Positions 1 to 64,000 of a stretch of DNA of 64,000 nucleotides are shown piece after piece. Made by a program: the position numbers and the translations under genes. How positions within the stretch are numbered: the stretch's first letter is position 1; every line of letters starts with the position of its first letter. The stretch is from Cognatishimia activa (GTDB lineage: Bacteria > Pseudomonadota > Alphaproteobacteria > Rhodobacterales > Rhodobacteraceae). The notes below the pieces were generated by a model. The model did no database searches and had not been told where the DNA came from. It saw only the letters and a list, made by a program, of their open reading frames with translations. The DNA is taken from positions 1,896,501 through 1,960,500 of the forward strand of contig NZ_CP096147.1 in NCBI RefSeq assembly GCF_026016445.1. The letters are read 5' to 3'.

Positions 1-513
1 GCAACATCCGGGGAAGTTATTGATTATGCAATGGAATACCCGCTTGTGCGCGATCCATTTATTTTGGTTACACCGACCGCTATGGCACCGAAAGGTGCTG
101 ATGTCATCAAAGTCATGCAAGAGCTTCCCTTTGTGCGATATGAGCGCGAACAACTGATCTCTCGTCAGATCGATGCCCATTTGGCGCGATTGAAACTGGA
201 GTTTCCTGAGCGTTTCGAAATCGGCAGCAACTTGGCACTTATGGCCTGTGTTTCGCGGGGGATTGGTTGGGCGATCACAACGCCACTGGGCTATATGCGC
301 GCTGTACGCTTCCACGATCAAATCACCGCGCACCCGCTTCCGTTTGCTCATTTCTCGCGTCAGATTTCACTGCTCGCGAGCCCGGATTTCGCCGACAAAG
401 TCCCACGCGACTTGGCGCAGTCCTTCCGCACGATGCTACAAGATAAAATCATCAAACCAAGTCTGCGCACGCAACCGTTTCTGGCCGGAGAATTCAAACT
501 TCTACCCAACTGA
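1..513 (+). CDS. LysR-type transcriptional regulator, C-terminal part (cut by window edge)
   Basis: The reading frame is open from base 1, so the N-terminal helix-turn-helix lies outside the window and only the effector-binding half is visible. What remains (about 170 residues) has the alternating strand/helix pattern of the periplasmic-binding-like domain of LysR regulators. It includes a run ending in GIGWAITTP, matching the usual 'gxGia.lP' step late in that domain. The methionine at 31 is internal, not a start. The effector and targets cannot be told from this fragment; the regulated gene may lie upstream, out of view. Family call is fairly firm, function unknown. Confidence 0.75.
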   Translation, partial: ATSGEVIDYAMEYPLVRDPFILVTPTAMAPKGADVIKVMQELPFVRYEREQLISRQIDAHLARLKLEFPERFEIGSNLALMACVSRGIGWAITTPLGYMRAVRFHDQITAHPLPFAHFSRQISLLASPDFADKVPRDLAQSFRTMLQDKIIKPSLRTQPFLAGEFKLLPN

Positions 514-610
514 TTCTTTCGTTTTTGCAAAACTCTGCGAAAGAGTTGGCAAGCAAGGTTGCTTTGTCGTTGTGCAGAACGAAATCCGCGCAGTTTTGGG
601 AAATCGAAAG

Positions 611-1045
611 TTAATCTGAAATTTCTGCCTGAAGCCCCCGAGAGCATATCTCGATCAGGTCCAATGCCCCATCAAAATCGCGGGTGTAGTAGGGATCAGG
701 CACTTCTTGCATACCCGTCTCTGGGGCGTAGTCGGTGAAACACCTCACAGGCGTCTCATTCCCGCTTGGGCGCAGGCGTTCAATATCTGCCAGATTAGAG
801 GCGTCCATACCGATGATCAGGTCAAACCGATCAAAATCCTGCGCTGTGAACTGCCGTGCCCGCAGATCGCTAAAGTCATAACCACGCCGCTTTGCAGCTT
901 CTTGCATCGGACCATAAGGTGGCTTGCCCACATGCCAACCCGCGGTGCCAGCGCTGTCAGTAATGGCTGTAGACATTTCACGAAAGACCCCTTCTGCAGA
1001 TGGGCTGCGACAGATGTTGCCCAGACAGACAAATAGGACTTTCAT
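611..1045 (-). CDS. Low-molecular-weight protein-tyrosine phosphatase family protein
   Basis: A 144-residue cytoplasmic protein, the usual length for the family. The phosphate-binding loop CLGNICRS lies at residues 7-14, directly after the first strand, giving the C-x5-R-S signature with the nucleophilic Cys at 7. The DPYY motif near residue 115 supplies the general-acid aspartate. Members hydrolyse phosphotyrosine or small aryl phosphates; bacterial ones are often tied to exopolysaccharide kinases, but no such kinase or polysaccharide gene is nearby. It is divergent from the sirtuin gene, with 67 bases between the two starts. Confidence 0.93.
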   Translation of the reverse strand: MKVLFVCLGNICRSPSAEGVFREMSTAITDSAGTAGWHVGKPPYGPMQEAAKRRGYDFSDLRARQFTAQDFDRFDLIIGMDASNLADIERLRPSGNETPVRCFTDYAPETGMQEVPDPYYTRDFDGALDLIEICSRGLQAEISD

Positions 1046-1112
1046 AACGGCTCTCCGGTTCTACGATGCAACCCAGATAGCGCGAGCCATCATGGCAAAG
1101 CAAGGAGACCCC

Positions 1113-1805
1113 ATGACCAATATTGTAATCCTGACTGGCGCGGGCATTTCCGCTGAAAGTGGGCTAGGCACCTTTCGAGATGAAGGCGGTCTTTGGGCGC
1201 AGCACCGGATTGAAGATGTCGCCACACCAGAGGGTTTCGCGCGCAATCCTCAACTTGTGCATGATTTCTATAATGCCCGGCGCGCGCAGGCAGCTGAAGC
1301 GCAACCAAATGCGGCGCATGCCGCTCTGGCAGATTTGGAAAATCAACTTGATGGCGACGTGCTGATTGTCACTCAAAATGTTGATGACCTGCATGAAAAG
1401 GCGGGAAGCCGAAATGTGGTTCATATGCATGGTGCTCTCAACAAAGCGCTTTGTGCGGTGTGTGATCACCGCTGGGATGCACCATTGCTCATGGCACCTG
1501 AAGATGCCTGCCCCCGGTGCAATGCTCCTTCTACGCGCCCGGATGTCGTATGGTTCGGAGAGATACCTTATGCCATGGAAGATATCGCTGAGGCGCTATC
1601 CAAAGCAGATGTATTTGTCTCCATCGGAACCTCAGGTGAGGTCTATCCCGCTGCCAATTTTGTCGCCGAGGCAGATCATTTCGGGGCCCATACTATTGAA
1701 CTCAACCTAGAGCCATCGGCGGGCGCATCGCGTTTTTCTGAATGCCGTTTTGGACCGGCAAGCGAGACTGTTCCGACGTGGGTGACCGAAGAGCTGAAAA
1801 GATAA
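1113..1805 (+). CDS. cobB: NAD-dependent protein deacylase, sirtuin (CobB-like)
   Basis: A 230-residue sirtuin that removes acyl groups from lysines using NAD. The Rossmann signature GAGISAESG is at residues 8-16, the catalytic His lies in HMHGAL, and two CxxC pairs (CAVC, CPRC) bind structural zinc. FYNARR carries the Tyr-x-x-Arg pair that, in class III sirtuins such as E. coli CobB and SIRT5, selects succinyl or malonyl groups, so desuccinylase activity is likely (inference). I chose ATG 1113 because AAGGAG sits five bases upstream and the product then begins as family members do; the longer frame from 924 runs antisense through the phosphatase gene. Confidence 0.93.
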   Translation: MTNIVILTGAGISAESGLGTFRDEGGLWAQHRIEDVATPEGFARNPQLVHDFYNARRAQAAEAQPNAAHAALADLENQLDGDVLIVTQNVDDLHEKAGSRNVVHMHGALNKALCAVCDHRWDAPLLMAPEDACPRCNAPSTRPDVVWFGEIPYAMEDIAEALSKADVFVSIGTSGEVYPAANFVAEADHFGAHTIELNLEPSAGASRFSECRFGPASETVPTWVTEELKR

Positions 1806-1826
1806 GGCCGGGTCTCCCCGGCCTTT
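1804..1826. terminator. Bidirectional terminator between sirtuin and PCuAC genes
   Basis: A perfect 9-bp stem AAGGCCGGG / CCCGGCCTT with a TCTC loop overlaps the sirtuin stop codon and is followed by a T-rich run. It sits between convergent genes and could serve both. Confidence 0.8.
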
Positions 1827-1833
1827 GCTTTGC

Positions 1834-2337
1834 TTAATGGTGATCGTGATCGCTGTGTGCATCCTTGTCGTGTTCGCCGTGACCACCATGCATGGCCTTC
1901 CGCTCCAGATCGACTGGGATGGTCACTTCAATCTCACCGGCCTGTTCAAAGACCAGAACCGCTTTGACTTCATCGCCGTGATCAAGAGGCGTGTTCAGCC
2001 CCATAAACATCACATGATCACCACCACGTGCAAGCACGTGTGAGCCGCCTGCCGGGATCACAAACCCCTCTTCGACGTGCAACATCTTCATGACGCCATC
2101 ACCTATATCTTTGTGGGTGTGCAGCTCGTTTTTCACAGCGATATCTGTGCTGACAGAGATCAGTCTATCATCGGTGTCGCCCATATTGTGGATTTCCAGG
2201 AAGGCAGCACCGGCTTTAGCAGCCTTAGAAGCGACGCGCGCGTAGGCGTCTTTTATCATGATTTTGCTCTCTGCCAGCGCAGGGGAGGTCAAAACAAGGG
2301 AGGCCACAGCAGCCAGCGCAAAGGATTTGAAAGACAT
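1834..2337 (-). CDS. Periplasmic copper chaperone PCu(A)C
   Basis: A 167-residue exported protein that binds Cu(I) and helps deliver copper to cytochrome oxidase. A cleavable signal peptide (about residues 1-22, ending PALA) is followed by the PCuAC/DUF461 domain. The metal ligands are visible: H73/H75, M85, H108 and M110, close to the H-Mx10-M-x21-HxM pattern. The C-terminus is very His-rich (HGGHGEHDKDAHSDHDHH), a likely extra metal-binding tail. I chose ATG 2337, with GGAG seven bases upstream and the signal peptide directly after it, over a longer start at 2388. The gene follows a small membrane protein on the same strand. Confidence 0.93.
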   Translation of the reverse strand: MSFKSFALAAVASLVLTSPALAESKIMIKDAYARVASKAAKAGAAFLEIHNMGDTDDRLISVSTDIAVKNELHTHKDIGDGVMKMLHVEEGFVIPAGGSHVLARGGDHVMFMGLNTPLDHGDEVKAVLVFEQAGEIEVTIPVDLERKAMHGGHGEHDKDAHSDHDHH

Positions 2338-2384
2338 AGCTTTCTCCGAATTCTTAGAATGTATGTTTGAATAGTGGTTGGACT

Positions 2385-2732
2385 TCAAACAGCGCGCGGT
2401 GGGGCCCGCGCGTTCACACGCAATATGCGCTGCGCAGCAACCAAAGCGACCTTTGGCGGCGTCAATAGGGAGAACACAAGCTGATCAGGCGCTGCGACGC
2501 GAGGCTCTGCATCAGGCAGTCCCAATGCCAATAGAGTGCAATCCAGGCAATGGTGCTGAGGCGCGGTAGGTTCGCCATTCGCATCGACCGCAATGATGAC
2601 AGTGTGTTGCCCTGAACAAAGCTCCATCGTGCCCACGCTCATCGGCATACCACGCGCCATCGCCATGCCCTGCCCGGTAAGGGCCATGAGCGCGATCAGG
2701 AAGACGCTGATATGAAGGCGAAGCCGTGTCAT
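2385..2732 (-). CDS. Small signal-anchored protein, DUF2946-like
   Basis: A roughly 115-residue protein with an N-terminal hydrophobic segment (residues about 5-25) followed by short Met-rich stretches and the pair HHCLDC. That arrangement recalls DUF2946-type proteins, often found beside copper genes. It lies 47 bases upstream of PCuAC on the same strand, so a shared transcript and a role in copper handling are likely (inference). ATG 2732 is preferred over TTG 2783, because the latter abuts the rpmB terminator hairpin; no strong ribosome site is seen for either. Family assignment is tentative. Confidence 0.65.
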   Translation of the reverse strand: MTRLRLHISVFLIALMALTGQGMAMARGMPMSVGTMELCSGQHTVIIAVDANGEPTAPQHHCLDCTLLALGLPDAEPRVAAPDQLVFSLLTPPKVALVAAQRILRVNARAPPRAV

Positions 2733-2785
2733 CAGGCCGTATATAGGCCCCGAAGACTGGTAATGAAAAGCGACAAAACGCAACA

Positions 2786-2809
2786 GCCCCGCCTGATGTC
2801 AGGCGGGGC
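2786..2809 (-). terminator. Terminator downstream of rpmB
   Basis: An inverted repeat with about 10 paired bases (GCCCCGCCTG / CAGGCGGGGC) and a four-base loop lies 36 bases past the rpmB stop. On the minus strand it is followed by two short T-rich runs. Confidence 0.7.
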
Positions 2810-2844
2810 GTGCTTCACTGTCCAGTGAGAAGAAAGCGAAAAGC

Positions 2845-3135
2845 TTAAGCTTGTGCAGCCTGTGCTTTTGCGATTTCTTTTTTAACTTTAAGAGCGTTTG
2901 CAGACAGCTCAGTGTCCTTGGCTTTCGCCAGGAACGCATCCAGACCACCGCGGTGATCTACGGAACGCAGAGCAGATGCAGAGATACGCAGTTTAACGCC
3001 GCGACCCAGAGTTTCGGATTGCAGTGTCACGTCGTTCAGGTTCGGCAGGAAACGACGCTTTGTTTTGTTGTTGGCGTGGCTGACATTGTTGCCAGTCATC
3101 GGGCCTTTTCCGGTCAGTTCGCAACGGCGCGACAT
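2845..3135 (-). CDS. rpmB: 50S ribosomal protein L28
   Basis: A 96-residue basic protein that begins [12 protein letters not shown] and contains [15 protein letters not shown] near residues 16-30, the hallmark of bacterial L28. The family is part of the large ribosomal subunit near the peptide exit region. The gene is monocistronic here: the usual L33 partner is not adjacent, a terminator follows, and a structured leader precedes it. The start is supported by GAGGAT about seven bases upstream. Confidence 0.98.
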
Positions 3136-3159
3136 AGGATCATCCTCGTTTTACGGTCT

Positions 3160-3178
3160 ACGGGGAAAGAGACCCCGT
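3160..3178 (-). promoter_or_regulatory. Hairpin in the rpmB leader
   Basis: A 6-bp GC-rich stem (ACGGGG / CCCCGT, 7-base loop) lies 24 bases before the rpmB start. Just upstream on the transcribed strand is a GGCGGCGCC arm followed by five T. This could be the meaB terminator, a leader structure controlling L28, or both; which one cannot be told from sequence. Confidence 0.4.
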
Positions 3179-3326
3179 TAAAGCAAAAAGGCGCCGCCAC
3201 GGGCAGCACCCAGAAATTCGTTGGGCGTCTTTAGGCCTGAATCTGGGCGGCGTCAAGTGATTCACGACAATGAAATGACACTCGGGCAGAGGAAAATTCA
3301 TTTTCGCCTTTTGCGCGCCCTGCCCC

Positions 3327-4310
3327 TTACTTCTTTCGAATATCCAGTGCGCTCAGAACCTTATCTGCCGCTGCAGAAGGCGTGATCGCCTGCTGAGCCA
3401 CCTGCGCTGCCAATTCCGCGATTTGCGCCTTTGCATCACCTGTCTCAAGCTGCGCCAAGACGCCTTGTTTTACTTCCTCATGGAACCAGAACTGCGCCTG
3501 CGCATCGCGACGGCCATCCCAATGCCCATTATCACGTCGCCAATCGGTCAACTCTTCCATCTGCGCCCAGGCATCCGCGAGTCCCTGCTCTTCCAGAGCT
3601 GAGACCGTCATGGCCTTTGGGAAGCCCTCTGGGTCTTGAGGTCGCTTCCTGAGAAGCCTCAGCGCGCCGGAATAGTCAGCACAGGTACGCATCGCAGTGG
3701 TTTTCAGATCGCCGTCTGCTTTGTTCACGAGGATCAGGTCCGCCATCTCCATAATACCGCGCTTCACACCCTGCAGCTCATCACCACCGGCCGGAGCCAA
3801 CAGCAGCAGGAAGAGATCCGACATCTCAGCCACAACAGTTTCGCTTTGACCAACGCCGACGGTTTCGATCAGCACTACATCAAAGCCAGCCGCCTCACAA
3901 AGCGCCACAGCTTCGCGTGTGCGGCGTGCCACGCCACCAAGGTGGGTCTGGCTTGGGGATGGGCGGATAAATGCGTTTTTATCGCGCGACAGGCGCTCCA
4001 TCCGGGTTTTGTCGCCCAAAATGGACCCACCAGAGCGCGCCGAAGAAGGGTCCACCGCCAGAACAGCGACCCGTTTGCCCTGCGCGGTCAGGAACATGCC
4101 AAAGCTTTCAATAAAAGTAGACTTACCGACACCCGGAGTCCCTGAAAGGCCAATCCGCAAAGCCTGCCGTCCCGCACCGCGCAGTGCCTCAAGCAATTCC
4201 GCTGCTTTCGCCCGATGATCAGCCCGTCCGCTTTCCACCAAAGTGATTGCCCGCGCCAGCGCCCGGCGATCCTGCTTCAAAATCCTGTCACGAAGCTCTG
4301 CGATGTCCAT
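3327..4310 (-). CDS. meaB: Methylmalonyl-CoA mutase-associated GTPase MeaB (ArgK/YgfD family)
   Basis: A G3E-type P-loop GTPase that guards and loads the cobalamin cofactor of methylmalonyl-CoA mutase, needed to use propionyl-CoA. Visible are the N-terminal helical segment DRRALARAITLVESG, the P-loop GTPGVGKST, VDPSSARSGGSILGDKTRM (switch region), the ETVGVGQSE Mg/base-lid segment, and NKAD for guanine. Length (327 residues) is normal. ATG 4310 fits the family N-terminus; ATG 4370 would add about 20 non-conserved residues. The partner epimerase gene mce lies 17 kb away; the mutase itself is not in the window. Confidence 0.95.
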   Translation of the reverse strand: MDIAELRDRILKQDRRALARAITLVESGRADHRAKAAELLEALRGAGRQALRIGLSGTPGVGKSTFIESFGMFLTAQGKRVAVLAVDPSSARSGGSILGDKTRMERLSRDKNAFIRPSPSQTHLGGVARRTREAVALCEAAGFDVVLIETVGVGQSETVVAEMSDLFLLLLAPAGGDELQGVKRGIMEMADLILVNKADGDLKTTAMRTCADYSGALRLLRKRPQDPEGFPKAMTVSALEEQGLADAWAQMEELTDWRRDNGHWDGRRDAQAQFWFHEEVKQGVLAQLETGDAKAQIAELAAQVAQQAITPSAAADKVLSALDIRKK

Positions 4311-4496
4311 GGGGCGGCCCTGTTCATGTATTGGTTCTGGATCGAGTTCATGCCCTGAGCTCTGCCCCATTGTCTACCCCGTTCCCGACGATTGGCCTAT
4401 GCTTGCGCGACAATGACGCTGGGTTTGAGGATTTAGCGCTTCCTGAGAGAACCGTTTGTGGCTTTACCCGCGCTGATGCATTCGGGATAAGGCGGT

Positions 4497-6932
4497 ATGA
4501 CAACCCTTCCCATTCACGAGGCCCTCCCAGACTTGATCGCCGCTCTGACAGAGCGCGGGCGCGCGGTGCTGCAAGCGCCTCCGGGTGCGGGTAAAACCAC
4601 CGTGGTTCCTTTGGCGATGCTGGAAGCAGGGATTATCGATGGCAAGATCGTGATGCTTGAGCCGCGCAGGCTGGCGGCCCGTGCCGCAGCGGAACGGATG
4701 GCTCAGACATTGGGAGAGCCCGTTGGCCAAACGGTGGGCTACCGCGTGCGTGGCGAGGCCAGGACCTCCAAATCCACAAAAATAGAGGTGGTCACCGAGG
4801 GCATCCTAACCCGAATGATCCAGTCAGACCCTGAACTCGCAGGGATTGGCGCTGTCATCTTTGATGAATTCCACGAACGTTCGTTGAATGCCGACCTTGG
4901 ATTGGCGCTTTGTCTGGAAATTGCAGGCGCCCTCAGGGACGATCTGATGCTTCTCGTCATGTCAGCAACGCTTGACGCTGAACCGGTTGCAGCTTTGATG
5001 GATGAGGCGCCGATGGTGACTTCAGCCGGGCAAAGCTATCCGGTTGAAACACGCTGGCTTGAGAAACCTCTACGCAAAGACGACCGGCTGGAAGACGCCA
5101 CTGCGCGACTGATTGAACAAGCGGTTTCAGAAACTGAAGGCGGTGTGCTTGTCTTCCTGCCCGGTGAAGGCGAGATCCGCCGGACAGCCCAGCGGCTGAA
5201 GCTACCGGCGGATTACCATGTGCACACGCTCTTTGGCGCGATGGACTTCAAAGCGCAACGTGCCGCAATCCAGCCAGCCACATCTGGGCGCAAGGTTGTT
5301 TTAGCGACATCAATCGCGGAAACCTCTCTGACGATCCAGGACGTGCGTGTGGTTGTGGATGCGGGGCGTGCGCGCCGGGCGCGGTTTGATCCGGGGTCCG
5401 GCATGTCGCGGTTGGTGACCGAAAAAGTCACCAAAGCCGAAGCTACCCAACGCAAAGGTCGTGCGGGTCGCGTGGCCAAGGGGATTTGCTATCGCCTTTG
5501 GACCAAGGGTGAAGAAGGTGGGCTGATGCCTTTCCCTCCGGCTGAAATCGAAGCCGCAGATTTGGCTGGACTGGCGTTGGAACTGGCCGCCTGGGGGACA
5601 ACACCTAAGGATTTGCCGTTTTTGACCCAACCTCCTTCTGGCACATTTGCAGAAGCTCAAAGGCTGCTGCAAATGCTCGGCATCCTCGATGACAGCCTCC
5701 GTATCACAGAACATGGCCAGTCCGTTGCACGCATGCCGCTGCACCCGCGCCTTGCCCATATGCTGGCGATTGCCGGCCCCAAAGCCGCGCCCCTGGCGGC
5801 GCTCTTAGCTGCGCGCGATCCCCTTGCGCGGGGCGCGCCCGTTGATCTTTCGCTGCGGGTCGAAGCTATCTCGGATCTCAAACGGTTCGAACAATCCCGC
5901 CCCTATCAGGTCAATCGCGGCGCGCTGCATACGATCCGCGATGAAAGCAAGCGATTAGCGCGTCTGGCCACGACAGATGCCGACCTCTCGCTCGCCGAGA
6001 TGGCAGTGCTGGCTTATCCAGACCGGATCGGTCTGCGCCGTAAAGGCGATGCCGCCCGGTATGTCCTGTCAGGCGGCAAAGGCGCCATTTTGGATGATGG
6101 TGATCCAATGGCCGTAGAACGATTGATTGTCGCCACCGATCTTGATGGCAATCCAAGAGAGGCGCGTATTCGTCAGGCGATTGCGATTTCCGAAGCTGAG
6201 GTGCGCGGGCTGTTTGCTAATCAAATTTCTTGGCAAAAAACCTGCGCATGGTCCAAACGCGATGGTCGCGTCGTGGCGCGCCAACAGGAAATGCTAGGCG
6301 CTGTCGCTCTGGACGATCGCATTTGGAAAGGCGCGCCAGAGGAAGAGATGGCCCGCGCCATGCTAGAGGGTGTCAGAGATATCGGTTTGCGCCCAAGCGC
6401 CGCTGCGCAACGATTTATCGCACGCGTCGAACTTGTGCGCGCCGCAGGTCAAGACCTGCCGCAGATGACCGAGGAGACCTTGTTGAGTGACCTGGAAACT
6501 TGGCTGTTGCCGCATATCAGCGGGATCAAAACAGCAGACCAGTGGAAGAGGTTCGACATTCTAGATGCGCTCCGAGCGATGCTCGACTGGCCGCAGATGC
6601 AACTGGTCGACAGGATCGCACCCGCGCATTTCACCACGCCCCTCAACCGCCAAATCCCAATTGATTATTCCGGCGAACACCCGGAAATCACTTTGCGCCT
6701 GCAAGAGATGTTTGGTCAAAAGACGCATCCAATGGTGGGCAATACCCCTTTGAAAGTGACCCTGCTTTCCCCTGCCCAGCGCCCGGTGCAAACAACAATG
6801 GACATCCCAGGCTTCTGGGCAAGCAGCTACTCGGACGTGCGCAAAGACATGCGCGGGCGTTATCCAAAACATCCGTGGCCCGAAGACCCCACCGAAGCTG
6901 ATCCCACCTTAAAAGCGAAACGGCGCTCTTAA
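4497..6932 (+). CDS. hrpB: ATP-dependent helicase HrpB (DExH box)
   Basis: An 811-residue DEAH/RHA-type helicase of full length. Walker A GAGKT is at about residues 30-34, the DEFH box follows near residue 122, SATLD is motif III, and QRKGRAGR is motif VI of the second RecA domain. HA2 and the HrpB-specific C-terminal domain follow. In E. coli hrpB loss is mild and its RNA substrate is undefined, so the exact role is unknown. It is divergent from meaB, with AAGGCGG close to the ATG. Confidence 0.96.
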   Translation: MTTLPIHEALPDLIAALTERGRAVLQAPPGAGKTTVVPLAMLEAGIIDGKIVMLEPRRLAARAAAERMAQTLGEPVGQTVGYRVRGEARTSKSTKIEVVTEGILTRMIQSDPELAGIGAVIFDEFHERSLNADLGLALCLEIAGALRDDLMLLVMSATLDAEPVAALMDEAPMVTSAGQSYPVETRWLEKPLRKDDRLEDATARLIEQAVSETEGGVLVFLPGEGEIRRTAQRLKLPADYHVHTLFGAMDFKAQRAAIQPATSGRKVVLATSIAETSLTIQDVRVVVDAGRARRARFDPGSGMSRLVTEKVTKAEATQRKGRAGRVAKGICYRLWTKGEEGGLMPFPPAEIEAADLAGLALELAAWGTTPKDLPFLTQPPSGTFAEAQRLLQMLGILDDSLRITEHGQSVARMPLHPRLAHMLAIAGPKAAPLAALLAARDPLARGAPVDLSLRVEAISDLKRFEQSRPYQVNRGALHTIRDESKRLARLATTDADLSLAEMAVLAYPDRIGLRRKGDAARYVLSGGKGAILDDGDPMAVERLIVATDLDGNPREARIRQAIAISEAEVRGLFANQISWQKTCAWSKRDGRVVARQQEMLGAVALDDRIWKGAPEEEMARAMLEGVRDIGLRPSAAAQRFIARVELVRAAGQDLPQMTEETLLSDLETWLLPHISGIKTADQWKRFDILDALRAMLDWPQMQLVDRIAPAHFTTPLNRQIPIDYSGEHPEITLRLQEMFGQKTHPMVGNTPLKVTLLSPAQRPVQTTMDIPGFWASSYSDVRKDMRGRYPKHPWPEDPTEADPTLKAKRRS

Positions 6933-6938
6933 GCGCCG
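6921..6938 (+). terminator. Hairpin overlapping the hrpB stop codon
   Basis: A 7-bp stem CGGCGCT / AGCGCCG with a CTTA loop spans the TAA stop. There is no T-run directly after it, so termination efficiency is uncertain. Confidence 0.4.
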
Positions 6939-6944
6939 CTCCCC

Positions 6945-6995
6945 CAATTTCTCTTTGTCTAAATACCTTGGGGTCCGGGGCAACGCCCCGGGTGG
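6945..6995 (+). repeat. Dispersed intergenic repeat, copy A (core plus GC hairpin)
   Basis: The core CTTTGTCTAAATACCTT (6953-6969) is followed by a GC hairpin, CCGGGGC / GCCCCGG with an AAC loop at 6975-6991. The same core plus hairpin layout occurs near 35.4, 55.9 and 63.5 kb. Here it lies between the convergent hrpB and argF genes and may serve as a terminator. Confidence 0.6.
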
Positions 6996-7007
6996 TTCAG
7001 AAAAAGC

Positions 7008-7934
7008 TCACTTACCCAAGCACCAGCGCATCACCGCCTTTTGCGCGTGCAGACGGTTTTCGGCTTCATCAAAGATCACCGAATTGGGCCCATCCATAAC
7101 GGCATTGGTCGCTTCTTCATCACGGTGTGCAGGCAGGCAGTGCATGAACAGCGCGTCAGATTTGGCGTGCGACATCAGCGCTTCGTTCACCTGATAAGGA
7201 CGCAGTTGATTATGGCGACGCTCGCGTGCGGATTGCGGATCATGCATGGACACCCATGTATCGGTCACAACCAGATCAGCGCCTTCAACCGCCTTGAGTG
7301 GATCGCGTTCGATCTCAATCTTGCTGCCCTTAGAACGCGCAAGATCGATGAATTCCTGTTCTGGATCTAGTGTTTGTGGACCAGTAAAGGTCAGGTCAAA
7401 CCCAAACTGACCCGCTGCGTGGGCAAAGCTCGCGAAGACGTTATTGCCGTCCCCTGACCAGACAACCTTTTTGCCTTTGATCGGGCCATTGTGCTCTTCA
7501 AATGTCAGGATGTCCGCCATGATCTGGCATGGGTGCGTCCGGTCGGTCAGACCGTTGATCACCGGCACGTCCGCGTATTCCGCCAGTTCCAGCAGGGTTT
7601 GCTCTTCAAAAGTTCTGATCATGATCAAATCGACATATCGGCTGAGTACACGCGCTGTGTCAGCAATGGTTTCGCCATGGCCGAGCTGCATCTCTTTGCC
7701 AGACAGCACCATGGTCTGACCGCCCATCTGACGCACACCCACATCAAAAGACACGCGGGTCCGGGTGGAGGGTTTTTCAAAGATCAGTGCAACCATTTGG
7801 TTTTCAAGCGGGCGATCCGCGTCAGGCGTGCCTTTTGACAGGCCTGCCCGCGCCGTTTTCATGGCTTTCGCGTTATCGATAATCGCACGCAGATCCGCAG
7901 GATCGGTTTTGTGAATATCCAAAAAGTGGTTCAT
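7008..7934 (-). CDS. argF: Ornithine carbamoyltransferase
   Basis: Makes citrulline from ornithine and carbamoyl phosphate in arginine synthesis. The 308-residue cytoplasmic protein has the carbamoyl-phosphate motif STRTR near residue 56, HPCQ in the hinge region near residue 130, DTWVSM near 225 and the ornithine-binding HCLP near residue 267, all typical of the anabolic enzyme. It starts 12 bases after argD stops, so argD-argF form one transcript. carB, which makes its co-substrate, is 23 kb away. Confidence 0.98.
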
Positions 7935-7946
7935 CGTGCTTATCCT

Positions 7947-9125
7947 TTAGAGTGTCTTTTCAACGGCTTGGGCAGCATTGGTCAGTCGTACAAGCGCTTC
8001 GTTGATATCTTCGTCTGTGATGTTCAAAGCGGGTAGCAAGCGGATCACATTGTCCGCAGCCGGGATCGTAATCAGATCGGCGTCATAGGCCGCCTGCAAC
8101 ACCGCCCCCATATCGGCTTTACATTTGATACCCAGCATGAGGCCAGAGCCACGTACGGTCTCAAACACCTCTGGATGCGCCGCCACGAGACCTTCCAGTT
8201 TTTGTTGCAGCAGGCCTGATTTCCGGTTCACTTCCTCCAAGAAAGCTGGCTCTGCAACGATGTCCATCACCGCATTACCGACGGCGCAGGCCAGAGGGTT
8301 GCCGCCATAGGTCGACCCGTGGGTTCCAGCAACCATGCCGCTTGCGGCTTCTTCAGTTGCCAAAACGGCCCCCAGTGGGAAGCCGCCACCTATGCCCTTG
8401 GCAACCATCATGATGTCAGGAGAGATTCCGGCCCATTCGTGAGCAAAGAGCTTACCTGTCCGCGCGACGCCGCACTGAACTTCATCCAAGATCAACAGAA
8501 CGCCCGCGTCGTCACAGATGTCACGCACGGCTTTCAGATCTGCGTCATCCATCGGGCGAATCCCACCCTCCCCCTGTACAGGCTCCAGAATAACGGCACC
8601 GGTTGTTTCGCTGATCGCATCTTTCAATGCTTCCAGATCACCCCAAGGGATTTGGCTGAACCCAGGAAGAAGCGGCCCAAAGCCCTTTGTCATCTTCTCA
8701 GAGCCCGCCGCGGCGATGCCTGCGGAACTCCGGCCATGGAAAGCACCTTCAAAACCGATGATATCCGTCTTCTCAGGCTGGCCTTTTTCAAACCAGTACT
8801 TCCGCGCCATTTTCACGGCGAGCTCGCAGCTTTCCGTGCCAGAGTTGGTAAAGAACACCGTATCAGCAAAGCTCGCTTCAACCAGCTTATCGGCCAATGC
8901 CTGTTGCTGTGGAATTTCATAGAGATTGGAAACGTGCCAGATCGCGTTGGCCTGACTTGTCAGTGCGTCCACCAGCGCTGGGTTCGCATGACCCAGCACA
9001 TTCACGGCAATACCAGCACCAAGATCTAGAAAACGTCGGCCATCTGCCTCAGTTACCCAGCTGCCTTCGCCTTTGACGAAGTTAAGAGGTGCCCGATTAT
9101 ATGTCGGCAGAACAGAGGAAATCAT
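7947..9125 (-). CDS. argD: Acetylornithine aminotransferase
   Basis: A class-III PLP aminotransferase (392 residues) making N-acetylornithine; family members may also act on succinyl-diaminopimelate. The cofactor-binding GTESCELAVKMAR segment, ILDEVQ with the catalytic Asp, and the PLP lysine in VAKGIGGGFPLGA are present. I chose ATG 9125, because AAGGA lies seven bases upstream and the product begins MISSVLPTY like other members; the longer frame to 9173 lacks support. It is the first gene of the argD-argF operon. Confidence 0.96.
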   Translation of the reverse strand: MISSVLPTYNRAPLNFVKGEGSWVTEADGRRFLDLGAGIAVNVLGHANPALVDALTSQANAIWHVSNLYEIPQQQALADKLVEASFADTVFFTNSGTESCELAVKMARKYWFEKGQPEKTDIIGFEGAFHGRSSAGIAAAGSEKMTKGFGPLLPGFSQIPWGDLEALKDAISETTGAVILEPVQGEGGIRPMDDADLKAVRDICDDAGVLLILDEVQCGVARTGKLFAHEWAGISPDIMMVAKGIGGGFPLGAVLATEEAASGMVAGTHGSTYGGNPLACAVGNAVMDIVAEPAFLEEVNRKSGLLQQKLEGLVAAHPEVFETVRGSGLMLGIKCKADMGAVLQAAYDADLITIPAADNVIRLLPALNITDEDINEALVRLTNAAQAVEKTL

Positions 9126-9459
9126 GGTCTGGTCCTTGTAGTGAAGCCCTTGAATGCAGGCGCGGTGAAACAACGGCGTGCAATAGCTGGGCTATGGTGT
9201 CAATGAGTGAACTTTGGATTGCGGCGCATTTGCGCATATTTTGCAAAGATACGATTAGAAAATCGCAAGATGATGTCGCTCAGACCTTGTCGCGAGACAG
9301 AGGGTTGAGGGTCAGCGTCGGAATCGTCGGATTCGAATATGGCTGGTTTTGATCATCATAGATGACCCTATACGGTGCGCTTTCAATTTTGAGAAGCTTT
9401 TTCTTTGCCGCGCGCATGCAACGCTTGTGAGAGCATTCGAAACACCCTAACGAATTCTC
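9126..9459. other. Divergent intergenic region argD / DMT exporter, with a short inverted repeat
   Basis: This 334-base stretch carries no credible gene; its short frames lack family features. At 9229-9247 lies TTTGC-N9-GCAAA, overlapping a GCGCATTTGCGC block, a possible operator for arginine control. I see no ArgR-type box that would make this firm. The 3' part is AT-richer and probably holds the promoter of the exporter. Confidence 0.35.
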
Positions 9460-10359
9460 ATGAGCACCACCGAGAGCAACACAGAGCAGAAACCCATCCT
9501 GGCTGCCGCACTGACCGTTTTGGCCTCCTCTTTTGTGGCCGGGACCACGTTATTGGCCAAAGCTCTGGGAACCGATGCGCTCGGCACCCCCTTGAATGCC
9601 TTGCAAGTCAGCCAGGGGCGGTTTCTGTTTGCCTTCATGGCGATCTCCTTGGCCGTTGCTGTGCTGCGCCCCAAATTCACAAGGCCCGCGATTGGCACGC
9701 ATATCCTGCGCTCCACTCTTGGTTGGGGCGGCGTCACACTGATGTTTGCGGCGGCAGCGTTCATCCCACTAAGCGATGCGACAGCGATCAGCTTTCTGAA
9801 CCCGGTCTTTGGTATGCTCTTCGCGATACCTTTCTTGGGTGAAAAAGTTGGTCCTTGGCGCTGGCTTTCAGCTTCAATCGCCATCGCAGGAGCAATCGTG
9901 CTCATGCGCCCGACCTCTGGCGTTTTGGAATTCGGCGCATTGCTGGCTTTGTCTGGCGCCGTCCTTCTTGGCGTAGAAGTCACCGTCATCAAAAAACTGA
10001 CCAATCGTGAAGGCCCTTTGCAAATTCTCTGGGTGAACAATCTGATTGGTCTCTGTATTTCGACCACGGTGGCCTCTTTTGTTTGGATTTCGCCAAGTCC
10101 CATGCAATGGGCCGCACTCGCAGGGGTGGGTCTGTTAATGGCGGCTGCACAGAGCTGTTTCGTCAACGCTGTCCGACTTGGAGACGCGAGTTTCGTCGCC
10201 CCCTTCTTTTATACAACGCTGGTCTTCGCTGCGCTTTACGATGGGGTGATCTTTGGGGTGATCCCCGACGCGGTGTCCTATTCTGGCAGCGCGATGATCC
10301 TGCTGTCTGCGGCGCTATTGGCTTGGCGAGAAACAAAACGGACCAAGGTCCAGAGCTAA
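9460..10359 (+). CDS. DMT superfamily transporter (EamA)
   Basis: A 299-residue inner-membrane protein with about ten hydrophobic helices arranged as two EamA repeats. The first repeat ends near LGEKVGPWRWLSASIAIAG, the characteristic G-E-x(n)-W element, and the second ends with YSGSAMILLSAALLAWRE. Members export small metabolites or amino-acid-related compounds; the substrate cannot be inferred. It is one of three DMT exporters in the window (others at 34.6 and 55.0 kb), which are not close neighbours and appear only distantly alike. Confidence 0.9.
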   Translation: MSTTESNTEQKPILAAALTVLASSFVAGTTLLAKALGTDALGTPLNALQVSQGRFLFAFMAISLAVAVLRPKFTRPAIGTHILRSTLGWGGVTLMFAAAAFIPLSDATAISFLNPVFGMLFAIPFLGEKVGPWRWLSASIAIAGAIVLMRPTSGVLEFGALLALSGAVLLGVEVTVIKKLTNREGPLQILWVNNLIGLCISTTVASFVWISPSPMQWAALAGVGLLMAAAQSCFVNAVRLGDASFVAPFFYTTLVFAALYDGVIFGVIPDAVSYSGSAMILLSAALLAWRETKRTKVQS

Positions 10360-10387
10360 CGTGGCTTCAAAAGCTGATTTCGTGTCA

Positions 10388-10421
10388 GATTCTGACGCTC
10401 TTGACCCCGACATTCCGAATC
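10388..10421 (+). promoter_or_regulatory. Two GANTC sites upstream of gcrA
   Basis: GATTC (10388-10392) and GAATC (10417-10421) are GANTC sites, the target of the alphaproteobacterial CcrM methylase, in the 170-base leader of gcrA. GcrA-controlled promoters are known to carry methylated GANTC, so cell-cycle or autoregulatory control is plausible. Such 5-base sites also occur by chance. Confidence 0.4.
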
Positions 10422-10529
10422 AATGCCTTGTAACTGCCGGTGGGGTGACTAAAATAGGCCTCTGACAGAGAATTTTGGAAGCGGACCCTGGTCCAGCCGG
10501 GGCGCCGCTTCTTTTGTAAGGGAATAGGC

Positions 10530-11111
10530 ATGTCCTGGACTGACGAGCGCGTAGAGATCCTGAAGAAAATGTGGGGCGAAGGCCAATCCGCAAGCCAGAT
10601 CGCAAAAGAACTGGGCGGTGTAACCCGCAACGCGGTGATCGGTAAGGTTCACCGTCTTGGCCTGTCTAACCGGGCAGGTTCCGGCGGTGCAAAGGCAGAG
10701 GCGAAACCAAAAGCAGAGGCGAAGCCAAAGAAGGCAGCGCCGAAGCCTAAGGCGGAACCAAAGGCTAAGCCAGTTCCTGAAATGAAAACTGAACCGGCAG
10801 TGCCGCCGCGTCCAGCGGGTGCAACCAACCGCAAGGCGATCATTCCTGCAGGCCAGCCGCTGCCACCGCAACCGTCTGCGAATGAGATCAGCCCGGAAGC
10901 GCTGGCAAAAGTGAACGAAGTTGAGAAGAAAGCGAAGAAGCTCTCTTTGATGGAACTGACCGAACGTACATGCAAGTGGCCAGTAGGTGATCCGGCAACA
11001 GAACACTTCTGGTTCTGCGGTCTGCCGGTACAAGCGGGTAAACCTTATTGCGAAGCGCATGTTGGCGTGGCCTTCCAGCCTATGTCCTCGCGCCGTGATC
11101 GTCGCCGTTAA
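10530..11111 (+). CDS. gcrA: GcrA family cell cycle regulator
   Basis: A 193-residue regulator that binds sigma-70 RNA polymerase and methylated GANTC promoters to drive S-phase genes, as in Caulobacter. The N-terminal helix-turn-helix (residues 1-45, starting MSWTDERVEILKKMW) includes the SASQIAKELGGVTRNAVIGK segment. A low-complexity Ala-Lys-Pro linker (about 52-85) follows. The C-terminal sigma-binding domain holds CKWPVGDP and a CG-x9-YC-x2-H pattern near residues 150-185. The long basic linker, rich in KAEAKPK-like repeats, is variable in the family. Two GANTC sites precede it and a strong terminator follows. Confidence 0.95.
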   Translation: MSWTDERVEILKKMWGEGQSASQIAKELGGVTRNAVIGKVHRLGLSNRAGSGGAKAEAKPKAEAKPKKAAPKPKAEPKAKPVPEMKTEPAVPPRPAGATNRKAIIPAGQPLPPQPSANEISPEALAKVNEVEKKAKKLSLMELTERTCKWPVGDPATEHFWFCGLPVQAGKPYCEAHVGVAFQPMSSRRDRRR

Positions 11112-11133
11112 AGCATTCGACATTCGGAATGAG

Positions 11134-11161
11134 AAAACCCAGCCTTTTGGCTGGGTTTTTT
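11134..11161. terminator. Terminator between gcrA and the S8 autotransporter gene
   Basis: An 11-bp perfect stem AAAACCCAGCC / GGCTGGGTTTT with a TTTT loop, followed by more T. It is symmetric enough to end both convergent transcripts. Confidence 0.92.
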
Positions 11162-11186
11162 GTTGAGATATATTGTTTCTGATTGA

Positions 11187-13298
11187 TCAGAACCGCTTGG
11201 TATAACTCACCACCAATCCGGTCTCACGTTCCCCGGCAATATTTCCCCGGTTCTGGGCATGGGCGACAGAGAACCCAAGTGATGCCCCGCGAGACAGCGG
11301 GCGTTCATAGGTCAGCTCTAACCTTAGCTCGCGCTTATCCGGCGCCAGATCAATCGGAATGGACTGGAACGCAACTTTCCCATCGTCTGACCGGACCGGC
11401 AGATTCAATGAGGTCTGCCCGCGGGTCACCGCTGCTGGCAAAGCAAGTGAAACTTTGAAGCTGTCATCACGTGCAAAAGTGTTGCGTCGTGTAAGCGATA
11501 AGGCGGCGGTATTCATCAGAACATCGGATGACTGACCAATAACAGAGGTCTCTCGACCTGTCGCATAGCCAACTTCAAACATAAGCTCAGACAACGGGCT
11601 GACATCTGCAGAAAGCGCCATGCCGGCTGAGAAAATCTTGGACTGCGTGCCGCCGTTCCAATCAGAGAGCAAGCCGCCGGTGTCTCCACCAAATGCGGTA
11701 TTCACCTCAAGGGTCGCACCATCCAGATCAAACGACCGGCTTGCTCCAAATCCAAAGGAATCCGCACCGGTTTCAGGACGTTGATAGAAGGCAAAACTGA
11801 TATCGCTGTCGCCCCATTGCATCGGGATGTGCTGCCCATCTCCAAAGAAAGCCGCGGAACCATAGCTGGCATTTTGAACAGCACCGAAGTTGCTGACATC
11901 ATTCAGAGAGAAAAGCGACTGACGGGATGCGTCCACGACCATCGAAGACGCTTCAATTGCGAATTGTGCAGCCAATGTATCCTGACTGATAACATTCACG
12001 CCTTTAAGCGCACGAGAGACCGCATCACCGCTTGCACCACCGGTGACAACAAGCGGGGTCTCAGGATTAATTTCTGCGCCGCTGGAAGTCACAATTGTCG
12101 ATTGCCCAATCGGCAAAAGCGCAGCGGCAACATCAAGGAAGCCATGACCCCATTCTGAGCTGTATTCATGTTCAAAGCCGGGAACGAGTTCGACGGTTCC
12201 TGCGGAGGTAAATCCCGCGAAGTCGTTGTCAGCAGACGCCAACAAGCGAATACGCAGCTCTTGATGCGTCATCGTCGGAAAGGCTTCAGCCATTAGCGCA
12301 AGTGCACCTGCAATTGTTGGCGCTGCGTAGGACGTCCCTGTTCCGATGGAATAAGAAGTGTTTGAGGTTGAATCCGCACCTGTCCAGGTGCCATCAGCTG
12401 CAAGACACCATTCCGCGGCTTCCAAACATGCACCTGAGATACGCGTAGCGGATACGATATCATCACCGGACAGAGTGGCGATACCGTTCACGACGGCAAT
12501 CCAGCTCTCTTCCAAGTCAGGCTCTAGAATGGGCAAACCCGGCATCAGCCCAACGGAAGTGATGCTGGTATCATTGTCGATTGAGAAAAGAACGATCCCA
12601 TCCTGCGCGTAGGTTTTGAGCGCATTCAAATAGTTGGCTCCAACGGTGTTTCCGAAAATCGTATTGTAACTTGTCGTATCGGCATTCATGCCGACAAAGC
12701 CCCAAGAGTTGTTATATGCAACGGCTCCAGCAGTGGTCGCCGCGTTCACGGTCGCCGCCAAATTGGATAAGCCCCATTCGCCTAAAATCAGATTGGCACC
12801 TGGTGCGACGCCAGTCATCGTCGATGAACTTCCGGCTGCGATCGATGCGACGAAGGTCCCGTGATCTTCAACTGCAAGCCCCGTACCCACAGTGGTCGCC
12901 CGCCCTGCAAAGGCTTCGTGTGTGGTTAGGAACCCGTTGTCCGTGATGGCAATCGTTTCCCCTGCCCCGGTCAGACCGGCAGCGTGGGCATAGTGGACTC
13001 CTGCCGCCTGCAGTGGGTTTCCTGCGAGGTCAGTGCCGGGATCATAGCGATTGTTGCTGTTTAGGTCATAATAGTAGTTTTGTTGACGATACCGCACATC
13101 ATTGTTGATGAGATTATTGGCAGCTGTCCTAACACCATCAAGGTTGTCCAAAAACGAAGCCAGCAAAGTTGCGCTTGTTGTAAATGGCAAGAGCGTGCTG
13201 CCGCTTGAGGACCCACTCAGATCATCCTCCCCGCTACACCCGGCAAGCAGGGTTGATCCAAGCACGACAACAGCCAAGTTTCGAATCGATCGGTTCAC
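11187..13298 (-). CDS. Subtilisin-like (S8) serine protease autotransporter lipoprotein
   Basis: A 703-residue secreted protease. The signal peptide ends in a lipobox (LLAG-C21), so the mature N-terminus should be lipid-anchored. The S8 triad is visible: D120 (AITDNG), H146 (EDHGTFVA) and S323 (GTSYAAP). Residues from about 430 onward are rich in alternating polar/aromatic strands and end in Phe, as in outer-membrane autotransporter barrels. A lipidated subtilisin autotransporter resembles Bordetella SphB1 and Neisseria NalP, which cleave other surface proteins; the targets here are unknown. The start is GTG at 13298, with GAGGG about ten bases upstream; it gives a complete signal peptide. 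Confidence 0.9.
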   Translation of the reverse strand: MNRSIRNLAVVVLGSTLLAGCSGEDDLSGSSSGSTLLPFTTSATLLASFLDNLDGVRTAANNLINNDVRYRQQNYYYDLNSNNRYDPGTDLAGNPLQAAGVHYAHAAGLTGAGETIAITDNGFLTTHEAFAGRATTVGTGLAVEDHGTFVASIAAGSSSTMTGVAPGANLILGEWGLSNLAATVNAATTAGAVAYNNSWGFVGMNADTTSYNTIFGNTVGANYLNALKTYAQDGIVLFSIDNDTSITSVGLMPGLPILEPDLEESWIAVVNGIATLSGDDIVSATRISGACLEAAEWCLAADGTWTGADSTSNTSYSIGTGTSYAAPTIAGALALMAEAFPTMTHQELRIRLLASADNDFAGFTSAGTVELVPGFEHEYSSEWGHGFLDVAAALLPIGQSTIVTSSGAEINPETPLVVTGGASGDAVSRALKGVNVISQDTLAAQFAIEASSMVVDASRQSLFSLNDVSNFGAVQNASYGSAAFFGDGQHIPMQWGDSDISFAFYQRPETGADSFGFGASRSFDLDGATLEVNTAFGGDTGGLLSDWNGGTQSKIFSAGMALSADVSPLSELMFEVGYATGRETSVIGQSSDVLMNTAALSLTRRNTFARDDSFKVSLALPAAVTRGQTSLNLPVRSDDGKVAFQSIPIDLAPDKRELRLELTYERPLSRGASLGFSVAHAQNRGNIAGERETGLVVSYTKRF

Positions 13299-13426
13299 TT
13301 AAATTTTTCCCTCAAAAGGCATCTGTCTTCGCAGATAAAGTCACAAATCTATGAGCTCTTTCTACTACAACCATGCCTAGAAAAAAGAGGCCGTTTTAAG
13401 GCGAACTGACATTCTTTCTATCTGTG

Positions 13427-14161
13427 TCACATCCGTCGCAAATTTGTGTCCAACTGTGCGCGGACAATGTCAGCGCGGTGGAAGAAACTATCTCTTACTT
13501 CAGCAGCAAAAGGGTTTGCGTTTTCAATCGCATTTAGCACGGTTGGAGGATCATCTTTCACCATCTCAACGGCCTTTGCCATCAGCTCAAAACTCGCCGT
13601 TGTCATGCGGGTCGGTAATGGCCCCATCTCCGTTAAGACCTTTGCAATCAAGTGGGTCAGACCCTGCACCATGGCAGCCTCTCTATCGTGATCTTCTGGG
13701 TGGCAGGTGATGACGTTCAATCTCAGGCGCCGTTTCAGAAAAGCACGGATCACGCGCCAAGCCGCTCCGCGCACAGGGCAAAGGGACAACTTATGCCCAG
13801 CAATTCCATCCTGTGCGCTTTGGGGGCCGAATAATGGATGCGTCCCAACGATTTGCACATGTTCTGGCAGGCATTCAACCATATCTGAGATTGGTGCGAG
13901 TTTGACCGAGCCTACATCCACGACAACGGTGCCTTCTTTCAGAAACCCAGCAATGTCTTCACAAATTGAGCGGATTTCCTGTACAGGGACAGCCAAAATG
14001 ATCACATCACATTGCGCCGCCTCAGCAAGGCTGACACCCCCAAGGACGGAAGTGTATGGATCGTGGATTTTCATCGCCACATGGTCTGAAAGCTCTTTGG
14101 CAATCAGCTGCCCGAAGCCTCCAAATCCAAACAATCCAACAGTTATCTCTTTCGCAAACAT
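13427..14161 (-). CDS. Prephenate dehydrogenase-like protein (TyrA family)
   Basis: A 244-residue NAD-dependent enzyme. The N-terminal Rossmann fold has GFGGFG near residues 12-17 and VGTHPLFGPQS (about 104-114), the substrate/NAD-site motif of prephenate/arogenate dehydrogenases. The C-terminal helical half contains CHPEDHDREAAMVQGLTH, with the conserved HD pair. It would convert prephenate or arogenate toward tyrosine. It is shorter than classic bacterial TyrA (about 280-370 residues), with no ACT or mutase domain, and stands alone between unrelated genes, so arogenate specificity or a paralogue role is possible. Confidence 0.85.
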   Translation of the reverse strand: MFAKEITVGLFGFGGFGQLIAKELSDHVAMKIHDPYTSVLGGVSLAEAAQCDVIILAVPVQEIRSICEDIAGFLKEGTVVVDVGSVKLAPISDMVECLPEHVQIVGTHPLFGPQSAQDGIAGHKLSLCPVRGAAWRVIRAFLKRRLRLNVITCHPEDHDREAAMVQGLTHLIAKVLTEMGPLPTRMTTASFELMAKAVEMVKDDPPTVLNAIENANPFAAEVRDSFFHRADIVRAQLDTNLRRM

Positions 14162-14349
14162 AATGTCGCCCTCTGGTCAAAGCCGCGAGCCGATGCGTTT
14201 AGATGTTTGGGAATATTGTGATCCACCGGCCAGCGGCGGTCACGTCAATTGCCCCGCCGTTATTTTGGCAGGGGATAATAAGTTACAAAGATGCTGATCA
14301 TCCGTGTCATGGGCAGCTTGGTGCCACCCAAGACATGGATCGTCAAGAC

Positions 14350-16248
14350 TTAGTTGCCACCAAAGAGTTTCAACAGCTGCTTGCCCGCTTCTTCTTCCAA
14401 TTTCTTTTTTGCGGCATCTTCGAGTGATTGGCCCTCTTCCGCCGTTACCCCAAGCTTGTCAGCAACCGCCTGCTTGGCCTTCTCTTCCAGCTGTTTCTTC
14501 TCTTCTTCGAAGTTCTGGTTCACCACTGCTTCCAAGTCAGGCCAGATTTTAGGATCGGCCCATGGCCCTTTCACGCGCACAGGGATTGCAAGGCCGGTAT
14601 CTGTGTCGTTTTTGATCTGTGGCGTGAACGTGTAGTCGATGTTCTGTGGTCCAAGCCCAACGGTGCCGGCCCCTTTGGCCTGCACATTTGGCAAGTCCAT
14701 CAGCAAATCATTGTTGGTTAATATGCCCTCTGAGATCATCCAAGAGGCCGCCATATTGTCGAAGACGGTTGTGCCACCACTCGGTGTGCCGCGGAACAGT
14801 TGATCGAGATCGATGCCAGCAATGGTGCCGCGCCCAACCGTCATTTGCCCGTCCCCTTGCAGGGAGTTCATGATGCGATGCAGTGAGTTTCCTGATGCAA
14901 GAAAGCCGATCTGCGCGTCTGCCTTACCCGTAAAACGATCAATCTCGGCAAAGTCATTTAGCAGTTCTTTCAGCTCCATGCCTTCTACGTTGACCTTGCC
15001 TCCGACCGAAAGCCCATTGCGATTGTTCGCCACAAACTGACCCGTGATGACCCCATCATATCCATCCAGTCGCTGAAGCGTCGCGACCGCGCGCGCATTG
15101 TCGACATCAATAGTCATACGCGATGTCCCGAAGTTCAGCGTTCCGGTTGAGAGCGACTGCGCGCTCACCGTGATCGTGCCATCAAAGAGCGCCAACGCAC
15201 TTGCATCGATCACATCTTTCGACCAATCGCTCTCGGTGGACTCTTGAGACGCTTCTGAATCAGGACCACCGGTGAAAGATTCCATATTCAGGTCGCCCGC
15301 CCTGATATTGGCTGTCACAACAGGTTTCGCCGCCAGATCGATATCCGCATCCGCGTCGAAGGCCGTGCCTGCAAGGCTGATCTTCCCGCCGCGCAGGCTG
15401 AAAAGCTGCGCTTTGGTCAATGTGATATCTCCTGCGAATTCCGTTGCTGGAACTCCTGCTGGTTCAAGACCCAGTGCAGCCATAAAGGCATCTGGATTTG
15501 GCAGCGAAGCTTTAGCGGCCCCCTGAATTTCGGGCACCATGGAGGCACGCCCCTCAAAATGCACTTCGTTCCCAGCAGCTTTGATATCACCAACCACCTG
15601 GCTGATGCCGCCATCAAGCAGGCTATTCAAATCAGCGATCTCTGCATCAACGGTCACAGTTTCAGAAGAAGGCTTCGCACTGATGCTCACGGTCGCTTCG
15701 CTTCCGCCCCACTCTAAAGATGCATCCACTTCCCTCAGAGCGACATCCAATCCCGCACCATCGAGATATTGAATTGTCGCATCCGACACTGTGAGCTTGT
15801 CGAGCGTGAAGCCTGCACCGGATGTCGCCTCAGAGGCCTCTGCCGCTGAGGTGTCTTCTGAACTTGGAAACAGATCCCAATTGGCATGCCCTCGCCCATC
15901 CTGTTCAAGTAAGATCTTTGGACTGACAAGTTCGATATTCTTGATCTCGATATTGCCCCTGATGAGCGCCATCAAATCCACACCGATCTTCGCGCCCTCA
16001 GCTTCAAACATCGGGCCCTTATCTGACCAATCCGCATTGCTAAGTGCAACTGCACCAGTCGAGACGCCAAGCGATGGATAAAGGCTGAACTTCACCTCTC
16101 CATCAAAGGTCAGATCTCGTCCCGTTTGCCCCTTTACTTGATCCGCTGCCAGCCCGGCGATTTTCTCACCGGGAAGCACAAACACCAAGCCGACAACGGT
16201 CAGCACAAGGATCACAATGACAGACAGTAAGATTTTGATGATCCGCAT
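14350..16248 (-). CDS. AsmA family protein
   Basis: A roughly 630-residue envelope protein. One N-terminal membrane helix (residues about 4-28) anchors a long periplasmic body that begins with LPGEKIAG and GQTGRDLTFDGEVKFSLYPSLGV, the conserved AsmA N-terminal motif. Near residue 510 the AsmA-like C-terminal domain appears (FDNMAASWMISEGILTNNDL). A coiled, Lys/Glu/Gln-rich tail closes it. AsmA-like proteins form hydrophobic grooves thought to move phospholipids to the outer membrane; E. coli asmA mutants affect outer-membrane assembly. ATG 16248 or GTG 16251 are both possible starts. Confidence 0.9.
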   Translation of the reverse strand: MRIIKILLSVIVILVLTVVGLVFVLPGEKIAGLAADQVKGQTGRDLTFDGEVKFSLYPSLGVSTGAVALSNADWSDKGPMFEAEGAKIGVDLMALIRGNIEIKNIELVSPKILLEQDGRGHANWDLFPSSEDTSAAEASEATSGAGFTLDKLTVSDATIQYLDGAGLDVALREVDASLEWGGSEATVSISAKPSSETVTVDAEIADLNSLLDGGISQVVGDIKAAGNEVHFEGRASMVPEIQGAAKASLPNPDAFMAALGLEPAGVPATEFAGDITLTKAQLFSLRGGKISLAGTAFDADADIDLAAKPVVTANIRAGDLNMESFTGGPDSEASQESTESDWSKDVIDASALALFDGTITVSAQSLSTGTLNFGTSRMTIDVDNARAVATLQRLDGYDGVITGQFVANNRNGLSVGGKVNVEGMELKELLNDFAEIDRFTGKADAQIGFLASGNSLHRIMNSLQGDGQMTVGRGTIAGIDLDQLFRGTPSGGTTVFDNMAASWMISEGILTNNDLLMDLPNVQAKGAGTVGLGPQNIDYTFTPQIKNDTDTGLAIPVRVKGPWADPKIWPDLEAVVNQNFEEEKKQLEEKAKQAVADKLGVTAEEGQSLEDAAKKKLEEEAGKQLLKLFGGN

Positions 16249-16394
16249 CACAAAGGCCTCTGAAACTTAAACACAGTATAGAGGTAAGCGGAGCCTCGGC
16301 AGGTCGCAAGCGCAAGTGCCTAAACCTAAGGATGAAATTGTCCGAAACTCGCAGGAATTGGCTCTGATTGACCGAAAAGCCATTGCTTTGGAAT

Positions 16395-16766
16395 TCACTC
16401 AGGATAACGTTCGGCACATTGCGCCAAAGCTACCCCACGACGTCGCTCTTCCTCAGCCAGCCGCTTCTTCGCAGAGGCGAGTTTGCGCTGCTCCGCGTCT
16501 GGGTCAATCGCGACAGGTACCGTTTTCGTGACATATTCATTGCGCAGGCAGGTTTCGATATTGCCGCTGTTGGTGCAAAGCCCATAGCGAAATCGCGGGC
16601 TGACATCCTTTTGCAGAGCGTAGCCCCGCGCCAGATTGCCCTCGCTGGTGGCAATCGCTTGTTTCAGCGCGGTGATGTTGTTGTCCACGCGCGCTTCACA
16701 TTCCTCGCGCGGTGTCGCGCAGGCGGCAAGGACAAGCAGCCCGGCCATCACATATGCATGTCTCAT
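16395..16766 (-). CDS. Small putative lipoprotein, unknown function
   Basis: A 123-residue protein with a signal peptide ending LLVLAAC (lipobox) near residues 10-16. The rest is predicted mostly helical, with four further Cys, three of them in the YGLCTN, ETCLRNEY and ALAQCAERY contexts, and a charged coiled region AKKRLAEEERRRG. I recognise no named family. Start at ATG 16766 is fixed by GGGGA five bases upstream; the longer frame begins at TTG. It lies alone between AsmA and a DUF6455 gene on the same strand. Confidence 0.75.
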   Translation of the reverse strand: MRHAYVMAGLLVLAACATPREECEARVDNNITALKQAIATSEGNLARGYALQKDVSPRFRYGLCTNSGNIETCLRNEYVTKTVPVAIDPDAEQRKLASAKKRLAEEERRRGVALAQCAERYPE

Positions 16767-16857
16767 GGTGTCCCCTTTTATCAAACTGGGTTCAGTTACA
16801 GACGATGCATCCCCAGCACAGCATAACGCGAAGGGCGACTAAATGGGCGAATTTTTC

Positions 16858-17115
16858 TCAGTCGTTTGGATTTAAACGCTCAAAAAGTGCGTGATTTCGG
16901 CAGAAATCATAGGGTTCTGACATCTCACGCGCCAACGGCAGCGCCGCTTCGCAAGTGGATGACTTAGCGCAATCGGAGCACCTGAAGGAGGCTTCAACGA
17001 TTTCCTCAGGAGAAATTTCCCCATCGATAACAGCCACTTCCAGATCATGCCCGAGTTTCTCGGCCATCATGTCAAAAAGGTAAATATGTCGTTTCAGATT
17101 CACATGTTTGGTCAT
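16858..17115 (-). CDS. DUF6455 family protein
   Basis: An 85-residue cytoplasmic protein. The pattern F-R-C-S-D-C-AKSSTC and a later CRNHALFERL carry four Cys in the spacing seen in DUF6455, a Rhodobacterales family of unknown role. The arrangement could bind zinc or an iron-sulphur cluster (inference). Start at ATG 17115 has AAGGAG seven bases upstream; the product begins MTKHVNLKRH. Confidence 0.75.
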   Translation of the reverse strand: MTKHVNLKRHIYLFDMMAEKLGHDLEVAVIDGEISPEEIVEASFRCSDCAKSSTCEAALPLAREMSEPYDFCRNHALFERLNPND

Positions 17116-17237
17116 AAACGTCTCCTTCTCCCGAAGGAAACTTACCAAGGGTTAGCAATTCGCCCTTTGATCTGGGTCAATCTGTGTGGTCGCAGGCCAG
17201 AGCGCGTGGGTGGCGCCTCGATGGCCTCAACTATGCG

Positions 17238-17588
17238 TCACGCACTCTCCAAATAGGCGTTCACGCAGTCCTGTACACGGCGAAACCGATCACCGCCAAG
17301 CTTGGTGCCACCATACCAACGGGTGACCACAATCATATGATCCTGAAGCTCAGCCCGCTCGAGCATACGCATAATCACCATACCGGCACCGCTTTCCCCA
17401 TCATCGCCTTTGATCGGCGTGCCATCAGACAGGACCGCCGCCCAAGTGTTATGGGTCGCCTTGGCAAATTTTTTGTCTCGCTTGAGTTCCTTTAGAGCCG
17501 CATCAATCTCAGCGCGGTTCGTAACATCAAAGCCCGTCACAGCATATTTGCTGCCACGGTCGGTGACCACGTTCAAGATTTGACGCAT
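17238..17588 (-). CDS. IMPACT/YigZ-like (UPF0029) domain protein
   Basis: A 116-residue protein consisting only of the N-terminal UPF0029 domain. It keeps GDDGESGAGMVIMRML and VVTRWYGGTKLGGDRFRRV, matching the family's D-D-G-E-P-x-G and VVTRYFGGxKLGxGGL signatures. E. coli YigZ has a second C-terminal domain and about 200 residues; here it is absent. Eukaryotic IMPACT acts in translation control; the bacterial role is unclear. Its ATG overlaps the stop of the upstream M48 gene by one base (TGATG), which suggests translational coupling to the protease. Confidence 0.85.
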   Translation of the reverse strand: MRQILNVVTDRGSKYAVTGFDVTNRAEIDAALKELKRDKKFAKATHNTWAAVLSDGTPIKGDDGESGAGMVIMRMLERAELQDHMIVVTRWYGGTKLGGDRFRRVQDCVNAYLESA

Positions 17589-18298
17589 CAGAAATTCGCC
17601 GCAGCTCTGCGCACAGTTGCTTTGCGCTCTGCATTCGGCGGGTGGCTGCCAAGGAAACGATCGCCAGGATCGGGAATCCGATCAAAAAAGGCTGCGCCCA
17701 AGACTGGATCATAGCCAGCATTATGGGTGATACGTGCACCTAAGGCATCTGCTTCCAGTTCATGCTCTTTGGAATAGGCGCGAGCACCGACTGTACCTCC
17801 AAGGTTTGTGCCTAAATCCACAGCGGATTGGCCTCCTCCCAGCAAAACAGCGAGGCCCCCGCCGACGACTGCACCCAGTGTAGCGGTCTGGCGCATCTCT
17901 CCCAGATGTCCAGCAATATGGTGTGCTGCTTCATGACCTAAGACGAATGCAAGCTCGTGATCATTCTGCATTTCCTTCAACAGAGCTGTGGTGAAGGTCA
18001 GCACCGGTCGGTTGTTGCGATCCAGAGATTGATAGGCATTAGACGGCTGTCGCGGGTCTGTATCCAGAACAATTTTGAAATCGCAATCCACGCCGCTGCG
18101 CACGCGATCTCGGCACGCTTGCTCTGCGACACCTTCCATGCGCGCAACCACCCGATTGAATCGCGTTACTGCAGGATCATTGGCACTGAGCGTCGCCGGC
18201 GCCGAAGTGGATGTCGCAACGGGTGCGCTCCCTGTGGTTTCCACACAGCCTGCTAAAAGAACGGATGCACATAGTCCGGCCAACGCTATAGATTTCAT
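17588..18298 (-). CDS. M48 family metallopeptidase, lipoprotein (copy 1)
   Basis: A 236-residue periplasmic lipoprotein: signal peptide with LLAGC lipobox, then an M48 peptidase domain with the zinc motif HEAAHH (HExxH) and the downstream ELEADALG glutamate. It is soluble apart from the lipid anchor, resembling the BepA/LoiP envelope quality-control proteases that degrade misfolded outer-membrane proteins. It is the second gene in the minus-strand series M48-M48-IMPACT, and the two M48 copies share their motifs in the same order, so a tandem duplication is likely. Confidence 0.92.
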   Translation of the reverse strand: MKSIALAGLCASVLLAGCVETTGSAPVATSTSAPATLSANDPAVTRFNRVVARMEGVAEQACRDRVRSGVDCDFKIVLDTDPRQPSNAYQSLDRNNRPVLTFTTALLKEMQNDHELAFVLGHEAAHHIAGHLGEMRQTATLGAVVGGGLAVLLGGGQSAVDLGTNLGGTVGARAYSKEHELEADALGARITHNAGYDPVLGAAFFDRIPDPGDRFLGSHPPNAERKATVRRAAANF

Positions 18299-18336
18299 TC
18301 TGCTTCGCCCTGCTCACAAATCAGTTGTGGCAGATG

Positions 18337-19056
18337 TTACGATTGCGACGGCGAAATCACCAGAGTCCCCTCCGGCAATTTATTGCGCAATACGGCATCG
18401 CGCACGACCGCCCGTCGTTTGGCGTTAGGGGGATGAGTATTCAGCGCGTGATTTCCCGGATCAGGAATGCGATAGAAAAACTCGGCGTCCCGCAGGGCAT
18501 CAAACCCTGCTTCACGCAGCATAATTGCACCCAAGGCATCCGCCTCCAACTCATACTCCTGCGCATAGAGACGTGAGCCAACCAACGCTCCAACACGCTG
18601 CGCCCGGCGCACTTCCTGGCGACTAGCGCCTTCCTGTGCCGCAGCTTCAGCCAAAACAGCGGCCGCCTCAGTTGCATCCACGCGCTGTTTAGCAAGGTGG
18701 TTCAGAATGTGGTGCGATGCCTCATGCGCCAAGATCAGCGCCAGCTCATCTTCGTTGCGCACCTCTTCCAAAAGGGCGCTGGTGACCAGTACGAAGGGAC
18801 GACCGAATCCGTCGATTGACTGAAAGGCATTCGATGTCCCATCCGGAGCATCAGCAACATAAAGCCGGATATTGCAATTACGAACCAGCTCGGCGGTTTC
18901 ACAAGTCTCCTGTACGACCGGTGCCAGGCGGTCCACAACCGAGACAAAGGAAAAGGCTCCATTCAAAGCCTCCGGTTCACGACTCGGCGGTTCAGCAACA
19001 TCGCAGCCCATCAAAAGCGCGATAAGCCCGAATGTCATGTATTTCAGTCTGCGCAT
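18337..19056 (-). CDS. M48 family metallopeptidase, lipoprotein (copy 2)
   Basis: A 239-residue paralogue of the next gene. The signal peptide ends LLMGC, so it is probably lipidated. The zinc motif HEASHH and ELEADALGAIMLREAGFD are conserved, followed by RIPDPGNHALNTHPPNAKRR, which matches IPDPGDRFLGSHPPNAERK in copy 1. GGGAG sits seven bases before the ATG. The two genes are 38 bases apart on the same strand. They have clearly diverged and probably have different substrates or partners. Confidence 0.92.
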   Translation of the reverse strand: MRRLKYMTFGLIALLMGCDVAEPPSREPEALNGAFSFVSVVDRLAPVVQETCETAELVRNCNIRLYVADAPDGTSNAFQSIDGFGRPFVLVTSALLEEVRNEDELALILAHEASHHILNHLAKQRVDATEAAAVLAEAAAQEGASRQEVRRAQRVGALVGSRLYAQEYELEADALGAIMLREAGFDALRDAEFFYRIPDPGNHALNTHPPNAKRRAVVRDAVLRNKLPEGTLVISPSQS

Positions 19057-19203
19057 GTGATCACTCCCACTGATAGCTTAAACCTAATGCGCTGGTCACA
19101 AAAGCAAGCGTAGCAAAATGGCATTACAACTTCGTGTGACATTCCTTGAGACAATTCTAGGGCTCAGACTTGCGCTTTGCCCATTCTGAGGTAGGCTGAT
19201 CTC

Positions 19204-19443
19204 ATGTTCAGCATCGAGCACGAATTTGACTCCACCGTCGTTACACTTGTCGATGAAGGCACCGCCCATCTGCAAGAAGACATTTCAATCAACCTGTTTG
19301 AGGACTGCATCACAATAGAGCAGCTCGATCCACGCACAGAAACCGTGCAGAAGATCACGCTCTCCATTGCACAGGCCGAAGACCTTGCGGCAGCGCTTGA
19401 TTTGCCCGAAGGTGTTTACCGGATCGCTCGCGAAGACGAGTGA
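19204..19443 (+). CDS. Small conserved-type hypothetical protein (79 residues)
   Basis: I do not recognise this family. The 79-residue acidic protein is predicted to be soluble, with three short strands at the N-terminus (FDSTVVTLVDEGTAHL) and a helix near LSIAQAEDLAAALDLPEGV. It has no Cys pair and no signal peptide. It is divergent from the M48 gene with 147 bases between, and stands 110 bases before the nitroreductase gene. Composition matches its neighbours, so it looks like a genuine resident gene. Confidence 0.6.
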   Translation: MFSIEHEFDSTVVTLVDEGTAHLQEDISINLFEDCITIEQLDPRTETVQKITLSIAQAEDLAAALDLPEGVYRIAREDE

Positions 19444-19553
19444 GCACATAAAGAAATCCTGCCAAATCGCTCCAGTAGCTCGGAATTTTCAAAACCTCGG
19501 TTGAAATTTGATCAACTTAGGCAGACATGAGGAGCGACTGACAGGAGACCACT

Positions 19554-20132
19554 GTGCCCGAACGCAACGACGCAGCTTTAGACTTTTTTCTCACGCGCCG
19601 CTCCCGGCCCGCAAAAACCCTAACCACACCGGTTCCGAACCGTGAAGAACTTGCCCCAATTCTGGAAGCCGCATTGCGCACGCCAGATCATGGCAAACTG
19701 GAACCATGGCGTCTGGTTGTTTTGGAGAAAGCGGCTCTCGTGCGTCTGGGCGACCTGGCTGGTGAACGCGCCACCGCACTGGGGCTTGATGAGGTGCAAA
19801 CCGAAAAAGGGCGCAATCAATTTGACAACGGCGCGCTTGCGGTTGCCGTGATCGAAAGCCCTGTCGACAGCCCCAAAGTACCCGTGATCGAGCAAACCTA
19901 TTCAGCAGGTGCAGTCTGCCTCGCACTACTCAACGCTGCCCTGGCCTCTGGCTGGGGTGCGAATTGGTTGACGGGCTGGCCAAGCCACGACCGTGAATTT
20001 TTGGAAAAAGGCTTTGGACTCGCGAAACATGAACGTATCGCGGGGATCATACACATCGGCACGGAAAAATTCGCCCCGCCAGAACGCCCACGCCCGAACC
20101 AAGAGGAAAAGGTCACATGGCAATCGGAGTGA
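19554..20132 (+). CDS. Nitroreductase family protein
   Basis: A 192-residue flavoprotein of the compact YdjA-like type. Near the N-terminus, RRSRPAKTLTTPVPN (residues 16-30) resembles the FMN-phosphate site with the conserved RRS, and residues about 43-53 (RTPDHGKLEPW) complete it. The family uses NAD(P)H to reduce nitro or quinone compounds, but natural substrates are rarely known. The start is GTG 19554, with GGAG about six bases upstream. Its 3' end overlaps the EI24 gene by 16 bases, so the two are translated together. Confidence 0.88.
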   Translation: MPERNDAALDFFLTRRSRPAKTLTTPVPNREELAPILEAALRTPDHGKLEPWRLVVLEKAALVRLGDLAGERATALGLDEVQTEKGRNQFDNGALAVAVIESPVDSPKVPVIEQTYSAGAVCLALLNAALASGWGANWLTGWPSHDREFLEKGFGLAKHERIAGIIHIGTEKFAPPERPRPNQEEKVTWQSE

Positions 20133-20830
20133 TTTTCTCTTCTTTCTTCAAAGCATTGAACCAGATGTGGGATCCACGGTTTCGCAAGGTTTTTTGGCGT
20201 GGGATTGGGCTGACGTTTGCCTTGCTGGTGGGCATTTACATTCTTTTCGTGAGCTTCCTTTTTTGGGTTGGACTTCCCGATCTGATTTCCAGCTGGTTTG
20301 ACGAAGAGGTCTGGGCGGGAAGTGTTGTCGGCGTGGGGTCTTTTGTTCTCATGATGATTGCCTCAGTCTTTCTGATGGTGCCTGTCGCCTCCGCCATCAC
20401 ATCGATGTTTCTTGATCAGGTCGCAGATGCGGTGGAGGACAAACATTATCCTTCTCTGCCAGAAGCGCCATCTGTGCCGCTCCTGGAAGCCATGAAAGAC
20501 ACGGTGAGCTTTCTCGGCATTCTGATCATCGCCAATATTTTTGCGTTGCTGATCTATTTTGGTCTGCCACCACTTGCACCCTTTGTGTTCTGGGGCCTCA
20601 ATGGTTTCCTGCTGGGCCGAGAATATTTCACACTTGTTGCAATGCGTCGTGTAGGTCGGACTGGCGCGAAAGAACTGCGACGTCAGCATTTCGCGACAAT
20701 CTGGGCCGCTGGCGTTCTTATGGCCGTACCGCTTTCAATCCCGCTCGTGAACCTATTGGTCCCAATCCTGGGCGCGGCGACATTTACCCATGTCTACCAT
20801 CGACTAAGGCGCGGCGAGCAAATCGCCTAG
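20117..20830 (+). CDS. EI24 domain-containing (CysZ-like) membrane protein
   Basis: A 237-residue membrane protein with about five or six hydrophobic segments. The central ALNGFLLGREYFTLVAMRRVG region corresponds to the conserved NGFLLGREYF element of the EI24 family (CysZ/PF07264), around residues 155-182. E. coli CysZ imports sulphate, but EI24 proteins are diverse and no sulphur gene is close. It overlaps the nitroreductase by 16 bases and ends before a clear terminator. Confidence 0.85.
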   Translation: MAIGVIFSSFFKALNQMWDPRFRKVFWRGIGLTFALLVGIYILFVSFLFWVGLPDLISSWFDEEVWAGSVVGVGSFVLMMIASVFLMVPVASAITSMFLDQVADAVEDKHYPSLPEAPSVPLLEAMKDTVSFLGILIIANIFALLIYFGLPPLAPFVFWGLNGFLLGREYFTLVAMRRVGRTGAKELRRQHFATIWAAGVLMAVPLSIPLVNLLVPILGAATFTHVYHRLRRGEQIA

Positions 20831-20841
20831 TACCAAAAAAC

Positions 20842-20873
20842 AAAGCCGCCTCTGAGTTTCAGGGCGGCTTTTT
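20842..20873. terminator. Terminator after the EI24 gene
   Basis: Stem AAAGCCGCC / GGCGGCTTT plus an inner CTGA/TCAG pair and a single bulged T, with a T-run on the plus strand. It could also serve the convergent DUF1467 gene. Confidence 0.85.
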
Positions 20874-20875
20874 CA

Positions 20876-21157
20876 CTATTCGCTTCCGACCGGTGGCAAG
20901 CGGTCCATCCAGTCAAAATCTCTGACCTCGATGATCCCCTGCGTAATGATCCAAAAGAGGATCGCCCAGATTACAGCAGCGACGCCTGTCGTGATCCAGG
21001 CTTTCTTTTTCAGGTAATGATGCTCTGGCGCACCCGCCTGCGTGCCCGGCACAATCTCGCCAACATCCCCCTGCGTTTGCAGGCGTATTGGGATGACAAC
21101 CAAAAAGGTCATGAACCAGCAGACGGCATACATAACAATCGCGGATGTGATGGACAT
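20876..21157 (-). CDS. DUF1467 family membrane protein
   Basis: A 93-residue protein with two membrane helices (about residues 4-24 and 52-75). The segment between carries IRLQTQGDVGEIVPGTQAGAPE, the family's conserved loop. DUF1467 genes often sit next to methylmalonyl-CoA epimerase in Rhodobacterales, as here (mce is 94 bases upstream on the same strand). The function is unknown. Confidence 0.9.
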   Translation of the reverse strand: MSITSAIVMYAVCWFMTFLVVIPIRLQTQGDVGEIVPGTQAGAPEHHYLKKKAWITTGVAAVIWAILFWIITQGIIEVRDFDWMDRLPPVGSE

Positions 21158-21195
21158 GGGTGCTCCTTCAGATTGCCTGACTACCTAAATCGCCA

Positions 21196-21219
21196 AAGCC
21201 GCCCGGACAAGGGCGGCTT
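21196..21219 (-). terminator. Hairpin between mce and DUF1467
   Basis: A 9-bp perfect stem AAGCCGCCC / GGGCGGCTT with a six-base loop. On the minus strand it follows the mce stop; the following bases are only weakly T-rich, so it may attenuate rather than fully end the transcript. Confidence 0.5.
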
Positions 21220-21250
21220 CGTTCAATTCTTGCTGCTAAGCTGCGGCCAA

Positions 21251-21655
21251 TTAGACCTGCTCTAACTCCACGAGGCAGCCGTTGAAGTCCTTCGGGTGCA
21301 GGAAGAGCACAGGTTTGCCATGCGCACCGATCTTTGGTTCGCCAGTGCCCAGAACGCGTGCACCGGTTTCTTTCAAATGGTCCCGGGCTGCCAGAATGTC
21401 TTCGACTTCGTAACAAACGTGGTGAATGCCACCAGAAGGGTTCTTGTCGAGGAAGCCTTGAATGGGGCTGTTTTCACCCAGAGGGTAAAGCAACTCTATT
21501 TTCGTGTTTGGCAGTTCGATGAAGATCACCGTCACACCGTGATCGGGTTCATCCTGCGGATCGCCGACTTTTGCGCCCAGCGCGTTACGGTATTGGTCCG
21601 CGGCGGCTTCCAGATCAGGAACAGCAATTGCAACGTGGTTCAATCGGCCAATCAT
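21251..21655 (-). CDS. mce: Methylmalonyl-CoA epimerase
   Basis: A 134-residue metal-dependent epimerase interconverting the (S)- and (R)-methylmalonyl-CoA forms in propionyl-CoA catabolism. It has the vicinal-oxygen-chelate fold, with the first metal ligand in LNHVAIAVPDLE (His7), the second in GIHHVCYEVEDI and the Glu in NGCLVELEQV. Length is typical. With meaB, 17 kb away, it shows that the cell handles propionyl-CoA through the methylmalonyl route. Confidence 0.95.
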   Translation of the reverse strand: MIGRLNHVAIAVPDLEAAADQYRNALGAKVGDPQDEPDHGVTVIFIELPNTKIELLYPLGENSPIQGFLDKNPSGGIHHVCYEVEDILAARDHLKETGARVLGTGEPKIGAHGKPVLFLHPKDFNGCLVELEQV

Positions 21656-21805
21656 TGGCGTCTCCTCAGAGTTTTTTAAGTGCGAACCTTATGGGGGAGC
21701 GTTTTCCACATGACAAGCGACAGGCCGTCGCGGCCTTAACGCCTTGTTATCCATATGCCGCATAACGTTGGGTCTCATTGCTGCTCAACTCAAGGAACAT
21801 AGACG

Positions 21806-22516
21806 ATGGAGGAATTCCACAATGTAATGGCAACCCCAACCGCGACGCGCCCCTTGATGGGGTTGACGGTTTTGGCGGTGGAGGACAGTCGATTTGCCAG
21901 CGACGCTTTGCGCCTCATCTGCTTGAAAAGCGGTGCACGCATTCGCCGCGCAGATTGCGTGGCATCAGCTCGTAGACATCTGCGTGTCTATCGTCCTTCG
22001 GTCGCGGTGGTTGATCTGGGATTACCAGATGGATCAGGGCTCGACCTTATTCGAGACCTCAATCGCGCAACACCACGAGTGGATGTACTACTTGCGATTT
22101 CTGGCGATACACATCTCTGCCACGCCGCCCGCGCCGCTGGGGCTGACCGATTTTTGGAAAAGCCCCTAACTTCAGTTGCCGCATTCCAAGACGCCGTACT
22201 TGGTGTCTTACCAAAAGACCGCTCTCCCAATGGGCCAAGGTCCATACCAACCGGGTCGATTTGCCCTGATCCCATCGCATTTGCAGACGATCTCGCCCAT
22301 GCTTCCGATGTGCTGGGACAGGCACAGGATGAAAAGACCATCGCATATGTTGCGCAATTCCTCTCGGGCGTGGCGCGTTGCGCAGAGGACAGAGGATTGA
22401 TCCGCGCCACGGATGAGTTGATTTCCACTATCCATAGAGGCAACCCCAATCATGTTTTGCTCTCTCGTGTCGCGGGCTTGGTTCAAGACCGCTTGAGCAA
22501 ACGCGAGGCCGTTTAG
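21806..22516 (+). CDS. Response regulator receiver domain protein
   Basis: A 236-residue protein. The N-terminal CheY-like receiver (about residues 20-135) shows VEDS (acidic pair), VVDLGLPDGSG with the phospho-acceptor Asp near residue 71, and LEKP with the conserved Lys. The roughly 100-residue C-terminus has no recognisable DNA-binding or enzymatic domain and is mostly helical, perhaps for protein binding. No histidine kinase is adjacent, so the partner is unknown. ATG 21806 has AAGGA upstream; ATG 21827 is a second option. Confidence 0.85.
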   Translation: MEEFHNVMATPTATRPLMGLTVLAVEDSRFASDALRLICLKSGARIRRADCVASARRHLRVYRPSVAVVDLGLPDGSGLDLIRDLNRATPRVDVLLAISGDTHLCHAARAAGADRFLEKPLTSVAAFQDAVLGVLPKDRSPNGPRSIPTGSICPDPIAFADDLAHASDVLGQAQDEKTIAYVAQFLSGVARCAEDRGLIRATDELISTIHRGNPNHVLLSRVAGLVQDRLSKREAV

Positions 22517-22519
22517 GCT

Positions 22520-23752
22520 TCAGAGCAATAACCCAGGGGATGCCCCCATATCCAGACCACCAAAGACGCCGCTTTCCAGAGCTGACTGTGGTACTCCGAA
22601 ACTATCGTGCATCGCCCACGCCGCCCAAGCGCGCACATCGCTTGTCGGCATTAAATCGCGCCCCTGATAGAGCTCGCTGTCGGCCAAGCCCGGCCAGCCC
22701 CCGAAGACGCGTCCGCCTCTGACCGCACCTCCAGCCATGATCATGGTGCCGCCTGTGCCATGATCTGTGCCCTTTGTGCCATTCTCGCGCACCGTGCGGC
22801 CAAATTCGGTCATGCAGAGGATGGTGGTCTTATCCCACACCTTTTTTCCGAGTTCCTGTTTTATGCGCAATATGGTCTCGCTTAGCCGCGAAAGAGGGGC
22901 GTTCAAGGCCCGCTGCTGGTTGGCATGAGTGTCCCAGCCTGAAATCGAGAAAGAGGCGATCCGACTTTCACCCCGCAACTGTTCCGCAGCGAAATCAGCA
23001 ATTTTTAGATGTGTTTTGCCTTTACGCGCCTCCTGCGCATCCGCCATCATCTCATCCATCATGCCTTGCTCAGACATGTCAAAGGTCACTGAATCCCCAT
23101 CTGAACCCGCCAATGCAATTGCCTGCGCCATGGCAGCCCCCATGTCCGGATCGCTCTGCATCATAAGCTCCAGCAAGCGCATTCCTTGCGAACTCAGGGT
23201 CAGGTCCACTTCTGGCGACCAGTTGGAGACAGACGCGTCCCCTGTCAAAAGCAGCATGTCTTCGCGCCCGATGGCAAATGCCGTACGCTCCACAGCGCCG
23301 GGTAGATACGGCAGAAGCCGGTTCAGCCACCCGGTGCGTCGCCCCAAGGGTGCAAGATCGACCGTACCGGCCTCCAAAATATCCTGCCCATCGAAATGAC
23401 TGCGTTTGTCGCGATAAGGTGTCGATGTGGCTTGCACAAAGCCAAGGTCGCCCGCCTGCCACAGCGGAAGAAGGTGTTTCAATCCTGCATGGACGCCATG
23501 GAAATCAGTGATCTGCAGCGCATTGTTCTGTTCCTTTGCGAGATTAGGCCGCATCTCAGCAAATGCGCGATCCCCCCAAGGTCGCAAGACATCGATCCCA
23601 TCCATGCCTCCACGCAAAATGATCACAATCAGTCTGCGATCACCGGGAGCAGACGCCAAGCTGACGGGAGTCATCAGCGGGCTGGCGGCGGCAGAGCACC
23701 CCAATACGGAGGACCACCCTAGAAACTTGCGACGAGAAAGCCGTTCAGTCAT
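22520..23752 (-). CDS. DUF1501 domain-containing protein, Tat-exported
   Basis: A 410-residue exported protein. The N-terminus carries a twin-arginine signal (RRKFLG followed by a hydrophobic stretch), so it should cross the membrane folded. The DUF1501 core shows IILRGGMDGIDVL, SHFDGQDILEAG, SGWDTHANQ and EFGRTVREN, the family's sulfatase-like motifs. DUF1501 proteins are almost always paired with DUF1800, as here (11 bases downstream of it), and no biochemical role is established. ATG 23752 is chosen for its GGAGG eight bases upstream and the immediate Tat signal. Confidence 0.92.
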   Translation of the reverse strand: MTERLSRRKFLGWSSVLGCSAAASPLMTPVSLASAPGDRRLIVIILRGGMDGIDVLRPWGDRAFAEMRPNLAKEQNNALQITDFHGVHAGLKHLLPLWQAGDLGFVQATSTPYRDKRSHFDGQDILEAGTVDLAPLGRRTGWLNRLLPYLPGAVERTAFAIGREDMLLLTGDASVSNWSPEVDLTLSSQGMRLLELMMQSDPDMGAAMAQAIALAGSDGDSVTFDMSEQGMMDEMMADAQEARKGKTHLKIADFAAEQLRGESRIASFSISGWDTHANQQRALNAPLSRLSETILRIKQELGKKVWDKTTILCMTEFGRTVRENGTKGTDHGTGGTMIMAGGAVRGGRVFGGWPGLADSELYQGRDLMPTSDVRAWAAWAMHDSFGVPQSALESGVFGGLDMGASPGLLL

Positions 23753-23763
23753 GTCCTTCCCTC

Positions 23764-25152
23764 CTATTGCCGCTGGAAGGCTGGCGAGGTCAGCACCAAA
23801 GCGATACCTTCCCAGCGGTTCTCGGCGGCTTCCGCCACAAAGGCGACGTCCCTGGGCAAACGCTCGCCCAGCGCTGCGCGCGCAAACTCCCTCGGATCGG
23901 GTAAATTCCGCCGCAGCGCCCGCGGAGCGGCCAACGCCCATTGCAGGCGCGCGGCCATGAATTGTGGCGTGATCCAATGGGTGTTTTCTTCCGGCCAGCC
24001 ATCCGGGCCGTTCGGCGCCTCCCAGGGCTGCCCCATGATTTGCATCGGAATATAGAGAATGTTTCTCAGATCCTTTTCACGTGTCCGGCTGAGAGTACTT
24101 TCTCCGACATCTAGCGCGCGCAGAGCTGTCGCCATAAAATCGTAAGGGCGTTTAACTTTCACTGCATCGGAATGCCAACTGGCGGGGTGATTAAGCAAAG
24201 CAGCATAAACCGCCATAAGGTCCCCATCTGTATCGCGATAGGCCGCTTCGAGCGCTGCAACGACTGACGCATCCGGGTGATCCGATAGGAAATGACGAGC
24301 AAGTTTTTCTGAAATATGCCGCGCTGTCGCTGGGTGCCGGGCCAAGTTACTCAGCACGTCTTTGATATTGTCGAGCGAAGCTTGAACCGCATATTCCTCA
24401 CCCAATACGGTCTCAGCTCCAGGTTCTGAGATGGCTGATCTGAAGGTGAAAAGCAGCTCTTTATCAATGCTCAGGCCAGTGAAGAGTTCCGCCAATTGCC
24501 GAACGTCTTTCTGTGTATAGCCCGCAGACACTCCAAGCGTGTGCAGTTCCAGAACTTCACGCGCGAGATTTTCATTTAGGCCACGCACCCTGCCCCGATC
24601 TGCCGCGCGTTTGGCGACTTTGCTGTTAGGCCCGGCAGACTGCGCCTGATCCAGATAGGTCAGCATCAAAGGATGCATGATCGCAGCAATTAGGAGGTCT
24701 TCGAATTTACCGCTGATGTTTGGGCGAATGGCCTCTTCCACGTATGGCCCTGTTGCCCGTTTCGCGAGCGCGCTTTTGCCACGGGCGGTGAAGTGATCCT
24801 GCCAGAAAAACGTAAGTCGTTCGCGAAATCCGGTTTCTGTGTGAATACGCCGAAGAAAGGCGTTGCGAAACATATCGCCGTAGACGCGCCGCGCATCTCG
24901 CGCGATGGCCTTCCGTGCCTGATTATAGACTTCCTGGTCCGGCTTGCCGCGGTTGCGCCGAAACATCTTTCGAGCCTGATTGAAATCGCGAATTCGTAGG
25001 CGGTAGTCATTGTAAGGCTCGACCGGGAACTGGCGCGCCATTTCATCCACAGCTGTCAAACCACTTAGCATCACGCCAATGCTGTTTGGCGCAACCGCCC
25101 GCTGGGACAGGCCGGTTCCAAAGCGTATTTCGGCAAGAGTCGGATCAAACAT
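23764..25152 (-). CDS. DUF1800 family protein
   Basis: A 462-residue largely helical protein. Visible are RRIHTETGFRERLTFFWQDHFT, NENLAREVLELHTLGV and the YTQKDVRQLAELFTG segment, the hallmarks of DUF1800. No signal peptide is clear. It is the first gene of a two-gene operon with the DUF1501 protein. Both families occur together across many bacteria without known function; the pair may act on a periplasmic or cell-surface substrate (inference). Confidence 0.93.
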   Translation of the reverse strand: MFDPTLAEIRFGTGLSQRAVAPNSIGVMLSGLTAVDEMARQFPVEPYNDYRLRIRDFNQARKMFRRNRGKPDQEVYNQARKAIARDARRVYGDMFRNAFLRRIHTETGFRERLTFFWQDHFTARGKSALAKRATGPYVEEAIRPNISGKFEDLLIAAIMHPLMLTYLDQAQSAGPNSKVAKRAADRGRVRGLNENLAREVLELHTLGVSAGYTQKDVRQLAELFTGLSIDKELLFTFRSAISEPGAETVLGEEYAVQASLDNIKDVLSNLARHPATARHISEKLARHFLSDHPDASVVAALEAAYRDTDGDLMAVYAALLNHPASWHSDAVKVKRPYDFMATALRALDVGESTLSRTREKDLRNILYIPMQIMGQPWEAPNGPDGWPEENTHWITPQFMAARLQWALAAPRALRRNLPDPREFARAALGERLPRDVAFVAEAAENRWEGIALVLTSPAFQRQ

Positions 25153-25250
25153 GGCGGTCTCTGCAGTGGTTTAAGCCAAATATAAGCTCTTAAACGTTGC
25201 CTGCGAGAATTTCCGTCGTCATTTTTTCTAGAAGCAATGATCCGCGCATA

Positions 25251-25273
25251 AAAAAGGGGGCCAAAGCCCCCTT
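25251..25273 (-). terminator. Terminator of aspS
   Basis: An 8-bp stem AAGGGGGC / GCCCCCTT with a four-base loop. On the minus strand it is followed by T residues, 24 bases past the aspS stop. Confidence 0.9.
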
Positions 25274-25296
25274 AAATTCATCTTGTTTTGAACCGC

Positions 25297-27090
25297 TTAG
25301 TCCTGTGGGATTACCCGCAGGCCCAGTTCCATCAGCTGATCGCTCTGTGGATCACTTGGCGCATTCATCATCAGGTCTTCCGCGCGCTGGTTCATTGGGA
25401 ACATCATGACTTCGCGGATGTTCTGCTGATCAGCGAGCAGCATGACGATGCGGTCAACACCTGCCGCACAGCCCGCGTGTGGAGGCGCGCCATATTGGAA
25501 GGCGTTCACAAGCGCTCCAAAGCGCTTTTCAACTTCTTCCTTGCCGTAGCCTGCAATTTCAAAGGCTTTGAACATGATCTCTGGCTTGTGGTTCCGCACC
25601 GCGCCGGACACGAGCTCATAACCGTTACACGCCAGGTCATACTGATAGCCTTTGACCTCCAGAGGATCGCCGTTCAGCGCGTCCATTCCGCCTTGCGGCA
25701 TGGAGAATGGGTTGTGTTCAAAGTCGATCTTGCCGCTTTCTTCGTCCTGCTCGTAGATCGGGAAGTCCACAATCCAGGCAAAGGCAAAACGATCTTTGTC
25801 GATCAGACCCAGCTCTTCGCCGATCACGTCACGCGCACGACCCGCAACCTTTTCAAAGGCTTTTGGCTTGCCGCCCAGGAAGAAGGCCGCATCGCCCACG
25901 CCCAGACCCAATTGCTGACGGATGGCTTCGGTGCGCTCTGGGCCAATATTTTTCGCCAGTGGGCCAGCAGCTTCGATGCCCTCGCCCTGATCGCGCCAGA
26001 AGATATAGCCCATACCTGGCAGACCTTCGCCTTGGGCAAATTTGTTCATGCGGTCGCAGAACTTACGGGAACCACCGGTCGGCGCTGGGATCGCGCGGAT
26101 TTGGGTACCCTCTTGCTCCAGCAGCTTCGCAAAGATCGCAAAACCGGACCCAGCGAAGTGTTCGGACACAACCTGCATCTCAATCGGGTTACGCAGGTCT
26201 GGCTTATCAGAGCCATACTTCAGCGCCGCGTCTTTGTAGGAAATCTGTGGCCATTCGTTTGGTGCGTCGACCTTGCGACCACCACCGAATTCTTCAAACA
26301 CACCCGCCAGTACCGGCGCGATCGTGTCGAAAACGTCCTGCTGCTCTACAAAGCTCATTTCCATGTCGAGCTGGTAGAAGTCAGTTGGGGAGCGATCCGC
26401 ACGCGGGTCTTCGTCACGGAAACAAGGCGCGATCTGGAAGTATTTATCAAAGCCCGCCACCATCATCAGCTGTTTGAACTGCTGAGGCGCCTGTGGCAGG
26501 GCGTAGAATTTGCCCGGATGCAGACGGGATGGCACGAGGAAGTCACGCGCACCTTCTGGGGAAGAGGCTGTGATGATCGGCGTTTGATACTCGCGGAAGT
26601 TCAGATCCCACATGCGTTTGCGCATGGACATCACAACGTCAGAGCGCAGCTTCATGTTTTCCTGCATCTGCTCACGACGCAGGTCGAGGAAACGGTACTT
26701 CAGGCGGGTTTCTTCCGGGTATTCCTGATCGCCAAAGACCATCAGCGGCAGCTCTTCGGATTTGCCCAGAACTTCCAGATCGCGGATGAAGACTTCGACT
26801 TCACCGGTTGGCAGATTTGGGTTCACTAGGCTTTCGTCCCGCGCCAGCACGTTGCCGTCGATGCGGATACACCATTCAGAACGCACTTTTTCCAGTTCAG
26901 AGAATACCGGGCTATCGCCATCTGCGATCACCTGAGTAACTCCGTAATGGTCGCGCAGATCGATGAAAAGAACGCCGCCGTGATCTCGGACACGGTGAAC
27001 CCAGCCAGCCAGACGCACGGTCTCACCTACGTTGGATTTGGTCAGCGCTGCGCAGTTGTGGCTGCGGTATGCATGCATGGTATCTGCCAT
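25297..27090 (-). CDS. aspS: Aspartyl-tRNA synthetase
   Basis: A class II synthetase of about 597 residues attaching Asp to tRNA-Asp; the type common in alphaproteobacteria may also charge tRNA-Asn. The N-terminal OB-fold ([15 protein letters not shown]) binds the anticodon. Class II motif 2 ([10 protein letters not shown]) and motif 3 (GVDRIVMLL) are present. ATG 27090 has GAAAGG nine bases upstream; ATG 27078 would start at MHAYRSH, as in many annotated relatives. No asparagine-specific partner gene is seen nearby. Confidence 0.95.
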
Positions 27091-27358
27091 TCTTCGGGGC
27101 CTTTCATCGGGCATGTCTCGGGGCGCCCCCAAAAACGGGGTGAATGCGCGCAAAATCGGTCTGGGGTGATACACCTTTTGTAGGCCGGGAAGTCAAGCGG
27201 TGTGAGGTGCCATTTGCAGAAAACCGCACCCCTGTTGCGGCGAATTTCACCCGAAATTTCTCCCTAAAGGCGAAAAACTTTACAAAACAGCCGTTCTTCT
27301 TGCAGAATTTAATGGGGGAGAGCCAGCGCTGCCTGCTGGCGACAGTATGGGGGAAGGT

Positions 27359-28573
27359 ATGTGGACGACCTTATTCCTAAGGATGATGCGCCAGCTGATA
27401 AAGCGTGGTGCGCTTGAGATCACGATGCCAGATGGATCAGTTGAGCGCTTTGGAAGTGGCGATCTGATCCGCTTAAAATTGACGGACCCAACGCTGCCAC
27501 GCCGCATTGTACTGAGCCCGGAGCTGGCGGTGGGTGAAGGCTATATGGATGGAACTTTGGTTATCGAGGGTGACGATCTTTATGGGCTGCTCACCCTAGG
27601 CATTCGAAATTTCTCATTGGGTCAGGGACACGGGCTGGAACGGCATATCGGCCCTTGGTTAAGGCGTTTTCAACAATTCAATCCGGTGGGGCGCGCGAAA
27701 GACAATGTGGCACATCACTATGACTTGTCAGGAAAACTCTATGACCTCTTCCTAGATGAGGACAAACAGTATAGCTGCGCCTATTTCATTGATCCGACCA
27801 TGACGTTGGAGGCCGCGCAGATCGCCAAGAAGCGTCACATCGCTGACAAGCTACTGATTGAGCCCGATATGCGCGTTTTGGATATAGGCTGTGGTTGGGG
27901 AGGTATGGCGCTGACCTTAGCGCAGGAATATGGCGCTCAGGTCACAGGGGTCACTCTCTCAGAAGAGCAACATGCCTTAGCCACTCAGCGTGTGAAAGAT
28001 GCGGGGTTGGAAGATCGCATCGACATTCGCCTGCAGGACTACCGGGAACTGGATAAGCGGTTTGATCGCATTGTGTCTGTAGGCATGTTTGAACACGTCG
28101 GCGTGCCGCATTACCGGGAGTATTTCGATCACGTCCGCAAAAAACTACGCGGGGATGGCGTGGCGCTCATCCACACCATTGGTCGTGCAGCCCCACCCAG
28201 CCGCACCAGCCCGTGGGTGAACAAATACATCTTCCCCGGTGGCTATGTCCCTGCGATGTCAGAGGCGTTGAAAGCGATTGAAAAGGAACGACTTTGGGTG
28301 ACAGATGTCGAGGTCTGGCGGCTGCACTATGCGGAAACGCTGAAACACTGGCATGATCGCTTTATGGATCGCGTCGATGAGGCCAAGGAGCTTTATGATG
28401 AGCGGTTTTGTCGTATGTGGCGGTTCTATCTGGTGGCCAGCGAATTGACTTTCCGACTGCACCGTCAATGCGTGTTCCAGTTCCAGCTGACGCGAAAGCA
28501 GGAAAGCGTTCCTTTGACGCGGGACTATCTTTATAAAAGCGAACCCCAGCGCCAACGCACCGCTGCTCAATGA
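27359..28573 (+). CDS. Cyclopropane-fatty-acyl-phospholipid synthase family methyltransferase
   Basis: A roughly 404-residue SAM-dependent enzyme. The Mycolic/CFA methyltransferase domain has DIGCGWGGMAL near residue 180, EEQHALATQR, FDRIVSVGMFEHVG and the C-terminal RMWRFYLVASELTFR motif of CFA synthases. It should transfer a methylene group to unsaturated fatty-acyl chains of membrane lipids. ATG 27359 is preferred, because GGGGGAAGG precedes it; ATG 27347 would add four residues. It ends two bases from the convergent pabC. Confidence 0.9.
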   Translation: MWTTLFLRMMRQLIKRGALEITMPDGSVERFGSGDLIRLKLTDPTLPRRIVLSPELAVGEGYMDGTLVIEGDDLYGLLTLGIRNFSLGQGHGLERHIGPWLRRFQQFNPVGRAKDNVAHHYDLSGKLYDLFLDEDKQYSCAYFIDPTMTLEAAQIAKKRHIADKLLIEPDMRVLDIGCGWGGMALTLAQEYGAQVTGVTLSEEQHALATQRVKDAGLEDRIDIRLQDYRELDKRFDRIVSVGMFEHVGVPHYREYFDHVRKKLRGDGVALIHTIGRAAPPSRTSPWVNKYIFPGGYVPAMSEALKAIEKERLWVTDVEVWRLHYAETLKHWHDRFMDRVDEAKELYDERFCRMWRFYLVASELTFRLHRQCVFQFQLTRKQESVPLTRDYLYKSEPQRQRTAAQ

Positions 28574-28575
28574 GA

Positions 28576-29211
28576 TTAGGCCAGAGTGACCGGGATCAGT
28601 CCGCGCAGCGAGTTGCCCATGTGAATGGCTTTGGCGGAGTACAGCATGTCGAGCGTGACGAGCGCCTCTTTGCATTGCCCGCTCTCAAGTAATTCCTCAC
28701 GCAAAATACCTGGCAACAGTCCGCAGTCAGTCGGCGGGGTCACCTGAGTTCCGTCCGCGAGAGTGACAAAGATATTGGTGATCGTTCCTTCGCAAACTTG
28801 ATTGTTTTCATTGAGAAAAAGAGATTCATCAATCCCGCCAGGAAGGTCTGCGCGCACGGTATCATAGAGCTCCCGGCGTGTTGTTTTGTGTTGCAACCAT
28901 GGATCGCCAGAGAAAAGGCGCTGGTCTGAAATAGACACTGCCCAACTCTTTGGCGTCGCAGCCACGATCGCAGCAGTGAATTCAAAACCGTCAGCACCCA
29001 GCGTTAACCGACAGCGCAGCGGCTGTGACCCATCCGCGCTCAGGCACCTGCGGGCCGCCGCTGCATCGAACCCAAATCCCATTTGGCCAGCGGACTTCGC
29101 CATACGCGCAAGATGCCGTTCCAGACGGGCGTATCCGGCATCAGGCGTCCAGCCGAAGGTTTCGATCAGTCGCGTTCCTGCTGGAACGCTGCCGCGTAGC
29201 GTGCTTTCCAA
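28576..29211 (-). CDS. pabC: Aminotransferase class IV, probable aminodeoxychorismate lyase
   Basis: A 211-residue PLP enzyme, shorter than usual (about 270) but holding the fold: RLERHLARMAKSA, KTTRRELYD with the PLP Lys, and NENNQVCEGTITNIFV near the cofactor phosphate. Its gene overlaps pabB by 46 bases and follows it, which points to the para-aminobenzoate route: PabB makes aminodeoxychorismate and this enzyme would release p-aminobenzoate and pyruvate for folate. Another aminotransferase-IV activity cannot be excluded. Confidence 0.82.
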   Translation of the reverse strand: MESTLRGSVPAGTRLIETFGWTPDAGYARLERHLARMAKSAGQMGFGFDAAAARRCLSADGSQPLRCRLTLGADGFEFTAAIVAATPKSWAVSISDQRLFSGDPWLQHKTTRRELYDTVRADLPGGIDESLFLNENNQVCEGTITNIFVTLADGTQVTPPTDCGLLPGILREELLESGQCKEALVTLDMLYSAKAIHMGNSLRGLIPVTLA

Positions 29212-30287
29212 AGCGCTTCCTCATATTCAGACGGGCCAGTGCTGTCCCAAACGACACCGCCACCGACGTTCAATGTCGCCTTGCCATCTTCGACCAGCAA
29301 CGTACGGATCGCCACATTGAAATCGCTGCGCCCATCGGGTGCTGCCCAACCAATGGTGCCGCAATAAATATCGCGTGCCTCAGGTTCTAGATCATTCAGG
29401 ATTTCCATGGCCCGCACCTTTGGCGCACCGGTAATAGACCCACAGGGAAATAGGGCTTCAAAGACGTCACCGAGGCTGACACCTTCGCGTAGTTTTGCAC
29501 GCACAAGCGAAACCATCTGATGCACGGTTGCATAGCTCTCGACTTTGAAGAGCTCAGGCACATGAACCGACCCAAGTTCGGCAACCCTGCTGATGTCATT
29601 GCGCAGAAGGTCAACGATCATCAGGTTCTCAGCCCGGTTCTTTTCGTCAGCCTGAAGGAAGGCCACACGCTGTGCATCTTCTTCAGGATCTTCAGATCGT
29701 GGCTGCGTGCCTTTCATGGGCCGTGTTTCAATCACGCCTGCGCTCGTCGTGCGGAAAAACAGCTCCGGCGACCGGCTGAGAAGATCAGGCAGCCCCTCCT
29801 GCAAGACCATGGCCCCCTGCCCGACCGGCTGACGCGTGGACAAAGCTGCATAAAGCGCTTCGGGACTGCCTTCATACTCTGCATCCATCGGAAAGGTCAG
29901 ATTGGCCTGATAGATGTCGCCGGCTCCGATATAGGCATTCACCTGATCAAAGGCTCGCTGATAGCGCAGCTCATCCCATCGGGGTTTAGGATCGCTGAGC
30001 TTCACTGCCCTATGCGTGAGCGCCTTTAGTCCCGGAGCAGCATAGGTGCCAAAACAAATAAGCGGCAAACGGCGCTTCTCAGGCATACGGTGCGCAAGTT
30101 TCGGCTCTAAAGCATAGCCAAGCTCATAGGTCGCATAACCCGCAAGCCATTTACCATCTGCACGCGCCTTATCCATCGCAGCAAAAGCTGCAGGCACCTC
30201 ATCGGCGGTCTGAGCGACAATCACGTCCTCAGGCGCATCAAACCATGTGCCTGCCCCCAATGGCCCCTGATCAAACCGAATCTGCAA
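29166..30287 (-). CDS. pabB: Aminodeoxychorismate synthase component I
   Basis: A 373-residue chorismate-binding enzyme. The C-terminal part has FEALFPCGSITGAPKVRAMEIL (the anthranilate-synthase family signature) and IYCGTIGWAAPDG; RPMKGTQPR is the preceding active-site segment. With glutamine amidotransferase PabA it converts chorismate to aminodeoxychorismate. It is followed by pabC with overlap. The N-terminal domain of larger members is mostly missing, as in the shorter PabB type. pabA is not in the window. Confidence 0.93.
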   Translation of the reverse strand: MQIRFDQGPLGAGTWFDAPEDVIVAQTADEVPAAFAAMDKARADGKWLAGYATYELGYALEPKLAHRMPEKRRLPLICFGTYAAPGLKALTHRAVKLSDPKPRWDELRYQRAFDQVNAYIGAGDIYQANLTFPMDAEYEGSPEALYAALSTRQPVGQGAMVLQEGLPDLLSRSPELFFRTTSAGVIETRPMKGTQPRSEDPEEDAQRVAFLQADEKNRAENLMIVDLLRNDISRVAELGSVHVPELFKVESYATVHQMVSLVRAKLREGVSLGDVFEALFPCGSITGAPKVRAMEILNDLEPEARDIYCGTIGWAAPDGRSDFNVAIRTLLVEDGKATLNVGGGVVWDSTGPSEYEEALWKARYAAAFQQERD

Positions 30288-30533
30288 GCTTTAGCCCTTC
30301 TCACGTGATCTGCCTGATATAACGCCCTTGCCCCGCCCGCACAGCCCTGAAATCGACAGGATTCACCCTAAGGTCGCACATTGTGTTAAAGGAAGTCGCG
30401 CGTGGTTTGTGAGCTGCGTCGAGATACCGGTCGGATTTATCCGAATCCCTCTTGAACCTTGGCCGTCGATTTGTATAACCCACGACAATTTGCGCACACG
30501 GTGGTTCTGCTCCACCCTTACCCGAGGTCTGCC

Positions 30534-33500
30534 ATGCCAAAAAGAACCGACATCTCCTCCATCATGATTATCGGCGCTGGTCCTATTGTGATCGGCCAAG
30601 CCTGCGAGTTTGACTACTCCGGCGCACAGGCTTGTAAAGCGCTGCGCGAAGAAGGCTATCGCGTCATTCTGGTGAACTCCAACCCAGCGACGATCATGAC
30701 CGACCCGGAATTGGCGGACGCGACCTACATCGAACCGATCACACCTGAGGTGGTCGCGAAAATCATAGAGAAAGAACGCCCCGATGCACTGCTACCAACC
30801 ATGGGTGGCCAGACGGGTCTGAACACGTCTCTTGCCTTGGAAGAAATGGGTGTTCTGGACAAGTTCAACGTCGAGATGATCGGCGCGAAACGTGACGCGA
30901 TTGAAATGGCAGAAGATCGCAAACTGTTCCGCGAAGCGATGGATCGTCTGGGCATTGAAAACCCACGTGCGTCCATCGTGACAGCACCAAAGAAAGAAAA
31001 CGGCGAAGACGATCTGGACGAAGGCATTCGCCTGGCGCTGGAAGAGCTGGAAGACATCGGTCTGCCAGCGATCATCCGCCCGGCCTTCACCATGGGCGGC
31101 ACCGGCGGTGGTGTGGCCTATAACCGCGAAGACTACATCCACTTCTGCCGCACCGGCATGGATGCCTCTCCGGTGAACCAGATCCTCGTCGATGAAAGCC
31201 TGCTGGGCTGGAAAGAATACGAGATGGAAGTGGTCCGCGACAAAGCGGATAACGCCATCATCGTCTGTTCCATCGAAAACGTGGACCCAATGGGTGTACA
31301 CACCGGTGACTCCATCACCGTGGCCCCTGCTCTCACATTGACCGACAAAGAATACCAGATCATGCGGAACCATTCGGTGAATGTTCTGCGCGAAATCGGC
31401 GTAGAAACTGGCGGTTCCAACGTGCAGTGGGCCGTGAATCCGGTTGATGGCCGTATGGTTGTGATCGAGATGAACCCACGGGTGTCTCGCTCTTCCGCGC
31501 TGGCCTCCAAGGCAACCGGCTTCCCGATCGCGAAGATCGCGGCGAAACTGGCAGTTGGCTATACACTCGATGAGCTCGACAACGACATCACCAAAGTGAC
31601 CCCGGCGTCGTTCGAACCAACCATCGACTATGTTGTGACAAAAATCCCGAAATTTGCTTTCGAGAAATTCCCGGGTTCTGAGCCATACCTGACCACCGCG
31701 ATGAAATCCGTGGGTGAGGCCATGTCCATCGGCCGCACAATCCACGAATCCATGCAGAAGGCTCTGTCTTCGATGGAATCCGGCCTGACCGGATTTGACG
31801 AGATCGAAATCGAAGGTGCGCCAGAAAAGCCCGCCATCGTGCGTGCCTTGTCTCAGCAAACACCGGACCGCCTACGCGTCATCGCGCAAGCGATGCGTCA
31901 CGGGTTGACCAACGAAGAAATCCAGAACGTGACCATGTTTGATCCATGGTTCCTGGATCGCATCCGCGAAATCATCGACGCCGAAGAAGACGTTCGCAAG
32001 AACGGCTTGCCTGTCGAAGAACACGCGCTGCGCCATCTTAAAATGCTCGGCTTCTCCGATGCGCGTCTCGCCAAGCTCACCGGCCGTGACGAAGACAACG
32101 TGCGTCGAGCGCGTGTGAACCTCGGAGTCACAGCTGTCTTCAAACGCATCGACACCTGTGCTGCGGAATTCGAAGCGCAGACCCCTTACATGTACTCCAC
32201 CTACGAAAAGCCAGTCTTTGACGAAGTGGAATGCGAGGCACGCCCATCTGATCGCAAGAAAGTGGTCATTCTGGGTGGCGGTCCAAACCGGATCGGCCAA
32301 GGTATCGAATTTGACTACTGCTGCTGCCATGCTTGCTATGCGCTGACAGATGCCGGTTACGAGACCATCATGGTCAACTGTAACCCTGAAACAGTGTCCA
32401 CCGACTACGACACCTCTGATCGTCTCTATTTTGAGCCTCTGACCTTCGAACACGTGATGGAAATCCTGCGTGTGGAACAGGAAAACGGTACCCTGCACGG
32501 TGTGATCGTTCAATTCGGCGGTCAGACCCCGCTGAAACTGGCGAACGCACTGGAAGATGCAGGCATTCCGATCCTCGGCACCACACCTGACGCGATTGAC
32601 CTTGCAGAAGACCGTGAGCGTTTCCAGGCGCTGGTGAACGAGCTGGGCCTGAAGCAGCCGAACAACGGCATCGCATCAGCCGACGCAGAAGCGCTTGAAA
32701 TTGCGGAACAAATCGGTTTCCCACTGGTTATTCGCCCATCTTATGTTTTGGGTGGCCGCGCGATGGAAATCGTCCGTGATATGCCTCAGTTGGAGCGCTA
32801 CATCTCTGAAGCGGTTGTGGTCTCCGGCGACAGCCCGGTTCTGCTGGATAGCTACCTTGATGGTGCAACGGAACTGGACGTGGATGCGCTTTGTGACGGT
32901 GAAAACGTCCACATTGCAGGCATCATGCAGCACATCGAAGAAGCTGGTGTCCACTCCGGTGACTCCGCTTGTTCCCTGCCGCCATACAGCCTGTCTGCAG
33001 AACTGATTGAAGAGATCAAACGTCAGACCGTGGCGCTCGCAAAAGCGCTGCACGTCAAAGGTCTGATGAACGTTCAGTTCGCAACCAAAGGCAACGAAGT
33101 TTACCTCATTGAGGTAAACCCACGGGCCTCCCGGACCGTGCCGTTTGTTGCGAAAGCAACGGACAGCGCGATTGCATCTATTGCAGCACGCCTGATGGCG
33201 GGTGAGCCTTTGTCCAACTTCCCTCTGCGTCCACCGTATGAGGAAGGCGCTGACATCAGCCAACCACAGCCGATTGCAGACCAGATGACCCTGGCCGATC
33301 CAATGATGCCTTGGTTCTCTGTGAAAGAGGCCGTCATGCCGTTCAACCGCTTCCCGGGTGTGGACACCATCCTAGGCCCAGAAATGCGCTCTACCGGCGA
33401 AGTCATGGGTTGGGATCGCGACTTCGCAACCGCCTTCCTCAAGGCACAGATGGGCGCAGGTATGAAGCTGCCAAGCGAAGGCAAAGTCTTCGTTTCCATT

Positions 33501-33878
33501 AAAGACGCAGACAAAACGGAGCTGATGCTGGAAGCGGCGAAATTGCTGACAGGTCTTGGCTTCTCAATCGTTGCAACCTCTGGCACGGCCACTTGGCTGG
33601 CAGATCAGGGCGTGGAATGCGAGCGCGTGAACAAGGTTTACGAAGGTCGTCCAAACATCGTCGACATGCTGAAAGATGGTCAAATCACCCTCGTGATGAA
33701 CACCACAGAAGGCGCGCAGGCGGTTGAAGACAGCCGCGAAATCCGCGCGGTGGCTCTGAATGATAAGATCCCTTACTTCACCACCGCAGCCGGATCTCAC
33801 TCAGCGGCTCTGGCGATCCAAGCACAGATCACTGGCGACATTGAAGTCCGCAGCCTGCAGGGTCTGACAGCAGCCTAA
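30534..33878 (+). CDS. carB: Carbamoyl-phosphate synthase large subunit
   Basis: A 1114-residue enzyme making carbamoyl phosphate for arginine and pyrimidines. It has the two homologous halves with ATP-grasp domains: [20 protein letters not shown] near the N-terminus and [20 protein letters not shown] near residue 570 are matched phosphate-site loops, and [16 protein letters not shown] and [14 protein letters not shown] are the glycine-rich loops. The C-terminal part (about 960-1114) is the regulatory MGS-like domain. ATG 30534 has GAGGT six bases upstream; earlier methionines are not supported. carA is not in the window. Confidence 0.97.
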
Positions 33879-33884
33879 ATGGCC

Positions 33885-34517
33885 TCACGGGTGATACCCG
33901 TAGACCAGAAACAAAATTGGCACCGGCGCCACAGCGAGCGCCGATGCCACACAAAACCAAAGCGGTGAATAAAGCCGGCTCATCCCCGCAAAAAGCGCAA
34001 TGCCGCCTCCTCCTCCAAGCACCGCATTCCCCGGCATATTGAATAAAATCGCAATCGCCAGGTATTTGTTTTTCAAAAGAAATGGCAGAAGCCGGCCGGG
34101 TGCATTCTGCGCAAGGAACGCCCTGCGCTCAGCGCCAGACATCGTCTCGGCCTGGCGTACCATCACGGCTGCGCGCTTTAGCCTCAGGGCAACAAAAAGC
34201 TTTCTCAGCGTGTCCTTTGGCAAAAGGTGCCCCGCTGCAAAAGCGAGCCAAAGCGCGGCGACCATGCATGCGTAAACCAAAACGGCTATGCGAGCACCAA
34301 ATACCATCATCAGGGCAAAGCCAATCTCTGCTCCCGGTATGAAGGGGATTGCCGAGGTCACCAAATAGATGCCCGCGACTGTCATTGTCATGGCGCCATA
34401 TGGCGCGCTTGTTTCTCCGGGGACATCGAGCCACATGGGCAGATATTGCCCAAGCAGAAAACCTCCACCCAGCAGCAGCGCATATCCTGCAACTGCCCAT
34501 ATCAAACGCCATGACAT
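33885..34517 (-). CDS. Polytopic membrane protein, unknown function
   Basis: A 210-residue protein with five or six hydrophobic segments and no obvious signal peptide. NMPGNAVLGGGGGIALFAG near residue 160 recalls the P-G-N/G-rich loop of VTT/DedA-like (SNARE-associated) proteins, but the full signature is not complete, so the family call is only a hint. It converges on carB, whose stop lies seven bases away. Confidence 0.75.
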   Translation of the reverse strand: MSWRLIWAVAGYALLLGGGFLLGQYLPMWLDVPGETSAPYGAMTMTVAGIYLVTSAIPFIPGAEIGFALMMVFGARIAVLVYACMVAALWLAFAAGHLLPKDTLRKLFVALRLKRAAVMVRQAETMSGAERRAFLAQNAPGRLLPFLLKNKYLAIAILFNMPGNAVLGGGGGIALFAGMSRLYSPLWFCVASALAVAPVPILFLVYGYHP

Positions 34518-34568
34518 TTGATGATCATAGCGAAGGACAGTTCAAATAAGGGGAATATTTTGTGACAG

Positions 34569-35405
34569 CTATTTGCGCAGTATGGCCAGACCGACACCAC
34601 CGAGGACAAGGATCGATGAAATTCCAAACTGCAGAGTGACCGCCTCAGACAAAAAAGCAACGCCGCCCAATGTTGCAATCACCGGGACAGTAAGCTGCGC
34701 GACGGCTGCCCTTGTCGCGCCTAGGGTCGGCAATATGCGGTACCAGAGCGCATAGCCAAGCCCTGATGTCACAGCCCCTGAAAGGATCGCCAAGGCTACC
34801 CCATTCGCTGTGTAAGCATCTGTATTTACAGGCAGGATTAGCAGCATAACGAGCCCAACCGGGGCTGCAAAGATGAAATTCAGCGCCGTGGCCTGCACCG
34901 GATCTTTCGCCCCGCGTCCTGCCAGCGAATAGACACCCCAACCAATCCCCGCGATCAACATAGCTGACATCGCTAAGAACGGCGTCTGAACACCGGGCTG
35001 GGGCCAAAGCATCCAACAAAGCCCCAGAAAGGCAAAGCCAGTGCCAGCCCAGCGGGTCATTGGGATGACCTCACGCCCCAAAACCGCAGCTCCAAACATT
35101 GTGACCTGCACCATACCAAACAGCAAAAGCGCCCCGACACCGGAGGGCAAAACACGATAAGCCAGCGAGAACCCAAAGAGATAAACCAACAGGGACACCA
35201 CTCCGGCTGGGTTTCGCAATGCGCTGACCTCAAAGGATTTGCGCTGCCAGAGCATCAAAGCCGCCAACAGCAAGGCGCCTGCCAGCAGCCGAACAACAGC
35301 AAACACAAACGCATCCATACCGCCATCCACAATCGCCATACGATTGAGAACCGAGTTGGCCGCAAAGGCCACCATGGTCAGCGCTGTCAGTGCAATTAAA
35401 CGCAT
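34569..35405 (-). CDS. DMT superfamily transporter (EamA)
   Basis: A 278-residue membrane protein with about ten helices in two EamA repeats (FAANSVLNRMAI near the start, WRILP-type linker, and SGLGYALWYRILPTLGATRAAVAQLTVP in the second half). The substrate is unknown. ATG 35405 is the likely start; the open frame reaches 35495 only by crossing the dispersed repeat and the groEL terminator. It lies downstream of groEL on the same strand. Confidence 0.88.
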   Translation of the reverse strand: MRLIALTALTMVAFAANSVLNRMAIVDGGMDAFVFAVVRLLAGALLLAALMLWQRKSFEVSALRNPAGVVSLLVYLFGFSLAYRVLPSGVGALLLFGMVQVTMFGAAVLGREVIPMTRWAGTGFAFLGLCWMLWPQPGVQTPFLAMSAMLIAGIGWGVYSLAGRGAKDPVQATALNFIFAAPVGLVMLLILPVNTDAYTANGVALAILSGAVTSGLGYALWYRILPTLGATRAAVAQLTVPVIATLGGVAFLSEAVTLQFGISSILVLGGVGLAILRK

Positions 35406-35410
35406 CGCCT

Positions 35411-35445
35411 GCTCTTCTCTTTGCCTAAATACCTTCGCCGAAGGC
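35411..35445 (+). repeat. Dispersed intergenic repeat, copy B
   Basis: CTTTGCCTAAATACCTTCG at 35418-35436 matches copy A (one change in the core), followed by the short palindrome CCTTCGCCGAAGG. It lies just before the ATG of the DMT gene, on the opposite strand, between that gene and groEL. Confidence 0.55.
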
Positions 35446-35461
35446 GTCCCACTCTCATAAC

Positions 35462-35492
35462 AAAAAAGGGCCGTGCCAAAAGGCACGACCCT
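35462..35492 (-). terminator. Terminator of groES-groEL
   Basis: An 11-bp stem (AGGGTCGTGCC / GGCACGGCCCT on the minus strand, one G-T pair) with a TTTT loop, then TTTTT, 27 bases beyond the groEL stop. Confidence 0.92.
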
Positions 35493-35518
35493 CAATTCTC
35501 ACACGAATGTGCGGCTGA

Positions 35519-37180
<1,662 letters not shown>

Positions 37181-37213
37181 CTATATGTTGGTTTGATGTT
37201 CAGGGTCTGCGAC

Positions 37214-37501
37214 TTAGGACAGGATGCCCATGATGTCGGACTCTTTCATGATCAGCAGCTCTTCACCGTCGATGGTGATTTCAGTGCCGGACCATTTGCC
37301 GAACAGAACCTTGTCGCCTGCGGAAACAGACGGTGCGATCAGCTCGCCGCTGTCTTTGCGTGCGCCTTCGCCTACGGAAATGATTTCGCCTTCAGAAGGC
37401 TTTTCTTTTGCGGAATCTGGAATGATCAGGCCGCCAGCTGTTTTCTCTTCGCTTTCGGTGCGACGAACCAGCACGCGGTCATGCAGTGGTGTAAATGCCA
37501 T
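37214..37501 (-). CDS. groES: 10 kDa co-chaperonin GroES
   Basis: A 95-residue co-chaperonin that caps GroEL. The N-terminus [12 protein letters not shown] and the mobile-loop region [18 protein letters not shown] are conserved, with [11 protein letters not shown] and [16 protein letters not shown] at the end. It is the first gene of the operon and is preceded by a CIRCE box. Confidence 0.98.
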
Positions 37502-37548
37502 GGTTAGGTTTCCCTACTTTAGTTTCTCCCTCACTCCGAGCGGAGCGA

Positions 37549-37575
37549 TTAGCACTCCCAGTCGGCGAGTGCTAA
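37549..37575 (-). promoter_or_regulatory. CIRCE operator (HrcA site) before groES
   Basis: TTAGCACTC, nine bases, GAGTGCTAA: a perfect CIRCE inverted repeat 47 bases before the groES start. It is the binding site of HrcA, the heat-shock repressor. hrcA itself is not in the window. Confidence 0.96.
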
Positions 37576-37582
37576 CAGCGGA

Positions 37583-37612
37583 ATAGCTAGGCATGTCTTA
37601 AGACGGAGTCAA
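37583..37612 (-). promoter_or_regulatory. Candidate groESL promoter
   Basis: On the minus strand TTGACT (37607-37612) and TAGCTAT (37583-37589) are 17 bases apart, a fair sigma-70-type match, with the CIRCE box just downstream, so bound HrcA would block it. The -10 is weak, and a heat-shock sigma could also use this region. Confidence 0.55.
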
Positions 37613-37650
37613 CAAGGTCAGCAAAATTTTCTGATGGCTTTTTGAGCGCT

Positions 37651-38424
37651 TTAAGAAGCGACCGCTGCGGGTCGTTTGACAGATTGAATTTCCAAGAGCT
37701 CTGGATAGCTTAATACGCCCATGGCGGCTGTCCATTTAAACGAGACAAGCTCCTTGTCAGAGGCGATCATCTGGTCCTGTCGAGCAAGGTTGGCAATATG
37801 GGATTGGAACTCCGCCATCTCCTTCACGACTTGCCGCACCGTGTCAGGCAACATCCGCCGCCCCATGGTTGTGAACGCAAGATCCTCATCATTTGCCTTG
37901 TCGATTGTATCTAATACGAATTGCTGGCTGATCCGTTTGACGTGCGGGTGAAGCGGCCCGAATGGTCGGAATTTAATCGGCTGCGGTACTTTCAGTCGGA
38001 TTTGCCCTTCCGGCATCAACTCCGCAAGGCCCATCAATTCCAATGAACGGCCATAGTGATCAACATCAAGTGGCGTGAGCCCATAGATCTTTGCGATCTC
38101 GCGCGCAGGGAAATCTTCTCGTAACAGAATGAAGAAGTGAAATAACGAAGCGTCAGCCGCCAGCGCCGCCTCGGTTTCACGCGGTAAGTAGGCTGCAGCT
38201 GCTTGAGTCCGCCGTGCACGTTGCAACACTTCCTCAGGCGGTAAATCCAACAAATCGCAAAGCTCAAACAATCGGGACATCTTGCAATCACGCTGCGCAA
38301 ACATGCGTTTGACGGAAACTTCAGAGAGGCCCAGCGCCTCACCGACCATGGCATAGGTCATACCCCGCGCACGTAATGTGCGCTTCAAAATCTCAAACGC
38401 ATCTGCAAGCAATCTGTTTTCCAT
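37651..38424 (-). CDS. XRE-type helix-turn-helix transcriptional regulator
   Basis: A roughly 257-residue regulator. The helix-turn-helix lies at about residues 20-50 (MTYAMVGEALGLSEVSVKRMF). The rest is a long helical region with REIAKIYGLTPLDVDHYGRSLELMGLAEL, which looks like a second winged-helix-like segment, and no known ligand domain. Targets are unknown; a good inverted repeat sits directly before its own start, so it may repress itself. ATG 38424 is used; a GTG lies four codons earlier. Confidence 0.85.
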   Translation of the reverse strand: MENRLLADAFEILKRTLRARGMTYAMVGEALGLSEVSVKRMFAQRDCKMSRLFELCDLLDLPPEEVLQRARRTQAAAAYLPRETEAALAADASLFHFFILLREDFPAREIAKIYGLTPLDVDHYGRSLELMGLAELMPEGQIRLKVPQPIKFRPFGPLHPHVKRISQQFVLDTIDKANDEDLAFTTMGRRMLPDTVRQVVKEMAEFQSHIANLARQDQMIASDKELVSFKWTAAMGVLSYPELLEIQSVKRPAAVAS

Positions 38425-38442
38425 ACCAAGACCCACCAGTTC

Positions 38443-38459
38443 GTATCACAAATTGATAC
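38443..38459. promoter_or_regulatory. Inverted repeat in the regulator / beta-propeller intergenic region
   Basis: GTATCA-N5-TGATAC, 19 bases before the XRE regulator's ATG, in the 110-base gap it shares with the divergent beta-propeller gene. Position and symmetry fit an operator for a dimeric regulator, possibly the XRE protein itself. Confidence 0.45.
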
Positions 38460-38534
38460 CACATCCACCCGTTGTTGCAATATGGATCATAAATACCTCC
38501 TTTCAGGCAAGAACAACACGAAAGGACATCCCCT

Positions 38535-39365
38535 ATGAAACACCTCGCAATTGCCTTCGCTCTGATGGCTTCCACTGCCAACGCATGGGAAATCACCGGG
38601 TTTGAACATCCTGAATCCATCCTCGCAGACGCTTCCAACGAACAGCTTTATGTATCCAACATCGTTGGTCACCCGGCTGAGGCAGATGGCGTTGGTTATA
38701 TCAGCCTGGTTTCCCTTGATGGCAAATTCATTGACCAGAAGTGGTCTACAGGCATGGACGCCCCGAAAGGCATGGCGCTCTTTGGCGACAGCCTCTTGGT
38801 CTCTGACCTCACCAAGTTTCATGTCATCGACCGCACCAGCGGTGAAATCACTCAGACCTTCGCACCCGAAGGCGCGGCCTTCCTCAACGACATCGCGGCA
38901 TCAGGTGATCGCGCCTTTATCTCGGACATGTTCACAGGAGTGATCTACAGCTTTGATGGCAAAGAGGTCACGCCGTTTTATTCTGCGGCAGACTTGCCCC
39001 ATCCAAACGGACTTTGGACCGACGGCGTGACCTTGGTGATCGGCCATTGGGGACCGGGGATGCAGCAAGACTTCTCGACAGAAAAACCGGGCGATTTGCT
39101 TGAGGTGAATATCGCGACCAAAGAGGCCAATACAATCGTCTCCGAGTTAGGCAACCTGGATGGCGTAGCCAAAACAGCAGAAGGTTTCATCGTGAACGAT
39201 TGGATGAACGGAAAGATCTTCTCCGTTGTTGAAGGTCAGGCCACCGAGGTTCTGCAAATGCCGCAAAGCACAGCGGACATCACGGTTTTGGGCGATACGA
39301 TCTACATGCCGCATATGTTTGAAAACCGCATCAGTACGGCAACACTTGAAACTGTGTCTAATTAA
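38535..39365 (+). CDS. Periplasmic beta-propeller protein, SMP-30-like
   Basis: A 276-residue protein with a signal peptide (about residues 1-17, ending TANA) and repeated propeller blades: the pattern EQLYVSNIVGHP, DSLLVSDLTKFHVI, DRAFISDMFTGVIYSF, and similar later blades. The fold resembles SMP-30/gluconolactonase proteins, but the metal-binding residues are not assured, so enzymatic activity is not claimed. It is divergent from the XRE regulator and overlaps the convergent DUF2161 gene by four bases. Confidence 0.8.
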   Translation: MKHLAIAFALMASTANAWEITGFEHPESILADASNEQLYVSNIVGHPAEADGVGYISLVSLDGKFIDQKWSTGMDAPKGMALFGDSLLVSDLTKFHVIDRTSGEITQTFAPEGAAFLNDIAASGDRAFISDMFTGVIYSFDGKEVTPFYSAADLPHPNGLWTDGVTLVIGHWGPGMQQDFSTEKPGDLLEVNIATKEANTIVSELGNLDGVAKTAEGFIVNDWMNGKIFSVVEGQATEVLQMPQSTADITVLGDTIYMPHMFENRISTATLETVSN

Positions 39366-40006
39366 GACTGGCTTCTGGCGAGTCCTTCAGGGCTCGCCGC
39401 ATAAACACCGCGCTCAACCTTGTTGAACCAGCCATAATGGTTGTCACGCATAATAGCGGTGGCGGAAGGCGCGCCTGCCCCTTTCGCCACATCAGCGCCT
39501 CGGCTCGCGCCATGTTCGATCACAAATGCCAAACACCGCTCGGCTTCCTGCTGATAACCGGTAACGATCTTGCCGTTTGTGCCGCCGAGGTTCGGGTCGC
39601 CCACCCTACGGCTGAACTCTTTCAGCAAGGCCCCCTTGCGGGGTTTTGATTTTCGCGGACGGAACTCCGCTGGGTCTGCATGCACGTGGATCGTCTGATC
39701 TGCCAGATTCACTGAAATCACACCAACACCAAGCCGTTTACACAGCCCAACATTGGCTTTGAAAGACCGCCACGCCGATTTACCCTTCCAACGAGGCACG
39801 GCTACGTAAACCCAGTCCGACAAGCGCTGGCGCGCGATGGCTTGTTGTAACAACGTCAGAGAAAACCCAATTTTCAGCTCGACAATGACCGGGTCTTCAT
39901 CCGCCCGACAGGCCACGACATCCGCCGCGCCGACCTCCGCCTTAACGTCAAACCCCTGCCCCTCAAGCCAGGCCTTCACCGGACCATATAACTCGGTTTC
40001 TTTCAT
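39362..40006 (-). CDS. DUF2161 family protein, PD-(D/E)XK nuclease-like
   Basis: A 214-residue cytoplasmic protein. The N-terminal part, KAEVGAADVVACRADEDPVIVELKIGFS, has the D-x(n)-ELK arrangement of PD-(D/E)XK nucleases, with the Asp near residue 29 and ELK near 43. The C-terminal half includes YGWFNKVERGVYA, suggesting a DNA-binding wing. DUF2161 is described as a putative phosphodiesterase; no target is known. It could act in repair or restriction (inference). ATG 40006 gives the conserved MKETELYGPVK start. Confidence 0.82.
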   Translation of the reverse strand: MKETELYGPVKAWLEGQGFDVKAEVGAADVVACRADEDPVIVELKIGFSLTLLQQAIARQRLSDWVYVAVPRWKGKSAWRSFKANVGLCKRLGVGVISVNLADQTIHVHADPAEFRPRKSKPRKGALLKEFSRRVGDPNLGGTNGKIVTGYQQEAERCLAFVIEHGASRGADVAKGAGAPSATAIMRDNHYGWFNKVERGVYAASPEGLARSQS

Positions 40007-40028
40007 GCTCTGCACTTTGCCTCAAAGC

Positions 40029-40067
40029 CCTGCCCGGCATCAAGCATCGATGCTTGTGCCGGGCAGG
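40029..40067 (-). terminator. Long hairpin between the small basic protein and DUF2161 genes
   Basis: A nearly perfect 19-bp inverted repeat (CCTGCCCGGCA plus CAAGCATC against its complement, one bulged T) centred on 40048. There is no long T-run on either side. It may be a terminator, a transcript-stabilising structure or a REP-like element. Confidence 0.55.
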
Positions 40068-40073
40068 ATCAGA

Positions 40074-40250
40074 CTAGCGACCTCCTGTACGCCCCGGGAA
40101 GAGTTTGGGACGTCCGCCAGCCGAAAGCTGAGACTTCGCACCTCCCAGATGGTGTTTCGGTGCAGGTTTCACGGGTGATTTCAACGCTGGCTTCTTAGGC
40201 ATAAGAAGACCAGCGCCGCGCTTGCGCGCAGGTTTTTTGGATTTGGGCAT
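40074..40250 (-). CDS. Small highly basic protein, 58 residues
   Basis: A 58-residue frame rich in Lys, Arg, Pro and Gly: it opens MPKSKKPARKRG and ends GGRPKLFPGRTGGR. There are 10 Lys and 6 Arg, no acidic residue and no Cys, so it is strongly positive and probably unstructured. AGGGGG lies six bases before ATG 40250, a good ribosome site. Its base composition fits the neighbourhood. It may bind nucleic acid or ribosomes (inference); I recognise no family. It is followed by a long hairpin and preceded by two tandem micro-ORFs on the same strand. Confidence 0.65.
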   Translation of the reverse strand: MPKSKKPARKRGAGLLMPKKPALKSPVKPAPKHHLGGAKSQLSAGGRPKLFPGRTGGR

Positions 40251-40313
40251 AATAACCCCCTGAATGAAATGGTAGTTTTCTGCGTAAAAGCAGATGCTAT
40301 GCGCCCGCAGGCG

Positions 40314-40331
40314 TTAGCTGGTCTTGTCCAT
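40314..40331 (-). CDS. Micro-ORF 2 (five codons: MDKTS)
   Basis: ATG-GAC-AAG-ACC-AGC-TAA preceded ten bases upstream by GAGGAG. It is the second of two near-identical units and is followed by CGCC-TGCG-GGCG and CTGC-N6-GCAG hairpins, then the 58-residue gene. Translation is not proven; it could instead be a leader or ribosome-binding decoy. Confidence 0.35.
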   Translation of the reverse strand: MDKTS

Positions 40332-40358
40332 TGTCAGGGTGCTCCTCTGAAAAGGTGG

Positions 40359-40372
40359 GGCGTAGATACGCC
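40359..40372 (-). other. Palindrome between the two micro-ORFs
   Basis: GGCGTA-GA-TACGCC, a 14-base near-palindrome in the spacer of the duplicated unit. It could form a small hairpin in RNA or be a protein site. Confidence 0.4.
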
Positions 40373-40387
40373 AAAGTCGATGACGGC

Positions 40388-40405
40388 TTACTGAGCTTTG
40401 TCCAT
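40388..40405 (-). CDS. Micro-ORF 1 (five codons: MDKAQ)
   Basis: ATG-GAC-AAA-GCT-CAG-TAA with AAGGAG nine bases upstream, 53 bases after the oxyR stop. Its SD-to-stop segment resembles micro-ORF 2: AGGAG, ACCCTG, CAATGGACAA in the same order and spacing. The copies differ in later codons, which suggests an old duplication. Confidence 0.35.
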   Translation of the reverse strand: MDKAQ

Positions 40406-40457
40406 TGGCAGGGTCTCCTTTTCAGATGCCTCACCCTAGCCAGCAGATATGCGGAGG

Positions 40458-41375
40458 TCAAACGCCTTCCTCAAAGTGCCAACGCTGGGTTTCACCGATC
40501 TCTTTCAGAATTTCCGCGAGGCCTTTGAGCTGTTGTTCCAGAGGGTTGGTTTTCCGCCAGATCATGCCAATGGTGCGTTTCGGTGTAGCGTCCTGAAACT
40601 GGGCCAGTGAAACGGATGTGCCGCGCCGTTCCAAAGGCACCGCCATCTCAGGGATCAGCGTCAGCCCAAGGCCCGCGTCGACCATCTGCACAAGCGTCGC
40701 GAGAGATGATCCTTCCATCAGAAGGCTCGGATCAGATTTCTTGATGTCACAGAAAGAAAGCGCCTGATCGCGGAAGCAATGCCCCTCTTCCAGAAGCAAC
40801 AATTTCATTTCCTGCAATTTCTTCGGGCTTGGTACGGGTTTATCGGCGTCCTGGGCAGCGCGAACCAGAATGAATTCCTCATCAAACAGAGGAAATTCCT
40901 GAAAGGCGGGCTCTGACACCGGCAAGGCCGCCACAATGAAATCCAACCGTGAATGTCGCAGATCTTCCAGCAAAGTCTGCGTCACCGCTTCTCTGGGGCG
41001 CAGCTCAAGGTCAGGCAGTTCGTCGGAGAGGCCCCGAATAAAAGCAGGCAATAAATACGGCGCAATCGTTGGAATAACCCCCATGCGAAGCGTGCCTTTG
41101 ATCGGCCCTTCTGACAATCGTGCGAGGTCCCCCATGGCCTCCACCTCAGTCAGCACTTTGCGCGCCCGCACAAGGAACTCTTCGCCCAAGGTCGTCAGCC
41201 TGATCTGGCGCGCGGTGCGTTCCACCAGCGGCGCCTCCATCATGGCCTCTAACTCTTTGATCTGAACCGAAAGCGCGGGTTGGGAAATCGAACAGGCCTC
41301 AGCCGCACGACCAAAATGCCCATGCCGCGCCAGCGCATCAAAATAGCGGAAATGTTTGAGGGTGAAGTTAATCAT
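40458..41375 (-). CDS. oxyR: Hydrogen peroxide-inducible regulator OxyR
   Basis: A 305-residue LysR-type regulator with an N-terminal helix-turn-helix (HFGRAAEACSISQPALSVQIKELE cut across residues 20-43). The redox-sensing pair C200 and C209, in GHCFRDQ and SFCD, is spaced nine apart, as C199-C208 of E. coli. Peroxide oxidises them to a disulphide and turns on targets. It is divergent from katG, its classical target, with about 100 bases between. Confidence 0.95.
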   Translation of the reverse strand: MINFTLKHFRYFDALARHGHFGRAAEACSISQPALSVQIKELEAMMEAPLVERTARQIRLTTLGEEFLVRARKVLTEVEAMGDLARLSEGPIKGTLRMGVIPTIAPYLLPAFIRGLSDELPDLELRPREAVTQTLLEDLRHSRLDFIVAALPVSEPAFQEFPLFDEEFILVRAAQDADKPVPSPKKLQEMKLLLLEEGHCFRDQALSFCDIKKSDPSLLMEGSSLATLVQMVDAGLGLTLIPEMAVPLERRGTSVSLAQFQDATPKRTIGMIWRKTNPLEQQLKGLAEILKEIGETQRWHFEEGV

Positions 41376-41436
41376 AAGCCACAGTTATCAGAGGCAAAGG
41401 ATTTTTCAATTGGAGATTATCGACTTCACCACTTAG

Positions 41437-43656
<2,220 letters not shown>

Positions 43657-43688
43657 TCGAGACCAAATGCCTTGATCTAACCCGTTAT

Positions 43689-43724
43689 TGGCCCGGTGCG
43701 TCCCACCGGGCCATTTCTTTTTCA
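43689..43724 (+). terminator. Terminator of katG
   Basis: A perfect 10-bp stem TGGCCCGGTG / CACCGGGCCA with a five-base loop, followed by TTTCTTTTTC. Confidence 0.9.
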
Positions 43725-43809
43725 ATCCCTGCGAATTCCTGTCACGTGACAACCAGATTCTCTGGCCGTATAAGGCCACCAAAATTGCATGCCCTCGCGA
43801 GGAAAGATC

Positions 43810-44730
43810 ATGACGACTCTGGTATTTGGCCATAAATCCCCCGACACAGACTCCACCGGTTCCCCAATCATCTGGGCGTGGTACCTGAACGAAATCAAAG
43901 GTGAAAAAGCAGAGGCCGTTCTGCTGGGTGAGCCAAACACCGAAGCGGCATTTGTTGTAGAAAAATGGGGCTGCCCAAAGCCACGGATCGTATCTGAATT
44001 CGACGCAGGCCAAGCGGCTGTCATCGTTGACACAAACAACCCGGCAGAGCTGCCAGACAATGTGAATGACCTGGACGTGCAGGCGATCATCGACCACCAC
44101 AAACTGGTGGGAGGCCTGGAAACCAAAGGCCCGATCGACATCACAATCCGTCCGCTGGCCTGCACCGCAACCATCATGTACGACCTGATGGGTGACGACG
44201 CGGTGAAAATGCCAGATTGGGTCAAAGGCCTGACCTTGTCATGTATCCTGTCAGACACATTGGAATTCCGCTCCCCGACCACTACCGACCACGACAAAGC
44301 GCTGGCAGAAAAACTGGCAAGCGAGCTGAACTTGGATCTGGGCGCATATGCGTCTGAGATGTTTGAAGCCAAATCCGACATCTCTGCCTTCTCTGATGCA
44401 GAGCTGATCCGCATGGATTCCAAAGAATACGAAGTCGACGGCACAAAGTTCCGTGTCTCCGTTCTGGAAACCACCGCGCCTAAACTGGTTCTGGATCGCA
44501 AAGACAGCCTGATGGCCTCCTTCAAAGACGTCGAAGCAGAAGATGGTGTTGATCAGGTTCTGCTGTTCGTCGTGGACATACTGAACGAAGAAGCGACCCT
44601 GTTTGTACCGAACGACTTGGTAAAAACCGTTGCCGCGAAGTCCTTTGGTGCCGACGCCACAAGCGATCTTCTTGTGCTGCCAGGTATCATGAGCCGCAAA
44701 AAACAGATCATTCCAAACCTGAAGGTTTGA
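43810..44730 (+). CDS. ppaC: Manganese-dependent inorganic pyrophosphatase
   Basis: A 306-residue class C pyrophosphatase of the DHH family. The metal-site motifs HKSPDTDS near residue 8, DTNN near residue 77 and DHHK near residue 97 are present, and the C-terminal RKKQIIP (KKQ) loop binds phosphate. It removes pyrophosphate from biosynthetic reactions. ATG 43810 has GAGGA six bases upstream; the earlier ATG at 43789 has no site. It stands alone with a strong terminator. Confidence 0.95.
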   Translation: MTTLVFGHKSPDTDSTGSPIIWAWYLNEIKGEKAEAVLLGEPNTEAAFVVEKWGCPKPRIVSEFDAGQAAVIVDTNNPAELPDNVNDLDVQAIIDHHKLVGGLETKGPIDITIRPLACTATIMYDLMGDDAVKMPDWVKGLTLSCILSDTLEFRSPTTTDHDKALAEKLASELNLDLGAYASEMFEAKSDISAFSDAELIRMDSKEYEVDGTKFRVSVLETTAPKLVLDRKDSLMASFKDVEAEDGVDQVLLFVVDILNEEATLFVPNDLVKTVAAKSFGADATSDLLVLPGIMSRKKQIIPNLKV

Positions 44731-44752
44731 TTACACTCGAAAATCAAGTCAG

Positions 44753-44780
44753 AAAGGCGCTCAACAGAGCGCCTTTTTTT
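44753..44780 (+). terminator. Terminator of the pyrophosphatase gene
   Basis: A 10-bp stem AAAGGCGCTC / GAGCGCCTTT with an AACA loop and a run of T. Confidence 0.93.
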
Positions 44781-44828
44781 ATTGGCGAGTAGCCAGTTAC
44801 GTCCAACAGATTAGAAGCATTGCAATCC

Positions 44829-45365
44829 ATGTCTTTCACAGTCGCACCAACGCTCACCACCGAACGCCTGCGCCTACGCGCGTTTCGCCGTGAAGACTTC
44901 GACGATCATGCAGCCCTTTGGGCGCATCCGACTGTGGTTGAACACATCACGGGCGAACCGGCGACACCATCAGAGGCCTGGTTGCGTTTAATGCGCGCCA
45001 TGGGAACATGGTCAATGCTGGGCTATGGCTATTGGGTCGTCGAAGACCGATACGATCAAACCTTCCTGGGCGAAGTTGGCGTGGCAGATTTTTACCGCGA
45101 CATGGAACCCTCGATCCGGGGTATTCCCGAAGCGGGCTGGGTCCTTGCCCCGGAAGCTCATGGTCGTGGTATCGCAACCGAGGCGATGCAAGCTGTTTTG
45201 GCCTGGGTAGATGAACATCTCGACGTCGGAAAAACCGTGTGCATTTTGGATGAAGGCTACTCTGCCTCCAAAAATGTAGCGCTTAAGCTGGGGTACAAAG
45301 ACGTCACACTTACACGTTTCGCCGGCAAACCAACACTCTTGATGGAACGCCCCAGAGCATCCTGA
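44829..45365 (+). CDS. GNAT family N-acetyltransferase
   Basis: A 178-residue acyltransferase of the RimJ/RimL type: it begins TLTTERLRLRAFRREDFDDHAALW, shows GYWVVED, the acetyl-CoA site AHGRGIATEAMQAV near residue 120, and NVALKLGYKDV near the C-terminus. The substrate, whether a protein N-terminus or small amine, is unknown. ATG 44829 is used; a TTG nine bases upstream extends the frame. Confidence 0.88.
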   Translation: MSFTVAPTLTTERLRLRAFRREDFDDHAALWAHPTVVEHITGEPATPSEAWLRLMRAMGTWSMLGYGYWVVEDRYDQTFLGEVGVADFYRDMEPSIRGIPEAGWVLAPEAHGRGIATEAMQAVLAWVDEHLDVGKTVCILDEGYSASKNVALKLGYKDVTLTRFAGKPTLLMERPRAS

Positions 45366-45433
45366 TAAGACAAGATCAACCAAAGGGCCCATTGGCCCCG
45401 CCCCTTATTTATGGCCTCCTCAGGACACGCGAC

Positions 45434-46309
45434 ATGACACAAATCATCGAACACCTTTCCGAAATCTCCGACAACTACGATGCGCTGTTCGTGGATCTTT
45501 GGGGCTGCATGCACAATGGCGTCGAAGCCTTTCCAAGTGCTGTGAAAGCCATGCAGGATTACCGGGCGCGGGGTGGGACTGTTGTTCTGGTTACGAACTC
45601 CCCAAAACCGCGTGCGGGGGTTGCTGATCAGCTCGGTCAATTCGGCGTTCCTGAGGATGCCTATGACACGATTGCCACTTCGGGCGATTCCGCGAGGTCT
45701 GCCATGTTTCGTGGCGTCGTTGGTGAAAAAGTCTATTTCATGGGCGAATGGCAGCGCGATGAAGGTTTCTTTGAACCACTGAACCTGCTTGAGAACCCAG
45801 TGAATATCGAACGTGTCCCGCTTGCCGAGGCAGAAGGTATCGTTTGCTGCGGCCCGTTTGATACCTTGGCGGATCCAGACGTGAACCGCGCCGATTTCCT
45901 ATTTGCCAAAACCAAAGGCATGAAATTGCTCTGCGCAAACCCCGACATCGTGGTCGACCGCGGTGAGGTACGAGAGTGGTGCGCGGGTGCTCTGGCGAAG
46001 CTCTATACAGAGATGGGCGGCGAGAGCCTTTACTTCGGCAAACCTCACCCGCCGATCTACGATCTAGCGCGTCGACGTCTGGCGGAGCTGGGCAAAGACG
46101 TGCCTGACAGCCGTATTCTGGCCATCGGAGACGGAGTTCTGACCGACATCAAAGGCGCCATGGGAGAGGACATTGATTCCCTCTTTATCTCTGGTGGTCT
46201 TGCGGCTGCAGAAACAAAAACATCACATCAGCCAGACCCAGAATTGCTAAGCACTTACTTGAAAACAGAAAAATCAAATCCAACCTATACAATTGGTCAC
46301 CTACGCTGA
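45434..46309 (+). CDS. HAD-type hydrolase, TIGR01459 family
   Basis: A 291-residue phosphatase. Visible are the nucleophile motif I FVDLWGCMHNG near residue 18, VTNSPKPR in motif II, and GDGVLTDIKGA in motif IV. It belongs to the NagD-like subgroup conserved in alphaproteobacteria; the substrate is unknown. ATG 45434 gives a family-like N-terminus. It is the first of a closely packed plus-strand run to the aldolase gene. Confidence 0.9.
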   Translation: MTQIIEHLSEISDNYDALFVDLWGCMHNGVEAFPSAVKAMQDYRARGGTVVLVTNSPKPRAGVADQLGQFGVPEDAYDTIATSGDSARSAMFRGVVGEKVYFMGEWQRDEGFFEPLNLLENPVNIERVPLAEAEGIVCCGPFDTLADPDVNRADFLFAKTKGMKLLCANPDIVVDRGEVREWCAGALAKLYTEMGGESLYFGKPHPPIYDLARRRLAELGKDVPDSRILAIGDGVLTDIKGAMGEDIDSLFISGGLAAAETKTSHQPDPELLSTYLKTEKSNPTYTIGHLR

Positions 46310-46348
46310 CTTAAAAAACGCTTGATTTTCTGCGGTTGCAAAGTAATA

Positions 46349-46386
46349 AAGTTGCCCAACCGGGCGACTTATCGCCCTTTTCTTTC
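46349..46386 (+). promoter_or_regulatory. Candidate attenuator between HAD and MaoC genes
   Basis: Two mutually exclusive hairpins share one arm. The first is AAGTTGCCC (46349-46357) / GGGCGACTT (46362-46370). The second is GGGCGA (46362-46367) / TCGCCC (46372-46377), followed by TTTTCTTT, a terminator shape. The sharing is what one expects of an antiterminator/terminator switch; an ordinary terminator is the simpler reading. Confidence 0.45.
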
Positions 46387-46410
46387 GAGCCCGATTGGGC
46401 GGAGGGTGAC

Positions 46411-46854
46411 ATGTTGGATAATTTGCCTCGCGGAACGATCTGCATTGAAGACATTGAAATGGGCATGGTGCGCTATGTTCAGAAGGTCGTCACAGATGCA
46501 GATATTGAAATGTTTTCTGAGGTCTCAACCGACCGGAACCCAGTGCACCTGGATGACGACTACGCCAACGATACGATCTTTGAAGGCCGCATCGCGCACG
46601 GCATGCTGACCGCTGGGCTTGTATCTGCGGTTATCGGTGAGCAACTGCCGGGGCACGGCACCATCTACATGAGCCAGTCTCTGAAGTTCCTTGCCCCAGT
46701 GCGCCCAGGTGATCTGGTGCGTGCAGAGGTTGAGGTCACAGGCATTGAAATCGACAAGCGTCGCGTGAAACTGGATTGCCGCTGCATGGTCGACGGTAAG
46801 AAGGTCTTGATCGGCGAAGCCATGGTTATGGCACCGTCGCGCAAGTTCGACTGA
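46411..46854 (+). CDS. MaoC family dehydratase
   Basis: A 147-residue single hot-dog-fold hydratase. The active-site region DADIEMFSEVSTDRNPVHLDDDYAND (Asp and His of the D-x4-H pair) and RIAHGMLTAGLVSAV match R-specific enoyl-CoA hydratases. The probable substrate is an enoyl-CoA, perhaps for polyester or fatty acid use. ATG 46411 is set by GGAGGGT five bases upstream; the frame extends further but without support. Confidence 0.93.
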   Translation: MLDNLPRGTICIEDIEMGMVRYVQKVVTDADIEMFSEVSTDRNPVHLDDDYANDTIFEGRIAHGMLTAGLVSAVIGEQLPGHGTIYMSQSLKFLAPVRPGDLVRAEVEVTGIEIDKRRVKLDCRCMVDGKKVLIGEAMVMAPSRKFD

Positions 46855-46887
46855 CCTTGCATTCAAACAGGCTTGCATGCCGCGGGC

Positions 46888-46905
46888 GGCAGGGATAACC
46901 CTGCC
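46888..46905 (+). promoter_or_regulatory. Hairpin covering the ribF ribosome site
   Basis: A perfect 7-bp stem GGCAGGG / CCCTGCC with an ATAA loop ends two bases before the ribF ATG and contains the only Shine-Dalgarno-like segment (AGGG). It could hide the site. No FMN riboswitch is seen. Confidence 0.5.
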
Positions 46906-46907
46906 CC

Positions 46908-47840
46908 ATGCGGATCATTCGTGACTACCAATTTGTAACCCCAGACGACCGTGGTGCCAGCGTTGCCATCGGCAATTTTGATGGTGTGCATATTGGCCAT
47001 CAGTCGGTCATCGAACTCGCGCGCAAAGCGGCGCCGGATGCACCTTTGGGGGTCATGACTTTTGAACCCCATCCGCGTGAATACTTTGCCCCAGATGCGC
47101 CGCCCTTTCGCCTGACCGGCTCTGATGCGCGTGCGCACCGTTTGGAGAAGCTGGGCATTGAACGCCTCTATGAGCTGCCTTTCAACGCCGCCCTTGCAAG
47201 CCTTGAACCGCGGGCTTTTGCGGAACAGGTGATTGTCGAAGGTCTCGGCCTGAAGCACGTGGTTGTCGGCGCAGATTTCTGCTTTGGCAAAGGCCGTGCA
47301 GGCACAGCTGAGGACCTTCAGACCTTTGGCAAAGAGCTTGGTTTTGGGGTCACCATTGCGCCGCTTGTGACCGGTGGCGATGGGCAGGTTTCTTCAACCA
47401 ATATCCGCAATGCCCTCACTGAAGGTCGCCCCCGCGACGCGGCAGCAATGCTGGGCCATTGGCACCGCATCGACGGGCCTGTGATTGGCGGCGAGCAACG
47501 TGGGCGCGAGCTGGGATATCCAACCGCCAACATGTCTATCGAAGGTCTTCATCCACCGAAATTCGGCGTTTATGCCGTTCTGGTGGATATCCTTAGCGGT
47601 CCCCACAAAGGCACCTACCATGGTGCTGCCAGCATGGGCACCCGCCCGATGTTTGGCGAGAACCGCCCAAATATCGAGACCTATCTCTTTGATTTTTCGG
47701 GGGATCTATACGGCACTCCGCTTTCAGTGGGTCTTGTTGAATACCTTCGTCCAGAAGAGAAATTTGACAGCCTTGAAGCTCTGGTCGCCCAGATGGACGC
47801 CGATTGTGCCAAAGCGCGCGACATACTGGCCGCACTATGA
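46908..47840 (+). CDS. ribF: Bifunctional riboflavin kinase / FAD synthetase
   Basis: A 310-residue enzyme making FMN and FAD from riboflavin. The N-terminal nucleotidyltransferase domain has IGNFDGVHIGHQSV (residues about 23-36) and SSTNIRNAL; the C-terminal kinase domain has YPTANM near residue 205. Its stop and the next gene's ATG overlap by four bases (ATGA), so the downstream YcgN gene is translationally coupled. Confidence 0.97.
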   Translation: MRIIRDYQFVTPDDRGASVAIGNFDGVHIGHQSVIELARKAAPDAPLGVMTFEPHPREYFAPDAPPFRLTGSDARAHRLEKLGIERLYELPFNAALASLEPRAFAEQVIVEGLGLKHVVVGADFCFGKGRAGTAEDLQTFGKELGFGVTIAPLVTGGDGQVSSTNIRNALTEGRPRDAAAMLGHWHRIDGPVIGGEQRGRELGYPTANMSIEGLHPPKFGVYAVLVDILSGPHKGTYHGAASMGTRPMFGENRPNIETYLFDFSGDLYGTPLSVGLVEYLRPEEKFDSLEALVAQMDADCAKARDILAAL

Positions 47841-48310
47841 GCAAAGACCCGATTGAACGCGACGGGTTGAAGTCCCGCTTCTGGGAAAAGAAGCCATTGA
47901 ACAAGCTGACCCAGAAAGAATGGGAAGCGCTGTGTGATGGCTGTGGCAAATGTTGCCTCAACAAACTGGAAGATGAAGACACTGGCCAAGTTGCCCTAAC
48001 CCGCGTCGCCTGCCGTCTGCTGGATGATACCAACTGCCGCTGCGCGCAATATGATATCCGTCATCAGTTCATTCCGGAATGCATCGTTCTGACGCCCGAC
48101 AATCTGGACACCCATGCTTATTGGATGCCCAAGACCTGCGCCTATCGCCTCTTGTGGGAAGATAAACCGCTTTATGATTGGCACCCGTTGATCTCCGGCA
48201 CTCCAGAAAGCGTTCATGAAGCGGGTGTTTCAGTCAAAGATATGACCGTATCAGAATTCGAAATTCCCATCGAAGAATGGGAAGACCATATTATCGAGGA
48301 ACCCAGCTAA
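47837..48310 (+). CDS. YcgN family cysteine cluster protein
   Basis: A 157-residue cytoplasmic protein with the Cys cluster CDGCGKCCLNKLED (about residues 35-48) and later CRLLDDTNCRC, likely binding an iron-sulphur centre or zinc. It is homologous to E. coli YcgN, whose role is unknown. It overlaps ribF by four bases, and its TAA shares one base with the aldolase start. Confidence 0.92.
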   Translation: MSKDPIERDGLKSRFWEKKPLNKLTQKEWEALCDGCGKCCLNKLEDEDTGQVALTRVACRLLDDTNCRCAQYDIRHQFIPECIVLTPDNLDTHAYWMPKTCAYRLLWEDKPLYDWHPLISGTPESVHEAGVSVKDMTVSEFEIPIEEWEDHIIEEPS

Positions 48311-49335
48311 TGTTTTTCGCCTCTGACAACACAGGCCCCGCCCTTCCGGAAGTCATGCAGGCGATCAACGAAGCCAACCAAGGCTATGTGCTGGGCTACG
48401 GCAATGACGACCTGACCCGCGAGGTCACTCAGTCGATCCGCGATATTTTCCAGGCACCTGACGCCCTCGTTTATCTGGTGTCGACGGGCACCTCGGCCAA
48501 CGCGCTTGCTTTGTCCTGCCTTGCGCAGCCCTACCAAACCGTTTTCTGCGCCCCGATGGCGCATATCCAAGAAGACGAATGCGGCGCGCCGGAATTTTAT
48601 TCGGGTGCCAAACTGTCTTTGGTGGGGTCCGATGACAAAATCGCGGCGAACGAACTGGACGCGGAAATTCAAAAATGCCTTGAACGCGGGTTTCAGGGTG
48701 TTAAGCCGGGAGCCCTGTCCATCTCTCAGGTTACCGAATTTGGGCAAGTCTATACCCTTGATGAGATCGGGACGCTTACTGAGGTTGCAAAGGCACATAA
48801 CCTTCCTGTGCACCTCGACGGTGCGCGGTTCGCCAATGCCATGGTCGCACTGGGCTGCACTCCTGCTGAGATGAGCTGGAAGGCTGGCATTGATGCGGTC
48901 AGCTTTGGCGGCACAAAGAACGGCTGTCTTGGCGTGGAAGCGGTTATTCTTTTTGATCCAGATAAGGCCGTTGAATTTGAAGCGCGGCGCAAACGCGGGG
49001 GGCACCTGCAGTCCAAACATCGCTATCTGGCCGCACAAATGAAGGCTTATCTGGCCAATGATCTTTGGTTGAACACCGCACAGAATGCCAACGAAAACGC
49101 GGCTTATCTATTAGCGCAACTGGCTAAAATTGGAGTGAAGTTCGACTATCCACCAGAAGCAAACGTTTTGTTCTGCCAACTGCCAAAACAGATACACGCT
49201 AAGCTACAAGACGCTGGGGCCTCGTATTACACCTACGATGAAAGTCATGAGACGATCACAGCGCGCCTTGTGTGCGATTGGTCGATTCCACGGCCCTCGA
49301 TCGAGCAATTCATCGAAATCTGCCGCTCAGCTTAA
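48310..49335 (+). CDS. ltaE: Low-specificity L-threonine aldolase
   Basis: A 341-residue PLP enzyme splitting threonine into glycine and acetaldehyde. The N-terminal region FFASDNTGPALPEVM, AHIQEDECGAPEFYSG, HLDGARFANA and SFGGTKNGCLG (containing the PLP Lys) match bacterial threonine aldolases. The start overlaps the YcgN stop by one base. Its 3' end overlaps the convergent trkH gene by four bases. Confidence 0.92.
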   Translation: MFFASDNTGPALPEVMQAINEANQGYVLGYGNDDLTREVTQSIRDIFQAPDALVYLVSTGTSANALALSCLAQPYQTVFCAPMAHIQEDECGAPEFYSGAKLSLVGSDDKIAANELDAEIQKCLERGFQGVKPGALSISQVTEFGQVYTLDEIGTLTEVAKAHNLPVHLDGARFANAMVALGCTPAEMSWKAGIDAVSFGGTKNGCLGVEAVILFDPDKAVEFEARRKRGGHLQSKHRYLAAQMKAYLANDLWLNTAQNANENAAYLLAQLAKIGVKFDYPPEANVLFCQLPKQIHAKLQDAGASYYTYDESHETITARLVCDWSIPRPSIEQFIEICRSA

Positions 49336-50780
49336 GAACGCCAGAACTGCGGTGTAAGCATCGCGTAAACCGCCAGAAGCTCCAGCCGCCCAATCAGCAT
49401 ACCAATGGCCAACAGCCATTTCGCCGTATCGTTCAGAGGTGCGAAATTCCCGGCTGGCCCAATAATATCTCCAAGACCCGGCCCGATGTTCGCAATCGCT
49501 GCTGCAGCTCCTGAAAGAGAGGTCACGAAGTCGAGGCCAGTCAACCCAAGCAGCACAGCCAAAACGCCCAAGGTCACGATGAAGAAGACAAAAAACACCA
49601 TCACGGAGTTCAGGACGTCTTCGGAAACAGGACGCCCGTTGTAGCGCGGCGTGAAGACACCGCTTGGGGTGTGAATTTTCAGAATCTGCACGCGGATCGC
49701 AGAAAACAGCAGCTGATAGCGGAAGATTTTGATCGAACAGGCTGTGGACCCCGCACAACCACCGATCAAGCCAATGAAGAAGAACAAAGCCACCAGAAAG
49801 CCGCCCCATTGCATGTAGTTCGCGCTGGCGTAGCCTGTACCTGTCGTGATCGAAGTTACATTAAATAGTGCCTTGCGGAAGGCGGGTTCAAAACTCTGAT
49901 CCTGCGCAAAAGAAAGCACGAAGGATACGCCGATCACCAGCACCGCAATAGTTCCGAAGAAGGTCAGGATTTGACGGTCCTTGAAGAGCGGCGTCGCGGA
50001 GCCATTCACCAGCTGCACATAGCGCACAAAGGGCAAAGCAGCGAGCAGCATGAAGATGGCGCCTAGATATTCCGCAGCCCCTGCAAAGGCCCCAAATGAC
50101 GCGTCGTAGTTAGCAAAACCACCCGTCGCAATGGTTGTGAAAGCATGTACAACAGCATCAAAAGGCTGCATCCCAACCGCCAGATAAGACAAGAAACACA
50201 AGAAGGTCAGCGCGATATAGATCGTTGAGATCTGGCCAGAAATCTGCGTCGCCCTAGGCAGGATTTTCCCAAAGGTATCAAAGCCTTCCGAACGGAAGAT
50301 CTGCATACCACCAACCCGCAACTCGGGCAGGAAAACCATCGCCACAACAATGATACCAATGCCTCCAAGCCACTGCAGAATACCACGCCAGAGCAGAATG
50401 CCTTTGGGCAATTCTTCCAATCCAGAGAAGACGGTTGATCCAGTGGTTGTCAGGCCCGACATGGCCTCAAAAAAGGCATCCACCAGACGCGCCTCCGTCG
50501 CACCAAGAATGAAAGGCAAAGCGCCAAACATTGGCAGGGCAAGCCACACGCCGGTTGTGAGAATAAAGGTCTGCCTCAGGGTCAGCCCGGGGCGGTTCCC
50601 GTCCTGACAGGTCAACGCCACAAGCCCGCCGATCAGAAACGTGAACAAGGCACTTTGTAAGAAGGCCGGCCAATGCCCATTGCCATCGACGAAATCGACG
50701 CCCATTGGGATCAGCATGGTCAGGCCCAACATGGCCACCATAAGGCCAATCACATATCCGACAGGTCGTAGATCAAACAT
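49332..50780 (-). CDS. trkH: TrkH family potassium uptake protein
   Basis: A 482-residue inner-membrane protein with about ten to twelve helices, the K+-translocating subunit of the Trk system. The selectivity-filter-like segments TTTGSTVF, ATGGFANYD, TGTGYAS and ANIGPGLGDI carry the four conserved glycines. TrkA, its regulatory NAD-binding partner, is not in the window. Confidence 0.95.
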   Translation of the reverse strand: MFDLRPVGYVIGLMVAMLGLTMLIPMGVDFVDGNGHWPAFLQSALFTFLIGGLVALTCQDGNRPGLTLRQTFILTTGVWLALPMFGALPFILGATEARLVDAFFEAMSGLTTTGSTVFSGLEELPKGILLWRGILQWLGGIGIIVVAMVFLPELRVGGMQIFRSEGFDTFGKILPRATQISGQISTIYIALTFLCFLSYLAVGMQPFDAVVHAFTTIATGGFANYDASFGAFAGAAEYLGAIFMLLAALPFVRYVQLVNGSATPLFKDRQILTFFGTIAVLVIGVSFVLSFAQDQSFEPAFRKALFNVTSITTGTGYASANYMQWGGFLVALFFFIGLIGGCAGSTACSIKIFRYQLLFSAIRVQILKIHTPSGVFTPRYNGRPVSEDVLNSVMVFFVFFIVTLGVLAVLLGLTGLDFVTSLSGAAAAIANIGPGLGDIIGPAGNFAPLNDTAKWLLAIGMLIGRLELLAVYAMLTPQFWRS

Positions 50781-50827
50781 TGGATGCAGGGTTGGCTTGC
50801 TGCAGGCGCGCTGTCAAGCGATTGCGC

Positions 50828-51217
50828 TTAATTGACTTCGGCAAAATACCGCAGGGATTCAGTGCGCGCGCGCGTCTCGCGTTCCAGGCAGCTGGAATAA
50901 ATCAATGGCTGCATAGAGCCACCTCGCACGATAGTGCTTTCCAGCTCGCAGGCCTTGTCGCGGAAAGTGATCCAGGCACGCTGTGCTTCACGCAATAGCT
51001 GCTCTGCCGGTACCTCGCCATCCTGCAGGTATTCATCCATGGAACGCGCCATATCAATCGCCATACCATAGGCAAGATTGAGGTCTTCATCTGCCAGCAC
51101 ATAGGCCTGGTGCGCGCAGCGGTTCATATCAAGCTGCGTCATGGCGTTGTCGCAGTCCAGATCTGCTGCTGCCACAGGCGCCGCGCAAAGTGTCAGGGCA
51201 AGTGTCAAATAGCGCAT
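50828..51217 (-). CDS. Lysozyme inhibitor LprI-like (DUF1311) protein
   Basis: A 129-residue exported protein. The signal peptide (about residues 1-18) ends AAPVAAA. DLDCDNAMTQLDMNRCAHQAYVLADEDLN is the DUF1311 core, with disulphide Cys. Family members bind lysozyme in some bacteria; the function here is unknown. ATG 51217 has GAGG eight bases upstream. It begins 13 bases after folE2 ends on the same strand. Confidence 0.88.
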   Translation of the reverse strand: MRYLTLALTLCAAPVAAADLDCDNAMTQLDMNRCAHQAYVLADEDLNLAYGMAIDMARSMDEYLQDGEVPAEQLLREAQRAWITFRDKACELESTIVRGGSMQPLIYSSCLERETRARTESLRYFAEVN

Positions 51218-51229
51218 CAAAGGCCTCAA

Positions 51230-52330
51230 TCAGCCGACGTGGAACAAAGTTGTAAATAGTTTTGGATCGATGGAACCTGAAACAAATGTATCACCTTCGG
51301 TCAGAATCGAAACCGCGTCATGGCTGTGCAGGCTTTCCTGATGGCTCGCCACAATCCGGAAATCGCCAATGCGGTCATCCAATTGCAGTTCCCGACAGAA
51401 CAGCCGCGCTGCATCCTCCACGAAAATCGGGTTCGCCGCGTTGAGCTCTGCAAACGCCTGCTCATCTTCGCGCTTTACCATCACTTGTGTTTCGGTTGGA
51501 ACTGCACGTCGCGCCATGTCAATCAGGTCTTCAAACCAGAGGCGTTCGATGCTTTTGGTCACAACAGAAATCCGCGCGACAGACCGCTGGGAATGTGGTG
51601 TTGCCAGCTGACCGCGCGATTGGCGGGCATGTTCAGATAGCTCCATAGAACATGGGCATGTAGACGAATAAACATAGTCCAAATGCATGATCTTCAGAGG
51701 TTTGCCGCCGATCTCGACCTTTTCCATGGCCAGATCGTAATACTGATAGCCTTCCAGCCCCGACCGCAGGGACGGAATTTTCATCGGATAGCGGAAACGC
51801 ATCTGAATGCGCGCATCAAAACTACCGAGGTCAGCTTTGTAATCCGCAAGAGCATGCTCAAGCACTTCAAAGCTGAAGGTCTTTTCCGCATGCTTGTAGA
51901 AGGACCGCATGATGCGACTCATGTTGATGCCCTTCTTGTCCTCTTCGAGGCTTACGGTGCCCGTGACTGAGGTTTCAAGAGTGACATCCCCCCCCTCACG
52001 AGTCCGGTAGGTGATCGGCAGACGGAAGTTTGAAATCCCAACGTGCTGGATTTGTTTCTTCGCACCTTTGATTAGGCTGGTCGGGCCGTTCTGCAGATCA
52101 GGCAGGGTCGCCTTGTACGCCGGATCCACCTCAAAATCCGCGGGATAATCGCGAGACAGATCTGGATAGTTGGACACTTCCTGCCCAGGAATAAGACGCG
52201 CGACGGCAGGATCGAGTTCTGCAATTTCGGTAGGATTGGCGGCTTGCGCCCAGGCGCGCAGCTTTTCAAGCGCCGCGCGCGCTTCCTCACGAGTCATCGG
52301 TGTCTCAGACTTTGACGACTGGATATTCAT
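51230..52330 (-). CDS. folE2: GTP cyclohydrolase FolE2
   Basis: A 366-residue type IB GTP cyclohydrolase for folate and queuosine precursors. The conserved YVYSSTCPCSMELSEHARQSRG (read around residue 210) has the metal-binding C-P-C and His; GQLATPHSQRS follows. FolE2 tolerates zinc shortage, and its promoter may be Zur-controlled in some bacteria, but I see no Zur box here. Together with pabB/pabC it supplies folate. Confidence 0.96.
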   Translation of the reverse strand: MNIQSSKSETPMTREEARAALEKLRAWAQAANPTEIAELDPAVARLIPGQEVSNYPDLSRDYPADFEVDPAYKATLPDLQNGPTSLIKGAKKQIQHVGISNFRLPITYRTREGGDVTLETSVTGTVSLEEDKKGINMSRIMRSFYKHAEKTFSFEVLEHALADYKADLGSFDARIQMRFRYPMKIPSLRSGLEGYQYYDLAMEKVEIGGKPLKIMHLDYVYSSTCPCSMELSEHARQSRGQLATPHSQRSVARISVVTKSIERLWFEDLIDMARRAVPTETQVMVKREDEQAFAELNAANPIFVEDAARLFCRELQLDDRIGDFRIVASHQESLHSHDAVSILTEGDTFVSGSIDPKLFTTLFHVG

Positions 52331-52427
52331 AGGCGTTCCCTTTTCGCGACCTACAGATGTCTACCTTAGAGCTATAGGCCGCGATTTGCCAATTACACTG
52401 GTTTAGGCACCAATGACGACAAAGATG

Positions 52428-53615
52428 TCAGCTTTGAGAAGCTTCCAGCGCCGCCAAAGCGTCATTTACGAGATCATCTGCGTCCTCAAGGCCAATTGAG
52501 AAGCGGACCAGACCAGGAGTGATTCCCAAATCATCCTTCTGTTCGTCGCTCAGACGTTGGTGCGTTGTGGTTGCTGGGTGCGTCGCAATCGACTTCGCGT
52601 CACCCAGATTGTTGGAAATCACCGGGATCTGCAGCGCGTTGAGGAACTTAAAGGCTGCATCCTTGCCACCCTTAATATCCAGCGACAGCACCGTTCCGCC
52701 ATGACCGTCAAGCTGTGTTTGCACCAGTGCGTTTTGCGCATGAGTTTTAAGACCTGGGTAAAGTGTGCGCAGCAAGGCCGGATGACCCTCCAGTGTTTCA
52801 GCAATTTTCTGTGCGCTCTCCGCCTGTGCACGCACCCTCAGATCGATAGTTTCCAACCCCTTCAGCATGACCCACGCATTGAACGGAGAGAGCGACCCTC
52901 CAGTGTGCTTCATATAGGTTTCCAGAGGTCCGCGGATATATTCCTGTTTACCAATGATCACACCGCCCAGCGCACGGCCCTGGCCATCAATGTGCTTGGT
53001 CGCGGAATAAACAACAACGTCTGCACCCTGTGCGATGGCGTTTGAAAACACGGGTGTCGAGAACACGTTGTCCACAACCACAGTTGCGCCAACGGAATGC
53101 GCGATCTCGGAAACACCGGCGATATCGATGACTTCCAGCGTAGGATTGGACATGGATTCAAAGAAACAAATCTTAGTGTTTTCGCGAACAGCCGCACGCC
53201 ATTCATCTAGGTTTGGACCATCTACAAAGGTGACCTCGACGCCAAGCTTCATCAGGATGTTTTCAAGGATGTGCAGACAAGAGCCAAAGAGCGCCTTAGC
53301 GGAAACCACGTGATCGCCCGCTTGAACAAGCGACATCAGAGCGCCGTTGACCGCAGCCATGCCAGAAGCGGCTGCAAAGGCGTCTTCACCACCTTCCAAG
53401 AGTGCAATGCGCTGTTCGAACATGGAGACCGTTGGGTTGCCGTAACGCGCATAGATGAACTCGTCTGGGCCAGATTCAATGAACCGCGCCTCAGCTTGCT
53501 CTGCATTTTCGTATACGAACCCTTGGGTCAGGAAGATCGCTTCGCTGACTTCGTTATACTGGCTGCGGCGAATGCCGCCGTGCACGAGTTTCGTGCGGTT
53601 TTTCCAGTCGCTCAT
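52428..53615 (-). CDS. metZ: O-succinylhomoserine sulfhydrylase
   Basis: A 395-residue PLP enzyme making homocysteine from O-succinylhomoserine and sulphide in methionine synthesis. PLP Lys is in YSATKHIDGQGR; YNEVSEAIFLTQGFVYENAEQAE and YARYGNPTVSMFEQ are conserved. ATG 53615 has AAGGAG six bases upstream. A SAM-II riboswitch and terminator lie just before, so SAM excess should shut it down. Confidence 0.95.
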   Translation of the reverse strand: MSDWKNRTKLVHGGIRRSQYNEVSEAIFLTQGFVYENAEQAEARFIESGPDEFIYARYGNPTVSMFEQRIALLEGGEDAFAAASGMAAVNGALMSLVQAGDHVVSAKALFGSCLHILENILMKLGVEVTFVDGPNLDEWRAAVRENTKICFFESMSNPTLEVIDIAGVSEIAHSVGATVVVDNVFSTPVFSNAIAQGADVVVYSATKHIDGQGRALGGVIIGKQEYIRGPLETYMKHTGGSLSPFNAWVMLKGLETIDLRVRAQAESAQKIAETLEGHPALLRTLYPGLKTHAQNALVQTQLDGHGGTVLSLDIKGGKDAAFKFLNALQIPVISNNLGDAKSIATHPATTTHQRLSDEQKDDLGITPGLVRFSIGLEDADDLVNDALAALEASQS

Positions 53616-53651
53616 CTTCGTCTCCTTAGCGCCCGAGTCCCTGCCCGGTGC

Positions 53652-53689
53652 AAACAAAAAACCCCCGCACGGCCAAGCGTAAGGGGGTT
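53652..53689 (-). terminator. Terminator in the metZ leader
   Basis: A 7-bp stem AACCCCC / GGGGGTT followed by T-rich bases, between the SAM-II aptamer and metZ. Termination is probably the aptamer's output. Confidence 0.75.
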
Positions 53690-53699
53690 CTTCCGTCCT

Positions 53700-53770
53700 G
53701 ACCTCTTTAGCGGAATTTGGGCTTCAATCGAAACCACGTGGCCCGCAATCCGGTAACAAATCGCCACAAG
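53700..53770 (-). ncRNA. SAM-II riboswitch upstream of metZ
   Basis: On the minus strand P1 pairs GTGGC (53767-53763) with GCCAC (53742-53738). The loop has GATTTG, ACCGG, ATTGC in the family order, and the 3' part CGCTAAAGAGG (53712-53702) matches the SAM-II end. Between them is an optional hairpin GGTTTC / GAAGCC (53735-53720), a known variant. SAM binding should reduce metZ expression through the terminator or ribosome site below it. Placement before a methionine gene supports the call strongly; no Rfam search was run. Confidence 0.85.
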
Positions 53771-53895
53771 CTCGATTTAACGCCGCGTCACTAAAGGGTC
53801 AATAGAATATGGAAAGCAATCGCTTGTTTCGCGCAAGGATTGATAAGCTGAAGCACCGCTTTTACATCAAACTCAAAGACGGCGCATCGCGAAGA

Positions 53896-54177
53896 CTAGC
53901 CGTCCTTACCCTTTTTCCGTTTAAGCGAAACTTTATACTCGACCAGCCGACGTTCTCCTTCGGCTGTGCAAATTGCGTCGGCCTCTTCCTTTGTCAGCTC
54001 ATCCGGGAAAGTCAGCGCATGGTCCCACATCACGCGGTCAACCGTATAAAGCTGGCAGGTCACTGTACCTCCCCTATGTTTCAGCGCGACCGGGGCTGTT
54101 TCATATTCGCTTCGATCACATCCCAGCAACAGCGCCCCTGCTGCCACAACGATTGTCGCTTTTACAAATACTGTCAT
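53896..54177 (-). CDS. Small putative lipoprotein, unknown function
   Basis: A 93-residue protein with a signal peptide and LLLGC lipobox near residues 16-20. The mature part is small, with two further Cys (VTCQLY, ADAICTAE) probably paired, and a basic tail SLKRKKGKDG. I recognise no family. GAGGA lies six bases before ATG 54177; a nested hairpin sits just upstream of that site, so its translation may be controlled. Confidence 0.7.
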   Translation of the reverse strand: MTVFVKATIVVAAGALLLGCDRSEYETAPVALKHRGGTVTCQLYTVDRVMWDHALTFPDELTKEEADAICTAEGERRLVEYKVSLKRKKGKDG

Positions 54178-54196
54178 CTCGGTTCCTCAATAGCTG

Positions 54197-54268
54197 TACC
54201 TCTTAGCGGGCATCACCTTTGTGGCGGAATGAGAGCCGCCGTTAACGGTGAATTATCGCTTAGAGGTA
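54197..54268 (-). ncRNA. 72-nt nested hairpin (candidate structured RNA) before the small lipoprotein gene
   Basis: Three tiers share one axis. Outer: TACCTCTTAGCG (54197-54208) with CGCTTAGAGGTA (54257-54268), 11 of 12 paired. Middle: TCACC (54213-54217) with GGTGA (54247-54251). Inner: GGCGG (54223-54227) with CCGCC (54236-54240) and an eight-base loop. On the minus strand it ends eight bases before the ribosome site of the lipoprotein gene. Alternatives: terminator of yciB, or a mobile palindromic element. Confidence 0.55.
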
Positions 54269-54356
54269 CCCGCGGCGGTCGATCCTGCGGACCAGTATCG
54301 CGGAAATAGACTGAGGAATTCTTAAGCCAATGGCCGGAAAGTCATCAATTTCTGCC

Positions 54357-54968
54357 TTAGGCTGCGTCGTCGCCTTCGGTTTCAATTGCGTATTTTGTTA
54401 GCAAACCGGCTTGCGTCATAAAAAAGAGGAACACGGCAGCGGTTAGACCGAACGTTTTGAAATAGACCCATGTGTCTGTGCTTTGAGTGCGCCAGATCAC
54501 CTCGTTCAACACTGCAAGGCCAATGAAAAACCCAGTCAGGCGTTTGGTCAAAAGCATCCAGCCCTCGTCTTCTAGCGGCAACACTTCTTCCATAACGAAT
54601 TTCAGATAGCTTTGTCCGCGCAGCAGACCCAGGCCCAGTGCCCCACCAAAGAGCAGATAAATCATGGTTGGCTTCATTTTGAAGAAACGATCATCGTTCA
54701 GCCAAACCGATAGACCTCCAAAAACAGTCACCAATACTACCGTTGCAATCTGCATCTTGGATAGATGGCCCGTCAGCCGCCAGAGAATAAAACTGGTGAG
54801 CGCAATTAGGGGCACAAAGGCCGCAGTCACAACGATAAACCCGTCATATTCGGTCCCACCGATCAGGAAGCTTTCATCCCGCAGCCGCAGATAACCCACG
54901 AAAAACAGCAAAATAGGACCCAATTCGAGCGCCATTTTGAGCATTGGATTGATCTGTTTGCCTGCCAT
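54357..54968 (-). CDS. yciB: Inner membrane protein YciB (IspZ, septation protein A family)
   Basis: A 203-residue protein with five to six membrane helices. MLKMALELGPILLFFVGY near the N-terminus and LNEVIWRTQSTDTWVYFKTFG near the C-terminus match YciB/IspZ. It is needed for normal septation in some bacteria and linked to envelope biogenesis. ATG 54968 has AAGGAG seven bases upstream. Confidence 0.93.
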   Translation of the reverse strand: MAGKQINPMLKMALELGPILLFFVGYLRLRDESFLIGGTEYDGFIVVTAAFVPLIALTSFILWRLTGHLSKMQIATVVLVTVFGGLSVWLNDDRFFKMKPTMIYLLFGGALGLGLLRGQSYLKFVMEEVLPLEDEGWMLLTKRLTGFFIGLAVLNEVIWRTQSTDTWVYFKTFGLTAAVFLFFMTQAGLLTKYAIETEGDDAA

Positions 54969-55008
54969 TGGGCACTCCTTAACTGGTCGATTGCCTTGAT
55001 GTGGGGTG

Positions 55009-55911
55009 TTAACCGCCGAGTTCAACTATCACGGCCCCAAGAGCAATCAAACCCATGAGAGCAATCCGGCGCGGGCCAACGGTTTCTTTGAGGAAAATCC
55101 ACCCGATAAGCGCCGCAAAGACGGTGGAAGTTTCGCGCAACACAGCCGCTTCCCCAACCTTATCAAGGCGAGTGGCCAGCATTATCGCGCCAAAGGACGC
55201 AATGCCGATAAAAGCACCTATCACGCCGCGCAGCATCAAGGGGCCAACTTGAGGCGGGTGACTCATACGGCGGTATCGCCAAAGAGCGTATGGTGGAATG
55301 GCAAGCCCATCGATGAAGAAAAACCACGCCAGAAAGGTCAGCGGATCAGCGGTCGCACGGATACCATAGGCGTCATAAGTCGTATAAAGCGCCACAAAGC
55401 CACCAGTGATGAAGGCGAAGAACAGCGCTCTATCAAGCGTTTCACGCTCGCTGGTCAGGAAGATCACATTGTAGACGGCAAGGCCAAAGATTCCGGCCAG
55501 AAGCACACCTACTCCCAGCCATTGGACGCCAGAAAAAGTCTCGCCAAAGATCAGATATGCTCCGATGACAGTGAACAGAGGACCTGTGCCACGCACAACG
55601 GGATAAACAACGGTGAAGGCGCCCATTGTGTAAGACAGCGACTGCATAATCTTGTAGCCGACGTGTATCACGAAGACGCCGAGAAAAATCGGCCACATAT
55701 GTGGTTCTGGCCAAGGCACTACAAAAAGCGCAATGGGCATCGCCATTAGCCCATAGCTCGCATCAATTGCACCACGCGTCAGCCACGGATCATGCCGGCC
55801 CTTTTGCAAAGCGCCAAAGACAGCGTGCAGGATGGCTGCTGCAATGGCGAGAAGAAGCGCAAGCTGATGGCCCGCTTCAGTGCCTTCCAGAGAAATCAGC
55901 CAGTCACTCAT
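55009..55911 (-). CDS. DMT superfamily transporter (EamA)
   Basis: A roughly 300-residue membrane protein with about ten helices and two EamA repeats. GDTFSGV-like segment LIFGETFSGVQWLGVGVLLAGI and IFLKETVGPRRIALMGLIALGA are the paired G-E/K-E-x(n)-P/W elements ending each repeat. The substrate is unknown. It lies between ftsY and yciB on the same strand. ATG 55911 is the likely start; the ribosome site is weak. Confidence 0.87.
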   Translation of the reverse strand: MSDWLISLEGTEAGHQLALLLAIAAAILHAVFGALQKGRHDPWLTRGAIDASYGLMAMPIALFVVPWPEPHMWPIFLGVFVIHVGYKIMQSLSYTMGAFTVVYPVVRGTGPLFTVIGAYLIFGETFSGVQWLGVGVLLAGIFGLAVYNVIFLTSERETLDRALFFAFITGGFVALYTTYDAYGIRATADPLTFLAWFFFIDGLAIPPYALWRYRRMSHPPQVGPLMLRGVIGAFIGIASFGAIMLATRLDKVGEAAVLRETSTVFAALIGWIFLKETVGPRRIALMGLIALGAVIVELGG

Positions 55912-55919
55912 GCTCTGCA

Positions 55920-55969
55920 CTTGGGGGCCAGCCCCCAAACCCCCGAAGTATTTCTACAAAGAAGAATTC
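55920..55969 (-). repeat. Dispersed intergenic repeat, copy C
   Basis: On the minus strand CTTTGTAGAAATACTTCGG is followed by GGGTTTGGGGG and a hairpin TTGGGGG-CCAG-CCCCCAA (55921-55938). It lies between the ftsY stop and the next gene's start. Confidence 0.6.
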
Positions 55970-57155
55970 AGGACTTGTCGCTACCTGTCAGCGCCTGGGC
56001 AAATTCCTGAGGATCAAACGGGGCGAGATCGTCTATTTTCTCCCCCACCCCAATCGCGTGGATTGGAAGGCCGAATTTATCTGCCAGCGCAACAAGCACA
56101 CCGCCTTTGGCCGTGCCGTCAAGCTTGGTCATGACAAGACCAGAAACGTCCGCGAGCTTCTGGAATGTCTCGACTTGACTGAGTGCGTTCTGACCAGTGG
56201 TCGCATCAAGCACCAGCAAGGTGTTATGCGGCGCGGATTCATCCTTCTTGCGAATAACGCGCACGATTTTAGCCAGCTCTTCCATCAGGTCCTGGCGGTT
56301 CTGCAAACGCCCCGCCGTGTCGATCATCAAGAGATCCGCACCCATTTCTTGTGCTTTGGTCATCGCATCAAATGCTAAAGACGCCGGATCAGAACCTTCC
56401 GGCGCTGTCAAAACAGGCACTCCCGCCCGGTCGCCCCAAACCTGCAGCTGCTCCACAGCCGCTGCGCGGAATGTATCCCCTGCAGCGATGACCACCGATT
56501 TTCCGGCGTCTTTAAACTGGCTGGCGAGCTTCCCGATTGTAGTTGTCTTACCCGAACCATTCACACCAACGACAAGCACGACCTGTGGGGTCTTCGGGTA
56601 GATTGGCAACGGTTTAGCCACAGTTTCCATGATGCGTGTGACTTCATCGGCCAGAATCTGTTTGATTTCTTCGGTCGAGACCTTCTTACCAAAGCGCCCT
56701 TCCGCGATATTCGCTGTTACGCGCAGCGCAGTATCCACGCCCATATCAGAGGCGATCAACAACTCTTCCAGCTGTTCCAGCATTTCATCATCCAGCTCGC
56801 GCTTGATGACAGGCTTGGCAGGCTTTCGACCAGTCAGGCGACCCAAAAGGCTCTGTTTTTCAACAGGTTTTTCTGAAACATCCCGCGCTGGTGTGGGCTC
56901 GGGGATTGGGTCTGCGATTGGCTCCGGTTCAACAACCGGCTCAGGTTCGACCGCCGCCGGAGCATCCTCTGCAGCAGGCGCTTCAGCCTCAGGCGGCGCT
57001 TGTGGAGTTTCTGGCTCTACAGGTGTTTCAACAGGCACCTCAGCAGGCACCTCAACAACTTCTTCACCGCCATCTTCCACAATCGCATCCAGCCCTTCTT
57101 CAAGGCGCGAAGAAGATTTGAACAAGCGATCTTTGAGCTTAGAGAAAAACGCCAT
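55968..57155 (-). CDS. ftsY: Signal recognition particle receptor FtsY
   Basis: A 395-residue GTPase that docks SRP-bound ribosomes at the membrane. The N-terminal region (about 20-95) is an acidic A domain rich in Pro-Glu and Val repeats. The NG domain follows with GVNGSGKTTTIGKLA (P-loop, near residue 198), DTAGRLQN, and TKLDGTAKGG. A membrane-targeting helix at the A/N boundary is expected. ffh is not in the window. Confidence 0.97.
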   Translation of the reverse strand: MAFFSKLKDRLFKSSSRLEEGLDAIVEDGGEEVVEVPAEVPVETPVEPETPQAPPEAEAPAAEDAPAAVEPEPVVEPEPIADPIPEPTPARDVSEKPVEKQSLLGRLTGRKPAKPVIKRELDDEMLEQLEELLIASDMGVDTALRVTANIAEGRFGKKVSTEEIKQILADEVTRIMETVAKPLPIYPKTPQVVLVVGVNGSGKTTTIGKLASQFKDAGKSVVIAAGDTFRAAAVEQLQVWGDRAGVPVLTAPEGSDPASLAFDAMTKAQEMGADLLMIDTAGRLQNRQDLMEELAKIVRVIRKKDESAPHNTLLVLDATTGQNALSQVETFQKLADVSGLVMTKLDGTAKGGVLVALADKFGLPIHAIGVGEKIDDLAPFDPQEFAQALTGSDKS

Positions 57156-57204
57156 GAGGCCTCCGGAAATTGCCGTTATTCCCAGTTAATGTGGATTGTC
57201 CCAA

Positions 57205-57241
57205 TTGAAAAGGCCGCACGCCAAGATGACATGCGGCCTTT
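57205..57241 (-). terminator. Terminator of the NuoE-NuoF fusion gene
   Basis: A 10-bp perfect stem AAAGGCCGCA / TGCGGCCTTT with a 13-base loop, 26 bases past the stop. The last pairs supply a short T-run on the minus strand. Confidence 0.8.
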
Positions 57242-57266
57242 CCTCAAATCTCTGAACTAATCAGGG

Positions 57267-58952
57267 TCAGATTTCATCCGCGAAGTGTTTGATGGTCAAA
57301 CGGATCGGGTTTGGTGCCGCTTGGCCCAGACCGCAGATCGAAGCATCTACCATCGTCTGGGACAGTTCTTCCAAAAGCCCGGTGTCCCACTTGTCTTTCG
57401 ACATCAGCTTCACAGCTTTTTCACAGCCCACACGGCATGGCGTACACTGACCACAGCTCTCGTCTTCAAAGAAGCGCAGCATATTCAAGGCCGCCTGTTT
57501 CGCGCTGTCTTTGTCAGACAGAACGACAACCGCAGCTGAACCAATGAAGGTGCCATGTGGTTGAAGGGTGTCAAAGTCCAATGGAATGTCGTTCATGCTG
57601 GCAGGAAGCAGCCCAGAAGACGGGCCACCTGGCTGATAGGCTTTGAACGCATGGCCATCAAGCATACCGCCACAGGCCGCTATGATGTCATCAATGGTGG
57701 AACCTGCAGGCAGCAGATGCACACCTGGGTTCTTCACGCGACCAGATACAGAATAAGAGCGCAGACCAACGCGGCCGTTCTTCTCGGTGCTGTTCAGACA
57801 CTCAGGGCCTTCGCGGTTGATTTTGCAGACCCAATAGAGCGTCTCAACGTTATGCACCAAAGTCGGCTGACCAAAGATACCCACCTGCGCCACAAATGGC
57901 GGACGGTGACGCGGCTCACCACGTTTCCCTTCGATGGATTCGATCATCGCGGATTCTTCGCCGCAAATGTACGCCCCGGCTCCACGACGCAGGTCGATGT
58001 AACCCGCTTCCACGATGCCAGCATCTTCCAACGCTTTGATCTCACGGCGCAGGATTTCCAGAACCGCTGGATATTCGTCGCGCATATAGATGAAGGCTTT
58101 TTCCGCCTCGACAGCCCAAGCGGCAATCAACATGCCTTCAAGGAAGACATGCGGTGTGCGCTCCAGATAGTAACGGTCTTTGAATGTACCCGGTTCACCT
58201 TCGTCGCCGTTCACCGCCAGATAGCGTGGACCTTCGTTCATGCGAACAAAGCCCCATTTCTTGCCAGACGGGAAGCCCGCACCACCAAGACCACGCAGAC
58301 CGGCCTCAAGCACCTTGTCTTGCACCGCTTCCCAGTCGCCATTTGCGCGCAGCTCTTTCAGCGTGGCGTAACCGCCGTCCGCCTCATAACCCGCGAATGT
58401 CTCATACTCTGGGATATGCGCATGGGTGTCATCTGCCGCGATGGCTGCCTGAACCTTTTCAGGGGTCGCGTAGTCGATGTGGTTGTGACCGATCTCAAGC
58501 ACCGGCGCGGTATCACAGCGGCCCATGCAAGGCGCTCGCACCACGCGCACCTCTTCTGGGTTCAACCCGTCTTCCAGCGCCTTTTGCAGCTGCTCAGCAC
58601 CGGCTAATTCGCAGGACAGGCTATCGCAAACACGAATGGTCAGCGCAGGCGGAGGGGTCTCATCTTCACGCACCACATCGAAATGCGCGTAGAAGCTTGC
58701 CACCTCGTAAATCTCAGCCTGACCCACACGCATGATTTCCGCCAAAGCGCGGATGTGGCGTGCCGCCAGATGGCCGTATTGATCCTGGATCAGATGCAGG
58801 AATTCGATCAGCATGTCCCGAGAGACATCGCGCCCTTCAATAAGCGCCTGAACCTCTTCCAAAGCCGCATCATCGACCTGGCGACCTTTTGGGGTGTGGC
58901 GACCTTTGCCCTTACCGGACTTCCAGACGCCTTTCTTGATTTGCTGAGTCAT
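57267..58952 (-). CDS. NuoE-NuoF fusion, NADH-binding flavoprotein (formate dehydrogenase beta-like)
   Basis: A 561-residue fusion. Residues about 30-190 are a NuoE-like thioredoxin-fold [2Fe-2S] domain: CDSLSC and CMGRC supply four Cys. The NuoF-like part has GLRGLGGAGFPSG (NADH site), NGDEGEPGTFKDR (FMN site), a SLBB region and ESCGQCTPCRVG for a [4Fe-4S] cluster. This resembles the diaphorase of NAD-linked formate dehydrogenases. However, the catalytic molybdenum subunit is not adjacent: ftsY follows and alkB lies divergent upstream. The electron partner is therefore unknown. Confidence 0.9.
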   Translation of the reverse strand: MTQQIKKGVWKSGKGKGRHTPKGRQVDDAALEEVQALIEGRDVSRDMLIEFLHLIQDQYGHLAARHIRALAEIMRVGQAEIYEVASFYAHFDVVREDETPPPALTIRVCDSLSCELAGAEQLQKALEDGLNPEEVRVVRAPCMGRCDTAPVLEIGHNHIDYATPEKVQAAIAADDTHAHIPEYETFAGYEADGGYATLKELRANGDWEAVQDKVLEAGLRGLGGAGFPSGKKWGFVRMNEGPRYLAVNGDEGEPGTFKDRYYLERTPHVFLEGMLIAAWAVEAEKAFIYMRDEYPAVLEILRREIKALEDAGIVEAGYIDLRRGAGAYICGEESAMIESIEGKRGEPRHRPPFVAQVGIFGQPTLVHNVETLYWVCKINREGPECLNSTEKNGRVGLRSYSVSGRVKNPGVHLLPAGSTIDDIIAACGGMLDGHAFKAYQPGGPSSGLLPASMNDIPLDFDTLQPHGTFIGSAAVVVLSDKDSAKQAALNMLRFFEDESCGQCTPCRVGCEKAVKLMSKDKWDTGLLEELSQTMVDASICGLGQAAPNPIRLTIKHFADEI

Positions 58953-59139
58953 TTTTATTCCTGGCTGAAAAGCTCCCTTAATCGTAACGATCTACTATCT
59001 AAAAAAAGAGGTCAAAAACGACATTCACGCGTCGAGTTGCGCGCAAAGTACCTGAGGAGCGACACTAGGACGTCTTAAAATTTCCTAAATTTGTCTCCAG
59101 TGTCCCATCGGAACGCGCGCTCGTTTGGAGGCTATAAAA

Positions 59140-60216
59140 ATGCTGTGGTTTAACCTGGCAACGGCAGTACCGGTTCTTTTGCTCACCCTTGCAGGATTTC
59201 TGGGGGGTATTTGGGCGATTCTAGCGGTCGCATATCTGACAGTTTTTGTCTTTACGATGGATCGCCTGATCAAAGGTGCAGCAGCGCGAAAAAACGCGGA
59301 TGGGGAATTCCCTGCAGGCGTCGAACTCTCTGTATTTCTTGGGTTTTCCCATATCTTCCTAATGGCGATTGCCGTTCTGGCCCTGTCCGGCAAAACCGGA
59401 CTGGCTGTCTGGGAGCGCATCGCCTGCCTGATCCTATTCGGGCAATATTTTGGGCAGGTATCCAACGCCAATGCCCATGAGCTGATTCACAAGGGCAACC
59501 GCTGGCTGCGCCGTTTAGGTGTAGCCGTCTATACGACTCTGATGTTTGGTCACCACGCATCGGCGCATGTCAAAGTGCACCACGTCTTTGCGGCCAGCCA
59601 CCGCGATCCAAACTCAGCTTATATGGGTGAAAGCGTCTATCATTTCTGGCCGCGTGCCTGGATTGGCTCCTTTGTGAAGGGCCTGGAAGCGGAAAATAAA
59701 GACCGCGAACGCGCGTCTACACCGCAGCCGAAATGGAACCACCCTTATGTGACCTACCTTTTTGGTTCATCGGTTACGATCATCACCGCCTTCCTGCTGG
59801 CGGGTTTCATGGGTGTCGCATCGCTCCTGTTTGTCTGCCTCTACGCCACACTTCAGCATCTCGCGAGCGACTATATCCAACACTACGGATTGCGTCGTCG
59901 CCGTTTGGAAAATGGAAAGTTCGAACACGTTGGTCCAAAACACAGCTGGAACGCACCGCATACGTTTTCTTCTGCGATGATGCTGAACGTGCCGCGCCAC
60001 TCTGACCATCACATGAACCCGCGTCGCAACTACACAGAACTGCGTCTGGATGAAGACGACGTGCCGATGCTGCCGCGCTCTTTGCCGGTGATGGGGATTA
60101 TATCTCTTTGGCCACCGCTCTGGCGTGCGATGATGGATCCGCTGGTGATGGAAGTAACCGGCCAGTCCAAAGCCGCCTTGGAAGCGCAGGCATTGGATCA
60201 TGTAAAACCCGCCTAA
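59140..60216 (+). CDS. AlkB-type alkane / fatty-acid monooxygenase
   Basis: A 358-residue integral-membrane diiron enzyme. The His clusters are NAHELIHKGN, HHASAHVKVHH with DPNSAYMGES, and RHSDHH, plus the HYGL box (YIQHYGLRRR), as in AlkB/XylM hydroxylases. It would oxidise a terminal carbon of an alkane or related chain using rubredoxin electrons. No rubredoxin or its reductase is close by, and the N-terminus is shorter than classical AlkB (about 400). GGAGG lies eight bases before ATG 59140; the upstream TTG is less likely. Confidence 0.85.
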   Translation: MLWFNLATAVPVLLLTLAGFLGGIWAILAVAYLTVFVFTMDRLIKGAAARKNADGEFPAGVELSVFLGFSHIFLMAIAVLALSGKTGLAVWERIACLILFGQYFGQVSNANAHELIHKGNRWLRRLGVAVYTTLMFGHHASAHVKVHHVFAASHRDPNSAYMGESVYHFWPRAWIGSFVKGLEAENKDRERASTPQPKWNHPYVTYLFGSSVTIITAFLLAGFMGVASLLFVCLYATLQHLASDYIQHYGLRRRRLENGKFEHVGPKHSWNAPHTFSSAMMLNVPRHSDHHMNPRRNYTELRLDEDDVPMLPRSLPVMGIISLWPPLWRAMMDPLVMEVTGQSKAALEAQALDHVKPA

Positions 60217-60254
60217 GCCCTCGCCAGACTGCAGAAAATTTGCCACGATAGCCT

Positions 60255-60647
60255 ATGCGGTTTTTGTGGTTCCTTCTCAGCATTGGACTTTTTGGCACAT
60301 CGCTCAGCGCGGAGACGCCGCTAAGCGGACCAGAGTTTGACGCCTATACCGCCGGCCGCACCATCACCTACAATGCCAATGGCCAAGAGTTCGGCGCAGA
60401 AACCTATCTGCGCCGTCAGCGTGTGCGTTGGTCATTTCTGCAAGGCGAATGCCAGGAAGGGCATTGGTTTGAACGCGGTGATACGATTTGTTTTGTCTAT
60501 GAAGCGGTTGATGGCCCACAGTGCTGGCAGTTTTTCATGACCCAATCCGGGCTGCGCGCTGAGTTCACGGGCGATACCGGCACCATCCTTTTTGAAAGCC
60601 CTTCAGACAAAGACCTCAGTTGTCCCGGCCCAGACGTTGGCATGTAG
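60255..60647 (+). CDS. Exported protein, unknown function (130 residues)
   Basis: A 130-residue protein with a signal peptide (about residues 1-19, ending SLSA). The rest contains GPEFDAYTAGRTITYNANGQEFGAE split over strands and four Cys (QGECQEG, TICFVY, PQCWQF, LSCPG), likely two disulphides. I recognise no named family, though the strand-rich layout suggests a small beta domain. It follows alkB by 38 bases on the same strand and may share its transcript. Confidence 0.7.
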   Translation: MRFLWFLLSIGLFGTSLSAETPLSGPEFDAYTAGRTITYNANGQEFGAETYLRRQRVRWSFLQGECQEGHWFERGDTICFVYEAVDGPQCWQFFMTQSGLRAEFTGDTGTILFESPSDKDLSCPGPDVGM

Positions 60648-60648
60648 C

Positions 60649-62157
60649 TTAGAAAAGGCTGCCTTGATCCGGGGCTGACGGTTTGGATTTCGCAGGTTTC
60701 TTTGCAGCTTTTGGCGCAGGCTTGGGGGCTGTGTCACCTAAAACCGAATGCCGCCCGTCCGCAAATTGAATCTCAAGATCTTTAGCCTTGGCCGCATCCT
60801 TCGAATTTGTCACCACCTGATCGCCATCCCAAACTACAGCGTAACCACGCTCCAGCGTAGCTTCATAGCCAAGGGTTTGCCGCAGACGTTCCAACCCTTC
60901 GAGCTTAGAATTCCAAGCGGTCAGCTGCACATCCGCCGCGGATTTAAACCGGTGAGATATGGCCAACAGCCTCTCAACCTTGCGTTCAATGTCGCGCTTG
61001 ATGGGCTGAACCGACAATCGATCCGCCCGTCGACCATATTCGCTTCGCTTCCCGTCAATCATACGGCGCAGGTTGTTCGGGCGCAGGCCCGCCGCCTTTT
61101 CGGTCAGTTTCAATCGCCGCGTATCGACAGTTGTGCGCAGCGCACGCGGCAAGGCCTCCCCCGCCCGATCCAATCGCTGCCGGGGCGTTTCGAGCAGCAC
61201 CTCAGCACGCGGCAAGGCCCGCGCCAAATCCTGCAACCGTTGCCCGCGCTGCGTCACACCTTGCTCCAGCGCCCGTGTCATTCGAGCACCCTGTTCATCC
61301 ACCCAAGCCAGCATCTCAAGTCGCACAGGCACTGCGAGTTCCGCTGCCGCTGTCGGCGTCGGCGCGCGCCGGTCAGAGGCAAAGTCGATCAAAGTCGTAT
61401 CGGTTTCGTGCCCCACGGCAGAAATCAGCGGAATATCAGACGCCGCCGCCGCTCGGACGACGCTTTCCTCATTAAAGCCCCAGAGGTCCTCAACGGAACC
61501 ACCACCCCGCGCAACGATGATCAAATCCGGCCGCGGCAAGGCCCCGCCTGGGGTCATCTTGTTGAAGCCTTCAATGCCGCGGGTGACCTCAGGCGCGCAT
61601 TTCTCGCCTTGAACCGCCACCGGCCAAATCAGCACCTTGCGTGGGAATCGATCCCGCAGGCGGTGCAGAATATCTCGGATCACAGCGCCAGATGGAGAGG
61701 TCACCACGCCAATCACTTCCGGCAGCGTTGGTAGCGGCTTTTTACGAGAAGCGTCGAATAGGCCTTCAGCAGAGAGCTGCGCCTTGCGTTTTTCAAGCAT
61801 CGCCATAAGCGCACCGACGCCCGCAGGTTTCATGCTTTCGATGACGATCTGGTATTTCGACTGCCCGCCAAAGGTTGTGATCCGCCCTGTGGCGACCACC
61901 TCCATCCCCTCTTCCGGGCGCATCGGCAATTTGGAGGCAACGCCTTTCCACATCACGCCAGCGATGACTGATTTATCGTCCTTCAGATCCAGATAGACGT
62001 GGCCTGAGCGTGGGAAACTGACTCGCCCAATCTCAGCACGGATTCGCACGTGGCCAAAATTGCCCTCGATGACTTTCTTAATGGCTCCAGAAAGTTCCGA
62101 AACTGAAAATTCCGGGGCGTTTTCGCCTTCTCGTGGATCGTCAAACAGATCAGACAT
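60649..62157 (-). CDS. xseA: Exodeoxyribonuclease VII large subunit
   Basis: A roughly 502-residue nuclease subunit degrading single-stranded DNA. The N-terminal OB-fold (FSVSELSGAIKKVIEGNFGHVRIRAEIG region, VYLDLKDDKSVIAGVMWKG) is followed by the catalytic segment with VARGGGSVEDLWGFNEE and SAVGHETDTTLIDFASDRRAPTPTAAAELAVP split across residues about 235-290, then coiled coils. The C-terminal 30 residues are Lys/Pro/Ala-rich. ATG 62157 has GAGG upstream. xseB is not near. Confidence 0.95.
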   Translation of the reverse strand: MSDLFDDPREGENAPEFSVSELSGAIKKVIEGNFGHVRIRAEIGRVSFPRSGHVYLDLKDDKSVIAGVMWKGVASKLPMRPEEGMEVVATGRITTFGGQSKYQIVIESMKPAGVGALMAMLEKRKAQLSAEGLFDASRKKPLPTLPEVIGVVTSPSGAVIRDILHRLRDRFPRKVLIWPVAVQGEKCAPEVTRGIEGFNKMTPGGALPRPDLIIVARGGGSVEDLWGFNEESVVRAAAASDIPLISAVGHETDTTLIDFASDRRAPTPTAAAELAVPVRLEMLAWVDEQGARMTRALEQGVTQRGQRLQDLARALPRAEVLLETPRQRLDRAGEALPRALRTTVDTRRLKLTEKAAGLRPNNLRRMIDGKRSEYGRRADRLSVQPIKRDIERKVERLLAISHRFKSAADVQLTAWNSKLEGLERLRQTLGYEATLERGYAVVWDGDQVVTNSKDAAKAKDLEIQFADGRHSVLGDTAPKPAPKAAKKPAKSKPSAPDQGSLF

Positions 62158-62229
62158 CCTGCCTCGCTTGATTGCTGTGCGCGCGCAGCTTAGAACGCCC
62201 CCAACGGAAGGCCAAGCGGAAGGGCGATC

Positions 62230-63492
62230 ATGAACATTCTTATTCTCGGCAGCGGTGGACGCGAGCACGCGTTGACCTGGGCGGTGAAGCAAAACCCGAA
62301 ATGTGACCGCCTAATTGTGGCTCCGGGAAATGCGGGCATTGCTCAGATCGCTGAATGTGCTGATCTGGATATCGAGAACGGTGGCGCGGTTGCGGCTTTC
62401 GCCGAGGAAAACGCGATCGACTTTGTAATCATCGGCCCAGAAGCGCCTTTGGCAAAGGGCGTAGCAGATCGTCTGCGTGATGCGGGCCTCTTGGTCTTTG
62501 GCCCCTCCGAAGGCGCAGCACGTCTTGAGGCTTCCAAGTCCTTCACCAAAGAAATCTGCGACGCTGCAAAAGCGCCGACCGCAGGCTACGGACATTTCAC
62601 TGATGCTGAGGCTGCGAAAGCGCATATCCGCGCAAACGGTGCGCCGATTGTGGTTAAAGCTGACGGTCTGGCCGCAGGCAAAGGCGTGATTGTCGCCATG
62701 GAAGAGCAAGAAGCACTCGACGCAATCGACGACATGTTCGGCGGTGCTTTCGGCGGTGCTGGCGCGGAAGTGGTTATTGAAGAATTCATGGAAGGCGAAG
62801 AGGCATCACTCTTTGTGCTGGTTGATGGTGAAGAAGTGCTCTCCATCGGCACCGCGCAGGACCACAAGCGTGTTGGCGAAGGTGACACCGGCCCGAACAC
62901 GGGTGGCATGGGTGCTTATTCACCAGCGCCGGTTCTGTCTGCTGAAATCGAAGCCAAGGCAATGGAAGAAATCGTCAAACCAACCATGGCAGAAATGGCC
63001 AAGCGTGGCGTGCCCTTCCAAGGTGTTCTTTACGCAGGCCTTATGATCAAAGACGGTCAGCCGCGACTGGTGGAATATAACGTCCGCTTTGGCGATCCAG
63101 AATGTCAGGTGCTGATGATGCGTCTTGGTGCACAGGCGCTGGACCTGATGCAGGCCGCTGCTGAAGGTCGCCTTAGTGAAGCCCAGGTGAATTGGGCAGA
63201 TGATCATGCGATGACCGTTGTCATGGCGGCGAATGGTTATCCGGGGTCTTACGAAAAAGGCACAGAGATCAAAGGTCTGAAAGATATTGCAGATGACAGC
63301 ATGAATGTTGTCTTCCACGCAGGTACCAAGGCGGACGGTGAGAAAACCCTCGCGACCGGTGGTCGTGTACTCAACGTCACTGCGCGTGGCGCATCATTGC
63401 AAGAAGCGCGAGACCGGGCCTATGCGATGGTGGATGCTGTTGATTGGCCAGGTGGATTTTTCCGCAAAGACATCGGCTGGCGCGCGCTTTAA
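62230..63492 (+). CDS. purD: Phosphoribosylamine-glycine ligase
   Basis: A 420-residue ATP-grasp enzyme of purine synthesis that joins phosphoribosylamine and glycine. It begins ILGSGGREHALTWA, and the ATP-grasp signature RFGDPECQVLM (near residue 285) and GPNTGGMGAYSPAP are clear. It is divergent from xseA with 72 bases between starts. Confidence 0.97.
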   Translation: MNILILGSGGREHALTWAVKQNPKCDRLIVAPGNAGIAQIAECADLDIENGGAVAAFAEENAIDFVIIGPEAPLAKGVADRLRDAGLLVFGPSEGAARLEASKSFTKEICDAAKAPTAGYGHFTDAEAAKAHIRANGAPIVVKADGLAAGKGVIVAMEEQEALDAIDDMFGGAFGGAGAEVVIEEFMEGEEASLFVLVDGEEVLSIGTAQDHKRVGEGDTGPNTGGMGAYSPAPVLSAEIEAKAMEEIVKPTMAEMAKRGVPFQGVLYAGLMIKDGQPRLVEYNVRFGDPECQVLMMRLGAQALDLMQAAAEGRLSEAQVNWADDHAMTVVMAANGYPGSYEKGTEIKGLKDIADDSMNVVFHAGTKADGEKTLATGGRVLNVTARGASLQEARDRAYAMVDAVDWPGGFFRKDIGWRAL

Positions 63493-63503
63493 ACGGGTGA
63501 ATT

Positions 63504-63546
63504 GCGAGGGGCCAGCCCCTCGCGCTCCCCAAGGTACTTAGACAAG
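63504..63546 (-). repeat. Dispersed intergenic repeat, copy D
   Basis: On the minus strand CTTGTCTAAGTACCTTGGGG is followed by a hairpin GCGAGGGG-CCAG-CCCCTCGC (63504-63523). It sits between the convergent purD and FG-GAP genes and may end both transcripts. Confidence 0.6.
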
Positions 63547-63553
63547 AAGAAGC

Positions 63554-64000
63554 TTATGAGCAGTCTAAGGCTGCAGCGAAGCTCTTTGGACCGTTAAACG
63601 CGCCGATTGTCTTGGAGCGAACCTCTTTGCCGTCGAATGTCGCAACAACCACATTCTGCCATTTCGCATCAGCGACAATCATTTCCGAACCATTGCCGCA
63701 ATCGCGAATACCGCCCGAGATAAAGTCCTCGCCAATTCTGTGATTGGTCACACCGGCCAAGCGACCAACCTCAGTCAGCCCATTGTCTTCAAAGCGCCAG
63801 ATGCGCAGCGTCTTAGCCAAATGCGGCCGATCAACATAGGCGATTTCCACGCGACCATCACCATCTAAGTCAGCTGCGCCAACTGGGGCGAGCCAACGGA
63901 ATTTTCGGCCAATAAACGGCGTCGTTGCGATGAGACCAGTCTCATCATACACCGCAAGCCGCCCACCCTGGGCCTGGCTGCTTTCCACAACGATGACTTC
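63554..64000 (-). CDS. FG-GAP/VCBS-type repeat protein, C-terminal part (cut by window edge)
   Basis: The frame stays open to the window edge, so only the C-terminal 148 residues are visible. It contains AADLDGDGRVEIAYVD, a Ca-binding DxDGDG loop of the FG-GAP repeat, with adjacent strand patterns typical of a beta-propeller. The GTG at 63988 is internal, not a true start. Such proteins are usually secreted or surface-exposed; the N-terminus, signal and total size are unknown. Confidence 0.72.
   Translation of the reverse strand, partial: EVIVVESSQAQGGRLAVYDETGLIATTPFIGRKFRWLAPVGAADLDGDGRVEIAYVDRPHLAKTLRIWRFEDNGLTEVGRLAGVTNHRIGEDFISGGIRDCGNGSEMIVADAKWQNVVVATFDGKEVRSKTIGAFNGPKSFAAALDCS

Follow-up and report, generated by a model that had tools for sequence, protein, structure and literature searches.

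Two reading frames of only five codons, each with its own ribosome site (SD), lie in tandem ahead of the gene for a small basic protein, and the question raised by this locus is what such frames could do there. On the minus strand of the window, by which we mean the whole 64,000-nucleotide stretch analysed, the initial annotation had read AAGGAG-N9-ATG leading into MDKAQ-TAA and GAGGAG-N10-ATG leading into MDKTS-TAA, with the two starts 74 bases apart and a 58-residue basic frame as the next start. Each of these readings was confirmed in the sequence, and the 58-residue frame contains 11 K, 5 R and no D or E. To this description our analysis adds a promoter at a fixed position, a covarying helix (P1), a second pairing that extends to the main ribosome site (P2), a hairpin after the second start (H2) and the spread of the whole arrangement as a cassette. 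We consider it an even prospect that this region forms the 5′ leader for the small protein's message and acts as a translational relay in which ribosome sites mask one another. The order in the window is oxyR-like gene, promoter-like element, micro-ORF 1, micro-ORF 2, 58-residue protein and DUF2161 gene (Table 1).

Table 1. Features of the leader and its surroundings in the window; SD1 and AUG1 belong to micro-ORF 1, SD2 and AUG2 to micro-ORF 2.
Feature	Position	Strand	Remark
oxyR-like LysR regulator, upstream neighbour in the window	40458..41375	-	closest to OxyR, below the curated OxyR cut-off
Promoter-like element TTGACC-N17-TAGGGT	40433..40462	-	runs into the 3′ end of the oxyR-like gene, whose stop is at 40458
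P1 5′ arm TCTGAAAAGG	40417..40426	-	takes in the first bases of SD1; the message is predicted to begin here
Micro-ORF 1, ATG GAC AAA GCT CAG TAA (MDKAQ)	40388..40405	-	five sense codons, 40/47 members
Near-palindrome GGCGTATCTACGCC	40359..40372	-	inside the P1 loop; not conserved
P1 3′ arm CCTTTTCAGA	40346..40355	-	ends at SD2
P2 5′ arm CACCCTGACAATGG	40328..40341	-	SD2-AUG2 spacer plus start
Micro-ORF 2, ATG GAC AAG ACC AGC TAA (MDKTS)	40314..40331	-	five sense codons, 43/47 members
Hairpin H2 CGCCTGCGGGCG	40302..40313	-	begins at base +18 of AUG2
Hairpin TCTGCTTTTACGCAGA	40279..40294	-	downstream of H2, ahead of the main ribosome site; no clear conservation (mean z -0.35)
P2 3′ arm and main ribosome site CCATTTCATTCAGGGGGTT	40254..40272	-	
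58-residue basic protein, C-terminal end GGRPKLFPGRTGGR	40074..40250	-	
DUF2161 gene (PF09929), flanking	39362..40000	-	motif downstream in 27/47 members

The cassette, composed of promoter, micro-ORF 1, micro-ORF 2 and a basic protein of 53-77 residues, recurs in Rhodobacteraceae. We identified 47 members with two micro-ORFs, spread over 26 genus labels and four named contigs, as well as a single degenerate member. A 231-base query detected its own locus and six other genomes among 198 family genomes, all six matching at unit 2; a second upstream unit and a small protein starting MP were present in every one of them, the exceptions in length being unit 2 of L003, without a stop after five codons, and unit 1 of L005, which has 11 codons. 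The first nine members came from the DNA search with the window and served as the basis of profiles R1, R2 and A4, which means that the 47 are not an unbiased sample. Profile R1 (unit 2, nine members) matched 22/394 family genomes, of which 19 were real by inspection and three (G249 contig 9, G261 and G314) were rejected as not being the cassette. The protein profile A4 (24 sequences) matched 39/394 family genomes, 24 of them within the membership cut-off of E up to 4e-4; among the other 15 the upstream region was inspected in L266 alone, where nothing was found. Five members were recovered by A4 alone (G349, G249, G050, G340 and G355) and are the least biased check of the two-unit leader, which four of the five carry. 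The wider profile R2 matched 31/292 genomes of the order; inspection of all but G858 showed the cassette in 27, single units in G249 contig 9 and G773, and nothing in G205. A search of 289 class genomes gave no convincing match outside the family: of four matches, two were to family members and two (G520 and G638) were near 21 bits without recognisable units. The plasmid search returned one chance-level match only, and a single pattern match on a viral contig (L318) was discarded as unrelated, its frame reading on into a long protein.

The leader follows the small protein rather than the flanking DUF2161 gene. By DNA search it is present in 2/9 genomes of the window's genus, and the DUF2161 loci of the other seven have no units. 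Among 100 DUF2161 loci scanned with R2, 98 were without the leader and the two with it are members; ten further DUF2161 loci and 7/8 same-genus loci lacked it as well, the eighth being member G297. Around the ppaC gene it was found in 8/80 contigs, counting R1 matches, with Silicimonas, Boseongicola and Rhodobacterales bacterium HKCCE2091 among the named members. No tandem leader without the small protein was seen among the matches inspected, and the small-protein profile found no further copy in the loci examined. The initial annotation had called for conservation in relatives that keep the flanking genes. In those with the flanking DUF2161 gene this expectation held where the small protein is kept and failed where it is missing, the leader then being missing too. 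The check in relatives favours a device wherever the small protein is kept, and the proposed link between a duplicated leader and this protein agrees with the two micro-ORFs in 47/48 members found.

Upstream of the cassette lies a divergent gene that we take, from its sequence motif, to be of the ppaC type (43/47 members), and a motif search detected DUF2161 downstream in 27/47. DUF2161, a putative PD-(D/E)XK family, occurs in 187/295 family genomes, usually once, and in 0/14 control genomes. In the window the cassette promoter overlaps the stop codon of the oxyR-like gene, whereas 43/47 members adjoin ppaC instead; the oxyR-like and catalase-peroxidase genes are divergent here (40458-43656). 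The small protein starts with MP in 45/47 members, has PG[RKG] near its end in 46/47 and a terminal R in 44/47, and its net K+R-D-E is 9 or more in 47/47. Its middle is not conserved, and a 14-residue C-terminal motif runs to the last residue. No relative was identified in Pfam, NCBIfam or PDB sequences, the one Pfam match (0.012) being at chance level. The protein of the cassette is a further small-protein family, one for which neither Pfam nor NCBIfam has a model.

The micro-ORFs are conserved in number, position and length. Exactly five sense codons are present in micro-ORF 1 in 40/47 members, in micro-ORF 2 in 43/47 and in both in 37/47, compared with a stop at codon six in 4/559 other SD-RTG sites of the same loci, a control in which ordinary gene starts are counted too. 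Because the members share ancestry, they do not represent 47 independent events. In ten of the 47 at least one unit has another length, the values being 3, 6, 6, 11, 11, 13 and 18 codons for unit 1 and 3, 4 and 9 codons plus one open frame for unit 2. An SD core precedes all 94 frames. Unit 1 starts with ATG in 44 members and GTG in 3, unit 2 with ATG in all 47, and each of the three stops is used (TGA 25, TAA 18 and TAG 4 in unit 1; TGA 30, TAA 14 and TAG 3 in unit 2). The start of unit 1 lies 60-101 bases from that of unit 2, which lies 67-105 bases from the main start with one outlier at 155. This longest distance belongs to L141 (G175), where a tandem-repeated 30-base piece with a hairpin stands between unit 2 and the main start. 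With short upstream frames that have an SD and a start and are conserved in relatives, the locus in this respect resembles a uORF-controlled translational leader. As the cassette shows, frames of five codons escape gene callers even where they are presumably functional.

Across cassettes the SD, spacer, start and second codon are conserved, while stop types swap and codons 4-5 drift. Asp occupies residue 2 in 32/40 five-codon frames of unit 1 and 41/43 of unit 2, Lys occupies residue 3 in 21/40 and 11/43, respectively, and residues 4 and 5 scatter. We found no conserved stalling residues as in nascent-peptide leaders of the erm or tnaC type, residues 3-5 varying widely, and no codon run typical of amino-acid attenuators, only GAC at position 2 being common in the 47 members. 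Given the drift of residues 3-5 and of the stop type, it is improbable that the peptide is read, and the pattern suggests that ribosome passage, rather than the peptide, does the leader's work. A generic ribosome site was rejected as the source of the pattern: SD, spacer and start together matched 16 times in 16 genomes, never more than twice in any one of them, and 11 of these matches lie in cassettes.

Several loci depart from the standard cassette. L003 (G158) is a degenerate member whose unit 2 has no stop at codon six, and G355 (L262) is another, with one single 20-codon frame; the two are natural tests of which part of the cassette is dispensable. In G773 (L298, 1480-1600) a single unit, GAGGAGTGCCCTGACA-ATG AAC ACG TAA, has TTGACA upstream and a gene downstream that we presume to be DHFR-like, and its start region pairs with a stretch ahead of the next start (fold z -2.98). 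This unit is possibly the same device in a one-gate form ahead of an unrelated gene. G249 carries the full cassette on contig 14 and, on contig 9 (L150/L295/L305), a single unit (MER-TAA) whose SD and spacer are the same and which by position overlaps the start of what is presumably a MoxR-like ATPase gene.

For the tests of promoter and pairing, 5 of the 47 members were dropped as redundant, leaving 42. TTGA is located 56-60 bases ahead of AUG1 in 38/42 members, compared with 0-2 of 42 at eight other offsets, and is followed by a -10-like hexamer in 28/42, albeit by a loose pattern. Usual promoter geometry puts the message start about 20 bases ahead of AUG1. Based on this fixed spacing, the message probably begins at the 5′ arm of P1, and in the window transcription would start near 40426.

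P1 emerged from a scan of 800 pairs of 18-base windows, in which pairing within a member's own leader was compared with pairing between leaders. The top pair by far (z -7.5) joined bases -28 to -11 of AUG1 with bases -28 to -11 of AUG2. Fifteen of the 800 pairs had z above +3, so that single z values near -3.5 are close to scan noise. In fitted windows the mean pairing energy of P1 was -12.30 versus -10.01 kcal/mol, a value reached by 0/10000 permutations, and an uninterrupted helix of at least 7 pairs (at most one G-U) was present in 19/42 members versus 7.0 expected. The arms differ between members yet match, as in TCTGAAAAGG/CCTTTTCAGA, CCTCTGCAA/TTGCAGAGG, TCAAAACAGG/CTTGTTTTGA and CCAAGCA/TGCTTGG. 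At the edges, the 3′ arm enters SD2 in some members and the 5′ arm takes in the start of SD1 in others. P1 is scant in L149, L168, L261, L297 and L300, where the longest run is 3-4 pairs, and the minimum-energy fold of L119 lacks it. In general, whole leaders fold no more stably than their shuffles (z -2.1 for L001, 0.2 for L006 and -0.3 for L119).

P2 would join the SD2-AUG2 stretch to the main ribosome site and may mask the latter. Its observed pairing was reached by 1/10000 permutations and its three supporting window pairs form one antiparallel register, yet it is weak by helix length, which is little above the control (5.60 versus 5.35; 6/42 members versus 3.9 expected); we regard P2 as moderately established. 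Two other pairings were rejected: that of unit 1 with the main ribosome site, for which 9900/10000 permutations leave no support, and that of the P1 3′ arm with the main site as a switch, reached by 1562/10000 permutations though it beats shuffled letters. H2, established to a similarly moderate degree, was found in 35/41 members versus 25.2 in shuffles (maximum 30), and the best hairpin after AUG2 begins at +18 in 21/42. In L148, L294 and L003, where the stop has moved, H2 stays at +15 to +18 of AUG2, which indicates that the start sets its position, close to where the leading edge of a ribosome would lie during initiation. The footprint of such a ribosome reaches about +13 according to one study (PMC8708949). 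After micro-ORF 1, on the other hand, hairpins are depleted (7/42 members versus 14.2 in shuffles). The 14-base palindrome stressed by the initial annotation is present, as 6-base arms round a 2-base centre, and is not conserved; folding in this stretch does not exceed shuffles across members (mean z 0.11; z below -1 in 4/42). Ribosome queueing, suggested along with it, was not supported. Rfam gave no match in the window at gathering score and none at E up to 1 in 40060-40470.

Based on these features, we propose the following course of events. P1, in which the opening bases of the message pair with a stretch that runs up to SD2 and partly enters it, would hold ribosome sites 1 and 2, and P2 would hold the SD2-AUG2 stretch together with the main ribosome site. 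A ribosome landing on micro-ORF 1 would open P1 and free site 2; a ribosome on micro-ORF 2 would then open P2 and free the main site. With a frame of five codons, the ribosome would stay on the opening spot for all its short life, with no long coding tail, and we propose that the frames are kept at five codons because this is about one ribosome's cover from start to stop. We infer from sequence that the micro-ORFs are translated and that ribosomes open the helices, and likewise the sign of the effect and the signal. A more speculative extension, to which we give only a small chance, is that the leader is a peptide-independent gauge of initiation capacity or ribosome release, in which two one-footprint gates in series, occupied together or in turn, free the main site and give a steep response to ribosome supply, the basic protein itself being a ribosome- or RNA-binding factor.

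Other readings account for parts of this pattern. Ribosomes on strong SDs near the 5′ end could guard the message against RNase, two units giving longer protection. The predicted message start at SD1 fits this idea, and so do the protection proposed for the two-codon frame of axe-txe and that exerted through ribosome binding by the six-codon esp mini-ORF, as described in PMC8708949; the same paper reports that translation of the esp mini-ORF was not needed. Binding alone, however, requires neither a stop at codon six nor covariation in P1 and P2, and we hold guarding to be unlikely, if a serious candidate. A stalling sensor, in which slow codons, a drug or slow release would stall the micro-ORF ribosome and so bring about a switch in the leader like that of erm or mgtCBR, draws on the resemblance of two frames and alternative pairing to ermB with its two leader peptides (PMC8274638) and on the likeness to the tandem attenuators of mgtCBR (PMC3641672). 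With free variation at codons 3 to 5 and a stop whose type also changes, only Met-Asp being nearly constant, no common codon or peptide is read, and this sensor seems improbable to us; a sensor of initiation or release in general is a possible variant.

The remaining alternatives assign the repeated blocks to something other than translation. If the repeated SD-spacer-AUGGAC blocks were bound by an antisense RNA or by an RNA-binding protein, for which the basic protein might itself be a candidate, the frames would be incidental; the spacer CCCUGACA is conserved at base level, and the downstream protein is strongly basic in all members. The codon-six stops, the use of all three stop types, the GTG starts and the length exceptions that still end in frame point instead to translation, and P2 fits most of the conservation seen in the unit 2 spacer, so that we judge a regulator site decidedly improbable. 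A small RNA with decoy ribosome sites, offered by the initial annotation as an alternative, explains less, since start, stop and length of the micro-ORFs are all retained. Attenuation of transcription at hairpins downstream of micro-ORF 2 would agree with the excess of H2 over shuffles and with terminator-like sites between unit 2 and the main start in 5/42 members (0.6 in shuffles), in some of which it is possible. Such sites are missing from 37/42 members, and no intrinsic terminator (hairpin plus U run) precedes the main gene on the minus strand in the window; as the general explanation, attenuation is very improbable. For a chance duplicate in a non-coding stretch, which the initial annotation had left standing, nothing speaks beyond the short frame length. 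Conservation excludes it (40/47 and 43/47 against 4/559; SD core 94/94), and we give it next to no weight.

Known bacterial uORFs mostly act through what they encode; here evolution keeps the number, length and position of the frames while the peptide drifts. The cassette is thus a natural test of whether pure ribosome occupancy, without a peptide or special codon, can regulate a gene. Minigenes of the lambda bar type share the minimal coding length and strong SD, but act in trans by tRNA depletion (peptidyl-tRNA drop-off), an unlikely role for frames of five codons encoded at a single site in the chromosome. The ermA leader, like that of ermB, has two leader peptides. As with the mini-ORF message stabilisers of axe-txe and esp, the SDs here are strong, but the frame is not single.

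PMC8708949 describes a two-codon minigene (mg2), without strong secondary structure, in the axe-txe operon, a six-codon mini-ORF in the esp (LEE4) message of E. coli and a two-codon minigene ahead of ler. In these cases, as presumably here, a minimal translated frame in the leader, preceded by an SD of its own, acts in cis on the next gene, and for esp the peptide is not needed; they are single frames as described there, whereas the cassette has two five-codon frames 60-101 bases apart, a covarying helix, a fixed promoter and family-wide conservation. In ermB (ermBL and ermBL2) two upstream frames and a downstream ribosome site masked by RNA pairing are likewise found, but the peptides are longer and have critical residues, according to PMC8274638, while here residues 3-5 drift and the length is fixed. 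The mgtCBR leader also has two short ORFs (mgtM and mgtP) with structures between them; these contain signal codons (Pro codons, adenines) and exert their effect on transcription (PMC3641672), whereas the cassette has no shared codons and no general terminator. The cassette was not described in the literature on leaders, mini-ORFs, ermA, DUF2161 and Rhodobacter small proteins, as covered by titles and abstracts with few subscription journals. Single cis-acting micro-ORFs and leaders with two longer uORFs are already known from the sources above. What appears to be new, judged against literature titles and abstracts, Rfam and protein libraries, is a leader with two conserved five-codon frames in which length rather than peptide is kept, joined by a covarying helix.
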